The notes under the pieces are model-generated. The model was not told the origin of the DNA. It did not search any database and saw only the letters and a program-made list of their open reading frames with translations. Made by a program: the position numbers and the translations under genes. A DNA stretch of 64,000 bases, from NCBI RefSeq assembly GCF_901538355.1, contig NZ_LR593887.1:3944920-4008919 (forward strand). The letters are read 5' to 3'. This document shows, piece after piece, positions 1-64,000 of the stretch. Position 1 is the stretch's first letter, and every line of letters begins with the position of its first letter. This DNA is from Tuwongella immobilis (GTDB lineage Bacteria > Planctomycetota > Planctomycetia > Gemmatales > Gemmataceae).

Positions 1-1232
1 TTCACCGACTGGAACAGCAACAAATCGGCGAGCTTTTCCTTGTTGTTCCAATCGCGGGCGATCCCTTCCTTGAGCATGCCGCCCAAATCGTTGTAGAAGG
101 TCACATATTTGTCATATTCCAAATTCCGAAGGGCTTCCAACCCTTGCAGCACGTTCCGCGTCAGGTTCTTTTGCAGCCCATCGAGAATCGGATTGCTTTG
201 CAGAATTTCCCGCGACACGTTCAACGGCAGATCCGACGAATCGACCACCCCCCGCACAAATCGCAGGTACGGCGGCAACACCGCTTCGCACGGATCCATA
301 ATCAGCACGCGTTGAATGTACAGCTTCAACCCCGGCTTGGGTTCTTCCCAGCGATACGAATACGGCTTGCGGGCCGGAATGAACATCAGCGCTTTGAATT
401 CCTGGCTGCCTTCCGCGGCCACGTGAATCACCCGCGCGGGGTCTTGCGTATCGTCGCTGATTTGCCGATAGAATGCGTTGTATTCGTCCGCTGTGACTTC
501 GTTGCGATTGCGCAACCAGATGGCCTTGCGGGAGTTCAGCGATTCTTCGCTCGTGGTTTCGGTCCCATCTTCCGCCTTCGTCGTTTCATCCATCACAATC
601 GAATGCTCGACAAAATCCGAGAATTTCCGAACCAGCGACCGCAGCGTATGTCGATCCAAGAATTCGGTGGCGTCGTCCTTCAGATGGAGGATGACATCGG
701 TGCCACGCGCATCCTTCTCGATCGATTCGACCGTGAATTCTCCCTGGCCATCCGATTCCCAGCGAACACCTTCCTTCGAGGTGCCAGCGGGACGCGTCAC
801 GACGGTGACTTTGTCGGCGACCATGAATGCCGAATAGAACCCAACGCCAAACTGTCCAATGAGTTCCGGCTGCCCATCCGCTTGCTTTTGCTTCAGCGAT
901 TCCAAAAAGGCTTTGGTGCCGGAACGGGCAATCGTGCCGAGTTCTTGAATGACCGTCTCGCGGCTCATGCCCAAACCGTTATCCGAAATCGTGAGCGTTT
1001 TCGCATCCGAATTCGGGATGAGTTTGATTTTCCAATCTTTGTTATTTTCGAGCAGTTCTTCGTGCGAGAGCGAATCAAACTTGATTTTGTTGATCGCATC
1101 ACTCGCGTTGCTAATCAACTCCCGCAAGAAAATCTCGCGGTTGGAATACAGCGAGTGGGTAATCAGATGGAGCAGTTGCTTGAGTTCAGTTTTGAATTCT
1201 CGAGTTTCTCGTGCTTCTGTCGTTGGCGTCAT
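1..1232 (-). CDS. htpG: HtpG (Hsp90) chaperone, N-terminal ~410 residues, cut by window edge
   Basis: This is the ATP-dependent Hsp90-family chaperone of the cytoplasm. The reverse-strand reading from the ATG at 1232 gives about 410 residues without a stop and runs off the left edge; the family is usually 610-640 residues long. Hsp90 N-domain (Bergerat ATPase) motifs are visible: LRELISNASDAINKIKFDSL near residue 35-55, SDNGLGMSR, and the glycine-rich GQFGVGFYSAFMVADKV. The N-terminus (FKTELKQLLHLITHSLYSNR) matches the lid/helix-1 region, which supports this start. A large forward-strand open frame over the same bases is only its shadow. A possible sigma-70-like promoter lies about 50 bases upstream. 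Identification is secure; only the C-terminal part is missing from the window. Confidence 0.97.
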   Translation of the reverse strand, partial: MTPTTEARETREFKTELKQLLHLITHSLYSNREIFLRELISNASDAINKIKFDSLSHEELLENNKDWKIKLIPNSDAKTLTISDNGLGMSRETVIQELGTIARSGTKAFLESLKQKQADGQPELIGQFGVGFYSAFMVADKVTVVTRPAGTSKEGVRWESDGQGEFTVESIEKDARGTDVILHLKDDATEFLDRHTLRSLVRKFSDFVEHSIVMDETTKAEDGTETTSEESLNSRKAIWLRNRNEVTADEYNAFYRQISDDTQDPARVIHVAAEGSQEFKALMFIPARKPYSYRWEEPKPGLKLYIQRVLIMDPCEAVLPPYLRFVRGVVDSSDLPLNVSREILQSNPILDGLQKNLTRNVLQGLEALRNLEYDKYVTFYNDLGGMLKEGIARDWNNKEKLADLLLFQSV

Positions 1233-1282
1233 AATCAGTCAATCCAGTACAGGAAGATCCAAAAGCGTGTCCATCTGCAATG

Positions 1283-1309
1283 ATTATAGTGCGCGTTCGG
1301 ATCTGTCGA
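1283..1309 (-). promoter_or_regulatory. Possible sigma-70-type promoter of htpG
   Basis: On the minus strand a perfect TATAAT lies at 1288-1283, and TCGACA (5 of 6 to TTGACA) at 1309-1304. The 15-base spacer is shorter than the preferred 17. The -10 box is about 50 bases before the htpG ATG. No CIRCE-type inverted repeat was seen. Confidence 0.4.
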
Positions 1310-1347
1310 GTAGTCTGCCGGCGCGGAGGAATCGCCCGAAAACGCAC

Positions 1348-1375
1348 CAGCCGATCCGGTGAATCGGATCGGCTG
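1348..1375 (-). terminator. Rho-independent-type hairpin after the cytochrome gene
   Basis: There is a perfect 11-bp inverted repeat (CAGCCGATCCG / CGGATCGGCTG) with a 6-base loop. On the minus strand it is followed by GTGCGTTTTCGG. It lies 30 bases beyond the stop of the cytochrome gene at 1406 and before the htpG promoter region, so it probably ends that transcript. Confidence 0.6.
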
Positions 1376-1405
1376 GGCGAGAAATTCGAATGTGAATCTC
1401 AATGA

Positions 1406-1828
1406 TTACTTATGCGATTTGTGGCAACCGCCGCAGGTGGCGCCGCTGAAGAACTTGGTCGTGGCCGAGGCAAAGCCCTTGACGTCCTTCTTTTCGGCAG
1501 CCGCGGCAACCGCCGTGGCATTCTTCAGGTAGGCCTTGGTCAGCTTTTCCCACGATTTGGCATCGCCCTTAGGCGGGGTGTTCTTGCCCATCGCTTCGGC
1601 GAGGCTCACCAGTTCCTTCGATTGTTCGGCAACCGCGTCCCAATCCGGTTTGCCCTTGGTGGCAGCCGTCAGGCTCGTCTTCAATCCGTCTTTGCCGTTC
1701 ACCTTCTTCATGATCGTCTTAATGTCCGGGGTATCACCCGCCGACAATTCGGTGCGAGCGCTCAGCCCGAACATCATCGCACCGACAGCCATCACAGCCA
1801 CCAACCGAACCGACCACTGCATACGCAT
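1406..1828 (-). CDS. Exported c-type cytochrome with a C-terminal CxxCH (class II-like)
   Basis: This 140-residue protein has an N-terminal signal peptide (MRMQWSVRLVAVMAVGAMMFG) and a single heme-binding motif, CGGCHKSHK, at its very C-terminus. The middle is Lys/Ala-rich and predicted helical. A heme site at the end of a four-helix protein is the layout of class II cytochromes (c', c-556), so a periplasmic electron-carrier or redox-sensing role is plausible. The open frame extends 20 codons upstream, but those residues (basic, no hydrophobic core) do not fit ahead of a signal peptide, so the ATG at 1828 was chosen. It is a single gene ending in a hairpin terminator. The heme motif is certain; the electron partner cannot be read from the sequence. 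Confidence 0.8.
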   Translation of the reverse strand: MRMQWSVRLVAVMAVGAMMFGLSARTELSAGDTPDIKTIMKKVNGKDGLKTSLTAATKGKPDWDAVAEQSKELVSLAEAMGKNTPPKGDAKSWEKLTKAYLKNATAVAAAAEKKDVKGFASATTKFFSGATCGGCHKSHK

Positions 1829-1985
1829 GATGAGAACCCTTGCGGTAAACCTGGGGAGGAGACGAGAACCATGGCGACCCTTTGCCAACGATCACCATGG
1901 ACGATCAGGAAGATAGCCGACTATTCCGGCTATCGGAATCGTTGCATCAAGCCGTTGCATTCGTTCAACGGGGGAAAGAAACCAG

Positions 1986-2010
1986 TAGCCCTGGCAGGAA
2001 TCGAACCCGC
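1986..2010 (-). other. tRNA-like 3' fragment (T-arm plus acceptor 3' strand), no matching 5' half
   Basis: On the minus strand the bases form a perfect-looking T-arm: stem GCGGG, loop TTCGATT, stem CCTGC (2010-1994). An acceptor-like CAGGGCT and an A follow. No AGCCCTG-like 5' acceptor, D-arm or anticodon arm was found in the 150 bases upstream, so this is not an intact tRNA. It could be a decayed tRNA gene or an old integration-site remnant. The surrounding 296 bases (1829-2124) show no credible gene. Confidence 0.3.
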
Positions 2011-2124
2011 GACCCACTCGAACCATTGCAAGAATCAGTATCGCCAAGCTGTGACTCGTCTGGAGAGGTGGAGGTTCCTCAACATCTGCCTCTCACGCAG
2101 AACTGATTCCAACAACCGCTCATC

Positions 2125-2742
2125 CTAACGCAGATCTCTCGCCGGTTGAGACAGGACCATTCGCGCGGTTGCCCGCAGAAAGGACCGATCATCATCCAAC
2201 GGAAATCTCGGCGGCGGAAGTTCAACGGATTGGGACGAATCATTCGCAACATCGTTATGATGAAGTGGTTGCCGATGCACCGATTCGCGCAAACTCACCG
2301 ATGCAACCACGGCATGAATCTGAGGATGATCGATCGCCGCAATTCCTTCGCCCATTGGCGAATGGCAGGAACAGGCACGCCACGATCGGAGCGAGTCATC
2401 AGGCGCGGGGCGATGTTCCGTCGGTCGATCCACCAGCGAGCGTTCCGAATCCGAAGGATCGGCAGTCGTCACCGATTCCGTTTGGCAGCATTGACACTTC
2501 CCCGGCAGCCCACAACAGCAGGTTTCCATCGGGGAAAGTTGACAAGTCGTGGCCAACCGATCGGCCGTATCATCCGACACGGCATCGACTTCGGAAGCGA
2601 ACGGCAGGGATTTCGTCGGTTGGCGAAGCAGTTGCGAGGCGAATCCCCCGAAGGCCAATTGCAATTGCGCGAACAACAACCACCCCACCACCGCGAGGTG
2701 GAGAAGATTCGTTCGTCGAAATTGCCGCGCCCAGGGTATCAT
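2125..2742 (-). CDS. Exported Cys-rich protein of unknown function
   Basis: This 205-residue protein is not recognised. It starts with a basic patch and a hydrophobic stretch (LLHLAVVGWLLFAQLQLAFG, residues ~13-32), which looks like a signal peptide or one membrane anchor. Around residues 74-86 there is a cysteine cluster, METCCCGLPGKCQCCQ, and a later CSCHSPMGEG. The rest is polar with many Ser, Asp and Pro. The Cys/His clusters could bind metal or form disulfides. The ATG at 2742 has GGGAAG about 8 bases upstream. It is divergent from the large kinase gene starting at 2913. A coding role is likely from the signal peptide and start context, but the function is open. Confidence 0.55.
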   Translation of the reverse strand: MIPWARQFRRTNLLHLAVVGWLLFAQLQLAFGGFASQLLRQPTKSLPFASEVDAVSDDTADRLATTCQLSPMETCCCGLPGKCQCCQTESVTTADPSDSERSLVDRPTEHRPAPDDSLRSWRACSCHSPMGEGIAAIDHPQIHAVVASVSLRESVHRQPLHHNDVANDSSQSVELPPPRFPLDDDRSFLRATARMVLSQPARDLR

Positions 2743-2912
2743 TCGATTGCTTCCCAGAAGAATGTGGATGTAGACTAAATCGACGCTTCTGGGCTGTCAA
2801 GCAGCTTCTGTGAATTTCCCGGATTGCGGAATGCTTGCCGGAATGCCATGATTCGCAATAATGGTAGTGATTCGGGTAGGGCTGTCGGAACCGGAAGTGG
2901 GGAGAGCCGACC

Positions 2913-5900
2913 GTGCAGTTGTCGATCGAGTGTCCCCAATGCAAGCGAGTGGTGGAATACACCAAGGAAGTTCCGAATTTCTGCTCGCATTGCGGTCAGC
3001 GATTGTCCCAATCGAATCCCCCGGCGTCGCGTCGTTCCAACGCCAATCCCACCACCGAAGAATATGATGGGGCACTGCTCCCCTTCTCCAACGATGATTC
3101 CGCCAATCGGACCAACGAACACATCCCCAACGCCATCGGCAATTATCGCCTGTTAAGTCTGCTCGGTTCGGGCGGCATGGGACGGGTCTACTTGGCAGAA
3201 GCGACGGATACCGGACAACGGGTTGCCGTCAAGCTGTTGGCATCGCAGCAAGGCAGTTCCGGCAACTCGGTCGAGCGATTCCGCCAAGAAGGTCAACTCG
3301 CCAGCCAGATTTCGCACCCACGTTGCGTGTTCGTCTACGGTGCCGACACCGACCAGGGGCGACCGTACATTGTCATGGAGTTAATGCCGGGCAATACGCT
3401 CAAAGATTTGGTCGAATCGCGTGGCCCGCTCCCCTATCTGGAAGCCGTTCAGCTCATTCTCGATGTCATCGACGGACTTCAAGAAGCGCATCGCTTGGGC
3501 GTGATTCACCGGGATGTCAAACCATCGAACTGTTTTTTGATGCCCGATGGCCGCGTGAAAATCGGCGACTTCGGCCTCTCCAAGTCGCTCTCGTCGACCC
3601 GCGATCTGACTCAGACGGGAGCGTTTCTGGGGACCGTGCTTTACGCCTCGCCCGAACAGATTCGCGGTCAAGATGTCAACTACGCTTCCGATGTCTACTC
3701 GCTTTGTGCAACACTGTTTTACCTCGTCACCGGCCGCGCGCCATTTGAGCAGGAAAACGTCACCGCCGCGCTCGCACGGATCATCTCCGAAGAAGCGCCG
3801 CGCGTGCGGAGCATCCGCCCCGATCTCCCGCGCTCGCTCGACGCAATCCTCGCCCACGGATTGGAGCGCGAACACGCCTGGCGCATCCAAACGCTGGAAG
3901 AACTGCGGTCGGCACTGATCACGCTGGTGCCCAACCAACTCAGTTTCGGCGGCCTGGGCATTCGCGTGATGGCCTACGTCGTCGATTTCATGCTCGTGCG
4001 ATTCCTTCTGGCGTTCCTGTATTCCTGGCTGGTGACGACGGCATTCGATTCAACCGGTCGCTTCGCACGGAACACCGAAACGCTGTTGTTGCCGATCTAC
4101 TTCATTGTCCTGGAAGGACTTTGGGGCGCATCGCTGGGGAAACGCTTGTTTCGGCTGCGGGTCTGCCAGGCGGGCACCACCGAACCACCGGGCATCGAGC
4201 GGACAATCATCCGAACGGTCGTCTTTGGCATCCTAATTATCCTCACATTCTCACAAATCGGCACGCTCATCAGCTCGCTGGATTCCGACGGCGTCACCGG
4301 CCAACTGTGGCGAAGCCTGTTTATCTTTCTCGCCGGGCTAGTCGTGCTGATTGTCCCCATGCGACGCTCGAATGATTATCGCGGCTTGCATGAATGGGCA
4401 AGCGGTACTTGCGTGATGCAGCTCCCCTCGCGACGCCCGCCGATGCGCTATCGCAGCCGACTCCCCAATCGCCTCGATTCGCTGCTGCCGTTGGGGCCAG
4501 AACTCCCCAAATCGATTGGGCCATACACCATTCGAGCCGCAAGCGGAATCGGGCCGAACGGCGAACGGGTCTTGCTCGGCGAAGATTCGTTGCTCGGCCG
4601 AAATGTGGTCATCCGCCTGCGACCGCTGCCACCGGATGCCCCGACGGATCTGACGCTGGATTTGCAGCAACGGTTACACGTCTCCCGCCCGACTCGGATT
4701 CGCGTGCTGACCATCGGCCAAATTCAGATTGGCCTGCAAACGATGCGGTGGGAAGCCTATGTCGCTCCGCTCGGGGCACCGCTGCAAGACATTCCCTCGC
4801 CACGACAGTCGTTGAATTGGTCGCAAACTCGACCATTGTTAGAACAACTCACCGAAGAATTACTTGCCGCGCAAGCGGATCAGACCTTGCCCGCAACCCT
4901 AAGCCTGGCACAAGTTTGGGTTCAACCGGAAGGACAAGTTCAACTCCTCGATTTTGCGATTCCGCCCAGTCTGGAATCGGCGGGTAACCACCCACCCAGC
5001 GGCACTCCAATCGCCCTCCTGCAACAGGCGAGTGTGCTCTGTCTGGAAGGGGCGATTCCCGCCGACCTCCCGGCCCGTGCCCGACAATCGACGGCGATCC
5101 ACGCCCCCGTCCCGCGCCATGTCGAAACCATGCTGCGGGAACTGTTCGGTTCCAAACCGAACGACGAATCACTCGCACGATGGAATCAAAGTCTGGAGAC
5201 GACCCGGCCGCTTCCCGAACGGGTCACCAGTCTCGGTCGAATCGCACAGCTCGCGTTCCAAGGCATGTTCCTGATCCCCGGCGTGTTGCTCATGTGCCTC
5301 ATCAGCGGCCTGTTCGGGCTGTTGCGCGAAGCCCCGTTGTTGCTGCGCGTCTCCGAATCCCGCATGCTGTTGGCGCTCGAAGAACTCGCCCCGACGCCCA
5401 ATCAACCCGACACCGAACTCAGCGAGGAAGAGTTGCTTTGGCTGCGACAATTGGAAGAGGATCTGGAAACGCTGTTGGAATCGCACAAGCAACGGCTCAA
5501 CTTTGTCGAACGGGTGATGGTTCTGGAAGTGCTGAAATCCAGCAATCAAGTTGGTGATGCAACGATTCCCATGGAAGTGATCGCCCAGGCGAAGAAAGAC
5601 CTGGCCACGTCGCGGATTCCGGAACTAATTCTGATTCCCGAATTAACGCCGTTGTTTCCACAACTCGCCAGCCAATCGATGATGATTGTCGCCGCCGTGC
5701 CCCTGCTTTGGGCATTACTGGCGTGGTGTCTGCGCGGCGGCATCTCGTTCCAACTCATGAGCTATCATTGGGTCACCTGGGATGGTCGTCCCGCCCCCCG
5801 CCGATTTCTGGCCCTGCGGGTACTCCTCACTTGGTTGCCCATGACCGTGTTTCTGTGTGCCAGTATCGCCGTCAGCACCATGGAAACAGAAACCACTGCC

Positions 5901-6023
5901 TTGCGAACTGTGCTCTGGTTTTGCGGAGTTGCCACTGCTCCCTTGTACATCCTGACAGTCATCTGGCGACCAAACCGCTCTCCGATTGATCGGATGTTGA
6001 AAATTTGTCTCGTCCCGAATTGA
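2913..6023 (+). CDS. Ser/Thr kinase with zinc ribbon, RDD membrane domain, pseudokinase and second membrane region
   Basis: This 1036-residue membrane-anchored Hanks-type kinase starts at GTG 2913 with GGAGAG just upstream. Residues 7-27 form a zinc ribbon (CPQC...CSHC). The kinase domain spans about 78-340: G-loop GSGGMGRVY (85-93), Lys107, HRD 199-201 in HRDVKPSN, DFG 219-221, and YASPEQ. An RDD-type membrane domain follows (about 345-500). Residues ~520-760 again resemble a kinase (GIGPNGERVLLGED, LLDFAIPP), but the VAVK Lys is Arg (VVIRLRPL), no HRD is present and DFG reads DFA, so this is a pseudokinase. The C-terminal part holds further membrane segments, a coiled-coil-like acidic stretch (SEEELLWLRQLEEDLETLLE) and an RDD-like tail. 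The substrate is unknown; it is likely a signalling receptor. Confidence 0.9.
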   Translation: MQLSIECPQCKRVVEYTKEVPNFCSHCGQRLSQSNPPASRRSNANPTTEEYDGALLPFSNDDSANRTNEHIPNAIGNYRLLSLLGSGGMGRVYLAEATDTGQRVAVKLLASQQGSSGNSVERFRQEGQLASQISHPRCVFVYGADTDQGRPYIVMELMPGNTLKDLVESRGPLPYLEAVQLILDVIDGLQEAHRLGVIHRDVKPSNCFLMPDGRVKIGDFGLSKSLSSTRDLTQTGAFLGTVLYASPEQIRGQDVNYASDVYSLCATLFYLVTGRAPFEQENVTAALARIISEEAPRVRSIRPDLPRSLDAILAHGLEREHAWRIQTLEELRSALITLVPNQLSFGGLGIRVMAYVVDFMLVRFLLAFLYSWLVTTAFDSTGRFARNTETLLLPIYFIVLEGLWGASLGKRLFRLRVCQAGTTEPPGIERTIIRTVVFGILIILTFSQIGTLISSLDSDGVTGQLWRSLFIFLAGLVVLIVPMRRSNDYRGLHEWASGTCVMQLPSRRPPMRYRSRLPNRLDSLLPLGPELPKSIGPYTIRAASGIGPNGERVLLGEDSLLGRNVVIRLRPLPPDAPTDLTLDLQQRLHVSRPTRIRVLTIGQIQIGLQTMRWEAYVAPLGAPLQDIPSPRQSLNWSQTRPLLEQLTEELLAAQADQTLPATLSLAQVWVQPEGQVQLLDFAIPPSLESAGNHPPSGTPIALLQQASVLCLEGAIPADLPARARQSTAIHAPVPRHVETMLRELFGSKPNDESLARWNQSLETTRPLPERVTSLGRIAQLAFQGMFLIPGVLLMCLISGLFGLLREAPLLLRVSESRMLLALEELAPTPNQPDTELSEEELLWLRQLEEDLETLLESHKQRLNFVERVMVLEVLKSSNQVGDATIPMEVIAQAKKDLATSRIPELILIPELTPLFPQLASQSMMIVAAVPLLWALLAWCLRGGISFQLMSYHWVTWDGRPAPRRFLALRVLLTWLPMTVFLCASIAVSTMETETTALRTVLWFCGVATAPLYILTVIWRPNRSPIDRMLKICLVPN

Positions 6024-6089
6024 TTTTCCCGCAATTGGCACGGAAAATCGACCAAATCGGATAAATTGGGTTGGGATCGCAGGATTCGC

Positions 6090-6118
6090 TTGCATGCGGT
6101 TTCCCGTTAGGATATGAT
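6090..6118 (+). promoter_or_regulatory. Sigma-70-like promoter for the gene at 6213
   Basis: TTGCAT at 6090-6095, a 17-base spacer and TATGAT at 6113-6118. The elements sit about 95 bases before the ATG at 6213, in a 180-base gap after the kinase gene. Confidence 0.5.
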
Positions 6119-6212
6119 GAAGGTGGATATTCCGTCGTCCGATAACTACTGCTAGTTCTCGCCGCGTACGGTTTGGCCCACTCTGGCTACTCTCCCTTGC
6201 AAGGTGTCGGAG

Positions 6213-6683
6213 ATGGATAATTTCGGTTTCTATCTCGATGCTCGTGGTGACTCGGGTTGCCGCGGAGGGGATGATGTGTCGCTCATTGAGCGACTCAGCG
6301 TTTACGCCGACTGTGAGCAGGAAGTTCAACGCTACAAATGGATCGAAAGCGAAAAAGCCGGTCACGATCTCGGTGAAGTCGCAATCCGTCGCTGGGTAAA
6401 AGAACATTGGTGGGGATATCTCCGAGCCCGCTGGCTGGAACATCTCCAAGGACGCCGCTTCTGGGTCGAACTCGACCGCGGTGATTTTGGCCTCCTCCAA
6501 CGCGAATTCCACGACGACTCGCTTCTCCTCGATCGAATCCTCGATCGCCTCAAAGACGGTCAGGAAAACCTCGACATCATCCTCTGGGCGCACGCCTGGA
6601 ACATCCCCATCGATTCCGTTCTCTCGATTCTCGAAGCCCTCGATATCAACAGTCGGCGACTCGCCTACCGCTTTGATGCCTAA
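6213..6683 (+). CDS. Small acidic protein of unknown function
   Basis: This 156-residue soluble protein is not recognised. It has no signal peptide or membrane segment. It is rich in Trp, Arg and Asp (IRRWVKEHWWGYLRARWLEH near residues 60-80), and its second half is probably helical (LLLDRILDRLKDGQENLDII). The ATG at 6213 is preferred over an in-frame GTG at 6204, because AAGG at 6201-6204 spaces well to the ATG. It has its own upstream promoter-like sequence, and the next gene is convergent. Codon use resembles the flanks. Function cannot be assigned. Confidence 0.65.
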   Translation: MDNFGFYLDARGDSGCRGGDDVSLIERLSVYADCEQEVQRYKWIESEKAGHDLGEVAIRRWVKEHWWGYLRARWLEHLQGRRFWVELDRGDFGLLQREFHDDSLLLDRILDRLKDGQENLDIILWAHAWNIPIDSVLSILEALDINSRRLAYRFDA

Positions 6684-6763
6684 TTCCTCGGCTTCCCCCG
6701 CAAACTCTCCCCGGCGAATCTCGTGGCACTCCGCCACGGATCCGCCCCGAATTCTCATCGCGA

Positions 6764-7201
6764 TCAATGAAACCAGTGATTCACCATTTTCCCACTCTGA
6801 GAAAATTGGTACAGATCATCGTTGATGTAGAGTGGGTCACTGTAGTAGATCCAAACAATATCACCTTTCCGATTCTCAACGACAATTGGTGGCCCCAAAA
6901 TCGCCTGGACCTCATCCATCGTCATCCCTTTTCGAATTAACTCCCGGTCATCCCAAGATATCGGATCCGTACCGTGGTTGATGCGAAACAGAACACATGG
7001 ACCAACATACAGTGCCGGCCAAATCAATACGCCTGCCACCAACTGAACGATTCCCTTTCCACACCACCGGATCGTGGGCTGCGCTCGAAGATCCTGGTAT
7101 CCATGCAAACACCATTTGACCGAGAAAATCCCCGTCACGATCAAACTCAATGGAATGAGAAGGATAACGGGACCAGGCCCCGGATCAAACGCGAATAGCA
7201 T
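6764..7201 (-). CDS. Membrane protein with a BamE/SmpA-like C-terminal domain
   Basis: This 145-residue protein has two hydrophobic segments (GPGPVILLIPLSLIVTGIF and GIVQLVAGVLIWPALYVG), then a short C-terminal domain reading IRKGMTMDEVQAILGPP followed by a strand-rich VWIYYSD region. That pattern (G-x-s-x-x-e-V-x-x-x-lG-x-P ... w.Y) is typical of SmpA/OmlA (BamE-like) folds found in small envelope proteins. The ATG at 7201 has an excellent GAGAGG Shine-Dalgarno 7 bases upstream, so the longer frame to 7333 is rejected. It overlaps the tail of the small frame at 7185-7406. The family is inferred from motif shape only. Confidence 0.6.
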   Translation of the reverse strand: MLFAFDPGPGPVILLIPLSLIVTGIFSVKWCLHGYQDLRAQPTIRWCGKGIVQLVAGVLIWPALYVGPCVLFRINHGTDPISWDDRELIRKGMTMDEVQAILGPPIVVENRKGDIVWIYYSDPLYINDDLYQFSQSGKMVNHWFH

Positions 7202-7406
7202 TGAAGCACCTCTCTTGTTCATCTGAGCAGTCGCCGAATCGAAGCACACCAACAACCGCTTCAATCGTGAGACGATCTTGATCGAAAAACGAATAGCGAG
7301 CAAGTGATCTTTGAATCGCCTCACCAAACGCATACCGGTACATATCGGTGAATGGAATTGTCAACGCTGCAGGATGCGGAAGGGACGTTTTTGCGGAAGT
7401 GGACAT
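7185..7406 (-). CDS. Possible small protein downstream of folK-SDR
   Basis: A 73-residue frame (starting MSTSAKTSL) lies between the folK-SDR gene and the BamE-like gene on the same strand. It overlaps the start of the latter by 17 bases, which suggests translational coupling. The composition is protein-like (FTDMYRYAFGEAIQRSLARY, VVGVLRFGDCSDEQ), but no strong ribosome binding site is seen and no family is recognised. It may be a real small gene or chance. Confidence 0.35.
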   Translation of the reverse strand: MSTSAKTSLPHPAALTIPFTDMYRYAFGEAIQRSLARYSFFDQDRLTIEAVVGVLRFGDCSDEQERCFNAIRV

Positions 7407-7462
7407 CGCAGAATGGTTTCCGGCGGAATCTGGCACGCGGTCAGCGTCGTGAATCGTCCCGG

Positions 7463-8737
7463 TCAGCCGCGAACGGCGCCGCCGTTGATGCGGAGGATTT
7501 GCCCGGTGATGAAGCGAGCGGCGGGTGAGCAGGCCCAATGTGCGGTGGCGGCGATATCTTCAGGCAGCCCCCAGACTAGCAACGGCGTCTCGCGGCGGAC
7601 TCGCTCTTGCCACACGGGGGATGCCCCATCGCCCCAGGCGGTTCGGATCCATCCCGGCGCAAGGGCATTGACGCGCACGGCGGGTGCCAACTCGACGGCA
7701 AGACTGCGCGTGAACGCCATGATGGCGGACTTAATCGTCGCAAACAGTTGCCCGCTATCGCCTTCCATCCCCATCTCGGCTTGATCCCACCCCATCGTGA
7801 GAATCACGCCATGACCTTGGCGAACCATCCGTTGGCCGATGGCTCGCGACAATCGAATCGTCGCCTGCACATCAACACGCCACAACTCGTCCAATTTGCG
7901 ATCGAACGACCAGGATGCCGCTTCGCCGGTCAACGTGTCCGCGCCGGCGTTGTTGATCCACAAGTCTGCCCCGGCAAGTTGCGATTCGACCGACTCCAAA
8001 AGGGTATCGCACCCGTCGAGGGTCCGCAGATCCGCGATTGCGATTCGGGCATCGCCGCCGATTGAACGGACTTCGGTCGCGACGCGTTCGGCGGTGGCAG
8101 CGGTACGGCCGTGGATGACCACAGTTGCCCCAGCCGCGGCCAATTCCAGTGCAATTGCCCGGCCAATTCCGCTGGAAGAACCGGTGATGACCGCACGCTT
8201 TCCGACCAGATCGCGCATCGGAAGTCGTGGCCGCCATTGGGTTTGGATTCGCTCGACCGTTCGTAAGCGATCGGAATCCGGCAATTCGGCCAGAAGTTCG
8301 GCGATGCTCAGACCAATTTCGGGATGTCGGAGTTGCGGCGCGATTTCGGCGAGTGGCTCCAACACGAATCGGCGTTGGTGCATGCGCGGATGCGGAAGCG
8401 TGAGAATCGGATTCTGGATGATGAGATCATCGACGATGAGAATGTCGAGATCCAGCGGGCGAGGAGCATTCAACACCGAGCGCACACGCCCATGTTCGTG
8501 CTCGATTCGGAGCAGACATTCGAGCAGTTCGGTCGGAGTGAGCGAGGTTTGGATCCATGCCGCAGCATTCAGGAACGCACCCGATTCCGGCGGGGAATCC
8601 ACCGGATCGGTTTCGTAGTAGCTGGAGCAGGCGCGCAGAAAAACATGAGGCTGGGCACGCAGGGCTTCCAGGGCATCGTCCAACGCTTGTTGACGATCGC
8701 CAAGGTTGCTGCCCAGCGCCAAATACGCGTTGTGCAT
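7463..8737 (-). CDS. folK: Fusion of folate-pathway HPPK (FolK) with an SDR-fold domain
   Basis: This 424-residue fusion starts with HPPK, the kinase that pyrophosphorylates 6-hydroxymethyl-dihydropterin before [14 protein letters not shown] is at residues 6-15, and the [12 protein letters not shown] signature at ~93-104 carries the Mg-binding Asp pair. Residues ~175-424 form a short-chain dehydrogenase: TGSSSGIG (185-192) in the cofactor loop, NNAG (262-265) and a C-terminal INGGAVRG. In the active site the YxxxK motif reads FATIK (Phe332, Lys336), and the usual Ser region reads TMGWDQ. The catalytic Tyr and Ser are therefore both missing. The gene starts 21 bases after the small basic protein gene. 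The HPPK call is firm; the SDR part may be a pterin-binding or altered reductase. Confidence 0.88.
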
Positions 8738-8758
8738 GGATCCATCGCCAACGAAGGA

Positions 8759-8980
8759 TTACTTCTTGCCCTTCTTGGCCGGTGCGGCTTCTTCGGTCTT
8801 TTCCTTCTTGGCCTTCTTGAGAACGACCTTCATGACGCGCACCTTCGGCAGTCCGAACGGGCTACGACCATCGGTCCACTTGTCGTCCTTTTGCAGCGCT
8901 TCGATGCGTTCCGCGCGAGTCATGACGCTGCGGGTACGGGACAACGTGTTCTTGCGACGCAGGCTCTTATCAATCGACAT
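8759..8980 (-). CDS. Small basic protein of the planctomycete/Verrucomicrobia/Chlamydia type
   Basis: This 73-residue, very basic protein ([20 protein letters not shown]... with a Lys-rich tail) resembles the small basic protein family seen across the PVC bacteria, including the inner [12 protein letters not shown] block. The family is thought to bind nucleic acid or ribosomes, but its function is not established. The ATG at 8980 follows GAGGAG by 8 bases; an upstream GTG at 8989 lies inside that ribosome binding site and is rejected. folK-SDR follows directly on the same strand. The family match is from memory of the motif. Confidence 0.7.
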
Positions 8981-9095
8981 CGACTTCACTCCTCGACCGG
9001 TGTCGAGTCTGGACGGCCGGTTGGTATTCTCTGAAAATATGATCCTAGCGGATCACCGCTGTCCCGACAAGCAGAACTCTCCGGAAAGGCCTATC

Positions 9096-10379
9096 ATGCG
9101 GGTAAAATTGGATTATGGTCGCACGGGTTTGGATGTGGAACTCCCCGACGATCGCACGAATCCGCCACTGACAATCCGCGAGACGACGCCGCTGGACAAC
9201 CCGGCTGCCGAGCTGGAGCGGCTGCTGGCGAACCCCATCGGCACCAAGCCGCTTGTGGAACTCGCTCGTGGCCGAAAGACTGTCTGCATCTTGATTTGCG
9301 ATATTACCCGACCGGTTCCGAACAAGCTGATTCTCCCCCCGATTCTGCGTACGCTCGAATCAGCCGGGATCGCTCGTGAGAATATCACGATTCTGAATGC
9401 GACCGGGCTGCATCGTCCCAACGATGCGGCAGAACTGGAGGAAATGGTTGGGGCCGAAATTTTGGCCAACTACCGTGTCGAGAACCACTTCGGGCAGCGA
9501 TTGGAAGACCATGACTATCTCGGAACCACGCCAAACGGGGTGCCCGCCTGGATCGATAAACGCTATGTTCGGGCGGATCTGAAAATCACCACTGGGCTGA
9601 TCGAACCGCATTTCATGGCGGGGTATTCCGGTGGGCGGAAAGTGATTTGTCCCGGAATCGCCGCGCTCGAAACCATCAAAGTTTGGCATAGTCCGCGATT
9701 TCTGGAGCATCCGCTGGCGGACAATGGCCAAGTTCGCGGCAATCCGGTGCATGAAGAAAATACGCGCATTGCTCAGATGGCCGGTTGCGATTTCATCGTC
9801 AATGTCTGTCTCGATGGTCAGCGCCGGGTGACCTGGGTGGGTGCCGGGGAGATGATTGCCGCGTGGGAAGCGGGCGTGCAATGGGTGCAAGAGATTGTGC
9901 GAGTGCCGGTTCCTGAGCCGCTTGATGTCGTCGTAACCTCTTGTGCGGGTTATCCTTTGGACACGACTTGGTATCAGGCGATCAAGGGACTATGCGGGGC
10001 GTTGCCGATCGTCAAGAAAGGCGGAACGATCGTCATTGCGGCCAGTCTCACCGAAGGGGTTGGCAGCCCGGAGTTTCAGCATATTCTGGCGGACAATCCG
10101 AGTATCGATCAATTCATGAAGCGAATCATGGGCCAGGATTACTTTGTGATGGATCAATGGCAATTAGAGGAATTCGCCAAGGTAGTTCGGCACTGTTCGG
10201 TGAAGGTGGTGACACAGGGACTTTCGCCGGAAATCCTTCGCCATTGCCATGTTGAGGCAGCGGCGAGTGTGGAATCGGCAGTCGCGGAAGCATTAGAACG
10301 CTATGGTCCCCAGGCACGCATCGGCGTGATTCCCAAAGGACCGTATGTCCTTCCGTATGTCGCCGATTCACGAGCGTAA
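9096..10379 (+). CDS. LarA-like nickel-pincer racemase/epimerase (DUF2088)
   Basis: This 427-residue protein has the length and motifs of LarA, the lactate racemase that uses the nickel-pincer nucleotide cofactor. Seen here: ICDITRPVP in the N-terminal domain, TGLHRPND (first catalytic His region), [18 protein letters not shown] (second His and the Lys that bears the pincer), and a C-terminal domain ending [18 protein letters not shown]. LarA homologs act on several 2-hydroxyacids, so the substrate is uncertain. The ATG at 9096 has GGAAAGG 6 bases upstream; the long upstream open frame is antisense to the small basic protein and folK. The cofactor-making partners larB, larC and larE are not in the window. 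Confidence 0.85.
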
Positions 10380-10391
10380 GCCTCTGTTGGT

Positions 10392-10426
10392 GTGGGAGTT
10401 AGTACAATTTCAACAAGAACTCCCAC
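10392..10426. terminator. Inverted repeat between convergent genes
   Basis: A 9-bp perfect inverted repeat, GTGGGAGTT / AACTCCCAC, with a 17-base loop. It lies where the larA-like gene (ends 10379) and the M48 gene (ends 10399) converge and covers the latter's stop. No clear T-run follows on either strand, so a terminator role is only possible. Confidence 0.3.
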
Positions 10427-11898
10427 CCCCAAACTTGGGCGATGGCGATGTTGATGAGCACAATCGCCATCACCATGCCCCAACTGGCCCAACGAATGGT
10501 GCGATCGATGGATTGCGCCTGTTCGGGCCGTTCGCGGAGTTGCTCCAAAAATGCGATGCGATCGGCCAGCGAGCCGTGCTGCCACGCACCCATCGTCCGA
10601 CGAAGCCAATGAAACCAGCCGCGAATCCCCGATGTCGCTGGGGAGGGTTGGTTACGAGCAATGCCGTTGATGCGTTCCACCTGACGGAGCGCAGCAACGA
10701 AGTGATCGATGCCGTCAACGGTGACTTGGCCGTCGTCACCGGCATGGACTCGGCAGCCAAACAGATCCGCCTGCCGTTCGCACATCCGCGACAGAAACCC
10801 AAATACGGTAAAGAGATACGCACCAAGCACAAGGATTGGTCCCAACGTCAGCCAATCTCCCCAGCTTCGCAGACTCTCCCGATCGTGCCATAGCCAGGTT
10901 TCCAAAGCGATCCCCCACCCGGCCGACAGCATGACGACGCTGACCACCAGGAAGACGCTGTATAGCACAAAATGCTGATGGTAGATGTGCCCCAATTCGT
11001 GGCCGAAAACGCCGTCGATTTCCGCCTCGGTCAGATCGCGCAAAATCCGATCGGTGAACACGACATAGCGAAACGGGCGGACCATGCCGATAACCATGGC
11101 ATTGGCGAGTGTATCGTGGGTAGGCCACAGCAGCACCTGGCGGAAGCCACAGCGGTGCCGAGCCGCCATGTCCCGAAGTCGTTGGGAGAATTGGAGATCC
11201 GGCATCGGCTTCAGTCCCAACATCGGGCGAATGACGAGCGGCATCACCATCGGCAACAGCAACAAAATCAGCAAGGAGCCGATTTGCGCGGGAGTGGATG
11301 AGAAGGCTTCGGGATACCACCGCGCCACGCTTTGCTGCAAAATCACAAACGCGATGGGCACCATCAGGAACAGCGCTTGCTGCCGCAGGTGCATCAGCAC
11401 ATAGCGACCGAGTCGAATGGTAACGGGATTGCCCCAGGCTTGTCGGAACGCCGCCTCGACCCAATAGGCGATCATCCACCCGGCAATCTGCAGGACAAAA
11501 AAAGGGGCGATCAGCAGCGTTTCGCCAAACGGAATCAGTACGCGTGTGCCGTCGGGATTCGCCACGCGAAGCCCATCGCGGATCCAATCGGGCCAACCGG
11601 CGATGCCGAAGATAAGCCCCATGGTGGCCAATTGGGTGAAGAGTTGTCGGCGTCGGATCTGAATGTGCCGATGCAACATGGCGAGGCGATCGCTCTCGGC
11701 CAGGCGAATCACCGCCCGAAGTCGAACAGCGGGAAGCAGTTGCACCAACATGCCCAGCAGGACCAGCCCCATGGTCAGCAGCGGGACGGGAATGCCGCGG
11801 AGCATTTCCGGTCGTTCGGGCCACGGCAACGGCGTGACGGCGGCGATCAAAAAAAAGACCAAAATCAAGAACATGCCCAATCCCCGATCCGAGGCCAT
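10399..11898 (-). CDS. M48-family membrane zinc metalloprotease
   Basis: This 499-residue polytopic membrane protease belongs to the Ste24/HtpX type. The zinc motif HELGH lies at residues 300-304 (His300, Glu301, His304), followed by a membrane segment and CERQAD, which supplies the third zinc ligand (Glu). Several hydrophobic segments precede the active site (residues 1-75, ~120-150, ~165-235) and one ends the protein (WASWGMVMAIVLINIAIAQV). Family members degrade misfolded or modified membrane proteins. The ATG at 11898 has no obvious ribosome binding site; an in-frame ATG at 11874 preceded by GGGGA is a fair alternative and would remove 8 residues. It is monocistronic and divergent from the reductase gene. 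Confidence 0.88.
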   Translation of the reverse strand: MASDRGLGMFLILVFFLIAAVTPLPWPERPEMLRGIPVPLLTMGLVLLGMLVQLLPAVRLRAVIRLAESDRLAMLHRHIQIRRRQLFTQLATMGLIFGIAGWPDWIRDGLRVANPDGTRVLIPFGETLLIAPFFVLQIAGWMIAYWVEAAFRQAWGNPVTIRLGRYVLMHLRQQALFLMVPIAFVILQQSVARWYPEAFSSTPAQIGSLLILLLLPMVMPLVIRPMLGLKPMPDLQFSQRLRDMAARHRCGFRQVLLWPTHDTLANAMVIGMVRPFRYVVFTDRILRDLTEAEIDGVFGHELGHIYHQHFVLYSVFLVVSVVMLSAGWGIALETWLWHDRESLRSWGDWLTLGPILVLGAYLFTVFGFLSRMCERQADLFGCRVHAGDDGQVTVDGIDHFVAALRQVERINGIARNQPSPATSGIRGWFHWLRRTMGAWQHGSLADRIAFLEQLRERPEQAQSIDRTIRWASWGMVMAIVLINIAIAQVWGWEFLLKLY

Positions 11899-12038
11899 TC
11901 GCCAACGTGTCGATGCAATTGTAGGAAACTCGCGGAGAATTCCGCACGTGCTTCTTGAAATCCCCTTGCAGTGCCATTCATGCGGCGTACCCTGACGCTA
12001 ATTCCTCCCCGAAATGAATGCACTCGAGGGCGCTTGGC

Positions 12039-13160
12039 ATGGCTCCGCTTCCGGAAACGATTCTGCAGTTCGGCGCTGGTCGATTTCTTCGCGCATTTGC
12101 GGACTATTTTGTCCACGAAGGCAACGAAGCGGGCCAGAATGTTGGTCGAATTGTCGTCGTGCAATCGACTGGTGATGCCCGAGCGGATGCTCTCAACCGG
12201 CAACAGGGCCAATATCATGTGATTATCCGCGGATACCAAGACGGCCAAGTGATTGATCGAGTCGAGGAAATTCGCAGCATCTCTCGAGCATTGCATGCCG
12301 GCAAAGACTGGAACGCGGTTCTCGAAGTCGCTCGCTCGCCCGAACTCCAGACCATCTTATCGAACACGACCGAAGCGGGATTCAAACTCGATCCCACCGA
12401 TACGCCCGATCTCGCACCACCGAACTCCTTTCCGGCCAAGCTGTTACAGGTGCTGAAGGCCCGATTCGATGCCGGACTTCCGGGCCTGGGCATCATCCCG
12501 TGCGAACTCATGGAAGGGAATGCGGGCTTGCTGCGCGGCATCGTGCTTGATTTGGCACAATCCTGGAACTATCCAACTGAATTCCAAACGTGGCTGACGC
12601 AATCGTGCCGTTGGCTGCACACGTTGGTCGATCGCATTGTCTCGGGCACACCGACGGAACATCCGCTGTTGGCGACGGATGAAATGGTGATCGTGGCCGA
12701 GCCGTTCGCATTCTTCGCCTTGGAATCGTCGCCGTTGGATCCGTTTGTCAACCATCCGGCGATCCGTCGTGCGGCGGATGTTCAACCGTTCTTTCTTCGC
12801 AAGGTGCGCATTTTGAATGCCGCTCACACGGCGCTGCTGATTAAGGCCGTGCCGCGCGGGTTCAAGTTGGTGCGCGAAGCAATCGCCGATCCGGAATTGG
12901 AGACGTTCCTGAAGCAGTTGCTGTTTCAGGAAATCGTGCCGACTTTGGAAGGCCGTGTCGAAGACGGCGAGAAATTTGCCTTGCAAACGCTGGATCGATT
13001 CCGCAACCCGTTTCTGGATCACAAGTTCAGCGATATCGCCCTGCACCACGCCGACAAGGTGAAGATCCGTCTGATGACGACCCAGGCGGAATATCTGGCG
13101 AAGTTCGGCAAGCCCGCGCCGCTGCTCACAGAGGTGCTGTCGAATTGGGCGGTGGTGTGA
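12039..13160 (+). CDS. Polyol/hexuronate dehydrogenase of the mannitol dehydrogenase family (UxaB-like)
   Basis: This 373-residue NAD(P)-dependent oxidoreductase belongs to the long-chain polyol dehydrogenase family. The N-terminus (ILQFGAGRFLRAFADYF) is the cofactor-binding Rossmann start (GaGrFhRaf), IIPCELMEGN is a conserved mid motif, and KVRILNAAHTALL carries the catalytic Lys-x-x-x-x-Asn-x-x-His signature. Within the family it most resembles tagaturonate reductase/altronate oxidoreductase (UxaB), but it is shorter than the ~480-residue E. coli enzyme, so substrate is open. The ATG at 12039 follows GAGGG by 8 bases and beats the ATG at 12018. The neighbours give no sugar pathway. Confidence 0.8.
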   Translation: MAPLPETILQFGAGRFLRAFADYFVHEGNEAGQNVGRIVVVQSTGDARADALNRQQGQYHVIIRGYQDGQVIDRVEEIRSISRALHAGKDWNAVLEVARSPELQTILSNTTEAGFKLDPTDTPDLAPPNSFPAKLLQVLKARFDAGLPGLGIIPCELMEGNAGLLRGIVLDLAQSWNYPTEFQTWLTQSCRWLHTLVDRIVSGTPTEHPLLATDEMVIVAEPFAFFALESSPLDPFVNHPAIRRAADVQPFFLRKVRILNAAHTALLIKAVPRGFKLVREAIADPELETFLKQLLFQEIVPTLEGRVEDGEKFALQTLDRFRNPFLDHKFSDIALHHADKVKIRLMTTQAEYLAKFGKPAPLLTEVLSNWAVV

Positions 13161-13179
13161 GCGGATCGCACGCCGATTC

Positions 13180-13935
13180 TTACACCGGTGTGAGGGTGCC
13201 ATCGCTGGCACCACTCGCACTCGGTGAATCGCTGGGCGATGGTGGAGCAGATGCCGCTGATGCCGGCATCGTCGAAAGACGATAGAAATATTCGCACAGC
13301 GATGCCGTGCATGCCGCCCCGAAGGTGTGCCACAGCCAATGCGTGCCCATGGGCAACACCGGCGGGCGGAGTACATCGAGCATGCGGAACAGAAACGCCA
13401 CCCCGAAGCAGATCATCGCGGTGATGAACCACCCGCCTGCGAAAAAGCGAGTCTGCACCAGGAGGATTCCTGCCGGCAGAATCACACTGGCGGCAAGCAT
13501 GCCATACGAGACGTTGATGGCCCAATGCGCAGGGAGCAACCGAAAGCCAACGGTCTGCACGAGCAACATCATGATGGCTAATCCGAATAACGGCAAAATC
13601 GCCATTCGGGTCATGCGAATCCAGAGATAGAGTCCGGCAAGCGATGCAAGAATCCCAATCGGGATGACATCCATCAGAAAGTATACTCGGGATGCTCGAG
13701 TCGCATGATAGAGTGTCCCGCCGATTCCGCCGACCAGCAGAATCGGGAGGCAGATGGTGACAAAGGGAGCCGATCGATACCGGCCGCGCAATCGAATCAG
13801 CCAATAAACGGCAATCAGAACGAATAGGGCCGCCGAAGTGGCATTCCACGGCTCAACAATCGGGGCGGATAAGTCAACGGTTTCGACGTAAATCGGCCCT
13901 CCGTCACGATCTAGGCGTTGATTCAGCGGGTCCAT
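13180..13935 (-). CDS. Ceramidase-like seven-helix membrane hydrolase (CREST superfamily)
   Basis: This 251-residue protein has about seven hydrophobic helices and the marks of the alkaline ceramidase/CREST fold: IVEPWNATSAALF near the N-terminus, GTLYHATRAS (His in helix 2), FRMLDV, and PMGTHWLWHTFGA with two His in the last helix. These His and Asp residues would hold a catalytic zinc. Alkaline ceramidases cut the amide of ceramides; in bacteria the family also includes uncharacterised lipid hydrolases. The C-terminus is a Ser/Ala/Pro tail of ~25 residues that is probably disordered. It converges with the reductase gene 19 bases away. The fold is likely; the substrate is unknown. Confidence 0.7.
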   Translation of the reverse strand: MDPLNQRLDRDGGPIYVETVDLSAPIVEPWNATSAALFVLIAVYWLIRLRGRYRSAPFVTICLPILLVGGIGGTLYHATRASRVYFLMDVIPIGILASLAGLYLWIRMTRMAILPLFGLAIMMLLVQTVGFRLLPAHWAINVSYGMLAASVILPAGILLVQTRFFAGGWFITAMICFGVAFLFRMLDVLRPPVLPMGTHWLWHTFGAACTASLCEYFYRLSTMPASAASAPPSPSDSPSASGASDGTLTPV

Positions 13936-14419
13936 AAGCGAGGTAACCTCTGCGGATGCGATGGATTGCTCAGCCGGGTGCGGGAGCGATCGCCCCCGAA
14001 TTCCGCGAGAGCGACTCCAATCCCCTCGCGTGATCCGCCGATCAGGCTAACCATCCTGCGGAACGACGGCAATTGAAACTGCTCCTGTTGCGGGTCTGTC
14101 TGAGAAAATTTTCCCGAATGGGGTTGCTTGACGGGCCGTTCCGAGTTTACTAAGAAACGAACGCGTCAGGGCCGGATCTCCGAACCCTGAAATCCGATTG
14201 GGCTTGCCTTTGGGCAGGCAGGGTCGGGGAGGCATCCCTCTCCCTCCCCCTAAGTTACCGCTGGTGCGTCGTCGCGGTATCATGCACGCAATAATCCCGC
14301 GTACCGGGTTGAATCCCCGCCGGGCCATTGAAGTGAACAGGCATTGCTCGTTCCTTCAATCGCTGCAAGGGGATCGCTGGATACTTTGCTGAAACTTTGG
14401 AGACACGAGGACTTCTCCG
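13936..14419. other. 484-base intergenic stretch without a gene
   Basis: Short frames here have implausible composition (Pro/Arg-rich shadows). There is one small hairpin-like sequence, CTTGCC-TTTG-GGCAGG, near 14203-14218, next to a pyrimidine-rich run around 14235-14250. The last 80 bases lead into the Asp-rich gene. No RNA gene or clear promoter was recognised. Confidence 0.4.
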
Positions 14420-14845
14420 ATGATCGCTCGATCCCTGCTGCTAAAGCCCGTGATGTCGGGTGTCGCTGACCTTCCGCTCGACCCGTTGTTGCCTTGGGCC
14501 ATGGATGCTCAAGCGTTCTTGTCCGCCGTCCGCGATGAGGATGAGGACGAGGATGAAGACGACGATGATGACGATGACGACGACGATGATGACGATGACG
14601 ACGACGATGACGATGATGACCTCGAAGACGACCTGGAAGAACTCGACGACGATGATCTCGAAGATCTCGACGACGACGACTTCGACGATGATGATGACGA
14701 TTTTGATGATGATGACGACGATGATTTCGACGATGATGACTTCGATGACGATGATCTCGACGACGATCTGGATGACGACGAAGACGATGAAGACGATGAT
14801 GATGACGACGATGAAGAAGAAGATGAAGAAGACGACGATGATTGA
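14420..14845 (+). CDS. Extremely Asp/Glu-rich protein
   Basis: This 141-residue protein is unknown. Residues 1-38 (MIARSLLLKPVMSGVADLPL...) are ordinary and mildly hydrophobic. Residues 39-141 are almost entirely Asp and Glu, with single Leu or Phe residues spaced every 3-9 positions (patterns such as DDDDFDDDDDD and LEDDLEEL). Predicted charge is about -95. Such poly-acid tails can bind calcium or other cations, or act as histone/DNA mimics. The ATG is preceded by GAGG at 14407-14410. The DNA is a degenerate GAC/GAT repeat, so its length probably varies. The reverse strand gives a poly-Val/Ile shadow. Confidence 0.6.
   Translation: MIARSLLLKPVMSGVADLPLDPLLPWAMDAQAFLSAVRDEDEDEDEDDDDDDDDDDDDDDDDDDDDDLEDDLEELDDDDLEDLDDDDFDDDDDDFDDDDDDDFDDDDFDDDDLDDDLDDDEDDEDDDDDDDEEEDEEDDDD
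14540..14838 (+). repeat. GAY trinucleotide-rich low-complexity tract
   Basis: About 300 bases of imperfect GAT/GAC/GAA repeats encode the acidic tail of the protein above. The mix of GAT and GAC codons, rather than one pure unit, indicates an old repeat kept by selection on the acidic residues or drifting slowly. Confidence 0.8.
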
Positions 14846-14958
14846 TTGACGGCGACGGCTTGAAGTGCCGGAGCGAATCAGGTCTTCGCTTAGGACACGA
14901 GTCGTGGACGTCACCGGAAGGTGCCCCGCGGCTCGTGTGTTTGTTTCGGAGGCCACAA

Positions 14959-15879
14959 GTGAAGCAACTGCCCCAAATTCATGATCGCTCCTCCCGTTTG
15001 GCCCGTTTCTTGGGGCGAAATTGGGCCCGAGTGACCTACGCCAGACACATCGAACCGACCTGGTTGGAAATCAACGAACTGCCCATCACGATTCCAGACT
15101 TGCCCGCGGCATTTGCCGGGATGCGGATCGCGCATTTGTCCGATCTCCATGACGGGCATCAACTTCCGCGCGACTATCTGCCCCGGACAATGGACCAGGT
15201 GATGGATCTTCAGCCCGATCTGATCGCGCTGACCGGCGATTTCATCCACAAAGGCTACCATCATGTCGAGCAGATTGCTCGCACGGTTGGCCGACTTTCG
15301 GCTCCGCTGGGTGTGTTCGCGGTGCTGGGCAATCACGATTTCTCCGTGCGAAATGCGCTTGGCGTTCGCCGCTATCCGAAGCTGCATCGTGCGATTGCCG
15401 ATGCACTTGCGGCCAATGGCGTCACGGTGCTGCGGAACGAAACGCACCCTTTGCTCCGGGATGGTCAGCGAATCGATCTCTGTGGCTTAGACGACCTTTG
15501 GAGTCGAGAGTGCTTCCCGGATCGCGCCTTCGCGGGATTATCGGATCGCACCCCACGCATCGTTATGGCGCATAATCCGCAGACAATCCATCTCGTGGAA
15601 CACGACCGCATGGATCTCATGCTCAGCGGACACACGCACGGCGGGCAGATCGATTGGCCCGGACTGGGCCGCATCGTCCTGGGCAAGCAAGCGAAACGGC
15701 TGGCGGCGGGGTTGTATCGCATGGGCGATTCGCGCTGGTTGTATGTCTCCAAGGGGGTTGGCTACGGCTTCCGATTCCGCTTCAATGTCCGCCCCGAAGT
15801 GGCAATTCTCCAACTGACCCCCGAACAATCGGCACACTCCGCAGCCGATTCCGCTTCACTCGCAGAAAATCGCGGATGA
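14959..15879 (+). CDS. Calcineurin-like metallophosphoesterase (YkuE type)
   Basis: This 306-residue metal-dependent phosphoesterase has the complete motif set of the superfamily in order: LSDLHDGH (D-x-H), ALTGDFIHKG (GD), VLGNHDFS (GNHD), IVMAHNP, and LSGHTHGGQIDWPG (GHxH). The order and spacing match the YkuE/YaeI group, which act on membrane-linked or nucleotide phosphates. No clear signal peptide is present. The GTG at 14959 has GGAGG 6 bases upstream, a much better start than the ATG at 14842, which would overlap the Asp-rich gene. The C-terminal ~25 residues (SAHSAADSASLAENRG) are low complexity. Confidence 0.88.
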   Translation: MKQLPQIHDRSSRLARFLGRNWARVTYARHIEPTWLEINELPITIPDLPAAFAGMRIAHLSDLHDGHQLPRDYLPRTMDQVMDLQPDLIALTGDFIHKGYHHVEQIARTVGRLSAPLGVFAVLGNHDFSVRNALGVRRYPKLHRAIADALAANGVTVLRNETHPLLRDGQRIDLCGLDDLWSRECFPDRAFAGLSDRTPRIVMAHNPQTIHLVEHDRMDLMLSGHTHGGQIDWPGLGRIVLGKQAKRLAAGLYRMGDSRWLYVSKGVGYGFRFRFNVRPEVAILQLTPEQSAHSAADSASLAENRG

Positions 15880-15988
15880 ATGCCAATGCCGATTGGTAAT
15901 TTGGCCGAGCATGCGATACAATCGCCTAGAGATGACGATCACGGATCGAAATCTCGGCAACGCGATTGACCCAGTGCGGGAGACTCGC

Positions 15989-16423
15989 ATGGCTCACCCC
16001 AACAAGCGTTCCCATTCCACGCCCCCTGCGGCATCCGCGACCAGCGAATTGGCACGGCTCGCTGCCCAAACTCAAATCGAATTTGAATTGGCGTTCTTTT
16101 CCGCGATTCTGAATCATCACCCCAGCTACGTGGATGTGCTTCGAGCGCATGCACACAATCTGGCGCAGAGTGGGCAGCATCAGGAAAGTCTGAAAGTCGA
16201 TCAGCGTTGGGTGCAACTGCGACCGGCGGATCCGCTTGCGCATTACAACCTTGCCTGTTCGTATGCCCTGACCCGCCAAGTGGATCTGGCGATTTCCACA
16301 CTCCGCCACGCCGTCACACTTGGCTATCACGACTTCCGACATATGCGTCAGGATCGCGATTTGGAATCGATTCGCAAAGATCCGAGATTCCGCCAACTGT
16401 TGCAGGAATATGAGGATCAATAA
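15989..16423 (+). CDS. TPR-repeat protein
   Basis: This 144-residue protein has two to three tetratricopeptide-like units: HHPSYVDVLRAHAHNLAQSG, PLAHYNLACSYALTRQVDLA and the C-terminal LGYHDFRHMRQDRDLESIRK, the last being the usual capping unit (D-x-D-l-e-x-l-r-x-d-p-r-F). TPR domains mediate protein-protein contacts. The ATG at 15989 is set by GGGAG 6 bases upstream. The stop at 16423 lies 13 bases before the ABC ATPase start, so the TPR protein, ATPase and permease look like one operon, and the TPR protein may serve that exporter. Confidence 0.75.
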   Translation: MAHPNKRSHSTPPAASATSELARLAAQTQIEFELAFFSAILNHHPSYVDVLRAHAHNLAQSGQHQESLKVDQRWVQLRPADPLAHYNLACSYALTRQVDLAISTLRHAVTLGYHDFRHMRQDRDLESIRKDPRFRQLLQEYEDQ

Positions 16424-16436
16424 TGCGGTTGCCCCG

Positions 16437-17120
16437 ATGATTGCGTTGCGCACCGTGACCCGACAAGTCCCGGTGGCCCATTCGCTGCTGACCATTGTTC
16501 GGGATGTGTCGCTGCAAGTTGAACCCGGCGAACGAGTTGCGATCATTGGCAAATCCGGATCGGGGAAAAGTACGCTGCTCAACCTGCTGGGCGGCTTGGA
16601 TACCCCCACATCCGGCGACGTTTGGTTGAATGGTCGCAATTGGCGGCAACTCAATTCCCGTGACCGGGCGGCGCATCGCCTCCACTCGATCGGCATGATC
16701 TTCCAATCGTTCCAACTCCTGCCATCGGCCTCGGCAATCGATAACGTCATGCTGCCACTCATGTTGGCCGGCATTCCGCGACGGGAGCGAATCCGCCGCG
16801 CAGAAGCAATGCTGGATCTGGTGGGGCTGTCCATGCGCCGAAGCCATTTCCCCAGCACACTTTCCGGCGGGGAGCAACAACGAGTGGCGATTGCGCGGGC
16901 GTTGATCCATCGTCCGCCTGTAATTCTGGCCGATGAGCCGACGGGAAACTTAGACTCCGCAACGACCGTTCCGATCTTGAATCTGCTGCGGGAGCAGGTG
17001 GAGCAATTTGGCACGACCTGCGTGCTGGTGACCCATGATGCCGATATCCCCACGCAATTCGCCGATCGCACGGTGGTGATGCACGATGGCGAGCTACGAC
17101 CCTGGGAGCGGAGCGATTGA
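16437..17120 (+). CDS. ABC transporter ATPase, MacB/LolD type
   Basis: This 227-residue ATPase subunit powers a MacB/LolCDE-type (type VII) mechanotransmission ABC complex. Walker A is GKSGSGKST, the Q-loop region FQSFQLLPSASAIDNVMLP is typical of the LolD/MacB group, the signature is LSGGEQQR, Walker B is ILADEPTGNLD, and VTHD is the H-loop. Length and motif spacing are normal. The ATG at 16437 starts where family proteins usually start (MIALRTV). An ATG at 16410, overlapping the TPR gene, is an alternative. The permease follows after 3 bases. Confidence 0.92.
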   Translation: MIALRTVTRQVPVAHSLLTIVRDVSLQVEPGERVAIIGKSGSGKSTLLNLLGGLDTPTSGDVWLNGRNWRQLNSRDRAAHRLHSIGMIFQSFQLLPSASAIDNVMLPLMLAGIPRRERIRRAEAMLDLVGLSMRRSHFPSTLSGGEQQRVAIARALIHRPPVILADEPTGNLDSATTVPILNLLREQVEQFGTTCVLVTHDADIPTQFADRTVVMHDGELRPWERSD

Positions 17121-17123
17121 GCC

Positions 17124-18713
17124 ATGCTGCGACGTGATCAAATCGCAACCGCCGTGGCGAATATGCGTCGCCAACCGCTTCGGTTTCTCCTTTCGCTGGG
17201 CGGAATCACACTGGCGACGGCCATGCTCACGATTAGTTTGACCGTCAGCTTGGGTGTGCGTTCGGCAATTACCGAACATCTGTCCCGACAAGATTTGCTC
17301 CGTCGGATGGAAGTGCTTCCCGGACGCGATGCCGACCAGAAGGTCATCGCCGATGCGGAGATTCAGGAAGTCCCGGAACCAGTCCGCAACATCGTCGGCA
17401 CGATGAGCGAGGCACGACGCGACCGGTTACGCCGGGCCGAGGTGATCCGCTGGCGATCCCGCGTCGCCCGCATTCCACGCGTCCCTCTAACACGCAAGCA
17501 AATCACAGAGCTCCAAGCGATGCCGGAAATCGAGCGCATTCGCCCCATCGCATTGGAAACGGTGCAGATTCGCCGGGGTAATTCGACACTCGAAGCATCG
17601 GCCCTGCCAATCGCGGCGGACAGTCCCACACTCGCCAGCCTGTTGGTGGCAGGTCAGTGGTTTGCCGATGACCAGACACCTGGCATCGTCTTGGACGAAG
17701 CGACGCTCTACCGACTCGGGGTCCGCGATGAAGCCGAGGTACCTCGCGCACTGGGCCAATCGTTAGAGTTGGAGCTACGCAACAACACCGTATTCTCCGC
17801 CGCCAGTTTGCTCGGCCTCTTCCAGGCAGATCGAAGCAATCTCTCGTTGGATGACTTTCGACTGGTGTCGGAGTTTGGGCGGCAATTCCCAGCATTGATT
17901 GAAGGGATGAATCTCCCACCTTCCGATCGAGCCCGGCTTCAGGAATTATTTCGTCGCAAAGCACCAGGCCAACGGGTGTTAAGCGATGAATCGATTCGGA
18001 TCCGCTTGCCGCTGATCGGCGTGATCCGCGACCGAACTCCCGACGACCGCAAGAATGAATCCTGGTTTGACAGCATCATCGGCGATGCCGATGTTTATCT
18101 GCCGCAGTTCGTCGCGGAATCCGAATTGGAACGCCTGCCCCGGTATCAGCAGGAAGGCTACCAACGGCTATCGATCCGACTCGTTGAGGGTGCCGACCTG
18201 GGACAAGTCGCGGATGCACTGAAGGCGAAGGGATTGCAAGTCTTTTCGCTGCAAGAGTTTATCGCGCAGCTCCGCACCAATACGCTGTTGATTATTTTCG
18301 GCATGAATTTCCTGGCGATTGTCGCCATGCTCGTCTCATCGTTGGGGATTGCCAACATTCAGATTGCCTCGGTGGTGGAGCGCACGCGTGAGATTGGCAT
18401 TCTCAAGGCCGTCGGCGCATCGGATCATCAGGTGCAATCGCTGTTTTTGTTGGAAGGGACGATCCTCGGCTTCGTGGGCGGATTGCTCGGGTTATTGCTC
18501 GGATATTTGCTCTCGTGGCCGGGCGAACAAATCGCGCAACAGATGATTCTGGAATCGGCCCCGATGATGGCGGATCTGCGATTCTTTCAATTTCCGATCG
18601 GTCTGATCGTTGGAGTCCCGATTGCGATTACGCTGGTGACAACGCTGGCGAGCTTCATTCCCGCGCGACGGGCCGCGCGTATCGACCCGATCCACGCATT
18701 GCGATACGAATAA
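17124..18713 (+). CDS. ABC transporter permease with MacB periplasmic domain and FtsX domain
   Basis: This 529-residue permease partners the ATPase just upstream. It has one N-terminal helix (residues ~17-40, LLSLGGITLATAMLTISLTV), a long extracytoplasmic MacB_PCD-like domain (~45-380), then three C-terminal helices typical of FtsX/MacB permeases (LLIIFGMNFLAIVAMLVSSL, ILGFVGGLLGLLLGYLLSW, GLIVGVPIAITLVTTL). It ends in the conserved coupling motif ARRAARIDPIHALRYE. Such pairs move lipoproteins, peptides or drugs by mechanotransmission. No adaptor protein gene follows, so the substrate is unknown. Confidence 0.9.
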   Translation: MLRRDQIATAVANMRRQPLRFLLSLGGITLATAMLTISLTVSLGVRSAITEHLSRQDLLRRMEVLPGRDADQKVIADAEIQEVPEPVRNIVGTMSEARRDRLRRAEVIRWRSRVARIPRVPLTRKQITELQAMPEIERIRPIALETVQIRRGNSTLEASALPIAADSPTLASLLVAGQWFADDQTPGIVLDEATLYRLGVRDEAEVPRALGQSLELELRNNTVFSAASLLGLFQADRSNLSLDDFRLVSEFGRQFPALIEGMNLPPSDRARLQELFRRKAPGQRVLSDESIRIRLPLIGVIRDRTPDDRKNESWFDSIIGDADVYLPQFVAESELERLPRYQQEGYQRLSIRLVEGADLGQVADALKAKGLQVFSLQEFIAQLRTNTLLIIFGMNFLAIVAMLVSSLGIANIQIASVVERTREIGILKAVGASDHQVQSLFLLEGTILGFVGGLLGLLLGYLLSWPGEQIAQQMILESAPMMADLRFFQFPIGLIVGVPIAITLVTTLASFIPARRAARIDPIHALRYE

Positions 18714-18732
18714 CCGTTTCGCAGAATGAATC

Positions 18733-18771
18733 CATTGGTGGGGATTCCGGGGGAATCATGGTTGCCCAATG
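18733..18771 (+). terminator. Nested hairpin after the ABC operon
   Basis: Outer arms CATTGG / CCAATG enclose an inner stem GATTCC / GGAATC with a GGG loop. It lies 20 bases after the permease stop and before the HAD-like gene. There is no T-run, so it could be a weak terminator or an mRNA-stabilising hairpin. Confidence 0.35.
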
Positions 18772-18826
18772 CGCAGCGATGTCCCTAGAATAGCCTCATT
18801 CTGGGGATGCGATCAGGAGTTTGGGT

Positions 18827-19774
18827 ATGGCATTAACGTTGGAGCAATACGCGGCGAGCCTCGCCAAGCGAGCCGATCTCCGTTGGCCCGCACCGCCAGC
18901 CATCACTCCCGTGCGGGCCAAGCCATCGGTTCGCCCGCTCTCCAACATCCGCTGCGTGCTGTGGACGCTCTACGGAACGCTCGTCAACATTACGCACGGC
19001 GATCTGCAGTTCGACGATCCCAACGAAACAATGATGGATGTGGCGCTGACCAAGACCATCGACGAGTTCAAGATGTGGAACTCGATGAGCCGCAAGCCGG
19101 GCCAGCCTGCCGAATACATGCGTGAAATGTACAAACGTGTGTTTTTAGAAACCAAGGCAATGGCCACCACCGAGCGGCACCCGGAACTTCCGGCCGAGCG
19201 CATCTGGGAAGGGATCATCAAAAAACTCTTGCAGAAAGATTACAAGTTCGATGCAGGGATGTACGGCTCGCTCAACGAGTTTAGTCGAAAAGTCGCGTTC
19301 TTTTTTCACACGAATTTGCAAGGCACGGGCTGTTATCCCGGTGCCTATGAAGTGACGCAACAGCTTGCCGAGCAAGGGATTATGCAAGGCTTCCTTTCGG
19401 ATGGCCAATGCTTTACCCCCGCGCAATTGTATCGGGGAATGCTGATGGAAGCCCCCGATGCGGAATGGACGGCATTCCGTCCCGGCCTTCAATTCCTATC
19501 TTGTGAAGTGAAGGCCCGCAAGCCATCCGCCACGCTGTTGGAATCGGCCCTGCGCGGACTGGAGAAACAGGGCATCGAGCCGTTCGAAGTCCTGCACGTG
19601 GGGTCGAGCATCACGCGGGATATTGCACCTGCGAAGAAATTGGGCATGACAACGGCCCTGTTTGCGGGCGATAGAGCGAGTCTGGCGGCCACTGCCGATC
19701 AGTTGAAGGATGCCGCGACTCGGCCCGATTTATTGATTACGGAATTGCCTCAATTGGCCCAGATTGTGAGCTAA
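18827..19774 (+). CDS. HAD-fold protein lacking the catalytic Asp nucleophile
   Basis: This 315-residue haloacid-dehalogenase-like protein has the motif I segment CVLWTLYGTLVN (residues 43-54). The nucleophile Asp of DxDGT/DxYGT is Thr47, and the second position is Tyr49. The later LSCEVKARKPS keeps the motif III Lys, but motif IV reads HVGSSITRDI where HVGDS is usual. The N-terminal ~40 residues are Pro/Ala-rich, and a helical cap (residues ~60-150) is large. Loss of the nucleophile argues against phosphatase activity. The ATG at 18827 has AGGAG 7 bases upstream. It is followed after 21 bases by the FabZ-like gene and then trmB, apparently as an operon. Confidence 0.75.
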   Translation: MALTLEQYAASLAKRADLRWPAPPAITPVRAKPSVRPLSNIRCVLWTLYGTLVNITHGDLQFDDPNETMMDVALTKTIDEFKMWNSMSRKPGQPAEYMREMYKRVFLETKAMATTERHPELPAERIWEGIIKKLLQKDYKFDAGMYGSLNEFSRKVAFFFHTNLQGTGCYPGAYEVTQQLAEQGIMQGFLSDGQCFTPAQLYRGMLMEAPDAEWTAFRPGLQFLSCEVKARKPSATLLESALRGLEKQGIEPFEVLHVGSSITRDIAPAKKLGMTTALFAGDRASLAATADQLKDAATRPDLLITELPQLAQIVS

Positions 19775-19795
19775 CGCTCGAAGGAGCCTGCGTCG

Positions 19796-20290
19796 ATGCG
19801 TTCTGATCTTTTCCTCGAACCGTCGCAAATCGATCTGAGCGTCTGCATCGCGGATAAACAAGCCATTCGCCAGATGAATCCGCAGCGGTTCGCCATGGAA
19901 CACCTCGACGCGATTGTGTCGATCGATTCCGAGCAGCATCTGATTGTCGGATACAAAGACGTTCGGGACGACGAGTTTTGGGTCTCCGGGCATATGCCGG
20001 GATTACCGCTATTGCCCGGCGTGATCATGTGCGAAGCGGCCGCCCAGCTTACCAGCTACTACACGGCCCAAACCGGCGTCATTACCGACAAGATTCTCGG
20101 TCTGGGTGGCATCGACAACGCGCGATTTCGGCAATCGGTCAAGCCCGGCGACCGACTCGTGCTCGTCGGCAAGGGCGTCCGTGTGAACCGGCGTCAGACG
20201 ATCTTCTCCGTCCAGGGATTTGTCAACAATCAACTCGCCTTCAATTGCGATATCATTGGCCTTCCCATCGCAGACAAGGTGAGCACGTGA
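19796..20290 (+). CDS. FabZ-like 3-hydroxyacyl-ACP dehydratase (hotdog fold)
   Basis: This 164-residue hotdog-fold enzyme belongs to the FabA/FabZ group, which removes water from 3-hydroxyacyl-ACP in fatty-acid synthesis. The active-site run GHMPGLPLLPGVIMCEA (65-81) has the catalytic His66 and Glu80 in the FabZ arrangement, and a substrate-side GGIDNARFRQSVKPGD matches the family F-R-x-p-V-x-P-GD block. Planctomycetes carry several such paralogs, and the N-terminal ~25 residues are longer than in E. coli FabZ, so a specialised lipid role is possible. The stop overlaps the GTG of trmB by 4 bases. Confidence 0.85.
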   Translation: MRSDLFLEPSQIDLSVCIADKQAIRQMNPQRFAMEHLDAIVSIDSEQHLIVGYKDVRDDEFWVSGHMPGLPLLPGVIMCEAAAQLTSYYTAQTGVITDKILGLGGIDNARFRQSVKPGDRLVLVGKGVRVNRRQTIFSVQGFVNNQLAFNCDIIGLPIADKVST

Positions 20291-21051
20291 GCCGTCGGAA
20301 ACGCCTGCCGATCGAAGAATTGGCCCCATACTTGTATCCCCCGCCATCGATTCAGCCCGCGGCGAGCGATGCGGCCGAGTCGCAACCTGCTGCGCCAACA
20401 GCGGTTGTATCGGCACCGCAACCCACCATCGATTGGACGGCGATGTTCGGAAACGATCATCCGGTCGAGATCGAAGTCGGTTTCGGCAAAGGGGCGTTCC
20501 TAGTGAGTTCCGCCGTGGCGCGGCCCGATACCAATTTCTTCGGCATCGAAATCGAACGCAAATATCAACTTCTGACCGCAGGGCGACTGGCGTCTCGTGG
20601 TCTGAGTCATGTGCGGGTTTGTGCGGCGGATGCCAAGCAGTGGTTTTCGCAACTCATTCCCCCGCAGAGTGTAGCGGTGGTGCACGTCTACTTCCCCGAC
20701 CCCTGGTGGAAGCGACGCCATCACAAGCGGCGACTGTTCACGCTCGATTTCGCACAAGACTGTCTGAAAGTCTTGAAGCTCGACGGGGTTCTCTCCATCG
20801 CCACCGATGTGGCCGAATACTTCGTGATGATGCAAGAGACGCTGGCACAGATCTCAGAGTTTTCGGTGATCCCACTCGACCCGACGATTCCAGGATCGAA
20901 TGTCGAGACGAATTTCGAGCGGAAAGCGCGAATGATTGGCACGCCGATCAATCGAGCCCGCTATCGAAAGACAGCGGAAGCCCCGCCCCGACCGGCATCA
21001 TCGCCGGAAGTCGTTGCGGAATCGGAAGTTGTGGCCGATTCAGCGGATTAA
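20287..21051 (+). CDS. trmB: tRNA (guanine-N7-)-methyltransferase TrmB
   Basis: TrmB makes m7G46 in the tRNA variable loop using S-adenosylmethionine. The 254-residue protein has the SAM-binding loop EIEVGFGKGAFLV (61-73), FFGIEIERKY, and the diagnostic VYFPDPWWKRRHHKRRL. The N-terminal ~50 residues are Pro/Ala-rich and not part of the enzyme core, and a similar extension (PASSPEVVAESEVVADSAD) ends it. The GTG start at 20287 overlaps the FabZ-like stop as GTGA, the classic coupled arrangement; a longer upstream frame is a shadow of the dehydratase. Its last 12 bases overlap the convergent acyltransferase gene. Confidence 0.93.
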   Translation: MSRRKRLPIEELAPYLYPPPSIQPAASDAAESQPAAPTAVVSAPQPTIDWTAMFGNDHPVEIEVGFGKGAFLVSSAVARPDTNFFGIEIERKYQLLTAGRLASRGLSHVRVCAADAKQWFSQLIPPQSVAVVHVYFPDPWWKRRHHKRRLFTLDFAQDCLKVLKLDGVLSIATDVAEYFVMMQETLAQISEFSVIPLDPTIPGSNVETNFERKARMIGTPINRARYRKTAEAPPRPASSPEVVAESEVVADSAD

Positions 21052-21798
21052 CCCACGCAGTTCTTCGACGATTTCTCCGTTCAGTGTCGCTTCCAGATCG
21101 ACCATCGCGCGGGCGACCGGCCCGCCATCCAACACGCGATGGTCGAACGTCAATCGCATCACCATCGTCCCATCGGGTTGAATCGCATCATAATGCAGCG
21201 TCGTGGTTTGCGGCGACAACAACTGCACCGCTGTCGCCCCCATCCCGGCCGTCACGCTCAATCCAAAGGTGCCCAGATATTTCTGTCGCCAACTGGGGAG
21301 CCAATTCACTGCCAAGTCCCAAAGCATCGGCCGAATCGGCCAAGGATACTTGCTCATTCGTAAGACGCGGCGATTGGTGCCACTCGATTCGACGGGATCG
21401 CTCTGATATCGCTGCAATCGTACGGCCGATTCGAGCAATGATTCGCTCTCAATCTCGGGGAATTGCACAAAGAATACCGCCAACTCGCCGCCGTATTCGC
21501 GTTCCATGGCAATGGCCGCAATCGACTTGGGGAATTCGGCGATGCGTGCCCAGGGCGAGCGGACAAAGCAGCGTCGCAATTCCGGGCGACGGCGTGCCAC
21601 CTGGGCGTAGGCTTTGCTGATGAGCACACTCCAGGGGATTTTCACACCCGCGGCGGCGGCTTCCGAGCGGGCAGCAATCACCGGCTGCAGCGCCATGGTG
21701 CGATGGAATGCCACCAGCGGCATCGACTGACTGACCCGCATCAGGTCGGCGATGAATCGACGTGGTGCCGAGAGTCGCAGCGTGCGAATGCCAGCCAT
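21040..21798 (-). CDS. Stand-alone 2-oxoacid-dehydrogenase-type acyltransferase domain
   Basis: This 252-residue protein resembles the catalytic core of E2 dihydrolipoyl acyltransferases. It has the active-site signature LTFDHRVLDGGPVARAM (DHRxxDG with the catalytic His), preceded by an FGLSVTAGMGATAVQLLSP strand block. It has no lipoyl or subunit-binding domain, so it cannot be an ordinary pyruvate dehydrogenase E2; it may use CoA esters directly, like chloramphenicol-acetyltransferase-fold enzymes. The ATG at 21798 has AGGAGG 4 bases upstream, much better than the long frame starting at 21930. It converges with trmB. Confidence 0.75.
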   Translation of the reverse strand: MAGIRTLRLSAPRRFIADLMRVSQSMPLVAFHRTMALQPVIAARSEAAAAGVKIPWSVLISKAYAQVARRRPELRRCFVRSPWARIAEFPKSIAAIAMEREYGGELAVFFVQFPEIESESLLESAVRLQRYQSDPVESSGTNRRVLRMSKYPWPIRPMLWDLAVNWLPSWRQKYLGTFGLSVTAGMGATAVQLLSPQTTTLHYDAIQPDGTMVMRLTFDHRVLDGGPVARAMVDLEATLNGEIVEELRGLIR

Positions 21799-22064
21799 AT
21801 TGCCTCCTGGATTCCATTCCATCCGGCGAATTGGATTGCCCCCAAGGCCGAAGATTACCAAATGCGTGCGAATCATGGCTACCCCGGCTGCCGGGAAACG
21901 CCCGCTCGGAACTCGAGCAACTGCCCCCATCCCAACGATCGGAACTCGTGATTGGGCCGGATTTTCGGCAATCCCCTGCCCGATTCCGTGAGGTGGGGTA
22001 TACTAACGGAAGAAAACCCGTCCCAGAATGGCGGACTCGCCCGGATTCCTTGGTGGGCACACTC

Positions 22065-23831
22065 ATGTCGGACGATTTTCTCGATCGGCTGCCACGCGAT
22101 GCGGGCCATCCGCGAATCGGCTCAGTGATTCTGGGCCGCGAAATCGGCCGTGGTGCCATGGGAGCGGTCTTCAGCGGTTGGGACTGCGAAGCCGCCCGCC
22201 CCGTCGCGGTCAAATTCCTGCTCAATTCGCAGCATGCCTCGCCCGATCGCATCCATCGCTTTCGTCGCGAAGGCCAACTCCTCGCGCTGCTCAACGACCC
22301 ATCACTCATCGAATTATTCGATCACGGATTCGCGCATGATGTCTACTATCTGATCATGGAGTGGGTTCCCGGTCGCGGGTTGGATCATATCGTTGGCCGC
22401 GTCGGACCGATGTTGGAGCATGAAGTCGTCACCATTCTGCGCGATGTTGGCCAGGCACTACTGGTGCTGTCCACGCATGGAATTGTCCACCGCGATATCA
22501 AGCCATCGAACTTGCTGCTGCGCTCGCAAGATGGTCGAATTAAGATTGCCGATCTTGGCATCGCCAAATCGATGGAGCGCATGGATTCGCTGGAGACGGT
22601 CGGCATTCTCGGCACCCCGGCCTTCATGAGCCCCGAACAGATCCGCGAGCCGGGCACCGTCAGCCTCGCATCGGACCTGTTTTCCCTGGGCATGACCGCG
22701 TATTTTCTGCTAACTCGGCAAACGCCGTTTGTCGGCAAAACCGCATACGAAACGATGCAAAAAGTCTGCAGCGATGCCCTGCCCCATCCGCGAAAATTCG
22801 GAATCTCCATCAGCGATTCGTTATGGGAGACGCTGGTTGCCCTCACCGAAAAGTCGCTGGAGCAACGCATTCAACAATCGGAGCGATTATTCGAACGATT
22901 GCCGACCGTGTCGATGCCCTTTCGCAGCACGTTGCTGGATGCCGCTCGACCGAGTTTCGAGCCAAGCATGCCCGACTTGAGCAGTCGCGTGGGGCTGCGG
23001 CTGCCGACGCTCAGCGATCGCGGTGAGACGGACGCCTCGTTTGCAACTTCGGATCTGGGCACCGCGCACCTGGTCCCGCCCGAATCGGCGATTCGCTCGC
23101 TGTTGTTCTGCCAATGTTTGCAGAATGATTTCATCGCGCCGGAAGATTGTGTGTCGCCCACAGCCACGGAATGGACCAACGCCTCACTCACGCTCGATTC
23201 CACGATGCGTCCGCTTCCCAATCGGCTGCATGTGGGTTGGCAAGAAGCCACGCGGCTGGTCGGTGAGGTGCCCGCTCAGGGACCGCTGGTGTCGGCGGTG
23301 TCCCAATGTGCCGAGGCGGAACACGTCGGCATGCTGTTCATCCGCGATTGGCACGATGCGAGCGACCCGAAACAACACGCCGAAATGGAGTTCTTCGGGC
23401 CACACTGTCTGATGGGTACCTGGGGTGCTCGCTTCATCGACGTGTTGGAAGCCTATTCACGGGATCGTCGCCGAACGGCGGTGATCGATTCCACCGGCAT
23501 CAACGATTGCGCCGATACGCCGATTCTGGATCTCAGCCGACAGTGGATTGCCCCCGAGCGCCGCGCGACGGTCCCAGTCGGCGTCATTGGCGTTTGGACG
23601 AACGTCAAGATTCATTATTTGCTGTACGATTTGAAGACTCGCGGCGGATTTCACAATCTCGCCACCTGCTCCGCGCTCGTCGCTTCTCCGGACCAGCGAG
23701 CGCATCTCGAAGCCCTGCGACACTTTGCGTCAATTCTGAATGTCAAAGTGTTCGACCGAATCGACGACTTCCTTCAATTCCTGGGCGTCAACGCGAGCGT
23801 CGGCCAAACCAGCATCATGCCCGAAGGTTGA
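22065..23831 (+). CDS. Ser/Thr kinase fused to a degenerate isochorismatase-fold domain
   Basis: This 588-residue protein has an N-terminal Hanks-type kinase (residues ~18-275): G-loop GRGAMGAVF (28-36), Lys50, HRDIKPSN (142-149), DLG in place of DFG (163-165), and GTPAFMSPEQ. A linker of ~60 residues follows. Residues ~342-575 resemble the nicotinamidase/isochorismatase fold: LLFCQCLQNDF, FIRDWHD, FFGPHCLMGTWGA and VIGVWTNVKIHY. In the active enzymes the first motif carries an Asp nucleophile partner and the last a Cys; here these positions are Cys351 and Lys515. The C-terminal domain is therefore probably a ligand-binding or regulatory module. There are no membrane segments. The chosen ATG lacks a strong ribosome binding site. 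Confidence 0.82.
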   Translation: MSDDFLDRLPRDAGHPRIGSVILGREIGRGAMGAVFSGWDCEAARPVAVKFLLNSQHASPDRIHRFRREGQLLALLNDPSLIELFDHGFAHDVYYLIMEWVPGRGLDHIVGRVGPMLEHEVVTILRDVGQALLVLSTHGIVHRDIKPSNLLLRSQDGRIKIADLGIAKSMERMDSLETVGILGTPAFMSPEQIREPGTVSLASDLFSLGMTAYFLLTRQTPFVGKTAYETMQKVCSDALPHPRKFGISISDSLWETLVALTEKSLEQRIQQSERLFERLPTVSMPFRSTLLDAARPSFEPSMPDLSSRVGLRLPTLSDRGETDASFATSDLGTAHLVPPESAIRSLLFCQCLQNDFIAPEDCVSPTATEWTNASLTLDSTMRPLPNRLHVGWQEATRLVGEVPAQGPLVSAVSQCAEAEHVGMLFIRDWHDASDPKQHAEMEFFGPHCLMGTWGARFIDVLEAYSRDRRRTAVIDSTGINDCADTPILDLSRQWIAPERRATVPVGVIGVWTNVKIHYLLYDLKTRGGFHNLATCSALVASPDQRAHLEALRHFASILNVKVFDRIDDFLQFLGVNASVGQTSIMPEG

Positions 23832-23911
23832 GATTGCCCGGCGAGGGATGTTGGTGCATGGCGCTGATTGTGCCTGCGAACGTGGACGATGCGAACGACT
23901 GCTGGTTGGAT

Positions 23912-23985
23912 TACCCCCGACAGGATTCGAACCTGTACTAACGGAATTAGAAGTTCCGTGTGCTGTCCAGTTACACCACGGGGGC
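23912..23985 (-). tRNA. tRNA-Arg(UCU)
   Basis: A full cloverleaf can be drawn on the minus strand. Acceptor GCCCCCG pairs with CGGGGGT (one G-U), the D-stem is GTGT/GCAC, the anticodon stem CGGAA/TTCCG has loop CTTCTAA and anticodon TCT (Arg, AGA), the variable loop is TTAGT, and the T-stem ACAGG/CCTGT has loop TTCGAAT. The discriminator is A, and CCA is not encoded. It starts 13 bases after the thpR stop on the same strand, so it may be processed from the same transcript. Confidence 0.95.
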
Positions 23986-23998
23986 GTGGTTGGGTCGG

Positions 23999-24589
23999 TC
24001 AATCGTCGGTCGGTGTGCCGGTCAGCGGGGCACGGCCGATGGGCGTGTAAATCGGGCCTTCTCGGGTGAGTTCGCTGCTCATCACGAGGATTTCGTTGAT
24101 GGTGCAGGTGCCGCCGTGCCACGTCGATTTCGCACTGATGGCGTTCTGTATCACCTCGGAATCGTGCTCGCCGTCAATTCGGCCCAGGGTCACATGCGGG
24201 GTGTAAGGGCGATCTTCACGACGGTAGCCCCGTAGGTCGAGCATGGCTGGCTCAATTTCCGCGTGCAGTCGTTGTAACGTCTCTGCGCCGGTCGTCAAGC
24301 CCGCCCATAACACACGAGGCCGACGCAGATTCGGGAAGCACCCCAACCCCTCGACGGTCAGCGTGAATGGCGCCAGTTCGCTGCCGACTCGCTGCACAGT
24401 GCGACAGATCATCACGGTATCCCGTGGATCGACATCGCCCAGAAACAGCAGCGTGACATGCAGATTATCGCGGCTCACCCATTTCACGCCCGGAATTGAG
24501 CGACTCAGGGTCTGTTGCAGGGTCGTTAGCTGCGATTCTAGCGATTCGGACAATTCCACGGCGATGAAGGTTCGCATCGGCTTGGCCAT
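23999..24589 (-). CDS. thpR: RNA 2',3'-cyclic phosphodiesterase ThpR (LigT)
   Basis: This 196-residue 2H-phosphoesterase of the ThpR/LigT group opens 2',3'-cyclic phosphates at RNA ends and can join tRNA halves in vitro. Both catalytic His-x-Thr motifs are visible: NLHVTLLFLG and TPHVTLGRI. Length is typical. The ATG at 24589 has GGGAG 8 bases upstream and lies 5 bases after the PfkB stop; a GTG at 24598 inside that ribosome binding site is rejected. tRNA-Arg(UCU) begins 13 bases downstream. Confidence 0.9.
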   Translation of the reverse strand: MAKPMRTFIAVELSESLESQLTTLQQTLSRSIPGVKWVSRDNLHVTLLFLGDVDPRDTVMICRTVQRVGSELAPFTLTVEGLGCFPNLRRPRVLWAGLTTGAETLQRLHAEIEPAMLDLRGYRREDRPYTPHVTLGRIDGEHDSEVIQNAISAKSTWHGGTCTINEILVMSSELTREGPIYTPIGRAPLTGTPTDD

Positions 24590-24594
24590 GATTC

Positions 24595-25521
24595 TCACTC
24601 CCGGATGCGAGGGGTTGGATCGAGAGCCAACATCGCTCGAAACGACTCATAGCGTTCATGATACTCGCTGGCTGGCACCGATGCGAGTCGAGAAATGCCA
24701 AAGCCTTCCACGGTAAAGCTGGCGGTGACAATCCCGGCGGCCAGGGCGTTGCCCCATCGTCGCGGGTCGTCCGGCGAGCTGTGCAGGAGTCGGCCCAAGA
24801 ATCCCCCCGCGAAGCTGTCGCCGGCACCGGTCGGATCGACCACCCGTCGCACGGGCACCGCCGGCAGCGCGATCCGCAAATCGGGGCCGATCAGCATCGC
24901 GCCGTGTTCGCCTTTTTTGATGAGCAGCCATTGCGGGCCAAACTGCTGAATGCGTTCTGCTGCGCGGAAAAGGTCTTGCACTTCGGCCAACTCGCGGGCT
25001 TCTTGATCGTTGATGATGAGCAGATGCACCCGTTTGAGGACGGCCAGAAGTGCATCGCGCTGCGTCTGAATCCAATAATCGATGGTATCGGCAATGACAA
25101 ACTCCGGCCCCGCAAATTGGCAGAGCGTGTGGAGCTGATTTTGCGGTCGATTATGGGCCAGAAATACGACTTTCGCGGGGCGAAGCGATTCCGGGAGCGG
25201 CGGATTCCAGGCATCGATGATGTCCAGATCCACCGCGACGTGATCTCGAAAATTCATATCCGCGTGATAGCGACCATGCCAAAATTGGCTGCGATGCACC
25301 GGATCGACATGCAATCCATCCAGGTTGATGTTGGCGGATTGCAGCACATGCCGGGCGGAATCGGGAAAGTCACGCCCGACGACGCTGACCACCGCCGTGG
25401 ATCGCCACCGACTGGCAGCGACGCTGGCATAGCTCGCCGAGCCGCCCAACACCCGATCGACCCGGCCATGCGGCGATTCGATGGTATCCAACGCAACCGT
25501 GCCAACCACCACAAGGTCCAT
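24595..25521 (-). CDS. PfkB-family carbohydrate kinase
   Basis: This 308-residue sugar/nucleoside kinase of the ribokinase superfamily starts with VVVGTVALDTIESP, has the substrate-side LGGSASYASVAASR, and carries the ATP/anion-hole signature VVDPTGAGDSFAGGF near residue 230 with the catalytic Asp. Substrate cannot be assigned from sequence; the family ranges from ribose to adenosine and hydroxymethylpyrimidine. The ATG at 25521 is preceded by AAGGGGAG. It lies 36 bases after a second PfkB gene and 5 bases before thpR, in one minus-strand run. Confidence 0.88.
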   Translation of the reverse strand: MDLVVVGTVALDTIESPHGRVDRVLGGSASYASVAASRWRSTAVVSVVGRDFPDSARHVLQSANINLDGLHVDPVHRSQFWHGRYHADMNFRDHVAVDLDIIDAWNPPLPESLRPAKVVFLAHNRPQNQLHTLCQFAGPEFVIADTIDYWIQTQRDALLAVLKRVHLLIINDQEARELAEVQDLFRAAERIQQFGPQWLLIKKGEHGAMLIGPDLRIALPAVPVRRVVDPTGAGDSFAGGFLGRLLHSSPDDPRRWGNALAAGIVTASFTVEGFGISRLASVPASEYHERYESFRAMLALDPTPRIRE

Positions 25522-25557
25522 GCGACCGGCTCCCCTTCCGGAATCGACAGCGTCGCT

Positions 25558-26547
25558 TTAGTGGGCCAATCCGGTTTCCCAGGCGGCCTTCACCCCATGA
25601 TGCAGCCGGGCACCGACTTGCGTGATGACCTTCATCGCCAAGTAATTGGCCGCGCGTGCCGCTTTCAACGGGGAATAGCCGTGCGTGATGCCATAAAGGA
25701 ACGCCCCGGCAAACATATCTCCCGCCCCCGTCGCATCTTTGGGATGACATTCAAACGCGGCCACATGACCGGTTTCGCCACCGTAGCAGACGTACGCGCC
25801 ATTGGCAGCGTCGGTCACGACGACGTTCGGAATCTGCTGCTTCAGGGCATCATAGGCTTCGAGCGTGGTCGCTTTGCCGGTCAGCCCCATCGCCTCGGCG
25901 GCGTTGCAAAACAGCAAATCCGACTGGGCGAGTGCCTCGCGGAATGGCTCGCCGAAGACGGCCGGGACGAAGGCGTCCGAACAGGTGAGCGCCACTTTCA
26001 CGCCGTTTTCTTTGGCAATGCGAATCGCTTCGCGGATCGCCCCTTGCCCTGTCGCCGGGTTGGCAAAGACATAGCCTTCGATGAAGATCCATTCGCTATT
26101 GCGAATGCGATCGGCATCGACATGACGGGCCGCCAGATTGCTGGAAACGGCCAAGCAGGTGCGCATCGTGCGCTCGGCGTCGGGCGTCACCACGCAAATG
26201 CACGTCCCGGTGGTTTCGCCAACGATCACCGGGTTGCCAATCTCGATTTCGAGTTCTTCGAATTCGCTGGAATAGTGCAACCCATAGCGATCATCGCCGA
26301 CGCATCCGATGAATGCGCCGTTGCCGCCGAGTTGGGACATGGCGATGATCGAGTTGGCGACCGATCCGCCGGAAACCAAGCGTGGCTCGGCACTTGCGAA
26401 GCGTTTGAGTAACTCGGATTGTTCGTCTTTTTCGACGAGCCGCATGGTGCCACGCTCAAATCCCGTGGCGGCAAAGTCGTCATCGTTGAGATCCAAAAAG
26501 ATGTCAACGATGGCGTTCCCGAGTCCGCAAACATGAAACTCTTTCAT
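25558..26547 (-). CDS. PfkB-family kinase, adenosine kinase-like
   Basis: This 329-residue ribokinase-superfamily kinase resembles adenosine kinases: it opens with CGLGNAIVDIF, has LVSGGSVANSIIAMSQLGG and GDDRYG, and ends with the catalytic KDATGAGDMFAGAFLYG (GAGD with the base Asp). Adenosine kinase-type members salvage nucleosides to the monophosphate. The ATG at 26547 is preceded by GGAG 9 bases away; the 11-residue longer frame lacks such a site. It lies 53 bases after gltX and 36 bases before the other PfkB gene. The two are distant paralogs. Confidence 0.85.
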   Translation of the reverse strand: MKEFHVCGLGNAIVDIFLDLNDDDFAATGFERGTMRLVEKDEQSELLKRFASAEPRLVSGGSVANSIIAMSQLGGNGAFIGCVGDDRYGLHYSSEFEELEIEIGNPVIVGETTGTCICVVTPDAERTMRTCLAVSSNLAARHVDADRIRNSEWIFIEGYVFANPATGQGAIREAIRIAKENGVKVALTCSDAFVPAVFGEPFREALAQSDLLFCNAAEAMGLTGKATTLEAYDALKQQIPNVVVTDAANGAYVCYGGETGHVAAFECHPKDATGAGDMFAGAFLYGITHGYSPLKAARAANYLAMKVITQVGARLHHGVKAAWETGLAH

Positions 26548-26600
26548 CCCGAAACACTCCGCATCCCGAAGCGCACCCACCGCGGTGGGGCAATCCTGAC

Positions 26601-28148
26601 TTATGCACTTGCCAACGCGATCGCTTGATGGATTCGCCGAACCACGGTTTCGCGGCCCAAGATCGCCAAGGCATCAAAGAGCCCGACGCCGACTTCCACG
26701 CCAGTCGTCGCCACGCGAACCGGATGGACCATGTCGCCCGGCTTCAGCCCGTTGTTGGTGGCGAAGTCGTGGAGCAGTTTGTCCAACGCGGGGGCATCGA
26801 ATGATTCGCAGGCTTCCAGAGCGGGGAGGAAGTTGCGGAGGATATCCAATGCTCCCGGTTTTTTCAGCCGCTTTTCGACCGCCTTTGTCTCGTAAATCAC
26901 TTCAGGTCGGAGGAAAGTCGCGCCGTAGGGCAATATATCACTGAATAACTTGATCCGGTCGCCCGCAGCCACGACAATCGCTTCGATCTTCGCCCGTTCG
27001 GCATCGGTGATCGTCTCGCCGATCAACCCCGCTCGTCGCAGGAACGGCAAGCAGCCATCGACTTTTTCGGGGATCGGCAGCAACTTCATGTATTCGCCGG
27101 CCAGCCAATACAGTTTGTTCGGATCAAAACTCGCGGGCGAATCATTCACCCGGTCCAGCGTAAAGCGTTCGATCATCTGTGGGAGCGGAATATATTCGCT
27201 ATGGTCATCCATCGACCACCCCAGCCGACCGAGATAATTCACCACCGCCGCTGGCAGGTATCCCATTTCGCGGTAGTAGGCCACCGTCGCAGGATTGAGA
27301 TCGTCTCGGCTATCGATTTCCGCGTCGGTCCAACCGATCGTCTTGAGCTTCTGGCGGATTTCCGCGGTCAGAAACTTGGCCATGTCCCGCTTGCTGAGCT
27401 TCTTCTTGGAGTTCGGCTCATTCACGACTGGGACATGGGCAAACTGCGGCAGCGGTGCCCCAAGTGCCAGGTAAAACTGCACTTGCGAATACGTATTGGG
27501 CAAATGTTCTCGCGCACGAATCACATGCGTGATCTTCAAATCGATATCATCAACGACCGTGGCAAAGTTGTAGAGTGCCCGACCGTCGGCCCGCAGAATC
27601 ACGGGGTCGCCGAGCAGATCCGTTCGTTGCCGACATTCGCCGCAGATCAAATCCGCCACAACCGATTCTTGCGCCAACGGCATTTTGAACCGCAACGTCG
27701 TCGGCTTGTCTTGGAACAGGCGCACGCATTCATCCGCCGGGGTATCGCGATGCGGGCCACGATGCACATAGGCAACCTTGGCGGCGTCGGCGGCCTTCTT
27801 CTCGGCGTCGAGTTGTTCGCGCGTCAGATAATCCGGGTACGCGTGCCCGGTTTCAAGCAGTTTCATGGCCGCCGCATGATAGCGGTCGCCCCGTTGCGAT
27901 TGGTAATATGGTCCATACGGCCCGCCCACTTCTGGGCCTTCGTCCCAAGTGAGTCCCAGCCAACGGAATCCGTCCAAAATCGGCTGGAGTGCTTCGCTTC
28001 GATTGCGCTCGTTGTCGGTATCGTCGATGCGGAGGATGAATTGGCCGCCGGTCTGCCGAGCCAACAACCAATTGAACAACGCAGTTCGCACGCCACCGAT
28101 ATGGAGATAGCCGGTGGGGCTGGGCGCAAAACGGGCACGAATACTCAT
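26601..28148 (-). CDS. gltX: Glutamyl-tRNA synthetase
   Basis: This 515-residue class I aminoacyl-tRNA synthetase charges tRNA-Glu (or tRNA-Glx where Gln is made by amidation). The HIGH-type motif is FAPSPTGYLHIGGVRTALFN at the N-terminus and the KMSKS-type motif is KKKLSKRD. The conserved DTDNERN block follows HIGH, and the C-terminal anticodon-binding part is helical. Length is normal for the family. It is the second gene of a minus-strand run beginning with MaoC (27 bases upstream) and continuing into PfkB kinases, thpR and tRNA-Arg. Confidence 0.96.
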   Translation of the reverse strand: MSIRARFAPSPTGYLHIGGVRTALFNWLLARQTGGQFILRIDDTDNERNRSEALQPILDGFRWLGLTWDEGPEVGGPYGPYYQSQRGDRYHAAAMKLLETGHAYPDYLTREQLDAEKKAADAAKVAYVHRGPHRDTPADECVRLFQDKPTTLRFKMPLAQESVVADLICGECRQRTDLLGDPVILRADGRALYNFATVVDDIDLKITHVIRAREHLPNTYSQVQFYLALGAPLPQFAHVPVVNEPNSKKKLSKRDMAKFLTAEIRQKLKTIGWTDAEIDSRDDLNPATVAYYREMGYLPAAVVNYLGRLGWSMDDHSEYIPLPQMIERFTLDRVNDSPASFDPNKLYWLAGEYMKLLPIPEKVDGCLPFLRRAGLIGETITDAERAKIEAIVVAAGDRIKLFSDILPYGATFLRPEVIYETKAVEKRLKKPGALDILRNFLPALEACESFDAPALDKLLHDFATNNGLKPGDMVHPVRVATTGVEVGVGLFDALAILGRETVVRRIHQAIALASA

Positions 28149-28175
28149 CGATCGATCTCACGCTGAAACGAAAAA

Positions 28176-28724
28176 CTATTCGCCTTGACGATGCGAGCCA
28201 GGAACTTCCGATTCGGGTTGCATGGGCACCGGCTCGTTGGGAACGGTGACACGACTGACAGAAGATCGGTTCGGCCCGCGGCCTTCCACCAACGTCACCA
28301 GTCGGCCGCTTTGCACGACCTTCCCGGCTTGGTTGAGAATTTCACGATGCCAGAGGATTTCCGCTCGGCGTCCACGGCCCCGCTCGGTCACTTCCAAAAT
28401 CCGGTTGCGAATGCGAAGGGTGTCGCCAATGAACACGGGCTCATGGAAGACCCATTCCAAGACACGCAAGAATGCCATCGTGCGGACCGGCGGCGACTGC
28501 ACTCCCAATCCGCTGGCAATCGAAAACACCAACAGCCCATGCGCGATCGGTCGGCGGAATGGGGTCGATTTCGCAAATTCGTGATCCACGTGAATCGGGT
28601 TAAAATCGCCGCTAATGCCTGCGAAATTGACAATGTCCGATTCCGTGAGGGTGCGCCCAAATGACTCCCATTGTTGACCGATTGCAAGATCGTCATAGTA
28701 CAAATGGGCTTCCGAAAAACTCAT
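28176..28724 (-). CDS. MaoC-like (R)-hydratase, hotdog fold
   Basis: This 182-residue MaoC/hydratase-2 family protein has the family hydratase motif SGDFNPIHVDHEFA (D-x4-H) and RPIAHGLLVFSIASGL, then EWVFHEPVFIGDTLRI. Such enzymes hydrate enoyl-CoA or thioesters in fatty-acid and polyhydroxyalkanoate paths. The C-terminal ~35 residues are Pro/Glu-rich and probably disordered. The ATG at 28724 is preceded by GGGGGA at close spacing. It is first in the run with gltX; nothing in the neighbourhood names its substrate. Confidence 0.82.
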   Translation of the reverse strand: MSFSEAHLYYDDLAIGQQWESFGRTLTESDIVNFAGISGDFNPIHVDHEFAKSTPFRRPIAHGLLVFSIASGLGVQSPPVRTMAFLRVLEWVFHEPVFIGDTLRIRNRILEVTERGRGRRAEILWHREILNQAGKVVQSGRLVTLVEGRGPNRSSVSRVTVPNEPVPMQPESEVPGSHRQGE

Positions 28725-29012
28725 AATTCCCCCGTCTCGAAATCGTGCGGTCTCCCGTCACACGTGCTTAGTGTACATTCAACCCGGCATTCCGCCAGGG
28801 GGCGTCCAGCGACTTGACCGGGAAATTTCACGCTGGGGCAAACAACCATCGACTCCCCTCGTGCGATTCGAGTCCGAATCGATCCGCACGACGCAACGCG
28901 GCATCGTGCCGATCACTCGCAGACTCGGCTTGATTCAACCGAACGAATTTGACACGCTGGGAGATCCGGTGAATCAGGGACGATTCGCAAAGCCTGCTGC
29001 AGGGATGCCCCC

Positions 29013-29753
29013 ATGAATGCGACCTCGCGTTGGCAAGTCTCGCTGGTAATGCCCGCATACAACGAAGAAGCTGGAATCGCGGTCAGCGTTCGGGAAGCCC
29101 ATGCGGCGATAAGCCAATATTGTGACAACTTTGAAATCTTGGTCGTGGATGATGGCAGTCGAGATGCCACGGCGGCCACCGTCTTGGATCTTGCCGATGA
29201 TCTGCCCGAGGTGCGATTGATTCAACTTCCGGGCAACCAAGGTTACGGTGCGGCCCTTCGGACGGGATTCGAAGCGGCCTTGTTCGATCGCGTTGCCTTT
29301 ACCGATGCCGACGCCCAATTCGATCTCGCCGATTTGGGGCGGCTGCTCAGCCTCAGCAACCAAGCGCCGATTGTGGTGGGCTACCGAGTCGATCGACAAG
29401 ATCCCTGGCGTCGCCGATTTTTCTCATGGGGCTACAATCGGCTGATTCGATTGCTGCTGGGCACCCATGTCCGCGATGTCGATTGTGCGCTGAAGGTGTT
29501 CGACCGCAATACGCTCATGCGCATTTTACCGCAGGCGCGAAATTTTTTCGTGAATACGGAAATGCTCAGCATGGCTCAGAAGCTCGGCATCCGCGTGCTG
29601 GAATCGGGAGTCCGCCATCGCCATCGTCGGCACGGCACCAGCAAAGTCTCACTTTCGGATATTCCCAAAACTCTCGCCAAGTTGCTGCCATTCTGGTATC
29701 GAGAGCGAATCTGTCCTTACTTTTCGTTATCGAGTCCATCGATCCCGCGATAG
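29013..29753 (+). CDS. GT2 family glycosyltransferase
   Basis: This 246-residue family 2 glycosyltransferase resembles polyprenol-phosphate sugar transferases (DPM1/YfdG group). SLVMPAYNEEAGI, the nucleotide-binding ILVVDDGSRD, the metal-binding FTDADAQFD (DxD) and the acceptor-side RVDRQDPWRRR...YNRLIRLLLG are all present. There are no C-terminal membrane helices. It probably transfers a sugar to polyprenyl phosphate for surface glycans or lipids. The ATG at 29013 is preceded by AGGGA. The phosphatase gene follows after 72 bases. Confidence 0.87.
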   Translation: MNATSRWQVSLVMPAYNEEAGIAVSVREAHAAISQYCDNFEILVVDDGSRDATAATVLDLADDLPEVRLIQLPGNQGYGAALRTGFEAALFDRVAFTDADAQFDLADLGRLLSLSNQAPIVVGYRVDRQDPWRRRFFSWGYNRLIRLLLGTHVRDVDCALKVFDRNTLMRILPQARNFFVNTEMLSMAQKLGIRVLESGVRHRHRRHGTSKVSLSDIPKTLAKLLPFWYRERICPYFSLSSPSIPR

Positions 29754-29825
29754 AATCCGAATATGCGAAGTTGCGGCCCGCCCGAATGCAGACGGGTGGG
29801 CGATCTTCGCGCAATTCGGGGTTTC

Positions 29826-31127
29826 ATGATGAGCGAGCATTCCCCCTTCACCGGTACCAACTCCACCAATTGGCGGGCCCGACTCGCGGTGACGTTGGAA
29901 ATGATGCGGGAACTGAGCCGCCATCAAGACCCCGACACGATGAGCCGAATGTATTCTCGTCGCATGCGGCAAATCTACCCCATTCAACGCTCCATCTCCT
30001 TCAGCCGTCGCGGGTTAGAATATCCCTGGTTCCGAATCACCCGCGATACTGCCTGGACCACGCCGGTGAACCCGTGGAAAGAACCGCAAAAACTCCCGTT
30101 GATGCGCGGCGGATTATTGGCCGAACTAATCTATTCCAACGAGCCGCAAGTCTTTGGCGAACTGGAACTTGCGATCGATGATCCGGCCAAGCCGCTGCTC
30201 GCCGGGTATCGCTCGGCCATGGCGATCCCGCATTTCGATAACGGCGATGGTCTGAACATGGTCATCCTGCTAAACGCCGAAGCGGATGTCTTTGAGGAAG
30301 AATCGCTGCCGGACCAAGTTTGGCTGAGCAATTTATTCGGACGGGCAACATTCTCATTGGTATTATCCGATCGTCTGCGCGATGCCTACGAAGCCGTCGA
30401 TCACGAATTGCGCCTCATGGCCGATCTGCAACAGTCGCTGTTGCCGCCGCGTCCAAAGTCGATTCCTGGCTTGGACTTCGCGGTCCATTATCAGACTGCC
30501 AAACGTGCAGGCGGCGATTATTACGATCTCATTCCACTTTCCGACGGTCGCTGGGTGTTCCTGATTGGCGATGTCAGCGGTCACGGTCCGCCGGCGGCGG
30601 TGTTGATGGCGGTGACGCATGCGCTGGTGCATCGCTTCAATGGCCCGCCCGACTCGCCGAATGCCCGATTATCAGACATCAATAATGCGCTCTGCGAACG
30701 CTACACCGGCGATACCGGGAGCTTCGTGACGATGTTCATGGGCGTGTATGATCCGGTTGCCTCGACGCTGCGATATGCGAGTGCGGGTCATAATCCGCCG
30801 CGGGTGGTTCGCTGCCGAGATGGTTCGCATTTCTCGCTCGCCAATCCGCCGAGTCTCCCCCTCGGGATTCTGCCCGACGAAGACTATCCCGAAGAAACGC
30901 TCGAGATGGTGCCCGGCGACCAACTGATTCTGTACACCGATGGCGTGACCGAATCGATGAACCGTCAGGGCGAGCAATTTGGTCCCGAGCGATTATCGCA
31001 AGTGCTTGCCAATTGTCCGGTTACAGCGGATCACATGCTCGCGGCCCTGCTCCATGCGCTGCAAGAATTCACGCAAGGGGAACCGGCGGCGGACGATCGC
31101 ACGCTCATGGTCTTCAAGCGGAAGTAA
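29826..31127 (+). CDS. PP2C-like SpoIIE/RsbU phosphatase with N-terminal sensor region
   Basis: This 433-residue Ser/Thr phosphatase belongs to the SpoIIE/RsbU group. The C-terminal catalytic domain (~215-430) has AGGDYYDLIPL, IGDVSGHGPPAAVLMAV, TMFMGVYDP, YASAGHNPP, and ILYTDGVTE, which supply the metal-binding Asp residues. The N-terminal ~200 residues have a GAF-like look (AMAIPHFDNGDGLNMVILL) followed by the helix AVDHELRLMADLQQSLLPP typical of this family's linker. Such enzymes activate anti-sigma antagonists by dephosphorylation. Two adjacent ATGs, at 29826 and 29829, are both possible. A strong hairpin follows the stop. Confidence 0.88.
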   Translation: MMSEHSPFTGTNSTNWRARLAVTLEMMRELSRHQDPDTMSRMYSRRMRQIYPIQRSISFSRRGLEYPWFRITRDTAWTTPVNPWKEPQKLPLMRGGLLAELIYSNEPQVFGELELAIDDPAKPLLAGYRSAMAIPHFDNGDGLNMVILLNAEADVFEEESLPDQVWLSNLFGRATFSLVLSDRLRDAYEAVDHELRLMADLQQSLLPPRPKSIPGLDFAVHYQTAKRAGGDYYDLIPLSDGRWVFLIGDVSGHGPPAAVLMAVTHALVHRFNGPPDSPNARLSDINNALCERYTGDTGSFVTMFMGVYDPVASTLRYASAGHNPPRVVRCRDGSHFSLANPPSLPLGILPDEDYPEETLEMVPGDQLILYTDGVTESMNRQGEQFGPERLSQVLANCPVTADHMLAALLHALQEFTQGEPAADDRTLMVFKRK

Positions 31128-31161
31128 GTCGTTCCCGCACAACGGCTTCCGACAACGCAAA

Positions 31162-31197
31162 CAAGCCATGATTGGGACAGTTCCCAACCATGGCTTG
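31162..31197. terminator. Bidirectional hairpin between convergent genes
   Basis: CAAGCCATG-A-TTGGGA pairs with TCCCAA-C-CATGGCTTG, with one mismatch. It lies between the phosphatase stop (31127) and the stop of the giant surface protein (31223), which run toward each other. The stem is strong but neither strand has a long T-run. Confidence 0.55.
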
Positions 31198-31222
31198 CAG
31201 CATATTCCGAATGTCTCAACGA

Positions 31223-34200
31223 TCAATCGCCGCCGAGATAGACCCCGCCCAGGAATCCGGGGTACGGGTCGAACGAGCGAAGTTCTTCCAGGGTGCTGCC
31301 TTGGAAGACGCGAACGATGGACGATCCACCGACGCCGGTCGATACGAAGATCTGTTCGCTGCCGCTGGCAGTATTGCTGATGCTGACCCGCAGGCCCGTG
31401 TTGGGAGTACCGACGTTGTCGCTGGGAATCGGTCGATTTCGCAGCAGGAAGCCATCTTCACGATAGATTCGCAGATCCGGCCCACCGCCGAATCCCGGTC
31501 CGGTGATGATTTCCCCGCGGAAATCGCCGGTGACATCGCCGATGGCCACGAACGTCCCACCGCGGAAACTCGGATCATAGGCAAAGAAACTGCTGCGAAC
31601 CGTAAATGTCGTGCCATCCAGCACTTGCACGTGCGGCCCGCCACCGATCCCCGCCCCAACCACGATTTCCGCTTTGCCATCGCCGTCGAGATCGCCCGCC
31701 GCGACATTCACGCCGCCACGGAAATTGGAATCATAGGCGAAGAACGCGCCGATTGGTGCACCGGTGAGCCCGTTGAAAATCTTGACCAGGGGCCCGCCAC
31801 CATCACCGACACCCGTGATGATTTCAACGCGGCCATCGCCGTCGAGGTCGGCAGCAGCGACATAAGCACCACCGCGGAAGGAATCTTCATAGGCAAAGAA
31901 GTTTAGAATCGGCTGCAGGGTCGCACCATCAAACACGCGTACTAGCGGCCCACCACCGAACCCGGCAGCGGTGATAATGTCTCGCACACCGTCGCCGTTG
32001 ACATCGCCCAACGCGACTCGAACCCCACCCGTGAACGAGGATTCGTAGGCATTGAAGGAGGCCACGAGGTTGCCGCTCGTGGTGTCATACAGATTGACTT
32101 GCGGACCACCACCTGGCCCGGCTCCAGTGACATGCCAGCCTGGAGTCGCATTCGGTCGCGGTTGTCCGGGTGGCGGAACCACCGGCGGCAACGGCGGAAC
32201 CACCGGAGCGGGGTTCACCAGAATGAAACTCGTCGAGGCGGCAGACGCGACTGCGAATGGATCGGCTGCAGTCGCCGGAACGGCCGTCACCACTCCGAAT
32301 CCGAGGAACCCAGTCGTCGGCAAGAACTGCAACGATTGCGCTTCGGCGAAGGTAATGAAGCTCCCCGGAACAATCGGCGTGCCATCTGCTTTCAGCAGCG
32401 TACCGTTCTGAACGGTCAGCACCTGGAAGTGGGTGATGCTCGCACCATCGACCGGATTCGCTAGGAACCGAATGATTGGACCGGTCGATGTATTGGCGAC
32501 CGTCTGATAATCGAATGTGCTGCCCGGATCGGCGACCGGAGTCACAAGGATGGTTCCCGTCGCCCCAGCGGTCGCCACTCCTGCGAGGGTAGCCGATGTG
32601 CTGCCGAGGAGCGTGAAGGTCGCCGTGCCGAAGAAATTCGCCTCGGGTTGGAAGCGAAGCCCAGCCGTGCCATCAGCAACCGTGATGAATGTGCCCGCCG
32701 ACACAACCGTCACGCCATCCGCGAGATAGAGCGTTCCGCCGTCGATAGTCACCACCAGATAGTGGGTTGTAGTCCCCAAATCGTCGGCGGATGGGGTAAC
32801 CACCAACCGCGACGTGGACACGCCCGAATCTTCCACAACGGTAATCGGAGTGATCGTCGGAGCGTCTGGAATCGGATCGACCGTAATCGTTCCAGTCCCC
32901 GGCAGCCCAATGACCGTAACCGGCAGCGTGCCCACGGCAGCGGCAATTTCGAAGTTCGCGGTGCCGAAGAAGTTCGAATCCGGTCGGAAGATTAACCCAT
33001 CCACCGTCGCCTGAGCGGCCGTCACAAAGTCGCCCGGATTCACGACCGTCACACCGTCACGAAGGTAGAGGGTACCATTGGTGACGCTGACAATTTGATA
33101 GAACGGCGCGGGGATTGGATCACCCGGATCGGCAACAATCAGAATCGGCGATGAAGGAGTATCTTCGGCAATCGTCACCGGGGTAATCGTCGGCGGATTG
33201 AAATCGGGACCAATCGCAATCGTCGCCGTAGCGATCGAGCTCGCGTTCGCCAGGTCGGTGTCCGGTGATGCCGCGATCGTGAACGATCCCAGGCCGATAA
33301 AGCCAGTCGTCGGCGTAAACCGTAATCCTGCAGCACCTTGCGCGAGAGAAATCCAGGTTCCATTGGTAATCGCGGTCACGCCATCATTCTGGAATAGCGT
33401 ACCATTCGTGATATTATCAATGTAGAAGAAATTAATCGTAGCCCCATCGACGGGATTGGGCGTAATTTCCAATCCCGAGGTGGTTTGCGTATCCAACAGC
33501 GCTCGGGCATCCACGACGACCGGCGTATCCGCAATGGGGTTGACCACCAACGGCACATTGACCACCGGCCCGGAAAGATCAGTCAGATTCGGCCCGGTTG
33601 CGGCTTGCACTTGAATGACGGCATTGCCGAAGAAGTCCAGATTGCCCGTGAATCCCAGAGAGGCTGCTTCTGCAAGTGTGTAGATATTGTTTGTGCGAAC
33701 GAGCGAGAAGGTCACATTCGGCGACGTGATTCGGAAGTGGGTCACCGCGACCGTTTCCGCAGGGTTCGGCGAAACTTGGATCGTTCCGGTGCCTTCTTCA
33801 TCAATCGGCGAGGTGACAATCGCCACCGGGGCTTCCGCTTGTTCGATGAAGGTGACATCCACCGGGACAATCTTCCCAGCGAAAACTCCATCGATCCCCG
33901 CTTGCACCTCGAACGTCGCCACACCGACGAAATCGGTGTTCGGAACGAAGAAGAGACCATCGAGTGCATCGTCGAAGGCAATCACATCATCCGGGTTGAT
34001 GAGTTGCGTCAATGCCTGATCGCGATACAGTTTGCCAGACGAGAATCCACCACCAGTGTTGGTGATGCGCAGATTGTTGACCTCGGCCCCGTCATTGACG
34101 TATCGAGTGACCACAACCTTGGCGACCGTATCTTCCGGTGCTGTGACATCCGGGGCGGTCGGAGTATCGGCAACTGGCGCAACCGGGATATTCACAAACA

Positions 34201-36601
34201 GCGTTGGTCCCAAAGAACTTACGCTGGGCGAAATAGCCGTGCGAATGGTGAAGGAAGCGTTGCCAAAGAAATCTGGATCGGGGACAAACCGCAACCCGGC
34301 TTGAGCTTCATTCAGTGGAATGAATGTCCCAGTCGGAACTTTCCCCTTGGTCGCGGTAAATTCCAAGTAGCCGTTGCTGACCGTCCCGATTTGGAACAAT
34401 CCAACAGCCACCGAATCGGAGGAATTCCGATCGATCTGAATGATCGTCGACGTATCTTCCAGAGTGGATGGTGGACCGGAGACAACCTGCGGTTGGTCCG
34501 CGACATCAAAGACGGAAATCTGTGCCTTGGCCTTGTCACCGACCGTGAACAGATCGTTCAGCGAGCCAGCCACATAGAAATACTTCAGACCGTTGGTATT
34601 GGCATTCGGTTCATAGGCGAGGCCATAGGAAGCGATCGTCGCATCAATGAAGTCGCCGTTGCTCAGCAATTGATCGATGATCAGCTTGCCATTTGTGTCC
34701 AACGTCTTGGTATACAGTTTGCCCGTCAGTTCGGGATCCAACCAAGTGATCTGGAAGTGGGTGACTTCGCCCTTATCCACACCAGCGCGGGAGATTTGCA
34801 ACCCATCGGTCGTCGTGGTATTTTCGCTGGTCAACGCCTCAACAACCGTCGGAATATCAGGTACCGGGTTGACCACGATGTTCGCGGTTAGCGTGCTGGC
34901 GCTCAGCGAGTTGGTCAAGCTATTCAGATCAACATACGAACCCGATTTCGCCGTGACAAATTGATCCCACGCAAAGAACGTGAGCCCTTGGACGTTGCCG
35001 AAGAAGTTCGGGCTTGGAACGAATCGCACTTTCGCGGTGGAGCCAACCGTGCCATCCAGCACCAGAACTTTACCGGTCGGGATGTTGATCGCGTTCCAAG
35101 CGATTCCATCAGCCGTGAATTGCCAGACGCCGTTGGTGTTATTCACCTGGGTGATGGCCACACCAGGATTAATCGTCGAATCACCATCGGAATAAACTGG
35201 CGTCAGCAGATCGGTAATCGAGGTACCATCATTCGCAACCGCAATCCCACCGACGGACAAATCTTCCGGGATGGAGGTCAGGCTGGTTGCCCCCGTCAAG
35301 TTCGGCGGGGTGCTGTAGACGATCTCAAGTCGCGGCCCCTTGCCATCTTCGCTCGAGAAGAACGACCAATCGTTGGTACCGTTGCTCAGCGGAAGCAGAA
35401 CCCAACCTTTATTATCGACACCATTGGACCAATTTTGGACAGACGAGGTCACATCCAGACGAACGATCTGGCCATCTTGGATATGGTTGGCATTACTCGC
35501 GGAACCGAACGTCGCCACTGGGACGCTGTTGTACTCAGTTCCGGCAAGATTGATCCCGCCGCCGAGCGAGTTAAACGTCGAGTTCTTGTCGAAATTGACG
35601 AACAACTCATGCAGATTAAAGCCGCTACCGCCGCCAGATCCAGTCGTTTCAAACACCAGAAAGGCGCGGTAAATCTTCGAATTCGACGGAATCGCGGCTT
35701 CAACGCCATTAAACCGAATCAGCGATTGATACTGATCGGATGGGCTCGGCGGCGAAGCGGCGACCGTCAACGCCGTTGCGGCCTCGAAGACGGTGCTGGC
35801 ATTCTTCGAGGAGAGCATCGTATCGAGCACGCCAGTGTAACCGTTCACGCCTTGTTGGAACGATACAACGGTTGTCTCCGCTCGCTCAAAGCTCACGGTC
35901 AGTACGGGGCGATTACTCGACGTTGATTCCGAAGAACGCAACCCCAGACTATTATTTCCGCTGGTCCAGGGGAGGAGCCCCCAACCGAGATTCTTGGCGT
36001 TGGCTTCGGTAGCGTCTGCCGCCCCGTTCAACCAGTTGCGAAGCGAAGTGGTGACATCCACATCCATCGCCGTGTTCGCGCCAAACGACTTGGCGAGCGA
36101 TGCCAGCCCGGCCTGCGCTCCAAACAACGACGTGACATCTGTGCCAGGTTCCAGGCCGTTGGTGAGCGAGTTCCAGGTGCTCGATTCGTTCCAGTTCACG
36201 AGCATGTCGTGGACCGCCGCCCCGGGTCCGGGCGTATCCACCTGGAAGCTCAGAACCGCCTTGGTAATTTTCGCGTTAAACGGAATTTTACCCGCATCGG
36301 TTTCCAACCCGAACAGATTATCGAAGCGAATGAGGGTTTGGCGATTCGCAGCCCCGGCAGTTTGACCCACTTGAACCGTGGTGGTGGCACCATTGTTCGC
36401 GGTGGGATTATTCTGATCCAGGAACGTATCTTGCGTACCGGTGTACCCTGCGATCCCTTCTCGAAACGAGAGGGTGGCTGGGACGGCCCGAGATTCCAGG
36501 GTTTCGACCTGGACCAAGGTGTTCGGACGACGAGGGGGCGAAGACCGGGGACGTTTCCGATTCGCACCGGAGAGCCACTCACGGAACCAATCCAGCGGCA
36601 T
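31223..36601 (-). CDS. Giant repeat-rich surface protein with DNRLRE, Ig/cadherin-like repeats and an FG-GAP propeller
   Basis: This 1792-residue extracellular protein carries the planctomycete N-terminal signature LESRAVPA at ~38-45 after a basic stretch (RKRPRSSPPRRPN). Two DNRLRE-type modules follow (TGTQDTFLDQNNPTANNG; TGVLDTMLSSKN), then a bridging region and about nine repeats of 95-110 residues. Each repeat reads roughly NGTLY..DG...G.FIT..-..LRF.P...FFG.A.F.I, the beta-sandwich look of cadherin/Ig-like surface repeats. The C-terminal ~290 residues are FG-GAP-like blades (VALGDVNGDGVRDIITAAG; GFGGGPLVRVFDG) with D-x-D-G-D calcium sites. The ATG at 36601 has GAGG 8 bases upstream; a TTG at 36622 is rejected. 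The role is likely adhesion or surface structure. Confidence 0.88.
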   Translation of the reverse strand: MPLDWFREWLSGANRKRPRSSPPRRPNTLVQVETLESRAVPATLSFREGIAGYTGTQDTFLDQNNPTANNGATTTVQVGQTAGAANRQTLIRFDNLFGLETDAGKIPFNAKITKAVLSFQVDTPGPGAAVHDMLVNWNESSTWNSLTNGLEPGTDVTSLFGAQAGLASLAKSFGANTAMDVDVTTSLRNWLNGAADATEANAKNLGWGLLPWTSGNNSLGLRSSESTSSNRPVLTVSFERAETTVVSFQQGVNGYTGVLDTMLSSKNASTVFEAATALTVAASPPSPSDQYQSLIRFNGVEAAIPSNSKIYRAFLVFETTGSGGGSGFNLHELFVNFDKNSTFNSLGGGINLAGTEYNSVPVATFGSASNANHIQDGQIVRLDVTSSVQNWSNGVDNKGWVLLPLSNGTNDWSFFSSEDGKGPRLEIVYSTPPNLTGATSLTSIPEDLSVGGIAVANDGTSITDLLTPVYSDGDSTINPGVAITQVNNTNGVWQFTADGIAWNAINIPTGKVLVLDGTVGSTAKVRFVPSPNFFGNVQGLTFFAWDQFVTAKSGSYVDLNSLTNSLSASTLTANIVVNPVPDIPTVVEALTSENTTTTDGLQISRAGVDKGEVTHFQITWLDPELTGKLYTKTLDTNGKLIIDQLLSNGDFIDATIASYGLAYEPNANTNGLKYFYVAGSLNDLFTVGDKAKAQISVFDVADQPQVVSGPPSTLEDTSTIIQIDRNSSDSVAVGLFQIGTVSNGYLEFTATKGKVPTGTFIPLNEAQAGLRFVPDPDFFGNASFTIRTAISPSVSSLGPTLFVNIPVAPVADTPTAPDVTAPEDTVAKVVVTRYVNDGAEVNNLRITNTGGGFSSGKLYRDQALTQLINPDDVIAFDDALDGLFFVPNTDFVGVATFEVQAGIDGVFAGKIVPVDVTFIEQAEAPVAIVTSPIDEEGTGTIQVSPNPAETVAVTHFRITSPNVTFSLVRTNNIYTLAEAASLGFTGNLDFFGNAVIQVQAATGPNLTDLSGPVVNVPLVVNPIADTPVVVDARALLDTQTTSGLEITPNPVDGATINFFYIDNITNGTLFQNDGVTAITNGTWISLAQGAAGLRFTPTTGFIGLGSFTIAASPDTDLANASSIATATIAIGPDFNPPTITPVTIAEDTPSSPILIVADPGDPIPAPFYQIVSVTNGTLYLRDGVTVVNPGDFVTAAQATVDGLIFRPDSNFFGTANFEIAAAVGTLPVTVIGLPGTGTITVDPIPDAPTITPITVVEDSGVSTSRLVVTPSADDLGTTTHYLVVTIDGGTLYLADGVTVVSAGTFITVADGTAGLRFQPEANFFGTATFTLLGSTSATLAGVATAGATGTILVTPVADPGSTFDYQTVANTSTGPIIRFLANPVDGASITHFQVLTVQNGTLLKADGTPIVPGSFITFAEAQSLQFLPTTGFLGFGVVTAVPATAADPFAVASAASTSFILVNPAPVVPPLPPVVPPPGQPRPNATPGWHVTGAGPGGGPQVNLYDTTSGNLVASFNAYESSFTGGVRVALGDVNGDGVRDIITAAGFGGGPLVRVFDGATLQPILNFFAYEDSFRGGAYVAAADLDGDGRVEIITGVGDGGGPLVKIFNGLTGAPIGAFFAYDSNFRGGVNVAAGDLDGDGKAEIVVGAGIGGGPHVQVLDGTTFTVRSSFFAYDPSFRGGTFVAIGDVTGDFRGEIITGPGFGGGPDLRIYREDGFLLRNRPIPSDNVGTPNTGLRVSISNTASGSEQIFVSTGVGGSSIVRVFQGSTLEELRSFDPYPGFLGGVYLGGD

Positions 36602-36982
36602 GGATGCTACCTCATTCGGCAAAACTACTCGGATGCCCCGGACACGGGTCGGGAGAATTCCAGGGCATATCAGCTAGTGGGTTTATTCGGAATCCATCGG
36701 AAAATCGGACAATCTCGGTTTAAGAGCTTGTCAGGGGTTCTCGGATCGTGTCCGACTGATCAACCGTTTGAGGAACTATGCCATTTCGATCCCCAGAAAG
36801 AATGGCAGGATTGGGGATCTGTGAGGAGTTCCGGCAAAATCAATTGATACAATCTGCGAAATGGGCAAACTGCGCGGAATCATCGCGAGTCGGGTTCGAG
36901 GCGAAGCGGATCGCCATTCGGGAGTACACGCCTGGCAGCAAGGTCGTACGTCCCGAGGTCTCCGAACCGTTCGTCGCAACAA
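36602..36982. other. 381-base intergenic stretch without a gene
   Basis: This lies between the HU gene's stop and the start of the giant surface protein. Frames here are short and overlap on both strands. The bases nearest 36601 supply the ribosome binding site of the surface-protein gene. I see no RNA gene, IS or clear promoter. Confidence 0.4.
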
Positions 36983-37372
36983 TTATTTGCTGTCCGATTT
37001 TCCATCCGACTTCGGCTTCGATGGCGGTGAATCGTCAGACGAGTCCTCATCTGCATCGTTCAACGTCGGGGGTGCGCCGGTCGCCAGCCCATTGGCCAAC
37101 TGACGCACATGTTCTTCCATTTTTTTTCCGGGTTGGAAGGTGACCACGTATTTCGGTTCCACGTCCACACGAACCCCAGTGCGTGGGTTGCGTGCTTTCC
37201 GGGATTTGCGGAGCTTGACTTCAAACACCCCAAAATTGCGAAGCTCGATCCGCTTCTCTTGCAGGAGCGTTTCAATGATCGCATCAAACGTCCATTGGAC
37301 GATTTGTTTGGTTTGTTGTTGGGTCAGCTCAGCACGCTCGGAAATCTGCTTGACGATCTCTTTTTTAGTCAC
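36983..37372 (-). CDS. HU/IHF-family DNA-binding protein with a C-terminal acidic/Ser tail
   Basis: This 129-residue nucleoid protein has the HU core: [20 protein letters not shown] (helices 1-2), [20 protein letters not shown], and the DNA-binding arm [20 protein letters not shown], where the Pro lies in the usual RNPxTG. After the ~90-residue core there is a 35-residue tail of Asp, Ser, Pro and Lys ([20 protein letters not shown]), unusual for plain HU. A GTG at 37372 gives the standard N-terminus; the frame extends to a TTG at 37393. GGGGGA lies about 8 bases upstream of the GTG. Confidence 0.9.
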
Positions 37373-37511
37373 TGCTACCGTCCCCCGCTGCAACTGCTGT
37401 GGAGCCGCGACCTTGCGGATCGAGGCTCAAGTTTAGGGATCGACTCGAATCGAGTCAAGCAAAAACAGCGAAAGCACTTGCGTCAATTTCCTAGATTTTT
37501 TGCAAACCGGA

Positions 37512-39104
37512 TTATTTTGGTCGACCTGTTCGGCGTTCCACCTGAATCGTCTGGCTTCCGAATGGTTCCACTCGGAAGCGATTCGCAGGTCGAAACTCAT
37601 AACCCAACATGATCCCTTTGGCAAAATCAATTCGATAACTTCCAGATGGCAGCGAGAGCGTCTGATTACCCGTTCCTCGAAAGAGTTCCTGCTCGGGATT
37701 TCCATCGGGCGAAATCACGTACTCTCCGGGCGGATTCGATCCGTCAACCTTCCCCAATTCAATTTTCACCGTCCCGGTCGCAAACCAGAACCAATACCCG
37801 AGCATTAAGACGATCCCGAGCATCGCTCCGATTGCTAATATCCAAATTCCCGCTTTATTCGATTCCGATTGCGATTTGACGAGTTTCTGAAAATCCCGTT
37901 CATTCCGAGGTGTGGCATTGGTCACGGGAAGCACCTCGACATTCGGAGTCGGGGCGGTTTGCGTTTCCAAACTCCCCGTTCGGTTCACGCGTGCCACGTT
38001 CGGCTTGCCGCTTAATTTCGCTTCGAGTTCCGCCAAGCGATCGGCAATGTCATATGCAGATGCGGGTCGGTCCTGCGGCTGTTTCGCCAACATTCGTGCA
38101 ACTAAATCAGAAAGTTCACGAGGCACATCATCGCGCAGCAGAGACAACAACGGCGGCTGTTCCCGTTGAATCGCCGTCATCACGTCGGCCAGTGATGCGC
38201 CTTGAAAAGGCCGCCGACCAATCAGCATTTCAAATATCACACAACCAAAACTGAACAGATCCGTGCGATAGTCAAATGGCGCCCCCTTGGCCTGTTCCGG
38301 GGACATATAGGCGGGCGTCCCCATGACATATCCGGTCTGGGTGAGCCGCACATCGACTGCGGTTCGGACGGCCAACCCGAAGTCAACGATCTTCACCCGC
38401 ACTCGCGTGCGCACTCCCGAATTTCCGCTGGAATTGGCATCGGGACGCATCCCGATCAATACATCCTCCAACCAAATGTTGGAGGGTTTGATATCGCGAT
38501 GCACTAACCCGGCCACATGGGCCGCCCCCAACCCTTCCGCGATTTCCCGAGAATACCGAACCACTTCGAGCACCGTGAGTGGCGGATTTCGCGACAGCCG
38601 TCGATCCAACGGCTCACCGATCAACAACTGCATGGCGAAATACGGTGCCCCTTGAACTTCGCCAACCTGATAGATCGTCACCAAGTGATCGTTTTCGACT
38701 GCCGCCGCCGCTCGTGCCTCGCGCAGAAACCGCTCACGCGATTCGGCATTGCCCCGCAAATCTTCCCGCAGCCGTTTCACCGCAACTTTGCGATGCAGAT
38801 TCCCATCCTCTGCCTCAAAGACCTCCCCCATCCCACCTTCGCCCAACTTCCGGGTCAACCGATATTGCCCACATTGAACCGGCTCGGTGACGCGATCTCG
38901 ACGATGCTCAATTCCCGAATCGATCGCAGCATATAAACTACTCAGCGATAACGGGTTCGGAGTGGAAGAGTTTGGGTCGGTTGAGAAGTCAGAGTTCAGC
39001 TTGGACGCATCCCGGCGCGCCCCCGCCTCCGGCCCAGTCCCCGCTTGAATCAGTTGCGAGAGGTCGGGCTTGGGCGGTGTCGGGTCATTGGGTTGCTGAG
39101 CCAT
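37512..39104 (-). CDS. Membrane-anchored Ser/Thr protein kinase (PknB type)
   Basis: This 530-residue Hanks-type kinase has a disordered N-terminal ~75 residues, then the kinase domain (about 80-345): GEGGMGEVFEAED, VAVKRLREDL, LVHRDIKPSNIW, VDFGLAV, and GTPAYMSPEQAKG. All catalytic residues are kept. A Pro/Thr-rich linker leads to one membrane helix (~418-441, AGIWILAIGAMLGIVLMLGYW) and a ~88-residue extracytoplasmic end with a small beta-rich domain (GTVKIELGKVDGSN...). The sensor end is therefore short and outside the membrane. The ATG at 39104 has GAGGGG upstream. leuS is transcribed divergently. Confidence 0.9.
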   Translation of the reverse strand: MAQQPNDPTPPKPDLSQLIQAGTGPEAGARRDASKLNSDFSTDPNSSTPNPLSLSSLYAAIDSGIEHRRDRVTEPVQCGQYRLTRKLGEGGMGEVFEAEDGNLHRKVAVKRLREDLRGNAESRERFLREARAAAAVENDHLVTIYQVGEVQGAPYFAMQLLIGEPLDRRLSRNPPLTVLEVVRYSREIAEGLGAAHVAGLVHRDIKPSNIWLEDVLIGMRPDANSSGNSGVRTRVRVKIVDFGLAVRTAVDVRLTQTGYVMGTPAYMSPEQAKGAPFDYRTDLFSFGCVIFEMLIGRRPFQGASLADVMTAIQREQPPLLSLLRDDVPRELSDLVARMLAKQPQDRPASAYDIADRLAELEAKLSGKPNVARVNRTGSLETQTAPTPNVEVLPVTNATPRNERDFQKLVKSQSESNKAGIWILAIGAMLGIVLMLGYWFWFATGTVKIELGKVDGSNPPGEYVISPDGNPEQELFRGTGNQTLSLPSGSYRIDFAKGIMLGYEFRPANRFRVEPFGSQTIQVERRTGRPK

Positions 39105-39324
39105 GCTCCCCTCGTTCGCAGAGCAAAAATGGAAGAACACTCGATACCATCAGAATATCCGAATCTCCCTCAAAAATCCATGTTCGTACCCGATCCTTCC
39201 GGACTTTCTGGACAATCGAACCGAATTGGGCAGCATCCCGTCCAGAGATTGACGGGATTGAAATCTCGCCTAGCCTATCGAGTGTGTGAAATTGTCGATG
39301 GTACCACGATCGAAAGCAACCGAA

Positions 39325-42183
39325 ATGCCGAAATATCAACCCCGAGACATTGAACCGCGTTGGCAGCAATACTGGCAGCAGCACCAGACCTTTCGCACGC
39401 AACCCGCTGGCGATCCCGAAGTGGAGAATCGCCCGAAATATTATATTTTAGATATGTTCCCGTACCCCAGCGGTGAGGGACTCCATGTCGGCCACCCCGA
39501 AGGCTATACTGCCACCGATATTCTCTCGCGGTTTAAGCGCATGAATGGCTTTCATGTGCTGCACCCCATGGGTTGGGATGCCTTCGGTTTGCCGGCCGAG
39601 CAATATGCCATTCGCACAGGAACGCACCCACGGATTACAACTCAACGCAATATCGATAATTTCCGCCGACAGATCCAATCATTGGGATTCAGTTATGATT
39701 GGGATCGTGAGGTTGATACCACCGATCCGAATTATGTCAAATGGACTCAATGGATCTTTTTAACCATTTATGATACCTGGTATGATTTCGAGTTAAAAAA
39801 AGGCCGCCCCATCTCGGAATTGCCAATTCCCAGCGAAATTGCCGCCGCGGGAACCGATGCGATTCGACGCTATCAAGACCAGCATCGGCTCGCCTATCAA
39901 GCCGAAATTCCCGTGAACTGGTGCCCTGGATTGGGAACCGTGTTGGCCAACGAGGAAGTGATCGACGGGAAATCCGAAGTGGGCGGATTCCCCGTCATCC
40001 GCATGCCGCTGCGTCAATGGCAATTGCGCATCACCGCTTATGCCGAACGCTTATTAGAGGATTTAGAGCCGTTATCCTGGCCTGATTCCATTAAGAAAAT
40101 GCAACGGGATTGGATCGGAAAAAGCGAAGGTGCCGAAGTTGATTTCCCATTAGTCGATCACAATCAATCAATTCGGGTTTTCACCACTCGCCCCGATACG
40201 TTATTCGGTGCCACCTATATGGTGTTAGCCCCGGAACATCCGTTGGTTCCAACGATCACCTCCTTGGCACAACGGGAAGCAGTCGAAGCCTATCAACTTC
40301 AAGCCAGTCGTAAAAGTGATCTGGAACGGACCGAGTTGGCGAAGGTGAAGAGCGGTGTCTGGACGGGTGCCTACGCTCGCAATCCGGTAAATGACGAGCA
40401 GATTCCCATCTGGATCGCCGATTATGTGCTTGCCACCTACGGCACTGGCGCAATCATGGCCGTTCCCGCACATGATGAACGCGATTTTGCATTCGCAAAG
40501 ACATTCCAGCTTAACATCCGGACGGTCGTCCAGCCAAATGATGCCTGGCTCCAGAAATCCAACAGCACCATTGACGCCTTAACCGAAGCCTACACCGATG
40601 AAGGCGTCGTGATTCAATCTGGCCCCTTTAACGGATTAACATCCACTGAGACCAAACGCCAAATCATCGAATGGCTCGAAGAAAAGAAGATCGGCCAACG
40701 CAAAATTAATTTCAAATTGCGAGATTGGTTATTCAGCCGACAACGCTATTGGGGCGAACCATTCCCACTGCTGCACGAAGTGGATGATCAAGGAAATCTC
40801 AACGGCTTGATTCGCCCATTAACGGTTGAAGAATTACCCTTGCGATTACCAGATTTGGAAGATTTTCGCCCAACAGGAACCCCTGAACCGCCGTTAAGCA
40901 AGGCAACCGACTGGGTAAATGTCACAATCGACGGCAAACGCTATCGACGCGAAACCAACACGATGCCCCAATGGGCTGGCAGTTGTTGGTATTTCTTGCG
41001 TTATATCGATCCGCAAAATCAATCAGTTTTTGCAGATCCAAAACAATTGGCCTATTGGCTGCCGATCGACTTGTACGTGGGTGGTGCCGAACATGCCGTG
41101 CTCCATTTGTTGTATTCTCGATTCTGGCATAAAATTCTGTTTGATCGTGGCTACGTCCCCTGCCCCGAACCGTTCCAACGGCTCGTGAACCAAGGGATGA
41201 TTTTGGGTGACACCGAATTTACGGGGTTTCAACATGCCACCGTTGAAGAAAGTCCGAACCCGGATGATCCAACCGGCAAACCAATTCGCAAATTGATCCC
41301 AACCAATCAATGGGTGTCGTCCAAACAGGTGACTTTCGATGGTTCCACCGCGCGACTCGATTCCAAAGAAAAACCAGAATTGGCCTGTGTGAAACTTTCA
41401 GAAGACCAGGTCGAAAAATCCGGGGAACACTTCGTTCTCAAGGAAATCCCCGAGATTCGAATCGATTATCGCTCGTATAAAATGTCGAAGAGTCGCGGGA
41501 ATGTCGTGAATCCAGATCGAGTCGTTACCGAATATGGAGCTGATAGCCTGCGTCTCTATGAAATGTTTATGGGGCCGTTGGAAGCAACAAAACCCTGGAA
41601 TATGCGAAATGTCGAGGGTGTGAGTCGCTTTCTTGCCAAAGTGTGGCGATTGATCGTGGATGAGTCGGCCGAAGAACCCCGATTGTCGCCAGCCGTTCAA
41701 GCGATCGAACCATCCCGCGAAACCGAAATGTTATTTCACCGAACCATCCAGAAGGTTACGGAGGATACCGAAGGGCTGCGATTTAACACCGCAATCGCCG
41801 CGATGATGGAATTCTCGAACCACTTGACAAGTCTAACGAATGGTCGCCCAAAGGCCGTGTTAGAAACCTTTGTTCTGTTGCTCGCCCCCTATGCTCCACA
41901 CCTGGCGGAGGAATTATGGGCGCAATTGGGTCATCAGCAGTCATTAGCCTATGAAACGTGGCCGAAATACGACCCCGCGCTCACCCAATCGGAGACGATT
42001 GAAATCCCGATCCAAATCAATGGGAAATTGCGAAGCCGCCTCGATGTTCCCCAGGGAACCAATGATGCAGATTTAGAAAAACTCGCACTTGGAGACCCCA
42101 AAATTCGTGAAGCGATTGGCTCTCAGAATATCAAACGGGTCATTGTAAAATCGATGAAATTAGTGAATATCGTCGTTGGATAA
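39325..42183 (+). CDS. leuS: Leucyl-tRNA synthetase
   Basis: This 952-residue class I synthetase charges tRNA-Leu and edits mischarged products. The HIGH-type motif is [17 protein letters not shown], the CP1 editing domain shows [20 protein letters not shown], and KMSKS is intact in [17 protein letters not shown]. It is longer than the ~860-residue E. coli enzyme because of an extra segment before KMSKS (~residues 630-700: [16 protein letters not shown]...), as in other planctomycetes and chlamydiae-type enzymes. The ATG at 39325 gives the usual start [14 protein letters not shown]. The 3' end overlaps the convergent hpnG gene by 24 bases. The codon usage is more AT-rich than in the left 30 kb. 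Confidence 0.95.
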
Positions 42184-42924
42184 CCGGATGGATTCAGTTG
42201 CTTGATCTCGAACCCACCGCGTAAGCGCTTGTGCTAAGGCACGACTTGCGCGGTGTGCATTTCTTCCCAATCTCATCAGATGAATGAGCGAGATCGGCCG
42301 TGTGAGAATCAGCCGAATCAGTTGAATCCAATTCACTTTTCCATTGGAAATGAGTCTGCCCACATCTTCTGGAAGTTCATCCGCAACCCCATCCGAAATT
42401 GCACGAATCACATCAATCGAAATTCCAAAGGATCGGACTGATTTTACAACCCAATACGATTCCATATCAACAGCAATCGCTTGCGTCGACTGGCGGCATT
42501 CGACCTTCTGAGATTGGCGAAATAACAGATAGGGAGACGTTACATGTATGGCATCAGTTGGCTCAGTGTCCTCGCCGGGTACGAATGAGCCATTCAAATC
42601 ACAAAATACAGTTGGCGAAATCACCTCACCAACTGCCAGATCGGACGAAAGACCACCCGAGAATCCGGCAAGGACAACGCGAGTTGGAGGTGGATAATCG
42701 CGCAGAATTGAGGTAAAGATCTCCGCAAATCGCGGACACCTCACACCGATAATCCAAACGATAAGTTCCGTTTGCTCGAATCGAGCGGACCAACCTCGCC
42801 ATTCACGCGATTGGATCGCTTGGATCTGGTGACAACGGCTCAGAAATGGCTTGATCTCAAGATCCATTGCCGCCAAGATCCAAACATATTTTTCTGGACT
42901 CAACTCAGTCACGACATCTGCCAC
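42160..42924 (-). CDS. hpnG: Hopanoid-associated nucleoside phosphorylase (HpnG)
   Basis: This 254-residue protein belongs to the purine-nucleoside phosphorylase/MTA-SAH nucleosidase fold: [15 protein letters not shown] at the N-terminus, [20 protein letters not shown], and [11 protein letters not shown] with the ribose-binding Met-Glu-Ser. Next to hpnH and shc, such a gene is HpnG, which removes adenine from adenosylhopane to give ribosylhopane. The gene starts with GTG at 42924 inside the end of hpnH (16-base overlap); a GTG at 42912 that overlaps the hpnH stop as GTGA is an alternative. The last gene of the hopanoid set, it converges with leuS with a 24-base overlap. Confidence 0.85.
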
Positions 42925-43928
42925 ATAATCATTTTCAGACTATCACCCAACTTCGCGTTCACACCCAATGCAGCGGCAATCTCATATCCGCAGTGCATCA
43001 TGCAGTGTTCACATCGCGGATCTTTCCCATAGCCATACGCATCCCAATCGGTCTTCTCAATTAAGTCATTAAACGAGTCGTGATGCTCATCGGTAATCAA
43101 ATAGCACGGACCTTTCCAGCCTTTGACGTTCCGTGTCGGATTTCCCCAAGCGGCACACTGCATCTCACGCTTACCTTGAAGGAACTCAAGATAAATCGGC
43201 GAAGTATTCATTTTATATTTCTTCAGCAGTGATTCTGCCTGAAGGAACTTCGACTTAATTTCATCACGCGTTAAAAAGATTTCGGCAGCGCCTTCCGGAT
43301 TCGTACACTTCACCGCATCGTATCCATATGCAGGAGACAGCATAAATCCATCGACACCCAATTTCGTGAGATACCCATACAGAGCATCAATTTCTTCCAT
43401 ATTGGTTTCACGATAAACCGTCGTATTGGTACAGACTAGGAATCCGGCCTTCTTCGCAGCAATGATGCCATCAATGGCAGCTTTGAAGACACCCTTCCGT
43501 TCAACTGCTAAATCGTGCGATTCTTCCAAGCCATCAAGGTGAACATTAAAGAAAAACCGATCCGTCGGCTTAAACAAATGCAATTTCTTTTGCAGGAATA
43601 CGCCATTTGTACATAAGTAAATATGCTTGCGCCGCTTGAGAATTTGGCGAACAAGCTCGCCAATTTCCGGATAAATTAACGGTTCGCCTCCACAGATACT
43701 CACAATCGGAGCCCCTGCTTCATCAACCGACTCCAGACACTCCTGAACCGATAATTTTTCCTTAATCGTGTCTTCATATTCTCGAATACGCCCACAGCCC
43801 GTACAAGTTAAATTACATGCATGAAGCGGTTCCAGCATCAGCACTAACGGAAACTTCGGTCGGCGAGCAATTTTTTGCTTGACCATGTAACTCGCCATAT
43901 CAACAGTCAGACTTAACGGAAATCGCAT
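42909..43928 (-). CDS. hpnH: Adenosyl-hopene transferase HpnH (radical SAM)
   Basis: This 339-residue radical SAM enzyme adds the adenosyl group to diploptene, the first step of extended (C35) hopanoid side-chain synthesis. The cluster-binding motif CNLTCTGC (Cys38, Cys42, Cys45) is in the classic CxxxCxxC form, followed by SICGGEPLIYPEI. The C-terminal CYLITDEHHDSFNDL and CEHCMMHCGYE match the HpnH-type auxiliary region. Length is typical. The ATG at 43928 has GGGAGG 7-8 bases upstream. It lies 24 bases after shc and overlaps hpnG. Confidence 0.93.
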   Translation of the reverse strand: MRFPLSLTVDMASYMVKQKIARRPKFPLVLMLEPLHACNLTCTGCGRIREYEDTIKEKLSVQECLESVDEAGAPIVSICGGEPLIYPEIGELVRQILKRRKHIYLCTNGVFLQKKLHLFKPTDRFFFNVHLDGLEESHDLAVERKGVFKAAIDGIIAAKKAGFLVCTNTTVYRETNMEEIDALYGYLTKLGVDGFMLSPAYGYDAVKCTNPEGAAEIFLTRDEIKSKFLQAESLLKKYKMNTSPIYLEFLQGKREMQCAAWGNPTRNVKGWKGPCYLITDEHHDSFNDLIEKTDWDAYGYGKDPRCEHCMMHCGYEIAAALGVNAKLGDSLKMIMWQMS

Positions 43929-43952
43929 TGATCAGCCTCCCTGCAAAGAAAA

Positions 43953-45902
43953 TTATGCTTGATTCAATTTCGCATAGCGACCGAGCGCCATCAACGGAAA
44001 ATAGTGCGGGTAGAGATGATATTTAAGGTAAAAAACTTTCGGGAATCCCGTACCCGTAAATGGGATTTCTGACCAAGCACCATCCGGCTGTTGAGTCCGC
44101 AACAAATAGTCAATTCCAGCGTTCACTTCCGGCGAATGAACTTCATCGGCAGCCAGCAACCCAAGAATCGCCCACGCTGTTTGCGAAGCTGTCGATTCAC
44201 CAATTCCAGCTAAGGTCGGATCATCGTAACTCGCACAGGTCTCTCCCCAACCACCATCCGAATTCTGAACCTGCTTCAACCACTCCACCGCGCGTTGGAT
44301 CATTGGCTCATGCATTGAAAAACCAACAGCACGAAGCCCCTGAAGGACCTGCCAAGTCCCATACAGATAATTCACCCCCCAACGTCCAAGCCAAGAACCG
44401 TTTTTCTGCTGATGCGTTCGAATAAAGGCAATTCCACGATCAACAATCGGATCGCCAACATGAAATCCATAATGCCCAAACGCTTCGAGAACTCGTGCCG
44501 TAATATCAGGACAACTGGGATCTAACATTGCGTTATGATCCGCAAATGGAACGCGTTCCAGGAGTTCCAACGTAATATCTCGATCAAATGCGGCCCATCC
44601 ACCATCTTGATTTTGCATTGCCCGCAGCCATGCAAGTCCACGCTGGACCGCTGGTTGCGCTTCGTGACGCTCCAGATGTTTTGCCCTGCTCAACGCCATT
44701 AACACCATTGCGGTATCATCGGTGTCCGGGTAAAACGCATTTTCGTATTCAAAACACCAGCCTCCCGGCTGGGTATCATAAACCGTTTTGGCCCAATCCC
44801 CCGAAAATGTGATTTCTCGCCGAATTAACCAATTGCAAGAGAAATCCATAGAGTCATGACTGCGATCAATATTGGCATCGGCCAACGCAATCGTACTCAA
44901 TGCAGTATCCCAAACCGGAGATAAACACGGCTGGAGACGCAGCGTGTTCCCTTCGCGAATCATGAGTTCACGCAATTTCTCCATTGCCCATTCAAATTCG
45001 GGAGAATCAGATTTTCCCATTGCGTGATAAACAATACAAGTGTAGACAATGGGTGGAAATATGGCTCCGATTCCGTCACTTTTCTCGGAATGCTCTTCCA
45101 TCCATTGGATTGCCCGCTTGGTCGCCCACTTTCGAAATGGAAGAAAGCCACGCTTCTCACACCACTTAATGGCAGCATCAACACCCAGAAAGAAATTAGT
45201 CCAACTCAACCATGACTTTGTTGGTGCACAAGGATATCTCGGAGAATACGGGTCTTGTCGAAATAATTCACGAATCCCGTTCTCTTCCGGCAATCTTCGG
45301 ACTGGTTTCAACGACCAAACCACGCTCAACGGCACGAAAATCGTTCGCGACCAAGATGACATGGCATAAATATTGATCCGAAACCAACGCGGTAACAGGA
45401 TCATTTCTGGTGGAACGGCCGCACAATTTTCAAATGGAAATTGCCCTAAAATAGCGAGATAAAATCTCGTAAAGCTGTTGGTAGCCTCTGCTCCACCTAA
45501 TTTAAGAATCTGCTTGGCTGCCCTCATCATTCGAGGATCTGATGCAGGATAACCCGCAATTTTCAGTGCAAAATAGGCTTTAACAGAAACTGATATGTCA
45601 GATCCGCCCCCCGGAAAATTCCCCCAACCGCCATCATCGAGTTGATTTTCCAACAAATAATTGGCTGCGAGCTGAACGGTCTCATCGTCTTCACGACGAA
45701 GAAAGGCCATCAATAGAATATATTCACTCTCTAAAATCGTATCCCCTTCAAGTTCGCTGACCCAGTGGCCATCCGCACGTTGAAGTTGAATGAGAGCATT
45801 CGCAGCAGCTTCAATCGCCTCGTTCAATGAGAGCGGCAACGTCGATGATGAATCATCCGCAGATCCAACGAATGTTGGCATCGATAGGTTTGGTGCTGTC
45901 AC
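43953..45902 (-). CDS. shc: Squalene-hopene cyclase
   Basis: This 649-residue terpene cyclase turns squalene into hopene/hopanol at the membrane. The catalytic DTDDTA lies at about residues 393-398 (YPDTDDTAMVLM), matching the DxDD proton donor. QW-type repeats are seen (QLDDGGWGNF, QNQDGGWAAF, QNGSWLGRWG-like and QNSDGGWGET). The GTG at 45902 has AAGGGA 6 bases upstream and yields MTAPNLSMPTF; an ATG at 45881 is the alternative. The frame stays open to 46262, but that stretch has unlike composition and is not counted. It leads hpnH and hpnG on the same strand; squalene supply genes are not in the window. Confidence 0.93.
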   Translation of the reverse strand: MTAPNLSMPTFVGSADDSSSTLPLSLNEAIEAAANALIQLQRADGHWVSELEGDTILESEYILLMAFLRREDDETVQLAANYLLENQLDDGGWGNFPGGGSDISVSVKAYFALKIAGYPASDPRMMRAAKQILKLGGAEATNSFTRFYLAILGQFPFENCAAVPPEMILLPRWFRINIYAMSSWSRTIFVPLSVVWSLKPVRRLPEENGIRELFRQDPYSPRYPCAPTKSWLSWTNFFLGVDAAIKWCEKRGFLPFRKWATKRAIQWMEEHSEKSDGIGAIFPPIVYTCIVYHAMGKSDSPEFEWAMEKLRELMIREGNTLRLQPCLSPVWDTALSTIALADANIDRSHDSMDFSCNWLIRREITFSGDWAKTVYDTQPGGWCFEYENAFYPDTDDTAMVLMALSRAKHLERHEAQPAVQRGLAWLRAMQNQDGGWAAFDRDITLELLERVPFADHNAMLDPSCPDITARVLEAFGHYGFHVGDPIVDRGIAFIRTHQQKNGSWLGRWGVNYLYGTWQVLQGLRAVGFSMHEPMIQRAVEWLKQVQNSDGGWGETCASYDDPTLAGIGESTASQTAWAILGLLAADEVHSPEVNAGIDYLLRTQQPDGAWSEIPFTGTGFPKVFYLKYHLYPHYFPLMALGRYAKLNQA

Positions 45903-46288
45903 TAGAAGTCCCTTCCGAGGGTGACTGCGTTCCCGAAGCATCCTGATTCGGCAAACAACCGCATCGTAACCAGTTGCGTTTCCGAGACGCAAGTGCAACT
46001 CCGCTTCGAACGTCAATTCTTCATCGCTCGCAAATTCCACGAGCTTCCCAGATTGTCCAAACCCCTCACATTGCGAAAAAGTCGTTGGATTGTGAAATCT
46101 TGGAAATCGCCCTTCCCTTGACGAAATACGGCGCATTTGCGGTGGATTCCGAAGGAATTTGCATTTTTCTGCAATCTCGATCGTCCGCTCGATCCGAATA
46201 ATTCCGATGAATCTCTCACAGGGATTCCGGGGATGGAGTCGGGAATTGAGACGACTCTTCATTTTTTGTGAGATTTTTGAGGTGTGTG
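45903..46288. other. Divergent regulatory region between shc and the beta-helix protein
   Basis: About 386 bases separate the two outward-reading genes. On the minus strand an open frame continues shc upstream to 46262 without a likely ribosome site, so it is probably non-coding. Promoters for both genes should be here; I could not pick one with confidence. Confidence 0.4.
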
Positions 46289-48517
46289 ATGCCGGATATC
46301 AATAAATGGAAATCTCCCAAACGCACGCTTTGTCTCCAAAGTCTCGAAGAACGATTGGCTCCAGCCGTGTTTACCGTTTCAAATCTCGAGGATACTGGAA
46401 CCGGGAGCTTTCGTGAGGCACTCATCGCTGCCAATACGACCCCTGGAGAAGATACAATTGTCTTCCAGAACGGATTAGGCGGATCTGTGAAGGTTCTCTC
46501 ACAGCTCGTTATTTCCGATTCCGTTCAGATCATTGGAAACTCATCGATCACGTTCGACGGACAAAAAGTATCGAATCTTTTCTCGATCCAGAATACGTCC
46601 GTCTCGTTTGACCGTGTGAATTTCACGCAATCAATATCACCAACCGTCGGCGCAACGCTCGAGATTGACTCCAAGTCTATCGTCACGTTAAATCAAACGA
46701 GTATCGTGAACAACCGATCCAATGAAGGCACGATTCGCAATTACGGATCACTTCAAATCAATGGGTCGAATATTAGCGATAATCGGGATAGCGCAATTGT
46801 CAACTTTGGAAATTTGACAATTCGTAGTTCGTTATTTACCAACAACATTTCCCCCTCGACTGGCGGAGCGATTCGCAATTTCGGTTCGCTCAATATCTCA
46901 ACATCAACATTTAGTGATAATCGCGCATCGGCCGATGGCGGGGCGATTTTCCTTGGAATTACCGATCCAGATGATGTGATGGTGATCCAAAATTCAACAT
47001 TCATCGACAACTGGAGTGTGAATGGCACAGGCGGAGCCATTGCGTCTCGTTTTGTTCCGACTTCTGCCCCAATTCAGATTCTCAGCAACACCATTGTCCG
47101 AAATGAGGCAACTACCGCTCAAATCCAAGATTCGCCCCAAGGTGGTGGGATTGCGTTGAATGGCACTGTCAATGCCACCTTAAGAAATAATCTAATTGCG
47201 GAGAATCGACGAGGACCGATCGATCAACAAGTTCTTGACGATGTTGTTGGAACGATCACAAACTCGAGTTTCAATTTATTGAGCGTTGGCGAAGGCGCGG
47301 TTGGCATCACAAACGGCGTCAATCGAAATCAAGTCGGTTCAATTGCAAATCCGATCGATCCCAAGATTGGAATCCTCACAAATAACGGTGGGCCAACCGC
47401 GACAGTCGCAATTCAAGCAGCAAGTCCGGCACGGAACCAAGGGGAAATTGCTGGAGATGCGAGCGACCAACGCGGAATTCTCCGCCCGCAGGAGGAAGCA
47501 CCGGATATTGGTGCATTTGAATACACAGCCAATAACACGCCGAGACGGAATGGTTTTGCCGTTGGTCCAGGCGCCGGTGGAGGTCGCACGGTCATTGTTT
47601 ATGATGCGGCGGGAAGTGAACGTTTCCGCGTCGATGTTTTTTCTGAAGGATATAATCAAGGCGTTCGCGTTGCCACGGGTGATATTGATGGTGATGGAAT
47701 CGATGATCTGATTGTTGGTAGCGGCCCGGGTGTTGCCTCAGTTATTGAGGTTTACAGCGGTGCTGCCGGCAATCTGTTATTATATACGTTCCAGCCATTT
47801 GAATCCTCATTTTTGGGCGGTGTATTTGTCGCAGCCGGCGATGTGAACGGCGATGGGCACATGGATGTTGCCGTGTCTCCGGATGAGGGCGGCGGGCCAC
47901 GGATTCGCTTGCTGTCCGGGAAAACATTTGAGCAAATTGCGGACTTTTTTGGGATTGAAGATCCCAACTTCCGAGGCGGAGCGCGAGCGTCGTTCGGTGA
48001 CATCAACCGTGATGGATTTGATGATTTAGTCGTTGCGGCAGGCTTTGGTGGCGGGCCACGAATCGCCGCGTTTAACGGCAAAGCGCTCGGTACCGGCATC
48101 GAAAAACTCTTCAGCGATTACTTTGCCTTTGAACCGACACTGCGAAACGGAGCATTTGTTGCCGTTGGCGATATTAATGCCGACGGTTTTGCCGATTTGA
48201 TTCACGGCGGTGGTCCGGGTGGTGGGCCTCGGATTTATGGGTTATCTGGTCAAACGCTGTTAGCTTCCAATGGATCGATCCAAGAACCTCTCACGAATTT
48301 CTTCGTTGGAGATACTCAGAATCGTGGCGGTGTTCGGGTCGCGGTGGCGAAATTGGATGGAGATAACCGAGCCGATTTGATTACCGGAGCTGGGGATCTT
48401 GGCGGTGGTGCGCTCACGTTAATTAACGGGAACACACTCACCGCAGATGGACTATCTTCAAGCCCGACGACTTTGGAGCCGTTCCCAGGCTTTGGAAATG
48501 GACTCTTTGTCGGTTAA
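46289..48517 (+). CDS. Surface protein with beta-helix and C-terminal FG-GAP propeller
   Basis: This 742-residue extracellular protein has the planctomycete signature SLEERLAPA right after a short basic N-terminus (MPDINKWKSPKRTLCL). Residues ~30-420 form a parallel beta-helix of the choice-of-anchor Q kind (NLEDTGTGSFREALIAAN; then Asn/Ser-rich rungs), as in proteins with repeated DNRASADGGAIF-type turns. The C-terminal ~320 residues are FG-GAP blades with D-x-D-G-D motifs (GDIDGDGIDDLIVGSG; GDVNGDGHMDVAVSP) and GGGP turns, close in style to the end of the giant protein at 31-36 kb. The ATG at 46289 has GAGGTG 6 bases upstream. Confidence 0.85.
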   Translation: MPDINKWKSPKRTLCLQSLEERLAPAVFTVSNLEDTGTGSFREALIAANTTPGEDTIVFQNGLGGSVKVLSQLVISDSVQIIGNSSITFDGQKVSNLFSIQNTSVSFDRVNFTQSISPTVGATLEIDSKSIVTLNQTSIVNNRSNEGTIRNYGSLQINGSNISDNRDSAIVNFGNLTIRSSLFTNNISPSTGGAIRNFGSLNISTSTFSDNRASADGGAIFLGITDPDDVMVIQNSTFIDNWSVNGTGGAIASRFVPTSAPIQILSNTIVRNEATTAQIQDSPQGGGIALNGTVNATLRNNLIAENRRGPIDQQVLDDVVGTITNSSFNLLSVGEGAVGITNGVNRNQVGSIANPIDPKIGILTNNGGPTATVAIQAASPARNQGEIAGDASDQRGILRPQEEAPDIGAFEYTANNTPRRNGFAVGPGAGGGRTVIVYDAAGSERFRVDVFSEGYNQGVRVATGDIDGDGIDDLIVGSGPGVASVIEVYSGAAGNLLLYTFQPFESSFLGGVFVAAGDVNGDGHMDVAVSPDEGGGPRIRLLSGKTFEQIADFFGIEDPNFRGGARASFGDINRDGFDDLVVAAGFGGGPRIAAFNGKALGTGIEKLFSDYFAFEPTLRNGAFVAVGDINADGFADLIHGGGPGGGPRIYGLSGQTLLASNGSIQEPLTNFFVGDTQNRGGVRVAVAKLDGDNRADLITGAGDLGGGALTLINGNTLTADGLSSSPTTLEPFPGFGNGLFVG

Positions 48518-48537
48518 CGAATCACGATCCCAGCGAT

Positions 48538-51498
48538 TCATTCCTTCGGGAGTGGTACTTGGGCCGGAGATGCGAGATACGCCAAGAGATCGCGCACTTC
48601 GGCCTCATTTAACTTTTCGAGTATCCCTTCCGGCATTAACGAGTGAGATGCCTGCGTGCGACTCACGATTTCGGATTTCGGGAAGGTGATCTTTTCATTC
48701 GTCGTTTGCAGAGTCACCGTTTTTTCAGACTCTTCTTTCACAATTCCATTGAGAAGTCGGCCACTATCCAACTCAATAATGGTTACCTGGTAGTCTTTTG
48801 GCACAATCGCGTTGGGGTCGAGCACATTTTCCAGAACGTAATCTAATTTCGCTCGTTGAGAACCAGTTAATTCTGGCCCAATTAAACCACCATCATCAAA
48901 CAGTCGATGACAACTTGCACAATTTTGAGCATATAATCGGCGCCCATTCGAGAGATTGGCCGATTTCATCACCTCTGGCGTATATTTCGTTCGCAGCTCG
49001 TTTGCCTTCTTCACTCGCTCTGCTGAGGTGCTTCCAACAATGGACCAAATCTTCTGAAATTCCACTTTTACCTGGGCATCACGATACCCCTGCATCTGTC
49101 GAACGACGACTAATGACACATCTTGGCGATGAATCACTTGCTTTTGAATGGCCTCCATCATTTTCAGCGCAAACTGAGGACGGCTTGCTAATGTCGTGAT
49201 CGCATCTTGTCGCTCAGATTCCGTGAATGAGGAATATCGCCCAACAATCGCATTGGCAATTTCTGGTTGTGAAAATGCTGCCAATGCCCGAATTGCATCA
49301 CCACGCAATTCAGGATGGTCTAACAATTTCAGTAACGGCGAAACGAGGGTGTCAGACTGTTGTTGTTGGAGAATCTCCAACGCTCGGCGACGGGATGCAA
49401 GGGTTTCTTGGTTGGATTCCAACCGATTTCGCAACAATTCAATTGCATCACGATCTTGATATAACACCGCGATCTCCGTGGCTTTTTCTCGAACTAGGTT
49501 CGATTCGCTGGCGAGGAGTTTTGGAGCAATTTGTTTCCATTCCGGTGGCATCGCGACGTTTCGGCGTCCCGCATACGCCATTTGTATTCCAACTAATAAA
49601 TCATATTGGACTTCTGGATTTTTCTGATCTGCGAGGTAGCTCAGAATCAACGTCGTTCCATTCTGTCTTGGATTCGATTGAACAATCAAGCGGCGTGCGG
49701 TGTTTTGCCGGATCGTTGGAATTTGGCAAGTATCTAACAACTCGCGGATTCGATCGGGATATTGACTGACAATTGGTTCGATGCCATACCACAGCATTTT
49801 GGGAATGGCGCGATCTTGAGAATCCGCCCCGTGAGCAGACAATGCTAACGCAATTGGGATTCGGCGATCAACGGGTAGTCGTTGAAGGGCCGCTGCCAAG
49901 TTTAATCTCACAAATCCCGATTGCTCGGACTTGGCCAATGCGTGCAGAAGCTGATCTGTCTGAGCGGCGATTTTCTGGGGTTCGGTGATGAAGCGAATCG
50001 CCCACACTCGGACCGATTCATCGGAATTGTTCAGGAGCAACTTCGCGATTGCGCTCGAATCCCCCTGAATCGCGTGCATCGTCCAGAGGGCTCGCAGTCG
50101 TTGGATCGGGTTTCCCTGTGTTAAAAATTTCGATAATTCGTCTAAAGCTTCCTTCTGAATGGATCGTTCCATTGCCCGCTCTTGGAGAATTCGGCGGGCC
50201 GTTCGCACCTTCCATTCTTGATTTTCGCTCTGGATTTGCGCCAATTCGAGATCGCTGAGTTGGCTGAGATCCCCCTTCCAAAACGAGAAATTCCCATAAC
50301 GAGCCTGATAAATCCGCCCGTTTGTTCGGTCGGCAATTACATAATTATGGCATTCACCCGTGTCTGACCAATCGGAATAATAAATCCCATTCGGCCCCAT
50401 TTGCACGGCAATTCCACGAAACCATTCATCGTTGGCGAAGATAAAATCGGGACGACGACGCCCTGCGGCACCAGTCGGCGTTCGTTCCAGGGCATCACGA
50501 TTCAATCGATTTCCATGGATATTACAGGTTAACAACGAGTTTTGATACTCGGGCGGAAAGCGGTCATCTAACACGATTGCGGCTCCAGAGTGCGCGTGGC
50601 CACCTCCCGCATCCGAATGCTTTCCCTTGCCGCCTCGAGACTCCGTCCAGTGTCCGCCAGCCCAATGTTGATAATCGACCGCACTTGGCATTAATTCATA
50701 CGAATGCGGCATCACATCTTGGCCAAACATCCGCTGATAATGCCCACCTGGGGTGACATGAAAGAGGTGATCGATCACACAGTTGGTAATCCAGGCTTCT
50801 CCCCATTGATCAAAATCTAACCCCCATGGATTGGTTGTGCCATGCGCAACCGCCTCGAAGCGTTTTTGTGTCGGATGATAGCGCCACACTCCACAATTGA
50901 GCTTGGTTCGCTCGGCATCACTCGCGCCGGGTTTGCCCACATTGGAATTGCTGAGAATTCCGTTACAGCCCCAAAGCCAGCCATCCGGCCCCCAACGTAA
51001 TCCATTGACCACGTTATGTTTCGCATTTCGGTCCCAGCCATCTAACAGAATGGTCGCTGGACCATCGGGAATATCATCGTGATTTCGATCGGGGATAAAG
51101 ATGAGATTCGGAACTGATGTCAGCCAAATGCCACCGAAGCCGTATGCAATCCCCGTGAGATTTGCCCCGTTTTCGAGAAACACTTTGCGGCGATCCATCT
51201 TCCCATCGCCGTTGGTATCCTCAAAAATGACGACGCGATCCGGTCCGGTTGGTGTCGTGACCCAGTTGGGATAACTTCGGCACTCAACCGCCCAGAGTCG
51301 GCCGCGATCATCAAAGGTCATCGCAATTGGCTGGACCACGTCAGGCTCGCCGGCGAAGAGAGTCACCTCAAACCCTTGCGGTGCCGTCATGATCTTGGCC
51401 GCGCGATCGACTGAAACGGGCTGATCCGCAGCGGGCAATATTGCGGTGAAAAGTAGCAGCATTCCACTCGCAATTGCGGCAGAAATTCGATTCGACAT
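48538..51498 (-). CDS. Planctomycete membrane-bound dehydrogenase with HEAT repeats and a C-terminal heme site
   Basis: This 986-residue exported protein begins with a signal peptide (ISAAIASGMLLLFTAILPAADQ). An N-terminal beta-propeller-like dehydrogenase region (residues ~45-400, e.g. TFDDRGRLWAVECRSYPNW, VIFEDTNGDGKMDRRK) is followed by a helical HEAT-type repeat region (~430-820) and a C-terminal heme domain with CASCHRLFDDGGLIGPELTG. This order is the PVC-type membrane-bound dehydrogenase plus planctomycete heme-binding domain; electron donor and substrate are unknown. The ATG at 51498 has GGGGA 8 bases upstream. A T-rich terminator separates it from the DUF1501 gene. Confidence 0.85.
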   Translation of the reverse strand: MSNRISAAIASGMLLLFTAILPAADQPVSVDRAAKIMTAPQGFEVTLFAGEPDVVQPIAMTFDDRGRLWAVECRSYPNWVTTPTGPDRVVIFEDTNGDGKMDRRKVFLENGANLTGIAYGFGGIWLTSVPNLIFIPDRNHDDIPDGPATILLDGWDRNAKHNVVNGLRWGPDGWLWGCNGILSNSNVGKPGASDAERTKLNCGVWRYHPTQKRFEAVAHGTTNPWGLDFDQWGEAWITNCVIDHLFHVTPGGHYQRMFGQDVMPHSYELMPSAVDYQHWAGGHWTESRGGKGKHSDAGGGHAHSGAAIVLDDRFPPEYQNSLLTCNIHGNRLNRDALERTPTGAAGRRRPDFIFANDEWFRGIAVQMGPNGIYYSDWSDTGECHNYVIADRTNGRIYQARYGNFSFWKGDLSQLSDLELAQIQSENQEWKVRTARRILQERAMERSIQKEALDELSKFLTQGNPIQRLRALWTMHAIQGDSSAIAKLLLNNSDESVRVWAIRFITEPQKIAAQTDQLLHALAKSEQSGFVRLNLAAALQRLPVDRRIPIALALSAHGADSQDRAIPKMLWYGIEPIVSQYPDRIRELLDTCQIPTIRQNTARRLIVQSNPRQNGTTLILSYLADQKNPEVQYDLLVGIQMAYAGRRNVAMPPEWKQIAPKLLASESNLVREKATEIAVLYQDRDAIELLRNRLESNQETLASRRRALEILQQQQSDTLVSPLLKLLDHPELRGDAIRALAAFSQPEIANAIVGRYSSFTESERQDAITTLASRPQFALKMMEAIQKQVIHRQDVSLVVVRQMQGYRDAQVKVEFQKIWSIVGSTSAERVKKANELRTKYTPEVMKSANLSNGRRLYAQNCASCHRLFDDGGLIGPELTGSQRAKLDYVLENVLDPNAIVPKDYQVTIIELDSGRLLNGIVKEESEKTVTLQTTNEKITFPKSEIVSRTQASHSLMPEGILEKLNEAEVRDLLAYLASPAQVPLPKE

Positions 51499-51578
51499 GG
51501 AGAGTTCCCCGATCGGAAAGATACTGTGACCGATCCAGGTTACTCGAAAAATTCGCGGTGCGAAACGGGGAAGAAAAA

Positions 51579-51611
51579 AGTCTCTACCGCTGCCACGCAA
51601 CGATAGAGACT
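51579..51611 (-). terminator. Rho-independent terminator after the DUF1501 gene
   Basis: An 8-bp perfect stem (AGTCTCTA/TAGAGACT) with a 17-base loop. On the minus strand it is followed directly by TTTTTTCTTCC. It lies 36 bases beyond the DUF1501 stop (51647) and 81 bases before the dehydrogenase start. Confidence 0.8.
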
Positions 51612-51646
51612 GCTTCGAGAAATCGTGTGAATTGGAGTCGTAACGG

Positions 51647-53110
51647 TTAGGCTAACAACCCATTCAACACATTTGCTTTTTCAACACCGGTGAGGCGTTG
51701 ATCCAGCCCTTGATAGCGATAGGTGAACTTCTCGTGATCGAACCCCAGAAGATGGAGCACAGTGGCATGGAAATCCCGGATGTGAACCGGGTCTTTTACG
51801 ATATTGTAGGAGAAATCATCGGTTTCCCCGTAGATTGCTCCCGGTTTTGCACCGCCACCGGCCATCCACATCGTGAAACATCGCGGGTGGTGATCGCGGC
51901 CATAGTTCTTCGGGCTTAACCCACCTTGGCTGTAAATGGTTCGGCCGAATTCGCCGCCCCACACCACCAGGGTACTATCATACAATCCCTTCGCCTTTAA
52001 GTCTTGAATGAGACCATAACAGGCTTGGTCGATATCCCGACATTGCGAGGGGAGCCGCCCCGCAGCGTTGCCATGCGTGTCCCAGTTATTCAGATAAATC
52101 TGAACAAATCGGACCCCCCGCTCGACCAACCGCCGCGCCATCAGCACCGAGTTGGCGAAGGAACCGGGCTTCTTCGCTTCGTCGCCATACAGCTTAAAGG
52201 TGGTGAGAGGCTCATTTTGGATATTGGTTAATTCGGGCATGCTGGACTGCATGCGATAGGCCATTTCATATTGTGCAATCCGGGTATGCGTTTCTTCATC
52301 CCCGACTTGCTGAAATGTCATTTCATTTAAGGTTTTCAATCCATCCAGAGTTTTCCGGCGAATATCACTCGGAACCCCCGGCGGATTGTTAATGAACAGA
52401 ATCGGATCGCCCTTCGCACGGAACGGCACGGCGGCGTATTCCCCTGGGAGATACCCCGATTGCCAGAGACGCGCTGAAATCGCCTGAACTTGTTCGGTAT
52501 TCGTGGGTTGCGCGACCAACACCACGAACGTGGGCAGATCCTTATTCAGCGAGCCCAACCCATACGAAGTCCATGCCCCCAAACATGGGCGACCCGTGAC
52601 TTGATTCCCGGTCTGCATGTAGGTAATGGCAGGTTCGTGATTAATGGCCTCGGTATGCATGGACCGAATAAAGCACATGTCATCGACCATTTTGGCCGTC
52701 CATGGCAATAATTCGGTAACCCACATCCCAGATTTTCCATGTTGGGCAAATTTAAACATGGATGGTGCGATTGGGAACCGGGATTGACCGCTGGTCATGG
52801 TTGTGAGCCGTTGACCGTTGCGGACACTTTCCGGCAGATCCTTATCGTACCAATCTTTCATTTTGGGCTTGTAATCAAACAAGTCCATTTGAGCCGGGCC
52901 ACCCACCATATGTAAATAAATCACATGCTTGGCTTTGGCGGGGTGATGGGTTTCGGGCAGAGCCGCGCCGATTCCCGTCTTGCTGCCAGCGGCGGTCGCC
53001 TTCCCTTCGCCCATCAGCGTCGCCAGGGCGGCGGTTCCCAGTGAGAAACCGGCACTGGCGAAGAAGTGACGGCGCGTTTCGAGCAACCGATGTTCTTGGA
53101 ACGAATCCAT
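51647..53110 (-). CDS. DUF1501 protein with Tat-type signal
   Basis: This 487-residue planctomycete-type DUF1501 protein belongs to the alkaline-phosphatase-like superfamily. The N-terminus has a twin-arginine-like motif, ETRRHFFASAGFSLGTAALA. Conserved blocks are HVIYLHMVGGPAQMDLFDYKP, TEAINHEPAITYMQTG, WGGEFGRT and GRDHHPRCFTMWMAGGG. It is probably exported folded. It is usually encoded beside a PSD1/DUF1553 protein, as here: it follows that gene by 27 bases. GAGGA is 7 bases upstream of the ATG. The reaction is unproven in this family. Confidence 0.88.
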   Translation of the reverse strand: MDSFQEHRLLETRRHFFASAGFSLGTAALATLMGEGKATAAGSKTGIGAALPETHHPAKAKHVIYLHMVGGPAQMDLFDYKPKMKDWYDKDLPESVRNGQRLTTMTSGQSRFPIAPSMFKFAQHGKSGMWVTELLPWTAKMVDDMCFIRSMHTEAINHEPAITYMQTGNQVTGRPCLGAWTSYGLGSLNKDLPTFVVLVAQPTNTEQVQAISARLWQSGYLPGEYAAVPFRAKGDPILFINNPPGVPSDIRRKTLDGLKTLNEMTFQQVGDEETHTRIAQYEMAYRMQSSMPELTNIQNEPLTTFKLYGDEAKKPGSFANSVLMARRLVERGVRFVQIYLNNWDTHGNAAGRLPSQCRDIDQACYGLIQDLKAKGLYDSTLVVWGGEFGRTIYSQGGLSPKNYGRDHHPRCFTMWMAGGGAKPGAIYGETDDFSYNIVKDPVHIRDFHATVLHLLGFDHEKFTYRYQGLDQRLTGVEKANVLNGLLA

Positions 53111-53137
53111 GGTCAGATCCTCAGCGTTCGTGGGAGA

Positions 53138-56100
53138 TTACTTGCACAGGACTTCGTCCAGGTTCATCAATTGATTGCACAGCATGGTCCAGGCGGCCAG
53201 TTCTTCGGCGCGAAGGCTGGCGTCGGGTTTCGACTCTCCAACGGTGATCAGTTTCTTCGCTTCCTCGGGCTGTTTCGCATAGAATGCGGCCAGTTCGTTC
53301 AGGCTGCGAATGACGATCGGCTTCTCATCGGCTCGCCAGGGACGCGAGAGCAGCCGAAGCGCCAAATCATCCAACCGCGAGTCCAACGACGGTCCGCCCT
53401 CTTTCAACACGCGGGTTGCGAGGTGGCGGGCGGCTTCCACAAATTGGACATCGTTCAACGTCACCAGTGCTTGGAGCGGGGTATTGGTGCGTTCGCGGCT
53501 GGTCACACAGGTTTCGCGGTTCGGGGCGTTGAAAATTTCCATCGATGCGGGCGGTGCGGCCCGCTTCCACAGTGTGTACATGCTTCGACGATAGAGATTT
53601 TCACCGGAATCGCGGCGATAATCGCGGGTATCCGAGCCGATCATCGCCACCGCTTCCCAGACGCCTTCGGGTTGATACGGCTTCACGGATGGGCCACCGA
53701 TCTTGGGGACCAGCAACCCGCTAACGGCCAACGCCGAGTCGCGGATCATTTCGGCATCCATTCGGAATCGCGGACCACGGGACAGCAGACGATTGGCCGG
53801 GTCTTTGGCCTTCTTCTCCGGCGTGGTGATGGCGGCTTGCCGATAGGTGGAGCTGGTCACCAGCATCTTGAAGAACTGCTTGACATCCCAGCCCTTTTCC
53901 CGGAATTCGATGGCGAGGAAATCGAGTAATTCGGGATGACTGGGCAACTCACCGGTAATGCCAAAATCGCCCGTCGTTCGAACAATCCCGGTCCCGAATA
54001 CTTCTTGCCAGAATCGATTGACGGTCACTCGCGAGGTGAGCGGATGATCGGGCTGCAACAGCCACTTGGCCAACCCCAGGCGATTCTTCGGCAGCGATTC
54101 TCCAAAGGCCGGCAGAATCTTCGGCGTGGCCGGGGGCACCGGATCACGACGACGATCATACTCGCCTCGATGCAACACATGCGCCATCGCCGGTTGCGGT
54201 TTTTCGTTCATCACATGCGCGACGGTCCCACGCGAACGAATCGCCGCTTCTTCTTGCTGCAACTTCGCTTGCGATGCCGCCAGTTGCTTGGAAGTCTCGT
54301 CGTTCGTGGTGATCCACCAAGTGAACAGTTCATCGACTTCTGCCGGCTTGCGATCCTTCGCGGGTTTGGCTAACAATTCGACGATCCGCGGCAGTTTGGC
54401 CATGGCCATGACTTCCGCTTCGCTGTGGTTGCGGTCATAGATCCGCACATCTTGCAGACCAATCCCGTTGAGCCGCGAATCGGTATGGCGTTGGGCCAGT
54501 TTGAATGGCACCGTCGTTTGGATGGTGTCCTTCAGCGTATCATTCTGCACACCAACGGGTTGCGACACGCCGTCGATGTAGATTTTCACCCCCGAAGACT
54601 TGCCCGAACCATCGTATGTCACCCACACATGCTGCCACGTCTTGGGCTTGAGCGGATTGTTCGAGACAACCTTCAGAGCGTTGTCTGGCCACTTGTTGAT
54701 CAGGTGCGTACCGATGCGATCATTCTCGATCCATAAGTCCCAACCGCGATGAGCGTTCGGCGGATCCATACGGGCGAAGACGGCACCGTTTTGGCCAGGT
54801 CGCGGCAGATAAATCCACCCACCGAAGCTGAACGGCTTTTTGCCATCGAAATCCCCGACATCCGCCAATTCCAGATTCGTCTTGGGATTCACAGACAAGG
54901 CTTTGCCGCGTGTGCCCGCGATCCAACCAGGCCCATCCGCAAGCGTGACCTTGCGTTCCTTCCCGGCGACGGTCAGGGTGAGGTCTTTGCCCTTGCCTTC
55001 AACGAACGGCGCATCAAAGACGATCCCTTGATTCGGCACTTGCGATTGAATCGCTTCGACTTTCGCCTGGGCGAACCATTGATCGAAGTCCTTGCGGGCA
55101 GTCGTTTTGCGATTAGCGATCTGGTCTTTCACCGAGGCCAGTTCGCGTTCAATCTGCATCCAGCGATCCCGATCCATTTGATTCGGCACAAACACGGTCG
55201 GCGGCGTGTCGCGGATGTTTCCATCCATCGCCCCTTGCGTGGTGTTGTTGAAGAACGCCGCCAGCGAATAGAATTCACGCTGCGAAAACGGATCGAACTT
55301 ATGATCGTGACAGACAGCACAGCCGGTGGTCATGCCCAGCCAAACTGCGGAGGTCGTCTCGGTGCGGTCGCGGGTGTAGAGCACCAGATATTCTTCGGCA
55401 ATCGCCCCACCTTCATTCGTGGTGATATTGCAGCGATTGAACCCCGTTGCCACCTTCTGATCCAGCGTCGGATTCGGAAGCAGGTCGCCGGCTAATTGTT
55501 CGACCGTGAACTGATCAAACGGCTGATTCTGATTGAAGGCACGGATCACCCATTCTCGATACGACCACATTTCGCGGTAATTGTCGAAGTGAATGCCGTG
55601 CGTATCGCCGTATCGGGCCGCATCCAGCCAAGTCCGACCGCGATGCTCGCCGTATTTGGGCGACGCCAGCAGCGAATCGACATATTTTTCGTAATAATCG
55701 GGCGATTTGTCGTTCACAAACGCCAGCACTTGCTGCGGTGTGGGCGGCACGCCGGTCAGGTCCAGCGACAAGCGTCGGGCGAGCGTGTATCGATCGGCTT
55801 CGGGAGCGGGTGCAAGTCCCTTGGCTTCCATGGCCGCTAAGATGTAGGCATCAATGGGGTTACGCACCCAGTTGGGCTGTTTCACCGCCGGCGCCGGCGT
55901 CTTCTTCGGCGGAATAAACGCCCAATGCGGTTGATACTCGGCCCCTTCTTCGACCCACTTTTTGAGCAATGCCTTTTGCGCATCGGTGAGCGGCTTTTTC
56001 ACCTGCGGCTGCGGCATGATCAATTCGGGATCATTCGTGAAGATCCGCGCGATGATTTCGCTTTTGTCGGCTTTGCCGGGAACGATCGCTTCCATGGCGA

Positions 56101-56323
56101 TCGCGTCATCACGCAAGTCCAATCGCAGACCGGCTTTGCGCGAGGCACTGTCCGGCCCATGGCAGGAGAAACAATGCTCCGCAAGGATCGGACGAATGTC
56201 GCGATTATATTCGAGCTTCCCGGCTGCCTGACCAATCGATGCCAGCAGCAAACTTGCTGTCAGCGCCAGACTGGTAACGGCGAACGGGCGACAGCCTCGC
56301 TGTCGAATCCGTCGATGCATCAT
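53138..56323 (-). CDS. PSCyt1-DUF1549-LamG-DUF1553 cytochrome-type protein
   Basis: This 1061-residue exported planctomycete protein starts with a signal peptide (RPFAVTSLALTASLLLASIGQAA). Domains in order: PSCyt1 with the heme motif CFSCHGPD (~45-55), DUF1549 (ARRLSLDLTGVPPTP...; GMTTGCAVCHDHKFDPF adds a second CxxCH-like motif), a concanavalin/LamG-like domain (~470-650), and DUF1553 at the C-terminus (HPLTSRVTVNRFWQEVFGTG; ERTNTPLQALVTLNDVQF). Such proteins accompany DUF1501 partners and may process complex polymers or electrons at the cell surface. The ATG at 56323 has AGGGG upstream. It is the first gene of the pair. Confidence 0.87.
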   Translation of the reverse strand: MMHRRIRQRGCRPFAVTSLALTASLLLASIGQAAGKLEYNRDIRPILAEHCFSCHGPDSASRKAGLRLDLRDDAIAMEAIVPGKADKSEIIARIFTNDPELIMPQPQVKKPLTDAQKALLKKWVEEGAEYQPHWAFIPPKKTPAPAVKQPNWVRNPIDAYILAAMEAKGLAPAPEADRYTLARRLSLDLTGVPPTPQQVLAFVNDKSPDYYEKYVDSLLASPKYGEHRGRTWLDAARYGDTHGIHFDNYREMWSYREWVIRAFNQNQPFDQFTVEQLAGDLLPNPTLDQKVATGFNRCNITTNEGGAIAEEYLVLYTRDRTETTSAVWLGMTTGCAVCHDHKFDPFSQREFYSLAAFFNNTTQGAMDGNIRDTPPTVFVPNQMDRDRWMQIERELASVKDQIANRKTTARKDFDQWFAQAKVEAIQSQVPNQGIVFDAPFVEGKGKDLTLTVAGKERKVTLADGPGWIAGTRGKALSVNPKTNLELADVGDFDGKKPFSFGGWIYLPRPGQNGAVFARMDPPNAHRGWDLWIENDRIGTHLINKWPDNALKVVSNNPLKPKTWQHVWVTYDGSGKSSGVKIYIDGVSQPVGVQNDTLKDTIQTTVPFKLAQRHTDSRLNGIGLQDVRIYDRNHSEAEVMAMAKLPRIVELLAKPAKDRKPAEVDELFTWWITTNDETSKQLAASQAKLQQEEAAIRSRGTVAHVMNEKPQPAMAHVLHRGEYDRRRDPVPPATPKILPAFGESLPKNRLGLAKWLLQPDHPLTSRVTVNRFWQEVFGTGIVRTTGDFGITGELPSHPELLDFLAIEFREKGWDVKQFFKMLVTSSTYRQAAITTPEKKAKDPANRLLSRGPRFRMDAEMIRDSALAVSGLLVPKIGGPSVKPYQPEGVWEAVAMIGSDTRDYRRDSGENLYRRSMYTLWKRAAPPASMEIFNAPNRETCVTSRERTNTPLQALVTLNDVQFVEAARHLATRVLKEGGPSLDSRLDDLALRLLSRPWRADEKPIVIRSLNELAAFYAKQPEEAKKLITVGESKPDASLRAEELAAWTMLCNQLMNLDEVLCK

Positions 56324-56574
56324 GGAGAGTCCCCTTGGTTTGGCGGGGCGATCAAATCGAAACCGCCACATGGATTGTGGGATCAATCGGCGAGGTTTCT
56401 GCAGGAAGGTTACCCTACCCCTAATTTATCCCCGCTCGCTCAACAGAACAAGCAGATTCAATCTTGATTTCGGAACATCGGTTCGACCGCATCGGAACCA
56501 CCGTTTGCAACCGATCGTCTTTCTGGTAAAATATCTGCAACGATAGTTTCCCACCGAATCGAACGGGGTGCCCA

Positions 56575-58545
56575 ATGTGGAGCGACTCGCGAACGATTCG
56601 AATGCTCGCCATCCTTGCCGTCGGTTGGCTCACCACCACGGCTTCGGCCCAGCCCGCAGCGAATCCTACCTTATCGCTGAGCTACGCGCGAGACATTCGA
56701 CCGATCGTTCAACGCCATTGTTTCGCCTGTCACAAGGCCGATAAACAACGCGGCGGCATTGATTTCGAGCAATTCGATACCGATGCCAAAGCCAATGCTG
56801 CCATCCAGTTATGGCAAAGCGCCTTGGAACGGGTCGCCGCCAATGAAATGCCCCCCGAAGGCAACCCGCCGGTTTCCCCCGCCGATCGAGAAAAGATCAC
56901 CCAATGGCTCAAATCGATCGAGCCAAAGAAGCCCGATTGCAACCAAATCGCGACCGATGACACGCGCAACTTCTATCGCGGCTTCGTGATGAGTCGCCGA
57001 TTGACCAAGACCGAATATCGCAATACCGTCCGAGATTTATTCGGAATCGATCTGAAAGCCGGCGAGTCGATTCCGGCGGATGGCGCAGGTGGGGTGGGAT
57101 TCGACACCAATGGTTCATCCCTGTTTACATCGACCATCCAGTTGGAAAAATATCTCGAAAGTGCCGACCAAGTTTTGAATGTCTTGCTTCCCACTGCCAA
57201 TGGTGAATCACCAAAATTGCCCCAAGGAACGACTCCAGAACACGTTACGGCGGCTCGCAATCGGCTGCTGATCGCCACCCCCACCGCCGGGAAACCGCCC
57301 CGAGAGGCAGCGATTGCGATTCTGCGACCATTCCTTCGACGGGCCTTCCGACGGGCCATTGAACCTTCGGAAATCGAGCGACATTTACAGCCATTCGATC
57401 GCGCCATCGCTCGCGGCGATTCCTTCGAGGCCGCCCTCAAACTCACTCTCAAGGGCGTGCTGATTTCACCGCATTTTCTGTTTCTGGCCGAGCCGGAACC
57501 GGAAAAGGCGGGCGTTTATCGTTTGGGTGGATTCCCACTCGCATCGCGGATGTCGTACTTCCTCTGGGCATCGATGCCGGACGATGAGTTGCTCGCGCTC
57601 GCCGAATCCGGAAAGCTGCTGGACGAAGGCGTGTTGCGGCAGCAAATTCGCCGCATGCGTCACCATCCCAACGCAATCGGATTTGCCGAAAGCTTTGCGG
57701 TGCAATGGCTTGGGTTGGCCAGCCTCGGCGGCAGTGTCCGACCCGATGCGAAATTGTTTCCGGAATTCGATGCCAAACTCGCCGAATCGATGCGGCAAGA
57801 AACGATTCTGTTTGTCGATGCGATTTTCCGCGAAGATCGCAGTCTGACCGACTTGATTGACGGCAATTTCACCTTCGTCAACGAACGATTGGCCAAACTA
57901 TACGGGATTCCGAATATCACCGGCGAGGCGATGCAGCGGGTCACGCTGACCGATCGTCGGCGCGGCGGGGTACTGGGCCAAGCCAGCGTGCTGACTGTGA
58001 CCTCGTTCCCGATTCGTACCAGCCCGGTGCTTCGCGGTCGCTGGGTGCTGGAAGAGTTGCTGGGCAGTCATGTGCCGCCGCCACCGCCGAACGTGCCGGA
58101 ATTGAAGCCGAACGAAGGCGGGATGACCGCCAAAAGTCTGCGGGAACGACTCGAGTTGCACCGCAAACAGGCCGATTGTGCGAGTTGCCATAACCGCATG
58201 GATCCCATCGGCTTCGGCTTCGAGAACTTCGATCCGATCGGTCGATGGCGGGAACAGGATGCCAATGTCGCCATCGACAGCAGCGGCAAACTCCCCAGTG
58301 GGGAATCGTTCCGCGGTCCGGCCGAACTCAAACGCATTCTGTTGGAACGCCGACGCGGAGAATTCACCCGCAATCTCGTTCGCAAGTGCTATGGTTACGC
58401 CATGGGTCGCGAACTCGACCCGTTCGACGATTGCGTCATCAACGCCTGCATCGAAGCGATGGAAAAGGGCCAGCACAAACCATCGCAGTTGATTGAAATG
58501 ATCATCCTGAGTTACCCGTTCCAACACCGATTCAGCAAGCGATAA
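56575..58545 (+). CDS. DUF1592-group planctomycete cytochrome protein
   Basis: This 656-residue exported protein has a signal peptide (MLAILAVGWLTTTASAQ) and a heme site CFACHKADKQRGG near residue 50. The DUF1587/DUF1592/DUF1588/DUF1585 blocks follow in the usual order: LTKTEYRNTVRDLFGID, RRAFRRAIEPSEIERHL, HFLFLAEPEPEKAGVYRLGG, the second CxxCH CASCHNRMDPIGFGFENFD and RNLVRKCYGYAMGREL. This is the planctomycete PSD3/PSD5-type arrangement and pairs with DUF1552, which follows after 11 bases. Catalytic function is not established. Confidence 0.87.
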   Translation: MWSDSRTIRMLAILAVGWLTTTASAQPAANPTLSLSYARDIRPIVQRHCFACHKADKQRGGIDFEQFDTDAKANAAIQLWQSALERVAANEMPPEGNPPVSPADREKITQWLKSIEPKKPDCNQIATDDTRNFYRGFVMSRRLTKTEYRNTVRDLFGIDLKAGESIPADGAGGVGFDTNGSSLFTSTIQLEKYLESADQVLNVLLPTANGESPKLPQGTTPEHVTAARNRLLIATPTAGKPPREAAIAILRPFLRRAFRRAIEPSEIERHLQPFDRAIARGDSFEAALKLTLKGVLISPHFLFLAEPEPEKAGVYRLGGFPLASRMSYFLWASMPDDELLALAESGKLLDEGVLRQQIRRMRHHPNAIGFAESFAVQWLGLASLGGSVRPDAKLFPEFDAKLAESMRQETILFVDAIFREDRSLTDLIDGNFTFVNERLAKLYGIPNITGEAMQRVTLTDRRRGGVLGQASVLTVTSFPIRTSPVLRGRWVLEELLGSHVPPPPPNVPELKPNEGGMTAKSLRERLELHRKQADCASCHNRMDPIGFGFENFDPIGRWREQDANVAIDSSGKLPSGESFRGPAELKRILLERRRGEFTRNLVRKCYGYAMGRELDPFDDCVINACIEAMEKGQHKPSQLIEMIILSYPFQHRFSKR

Positions 58546-58556
58546 GGAGCGACCCC

Positions 58557-59939
58557 ATGCCAGGCTTTCATCCGATTGATCGCCGCACGTTTCTGCGAGG
58601 CAGTGGCGCTGCTTTGGCGCTGCCGTTCTTGGAAGCGATGAGTTCGCCGGTTCAGGCCGCAAGTCCTGCTAGCAAAACGACTTCGGGAACACCGCCGACC
58701 CGCATGGCCTATCTATATTTTCCCAACGGGGCGTGGATGCCGTGGTGGACTCCGACGAAGCCAGGGAAATTGACCGAATTGTCCCCATCGCTCAAGCCGT
58801 TGGAAAAGGTCAAAGACTCCGTGTTGGTGGTCAGCCGCACGACCAAGAAACACAGCTACATCGGCGATGGACACTACGCCAAGACCGCCAATTTTCTGAC
58901 GGGCCTGCCGGTTGTGAAGACAACGGGCAAGTCGATTTCGGTGGGTGGTCCGTCGGTGGATCAACTCGCGGCCAGCAAGATTGGGCATCTCACACCGCTC
59001 CCTTCGCTGGAATTGGGGACCGATCCGGTCATTTCCGGCATCGATAGCAACGTGGGGTACACCCGGTTGTACGGATCGTTCATTTCGTGGCGAACCGCCT
59101 CGATGCCAGTGGCCCGGGAAATTCACCCGCGATTCGTCTATGAACGGCTGTTCGGGCCGAAGGATGCCCAGGGCAATCCCGTGGCCGGTGTCAAACGTGC
59201 AGACGATCAAATGCTGCTCGATCTGGCGATGGATGATGCCAAATCGCTTCGCAAGAAGTTGGGCCGCGACGATCAATTCAAACTCGATGAATATCTGGAC
59301 GCCGTTCGATCCGTCGAAAAGCGATTGGAATTTTTCTCCAAGACCGATCCCCGCGAATGGAAGCCGGATGTCCCCAAGGACAAACTGGTTGCGCCAGCGG
59401 AGCGGATGCCCGAAGATTTTCGGGAGCATATTCGCATCATGCTCGATATGATGCTGCTCGCCTTTTGGACCGACACCACGCGCATCGCGACGTTTATGTT
59501 CGCCAATGATGTTTCTGGCCGAAACTTCTCGTTCGTGGACGGCGTCAAGGGCGGGCACCACGATCTGTCGCACCATAGCAACGAAGCTGCGAAAATCGAT
59601 CAATATGCCCGCATCAATCGCTGGCATGTGCAGCAATTCGCAGAGATGCTCGAGAAAATGGCGGCGATTCGAGAAGGGAATGGTACGCTCCTCGATCATT
59701 CGATGATTCTATTTGGTTCTGGGATGTCGGACGGGAACGCCCATGACCCGAACAATCTGCCGATCATCATCGGCGGTAAAGGTGGCAATCGCCTGGCGAC
59801 GGGACAGCATATCGAGACGCCGCAGCACACGCCGCTGTGCAACGTGCTGCTGACCATGCTGCATGCGGCCGGGTTGAACGAAGCGAAATTCGGCGATAGC
59901 ACGGGTGTGCTTGCGAATGCGTTGGTGGCGGCCAGCTAA
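58557..59939 (+). CDS. DUF1552 protein with Tat-type signal
   Basis: This 460-residue protein begins IDRRTFLRGSGAALALPFLE, a clear twin-arginine signal, and continues into DUF1552 (MAYLYFPNGAWMPWWTP; GHYAKTANFLTGLP; MILFGSGMSDGNAHDPNNLP). It is the usual partner of the DUF1592-type cytochrome 11 bases upstream and is probably exported folded to the same compartment. AAGGAG is 7 bases before the ATG. The family is related in layout to DUF1501 proteins, but its reaction is unknown. Confidence 0.87.
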   Translation: MPGFHPIDRRTFLRGSGAALALPFLEAMSSPVQAASPASKTTSGTPPTRMAYLYFPNGAWMPWWTPTKPGKLTELSPSLKPLEKVKDSVLVVSRTTKKHSYIGDGHYAKTANFLTGLPVVKTTGKSISVGGPSVDQLAASKIGHLTPLPSLELGTDPVISGIDSNVGYTRLYGSFISWRTASMPVAREIHPRFVYERLFGPKDAQGNPVAGVKRADDQMLLDLAMDDAKSLRKKLGRDDQFKLDEYLDAVRSVEKRLEFFSKTDPREWKPDVPKDKLVAPAERMPEDFREHIRIMLDMMLLAFWTDTTRIATFMFANDVSGRNFSFVDGVKGGHHDLSHHSNEAAKIDQYARINRWHVQQFAEMLEKMAAIREGNGTLLDHSMILFGSGMSDGNAHDPNNLPIIIGGKGGNRLATGQHIETPQHTPLCNVLLTMLHAAGLNEAKFGDSTGVLANALVAAS

Positions 59940-60120
59940 TCCGCCGCTGGAATTAGGAAACGCTCATCCTCGAATCCTGTCGGGAGTACGATGAATCTCC
60001 CGGCGGGATTTTTCGTTGGGAAGCGCCGAACTGGTCGAGGAAAATCGCCGCAGTCGTCCCTGCAGTCACTCGGAGCAACCCGAGTTCGACGCCGCATCCA
60101 AGAAAATCGATCAGACGAGC

Positions 60121-60148
60121 TTGACTTTCTATTTAACACCGTTAATAA
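60121..60148 (+). promoter_or_regulatory. Promoter of the tetR-RND operon
   Basis: TTGACT (60121-60126), a 16-base spacer and TAATAA (60143-60148). The -10 lies inside the centre of the palindrome below, 29 bases before the regulator's ATG. Confidence 0.55.
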
Positions 60149-60164
60149 TCCTAACGGCGTTAAA
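60132..60164 (+). promoter_or_regulatory. Palindromic operator, likely for the TetR regulator
   Basis: The 13-base arms TTTAACACCGTTA and TAACGGCGTTAAA are inverted with one mismatch, separated by ATAATCC (7 bases). The dyad covers the -10 box and spacer of the promoter and ends 12 bases before the regulator ATG, an arrangement expected for autorepression. Confidence 0.7.
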
Positions 60165-60176
60165 CGGGAGATTTCG

Positions 60177-60803
60177 ATGACCACGACGCGCCGTGAGCAA
60201 GTCCGCAACGAAGTTCGGGAAAAGATTCTGACGGCTGCCCGAGAGATTCTCGTGGCCGAAGGAATCGATGGCCTCTCCATGCGAAAGTTAGCCAGTCGAA
60301 TTGGCTACACCGCGACTGCCATTTATTTCCACTTCGCGGACAAAAACGCGGTGATTCAAGCCTTGATGGATGAAGACTGCCTCGCGTTGGTGCAGTCGTT
60401 TTCCGAGGCGACGAAGGTCGAAGATCCTGTGGAGCGTCTCCGGCTGATCGGCATGTGTTATGTCCGATTTGCCATCGGGAACCCGAATCATTACTGGGTT
60501 CTCGCGATGATCCCGTATCGGGAATTCGTGATCGATGCCAACGATCCGCGCCGCAGTGATCCCTCGCAAGACTCGTATGCGTTCCTTCGGCAGTCGATCG
60601 AGATCGCCATTCAACAGGGTTGCTTCCGTCCGGAATATTCGGATGTGGAAGAAATCGCGCAAATGCTGTGGGCCACGGTGCATGGGATTGTTTCCCTGCA
60701 TTTGACCCGAGGTGCCGATCCCTGGTTTGCCTGGCGTGACCTCGAAACGACCGCCAACCACCTGGTCACCACGGTCCTGCGTGGCATGACCACTCGGGAC
60801 TAA
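60177..60803 (+). CDS. TetR-family transcriptional regulator
   Basis: This 208-residue regulator has an N-terminal TetR helix-turn-helix (residues ~15-62: AREILVAEGIDGLSMRKLAS, RIGYTATAIYFHFADKNAVI) and a helical C-terminal ligand-binding domain with YVRFAIGNPNHYWVLA, similar to the WHG-type TetR C-domain. It probably represses itself and the efflux genes until a ligand binds. The ATG at 60177 has GGGAG 7 bases upstream; the longer frame to 59991 would cover the promoter and is rejected. A palindrome lies over its promoter. The RND adaptor starts 60 bases after the stop. Confidence 0.92.
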   Translation: MTTTRREQVRNEVREKILTAAREILVAEGIDGLSMRKLASRIGYTATAIYFHFADKNAVIQALMDEDCLALVQSFSEATKVEDPVERLRLIGMCYVRFAIGNPNHYWVLAMIPYREFVIDANDPRRSDPSQDSYAFLRQSIEIAIQQGCFRPEYSDVEEIAQMLWATVHGIVSLHLTRGADPWFAWRDLETTANHLVTTVLRGMTTRD

Positions 60804-60863
60804 TTCTCGCCCGAATTTCTTGCGACGAATCGACGCGTGCTCGCATTCTCTGGAGACCTTCAG

Positions 60864-61943
60864 ATGGGTGTCCGCGCTACCGTCTTGCCTTTGATGACCG
60901 GCATTGCTCTGCTGACCGTCGGTTGTAAGCCCAAACCGACCCAAGCCGAATCCGTCCAGCCGGTGGTAGTGACTCAAGCCGAACGACAACCGCTTACGGC
61001 ACCACAAAGCTATACCGGTGTCATTCGAGCGCGATATGAAACCGATTTAGGTTTCCGAGTGGGTGGCAAAGTCACTTCCCGGCGAGTGGAAATCGGGCAA
61101 TTAGTCGCGCCAGGTCAGATTTTGGCGACATTGGACCCGGAAGACTACGAACTTGCCGTGCGGGTGGCCGAAGCCGATGTTGCCGCCGCGGAAGCCGAAG
61201 CGAAAGTCGCCGCCCAGGAAGAAGCGCGGGCCAAATCACTCTTGCAATCCAAAGCCATCAGCTCCTCGGAATACGATTCCCGATTGTCACTGAGCGAAGC
61301 CACCCGCGAACGTCGGGAGAAGGCCAAGCGATCGCTGCAACTGGCGAAAAATCGCCTGGAATACTGCACGCTCACCGCCGATTCCGCAGGCGTGGTCTGC
61401 TCGCTGATGCTGGAAGCGGGCCAAGTCGTGGCAGAGGGCCAATCGTTGATTCGCATTGCACGATTGGAAGAGAAGGAAGCGATTGTCAGCATTCCTGAAC
61501 ATCGCATGAACGAACTCCCCGACCAGCGAGCCGAAATTTCGCTCTGGTCCGGCAAAGGCCAGCGCATTCCGGCGAAACTCCGCGAACTGTCACCCACTGC
61601 CGATCCCACGACCCGCACCTATCAGGCCCGCTTTACGCTGTTAGAATCGGTGCCCGGTATCGAACTTGGCATGACCGCAACCGTTCACCTCTCCAGCCGA
61701 ATCGAAGAGACCGCGGTAGTGGTTCCGGCGACGGCGATTCTCTCTCGTGGAACGCAACCGATTGTCTGGCAAGTGGATGCGACGCAAGGCAAGATCACTC
61801 CCATCTCCGTGGTTGTGCGGGAATATCGCCAGGATCGCGTCGTCTTGGCCGAAGGATTGCGTGGCGGTGAAACGATCGTCCGAGCTGGTGTGCAAAAGTT
61901 GGACGCTGCCCAAACGGTTCGCATTGTGGAGGATCGCCGATGA
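60864..61943 (+). CDS. RND efflux periplasmic adaptor lipoprotein
   Basis: This 359-residue adaptor (membrane fusion protein, HlyD/AcrA type) has a lipoprotein signal with lipobox LTVGC (Cys21), so it is probably anchored to the inner membrane. A barrel-sandwich/lipoyl half (ETDLGFRVGGKVTSRRVEIG), a hairpin of long helices (DVAAAEAEAKVAAQEEARAK), and a beta-barrel (TARTYQARFTLLES-like region) follow. It links the RND pump to an outer-membrane channel, for which no gene is in the window. The ATG at 60864 has GGAGA 8 bases upstream. The pump gene starts in the stop codon (ATGA). Confidence 0.92.
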   Translation: MGVRATVLPLMTGIALLTVGCKPKPTQAESVQPVVVTQAERQPLTAPQSYTGVIRARYETDLGFRVGGKVTSRRVEIGQLVAPGQILATLDPEDYELAVRVAEADVAAAEAEAKVAAQEEARAKSLLQSKAISSSEYDSRLSLSEATRERREKAKRSLQLAKNRLEYCTLTADSAGVVCSLMLEAGQVVAEGQSLIRIARLEEKEAIVSIPEHRMNELPDQRAEISLWSGKGQRIPAKLRELSPTADPTTRTYQARFTLLESVPGIELGMTATVHLSSRIEETAVVVPATAILSRGTQPIVWQVDATQGKITPISVVVREYRQDRVVLAEGLRGGETIVRAGVQKLDAAQTVRIVEDRR

Positions 61944-64000
61944 AAGGCTTGAATCTCTCGGCCTGGGCGGTGAAACATCCGGCGGTCGTGCTGTTTTTGA
62001 TTCTCGTGATGGGGGCGGCGGGCACTCTTGGCTATCTCTCCATGGGCCGCGCCGAAGATCCCAGTTTCACCCTGAAAGTGGCGATTGTCACCGCCATTTG
62101 GCCGGGCGCAACTGCCGACGAAGTCCAGCGACAAGTCGCGGACAAAATCGAGAAAAAACTCCAAGAGTTGCCGAATTTCGACAAGGTCGAAACCTATTGC
62201 CGCCCAGGAATGGCCGCAATCATGCTGCAACTCAAGGATACCACCCCGCCCCGCGAAGTCCCGTATGCGTGGTATCTGGCTCGCAAAAAACTGACCGATA
62301 TCCGCCACACGTTGCCCAGTGGCGTCATCGGGCCGATGGTCGATGATGAGTATGGCGATGTCTATTCGGCGGTGTTCGCCTTCACCGGCGATGGATTCAC
62401 CCCCGCCGAACTGAAACGCTATGCCGAAGATGCGCGGCAACGGCTGCTCCGGGTTGCCGATGTCAACAAGGTCGCGATGATTGGCGATCTGCCCGAGAAA
62501 GTCTTTGTCGAATTCTCGCATCGCAAATTGTCGACACTCGGCATCACGCCGCAGCAAATTTTCGACAGCCTCGCCAAGCAAAACGAAGTCAGCCCCGCCG
62601 GCAGCTTCGAGACCACCAGCGAACGCATTTTCCTCCGCGTGGAAGGAGCGTTCGACACCGTCGATCGCGTGCAGCAAGTCCCCATCGAATCGGGTGGGCG
62701 ACTCCTGCGACTCGGCGACATTGCCGAAGTCAAACGCGGTTACGAAGATCCGCGATCGTTCGAGATGCGGCACAACGGCCAAATTGCCGTCGCGTTGGGC
62801 GTCAACATGACCAAAGGCGGGAACGTATTGCAATTGGGCGAACGCCTGCATGAGACGATCGCTACCATTCGCAGCGAACTTCCCGCCGGGATCGAATTGT
62901 CGGAAGTCTCGTTCCAGCCGACGGTTGTGGAAGAATCGGTGAGCGAATTCGTCAAGTCGTTTCTGGAAGCCTTGGCCATCGTGCTGGTGGTGAGCTTCCT
63001 GAGTTTGGGCTTCCGCACGGGGATTGTGGTCGCGCTGTCCGTGCCGTTGGTGCTGGCAATTTGTTTCGTGGTGATGCACGGCACTGGAATGGCGTTGGAC
63101 CGCATCACCTTGGGGGCGTTGATTATCGCACTGGGATTGCTCGTCGATGATGCGATCATCGCAGTCGAAATGATGGTCGTCAAAATGGAACAAGGCTACG
63201 ACCGCATCACCGCTGCGACATTCGCGTGGACATCCACGGCATTCCCGATGCTCACCGGCACCCTCGTGACCGCGGTCGGCTTCCTGCCCGTCGGCTTCGC
63301 CGCGTCCTCCGCTGGGGAATACGCCGGTGGCATCTTCTGGGTGGTGGGCCTGGCGTTGATTGCATCGTGGATCGTCGCGGTGATTTTCACCCCATATTTG
63401 GGCATGAAACTGCTGCCAGAACACAAGAAACACCATGCCGATGCAGCGCATGATCCCTACCAAACGCGAAGTTATCAGGCACTGCGATCGGTGATTCGAT
63501 TCTGTGCCGGTCGCCCGCGATTGATCGTCGGCATGACTGCGGCATTGTTCGTGACCGCCGTGATTGGCTTTGGCGCAGTCGAACAGCAATTTTTCCCGCA
63601 ATCGTCGCGTCCGGAGTTACTCGTCGAGATCCGCCAACCAGAAGGCGCATCCTTCGAGGCGACCTCCCGCGAGGCGGCGAAATTGGAACAACTGCTCGCC
63701 AATGATCCGGATATCCACCATTTCACCACCTATGTGGGGGCCGGTTCCCCACGTTTCTACCTAGCGTTAAACCCCGACTTGCCCAATCCGAACTTTGCGA
63801 AGATCGTGATTCTCACGAATGGTCCCGAACAACGGGAACGACTCCGCGAGAAGCTGCTGCAAGTGGTCGCCGATGGCAAGACCTTCGCCGGTTCACGCAT
63901 CCGCATCAATCGCTTGGACTTCGGGCCGCCGGTCGGCTTCCCCGTGCAGTTTCGCGTCATCGGCCCCGATCCGATGATCGTTCGGCAATTTGCCGATGAA
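61940..64000 (+). CDS. RND multidrug efflux transporter, N-terminal ~687 residues, cut by window edge
   Basis: This inner-membrane proton-driven pump of the AcrB/MexB superfamily reads MKGLNLSAWAVKHPAVVLFL at the N-terminus, then a helix and the first porter region (MGRAEDPSFTLKVAIVTAIW; PGATADEVQRQVADKIEKKL). Later come the second helix group and the proton-relay GLLVDDAIIAVEMMV, where the DD pair is intact, and GVGAVEQQFFPQSSRPELLV-like start of the second half. The frame continues past 64000; typical proteins have ~1030 residues. It overlaps the adaptor stop by 4 bases. A long antisense frame over it is a shadow. Confidence 0.93.
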   Translation, partial: MKGLNLSAWAVKHPAVVLFLILVMGAAGTLGYLSMGRAEDPSFTLKVAIVTAIWPGATADEVQRQVADKIEKKLQELPNFDKVETYCRPGMAAIMLQLKDTTPPREVPYAWYLARKKLTDIRHTLPSGVIGPMVDDEYGDVYSAVFAFTGDGFTPAELKRYAEDARQRLLRVADVNKVAMIGDLPEKVFVEFSHRKLSTLGITPQQIFDSLAKQNEVSPAGSFETTSERIFLRVEGAFDTVDRVQQVPIESGGRLLRLGDIAEVKRGYEDPRSFEMRHNGQIAVALGVNMTKGGNVLQLGERLHETIATIRSELPAGIELSEVSFQPTVVEESVSEFVKSFLEALAIVLVVSFLSLGFRTGIVVALSVPLVLAICFVVMHGTGMALDRITLGALIIALGLLVDDAIIAVEMMVVKMEQGYDRITAATFAWTSTAFPMLTGTLVTAVGFLPVGFAASSAGEYAGGIFWVVGLALIASWIVAVIFTPYLGMKLLPEHKKHHADAAHDPYQTRSYQALRSVIRFCAGRPRLIVGMTAALFVTAVIGFGAVEQQFFPQSSRPELLVEIRQPEGASFEATSREAAKLEQLLANDPDIHHFTTYVGAGSPRFYLALNPDLPNPNFAKIVILTNGPEQRERLREKLLQVVADGKTFAGSRIRINRLDFGPPVGFPVQFRVIGPDPMIVRQFADE

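Follow-up and report, generated by a model that had tools for sequence, protein, structure and literature searches.

A Hanks-type kinase of Tuwongella immobilis carries a conserved Cys/Ser/Lys variant of the isochorismatase fold

The window analysed here is a stretch of 64,000 nucleotides of the Tuwongella immobilis genome, and the gene under study encodes a protein in which a Hanks Ser/Thr kinase, a linker and an isochorismatase-fold domain follow one another in a single uninterrupted frame (Table 1). The coordinates and residue numbers given in the original prediction were correct on translation, and a residue check confirmed the numbering of K50, E69, H142-R143-D144, Asp163 of the DLG motif, C351 and K515. 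GC and GC3 are uniform across the ORF (22065–23831) and the T. immobilis genome is a single contig, so the junction of kinase and domain does not resemble an assembly join. The genes nearby encode a 2-oxoacid dehydrogenase E2-like protein, a methyltransferase (PF02390), tRNA-Arg, a LigT/2'-5' RNA ligase-like protein and two PfkB proteins, and this collection suggests no operon. The five ORFs scanned beside the gene contained no NAD genes and no MoxR AAA or vWA genes, four of the neighbours showed no synteny with 29 kinase loci (L002–L030, loci with short flanks), and a promoter scan at the gene performed no better than chance (1 found, 0.8 expected). A tblastn search of phages and plasmids gave no match, nor was one found in viral contigs, so there is no sign of a phage or plasmid origin.

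Table 1. Features of the T. immobilis gene and its product; positions are those of the window.
Feature	Position	Strand	Basis
Whole ORF, 588 aa: Hanks Ser/Thr kinase, linker and rewired isochorismatase-fold domain	22065..23831	+	ATG to TGA, frame uninterrupted
Kinase domain, residues 24–267; K50, E69, HRD 142–144, DLG 163–165	22134..22865	+	Pfam PF00069, 5.2e-43
Linker, residues 268–344, outside Pfam matches	22866..23096	+	
Isochorismatase/nicotinamidase-fold domain, residues ~345–575	23097..23789	+	PF00857, AlphaFold model, fold search Z 24
Cys351 at the catalytic Asp position	23115..23117	+	Alignment columns
18-residue insertion (361–378), T. immobilis row only	23145..23198	+	Gap in 79/80 rows
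Family motif N-x-L-H-[VI]-G, residues 386–391	23220..23237	+	N386, H389, G391 80/80; L388 78/80
Putative metal-site positions Asp428, His430, Glu440, His447 (DXH ... E/S/H ... PXH, as in nicotinamidases)	23346..23405	+	Alignment and PMC3581539
Ser476 at the catalytic Lys position	23490..23492	+	Alignment columns
Lys515 at the nucleophilic Cys position	23607..23609	+	Alignment columns

The kinase had been predicted to be intact, and this was borne out by the Pfam Pkinase match, within which the P-loop, the VAVK lysine, the HRD motif and the DxG motif are all in place. The highest mean hydropathy over 19 residues is only 1.33, so the protein has no clear transmembrane segment. Judged from its sequence, the protein is a probably active Ser/Thr kinase, and probably a soluble one. 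A PADLOC search returned 34 matches; the best 25 of these, headed by PD-T4-6, all lie inside the kinase part, and for this reason no claim of a defence function is made.

An isochorismatase/nicotinamidase-like fold had been proposed for the C-terminal domain, and both profile and structural comparisons agreed with this assignment. The Pfam profile PF00857 (Isochorismatase) scored 26.2 bits on the whole protein, against a cut-off of 27, and 29.0 bits when residues 334–588 were scanned alone. In a sequence search of the PDB, nicotinamidases were matched weakly (3s2s, E 3.8e-4; 3o94, E 1.4e-3). The AlphaFold model of residues 334–588, computed from an alignment of 80 rows (the T. immobilis domain and 79 relatives), is confident (pLDDT 88.6, pTM 0.87), and its comparison with the nicotinamidases 3o94, 3s2s and 6a8l gave a Z score of 24.0 with an rmsd of 1.8–2.0 over 179–185 residues. 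The top Foldseek E value for the model was 1.6e-11, which together with this Z score rules out another fold for the C-terminal domain. By its profile score and predicted structure, the domain is thus a member of the isochorismatase-fold superfamily.

The relatives used for residue comparisons were collected in two ways. A plain similarity search covered 392 genomes drawn from the phylum, 19 of which contained a match: T. immobilis itself, 14 family members (loci L032–L045) and four weak, distant loci (L046–L049), three of which (L046–L048) were read by eye as ordinary D...C isochorismatases. A scan of named genomes with residue patterns that contained Cys or Lys returned 113 relatives, and the best 80 of the 113 were kept (L050–L129). 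The ten fused members of the plain-similarity set are taken to be the same as ten of the pattern-scan loci, because the lengths of their contigs agree. The main alignment had 80 rows, namely the T. immobilis domain and 79 of the 80 loci, with the truncated L116 left out; a further alignment comprised 73 of the 80 loci, with L077, L087, L096, L098, L114, L121 and L125 left out as truncated, broken, short or divergent. The residue inspection covered the loci other than L049, L130 and L131.

At the columns of the Asp/Lys/Cys triad of nicotinamidases, the T. immobilis domain has Cys351, Ser476 and Lys515. The exchanges at the Asp and Cys positions had been noted in the original prediction, and that of the catalytic lysine for Ser476 is added here. 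The column assignments were checked with 11 control rows from outside the family, comprising ten loci with E <1 to the family profile and a length <340 plus an ordinary PF00857 gene from locus L121; other PF00857 loci were left out. In these rows, column 351 contains Asp in nine cases (with one Glu and one gap), column 476 contains Lys in nine (with one Arg and one Ala) and column 515 contains Cys in 10 of 11; the locus L133 fails in all three columns because its row is misaligned, perhaps through a wrong frame. The presence of D/K/C in the control rows indicates that columns 351, 476 and 515 are the true catalytic columns, and the control and family columns taken together indicate that the triad was exchanged as a set in what we call the C/S/K family. 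The reading of the two positions as Cys351 and Lys515 is therefore correct, the aligned columns offer no usable Asp/Lys/Cys set, and an intact D/K/C set in this domain is ruled out, as is the triad by which nicotinamidase (PncA) enzymes are recognised.

The replacements are strongly conserved. Cys351 is kept in 79 and Lys515 in all 80 of the aligned rows, figures that come from a partly selected set, since the scan patterns themselves contained Cys or Lys. The same two residues are present in 15 of 15 rows (T. immobilis and the 14 plain-similarity members) that were found without residue patterns. The catalytic Lys column is more variable, with S in 42, A in 32, T in four, and C and G in one of the 80 rows each. 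All 80 rows agree in Asn386, His389, Gly391, Glu394, Arg397, Asp481 and Tyr521. The T. immobilis domain shows the features that define the C/S/K family: a Cys takes the place of the catalytic Asp, a Lys that of the nucleophilic Cys, and the NxLH[VI]G motif is present. The metal-site positions are also retained, with D428 in 78, H430 in 79 and H447 in 80 of the 80 rows, and position 440 occupied by His in 78 and by Glu in two, T. immobilis carrying the minority state Glu. The metal-binding fingerprint described for nicotinamidases, DXH ... E/S/H ... PXH (PMC3581539), is found in the T. immobilis sequence as D428-W-H430, E440 and P446-H447, so these residues are putative metal ligands. The original prediction described the domain as lacking its catalytic residues. 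This holds for the Asp/Lys/Cys triad, which is lost; the positions are not simply vacated, as their replacements are nearly invariant and the metal positions are kept. The near-invariance of Cys351 and Lys515 speaks against the decay of a dead enzyme. The site may instead be a conserved, rewired centre that binds a ligand or even reacts with it.

In the relatives, which are 34–47% identical to the T. immobilis domain, the best 80 of 113 come from Planctomycetota, Spirochaetota, Myxococcota, Bacteroidota, Pseudomonadota, Acidobacteriota, Nitrospinota, Verrucomicrobiota, Chloroflexota and other phyla. In all 80 named loci, the reading frame continues past the domain into a TCAD9-like region, as detected with a purpose-built profile that was derived from the same proteins; in L096, only the first 56 residues of this region precede a stop. 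The Pfam scan, which is an independent check, found TCAD9 in 73 of the 73 regions scanned and APH in 64 of them, along with Pkinase in one of the 73 (9.5e-4). The HGDLNxxN and IDF/IDY motifs occur in 69 of the 73 ORFs that are closed at both ends. A model of the TCAD9 region (pLDDT 93.9) matched APH-fold kinases, including a chain of the lexapeptide dehydratase complex (Z 17.1), methylthioribose kinase (Z ~15), maltokinase and aminoglycoside kinases. This resemblance to small-molecule kinases (methylthioribose kinase, maltokinase and APH) suggests that the family may act on metabolites and not in signalling. The tie to a kinase is not absolute, because four of the 14 plain-similarity members (L042–L045) are stand-alone planctomycete proteins without a fused kinase.

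A phosphatase is frequently attached as well. Among the 73 ORFs with both ends closed, all 51 long forms carry a DSP-type motif, C-x-[GA]-G-[LI]-G-R, in their C-terminal part, and Pfam CDKN3 confirms the phosphatase in L039 and L040. Three further loci (L077, L087 and L096) are broken long forms, in which the frame breaks inside TCAD9 and the next ORFs carry the remainder together with the phosphatase motif. A separate phosphatase gene adjoins three of the 19 short forms with an unbroken frame (L095, L120 and L121), confirmed by Pfam for L120 and L121, and the ORFs neighbouring the other 16 contain no phosphatase motif. The C/S/K domain followed by a TCAD9 kinase, often with a DSP phosphatase, constitutes a family that spans many phyla.

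The T. immobilis protein stands apart from this pattern. Its architecture was seen once: a Hanks kinase takes the place of TCAD9, and the order is reversed, with the kinase before the domain. A phmmer search with the kinase part found no match in the 80 named ORFs, Pfam found no TCAD9 in the protein, and nothing in the T. immobilis genome scored above the TCAD9 cut-off. The domain matched three of the 95 genomes of the taxonomic family, T. immobilis and two others at E 6e-4, and the same three in a sample of 397 genomes of the class, with no further match better than E 6e-4 in either set. A profile search for the same fusion in other planctomycetes had been proposed as a check; the Hanks fusion is a single case among the sequences covered here. 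It had also been stated that no described kinase with this partner was known. This has to be revised in that the usual partner of the family is an APH-fold kinase (TCAD9 in 73 of 73), and it stands in that the Hanks kinase and the reversed order are unusual. In a quick tree with long branches, the T. immobilis domain lies inside the family, in a marked set of 12 rows with planctomycete members, on a branch of length 1.22. Such isolation would be expected if the protein were a recent chance fusion of a Hanks kinase with a transferred family domain, without a selected joint function; the restriction of the domain to T. immobilis apart from the two matches at E 6e-4, the long branch and the private 18-residue insertion all fit this origin. 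Yet the frame is intact, GC3 is even, all kinase motifs are present and the invariant pocket residues have been retained despite the long branch, and we regard a chance fusion as quite improbable. The finding is of more interest as a family than as a single protein.

Some of the family loci lie beside AAA_3 or bpMoxR genes, AAA_3 being found in nine of the 85 neighbours scanned by Pfam, which were picked by hand out of 157 co-directional neighbours. Pseudoenzyme domains commonly act as scaffolds, and MoxR/AAA proteins are builders of protein complexes; both points would suit a structural pseudoenzyme that serves as a dimerisation or docking platform and brings the kinase to a partner protein without any small-molecule ligand. 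The old active-site and metal positions are, however, among the most conserved columns of the domain, which makes a purely structural role rather unlikely.

Genes of NAD metabolism were found near at least seven of the 80 named loci (L064, L081, L082, L089, L095, L112 and L121). This number is a lower bound, because the BLAST searches for such neighbours used representatives chosen by eye, and many loci lie on short contigs; no neighbour matched these representatives in the other 73 of the 80 loci. A rough estimate, based on assumed frequencies (one or two such genes per genome and ~7 neighbours per locus) rather than on control loci, gives an expectation of <1 of 80 loci with a given NAD gene. 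The seven loci are spread over three parts of the tree (Bacteroidota, gammaproteobacteria and Spirochaetota). Pfam identified NAMPT in L112, NrtR in L064 and PncB with NadE in L121; in L095 it recognised genes for KptA, macro, PARG and ADP-ribosylglycohydrolase proteins. A gene paired with SPFH in L064, L081, L089, L112 and L121 is NAD-kinase-like (NAD kinase 2, 5.7e-13), and in L089 it is the only NAD-type neighbour found. The fullest arrangement is that of L121 (Pleionea mediterranea), where an ordinary D/K/C PF00857 gene, PncB, NadE, SPFH, the NAD-kinase-like gene, a DSP phosphatase and then the family gene follow one another on one strand. Two of the four stand-alone planctomycete loci that were fetched with wider flanks (L170 and L171, which belong to one genus) have NrtR and NAPRTase in their vicinity, together with NadE in L171 and, in L170, with an ordinary PF00857 gene in which D/K/C were read by eye; in the wider flanks of the other two (L169 and L172), NAD genes were not found by eye. 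The guess of a nicotinamide-type ligand has in this way gained indirect support, in that some relatives lie near NrtR, NAMPT or PncB, NadE, NAD-kinase-like and ordinary PncA-type genes.

In L121 and L170, where an ordinary D/K/C PF00857 gene lies close by, the rewired copy is not the sole nicotinamidase-type gene, which at these loci disfavours the idea that the family gene is a simple stand-in for PncA. In four of 12 host genomes (G751, G754, G755 and G756, completeness unstated), PF00857 finds only the family gene, which leaves the rewired domain as a candidate for the enzyme in these genomes. The main rival to a sensory role is that the domain is still an enzyme. Its Cys/Ser/Lys site and a metal would then make up a novel catalytic centre for an NAD-related compound, and the kinase and phosphatase would either act on the same metabolite or control the activity. 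The near-invariant Cys351 and Lys515, the retained metal positions, the likeness of TCAD9 to small-molecule kinases such as methylthioribose kinase, the NAD-salvage and ADP-ribose genes near some loci and the four genomes without another PF00857 protein all speak for it. Against it, column 476 is Ala in 32 of 80 rows, the ordinary D/K/C gene is nearby in L121 and L170, the protein kinase that serves as partner in T. immobilis is more in keeping with signalling, and we know of no precedent in the isochorismatase fold for Cys at the Asp position together with Lys at the Cys position. On balance we consider a new enzyme unlikely, although it is the likeliest of the alternatives.

The reading that we tentatively prefer, at somewhat less than an even chance, is that of a soluble kinase controlled by its C-terminal domain, which would bind a nicotinamide-type or NAD-derived molecule without ordinary nicotinamidase turnover. 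Replacement of the hydrolytic Asp/Lys/Cys triad by Cys/(Ser or Ala)/Lys, with the metal-ligand positions retained, would leave a pocket in which a nicotinamide-type or other NAD-derived small molecule could bind through the metal and the new Cys/Lys pair, and occupancy of this pocket would alter the output of the Hanks kinase. In the relatives, the domain with its APH-fold kinase and, often, its DSP phosphatase might form a metabolite-controlled switch of phosphorylation and dephosphorylation. The class of ligand is suggested by the retained metal-site residues, by the conservation of the pocket and by the NAD genes near some loci. A role in controlling phosphorylation is suggested by the kinase, often accompanied by a phosphatase, to which the domain is usually joined, and the Hanks Ser/Thr partner in T. 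immobilis favours signalling over conversion of a metabolite. From these features we infer metal binding, ligand binding, the identity of the ligand and control of the kinase alike. A bolder and unlikely version is that Asp to Cys and Cys to Lys beside a metal created a reactive centre of a new type, which might be a catalyst for an NAD derivative or else a lysine-cysteine redox switch of the NOS type, such as is known from other proteins; this centre would tie NAD or redox state to the kinase/phosphatase pair across phyla, and to a Hanks kinase here.

In the preferred case of a ligand-controlled kinase, the switch in T. immobilis would couple the cellular NAD supply to phosphorylation, and the isochorismatase-like + TCAD9 (+ DSP) family would be an uncharacterised link of NAD metabolism to phosphorylation. 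To our knowledge, few cases of small-molecule switching of bacterial Hanks kinases inside the cell have been described. The presumed regulatory domain derives from a well-studied enzyme fold, and the gene neighbourhoods of some relatives allow a guess at the likely class of its ligand. As two near-invariant positions are decisive, the idea is testable in a few assays.

Parts of the C/S/K family may already be in print. Burroughs and Aravind reportedly treated a rhodanese-phosphatase superfamily in 2023, in work that may describe part of the C/S/K-TCAD9-DSP family, for which we know of no published name. No account of the C/S/K family was found in the main texts of the openly available papers that were searched. 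The word 'isochorismatase' does not occur in the main text of Kaur et al. 2020 (PMC7159879), Kaur et al. 2021 (PMC8195603) or Iyer et al. 2022 (PMC9503650), nor in the accessible text of a survey of planctomycete Ser/Thr kinase architectures (PMC11032199). According to a figure legend (PMC10910872), TCAD9 is associated with vWA-MoxR-VMAP.

Compared with known systems, the C/S/K domain is a genuine and conserved version of the isochorismatase fold whose kinase partner is unusual. It is similar to PncA in fold (Z 24), in the metal fingerprint DXH ... E/H ... PXH and in the GVxT sequence before the nucleophile position, and differs from it in the Cys/Ser/Lys set that replaces Asp/Lys/Cys, in the N-x-L-H-[VI]-G motif and in the fused kinase. 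The AAA_3/bpMoxR genes beside some family loci are reminiscent of the ternary MoxR-vWA conflict systems (Kaur et al. 2020, PMC7159879), whereas the five ORFs scanned beside the T. immobilis gene include no such gene. With PknB-like Hanks kinases, the T. immobilis kinase shares all catalytic motifs (top NCBIfam match PknB_PASTA, with 211.6 bits where the cut-off is 450), but the protein has no clear transmembrane segment and its accessory domain is of the isochorismatase fold, not PASTA, WD40 or TPR. The closest counterparts are the isochorismatase-like + TCAD9 (PF19974) + DSP proteins, which have the same C/S/K columns; in these, an APH-fold kinase follows the domain and a phosphatase is fused in most, whereas in T. 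immobilis a Hanks kinase precedes it.

The region 2005-8348 of L171, the planctomycete locus of a stand-alone member of the isochorismatase-fold family, may encode a ubiquitin-like conjugation system. There, a ThiF/E1-like gene (Pfam, 2.2e-14) adjoins the family gene, together with two ORFs that resemble JAB and E2 proteins by eye, both without a match in the Pfam scan, and a gene that was read by eye as HSP70-like, the counterpart of which at L170, another stand-alone locus, is HSP70 (3.4e-79). The setting of this gene set is an NAD-salvage neighbourhood.

A second recurring association, seen at L121:3158-5103 (Pleionea mediterranea) and in the relatives' loci L064, L081, L089, and L112, couples SPFH/Band-7 with a divergent NAD-kinase-like gene. 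By profile, the NAD-kinase-like gene matches NAD kinase 2; the L112 copy was without a match in the Pfam scan.

In the window, two further features were recorded.

Other features of the window
Feature	Position	Strand	Remark
tRNA-Arg, anticodon TCT	23912-23985	(-)	just 3' of kinase gene
Further Hanks-type kinase match	about 3132-3923	(+)	within long open frame of 1047 aa

At the 351 column of the wide alignment, Cys is replaced by Ser in a single row, that of L105 (match 6001-6642; residue taken from its N-terminus). At L172:3671-4081 (minus strand), in genome G333, an ORF that is kinase-like by eye lies directly upstream of the stand-alone family gene. A same-strand aldehyde dehydrogenase gene is located close 3' of the family gene at L060, L076, L103, and L128; it matches Pfam Aldedh in L103 and is GapN-like by eye.
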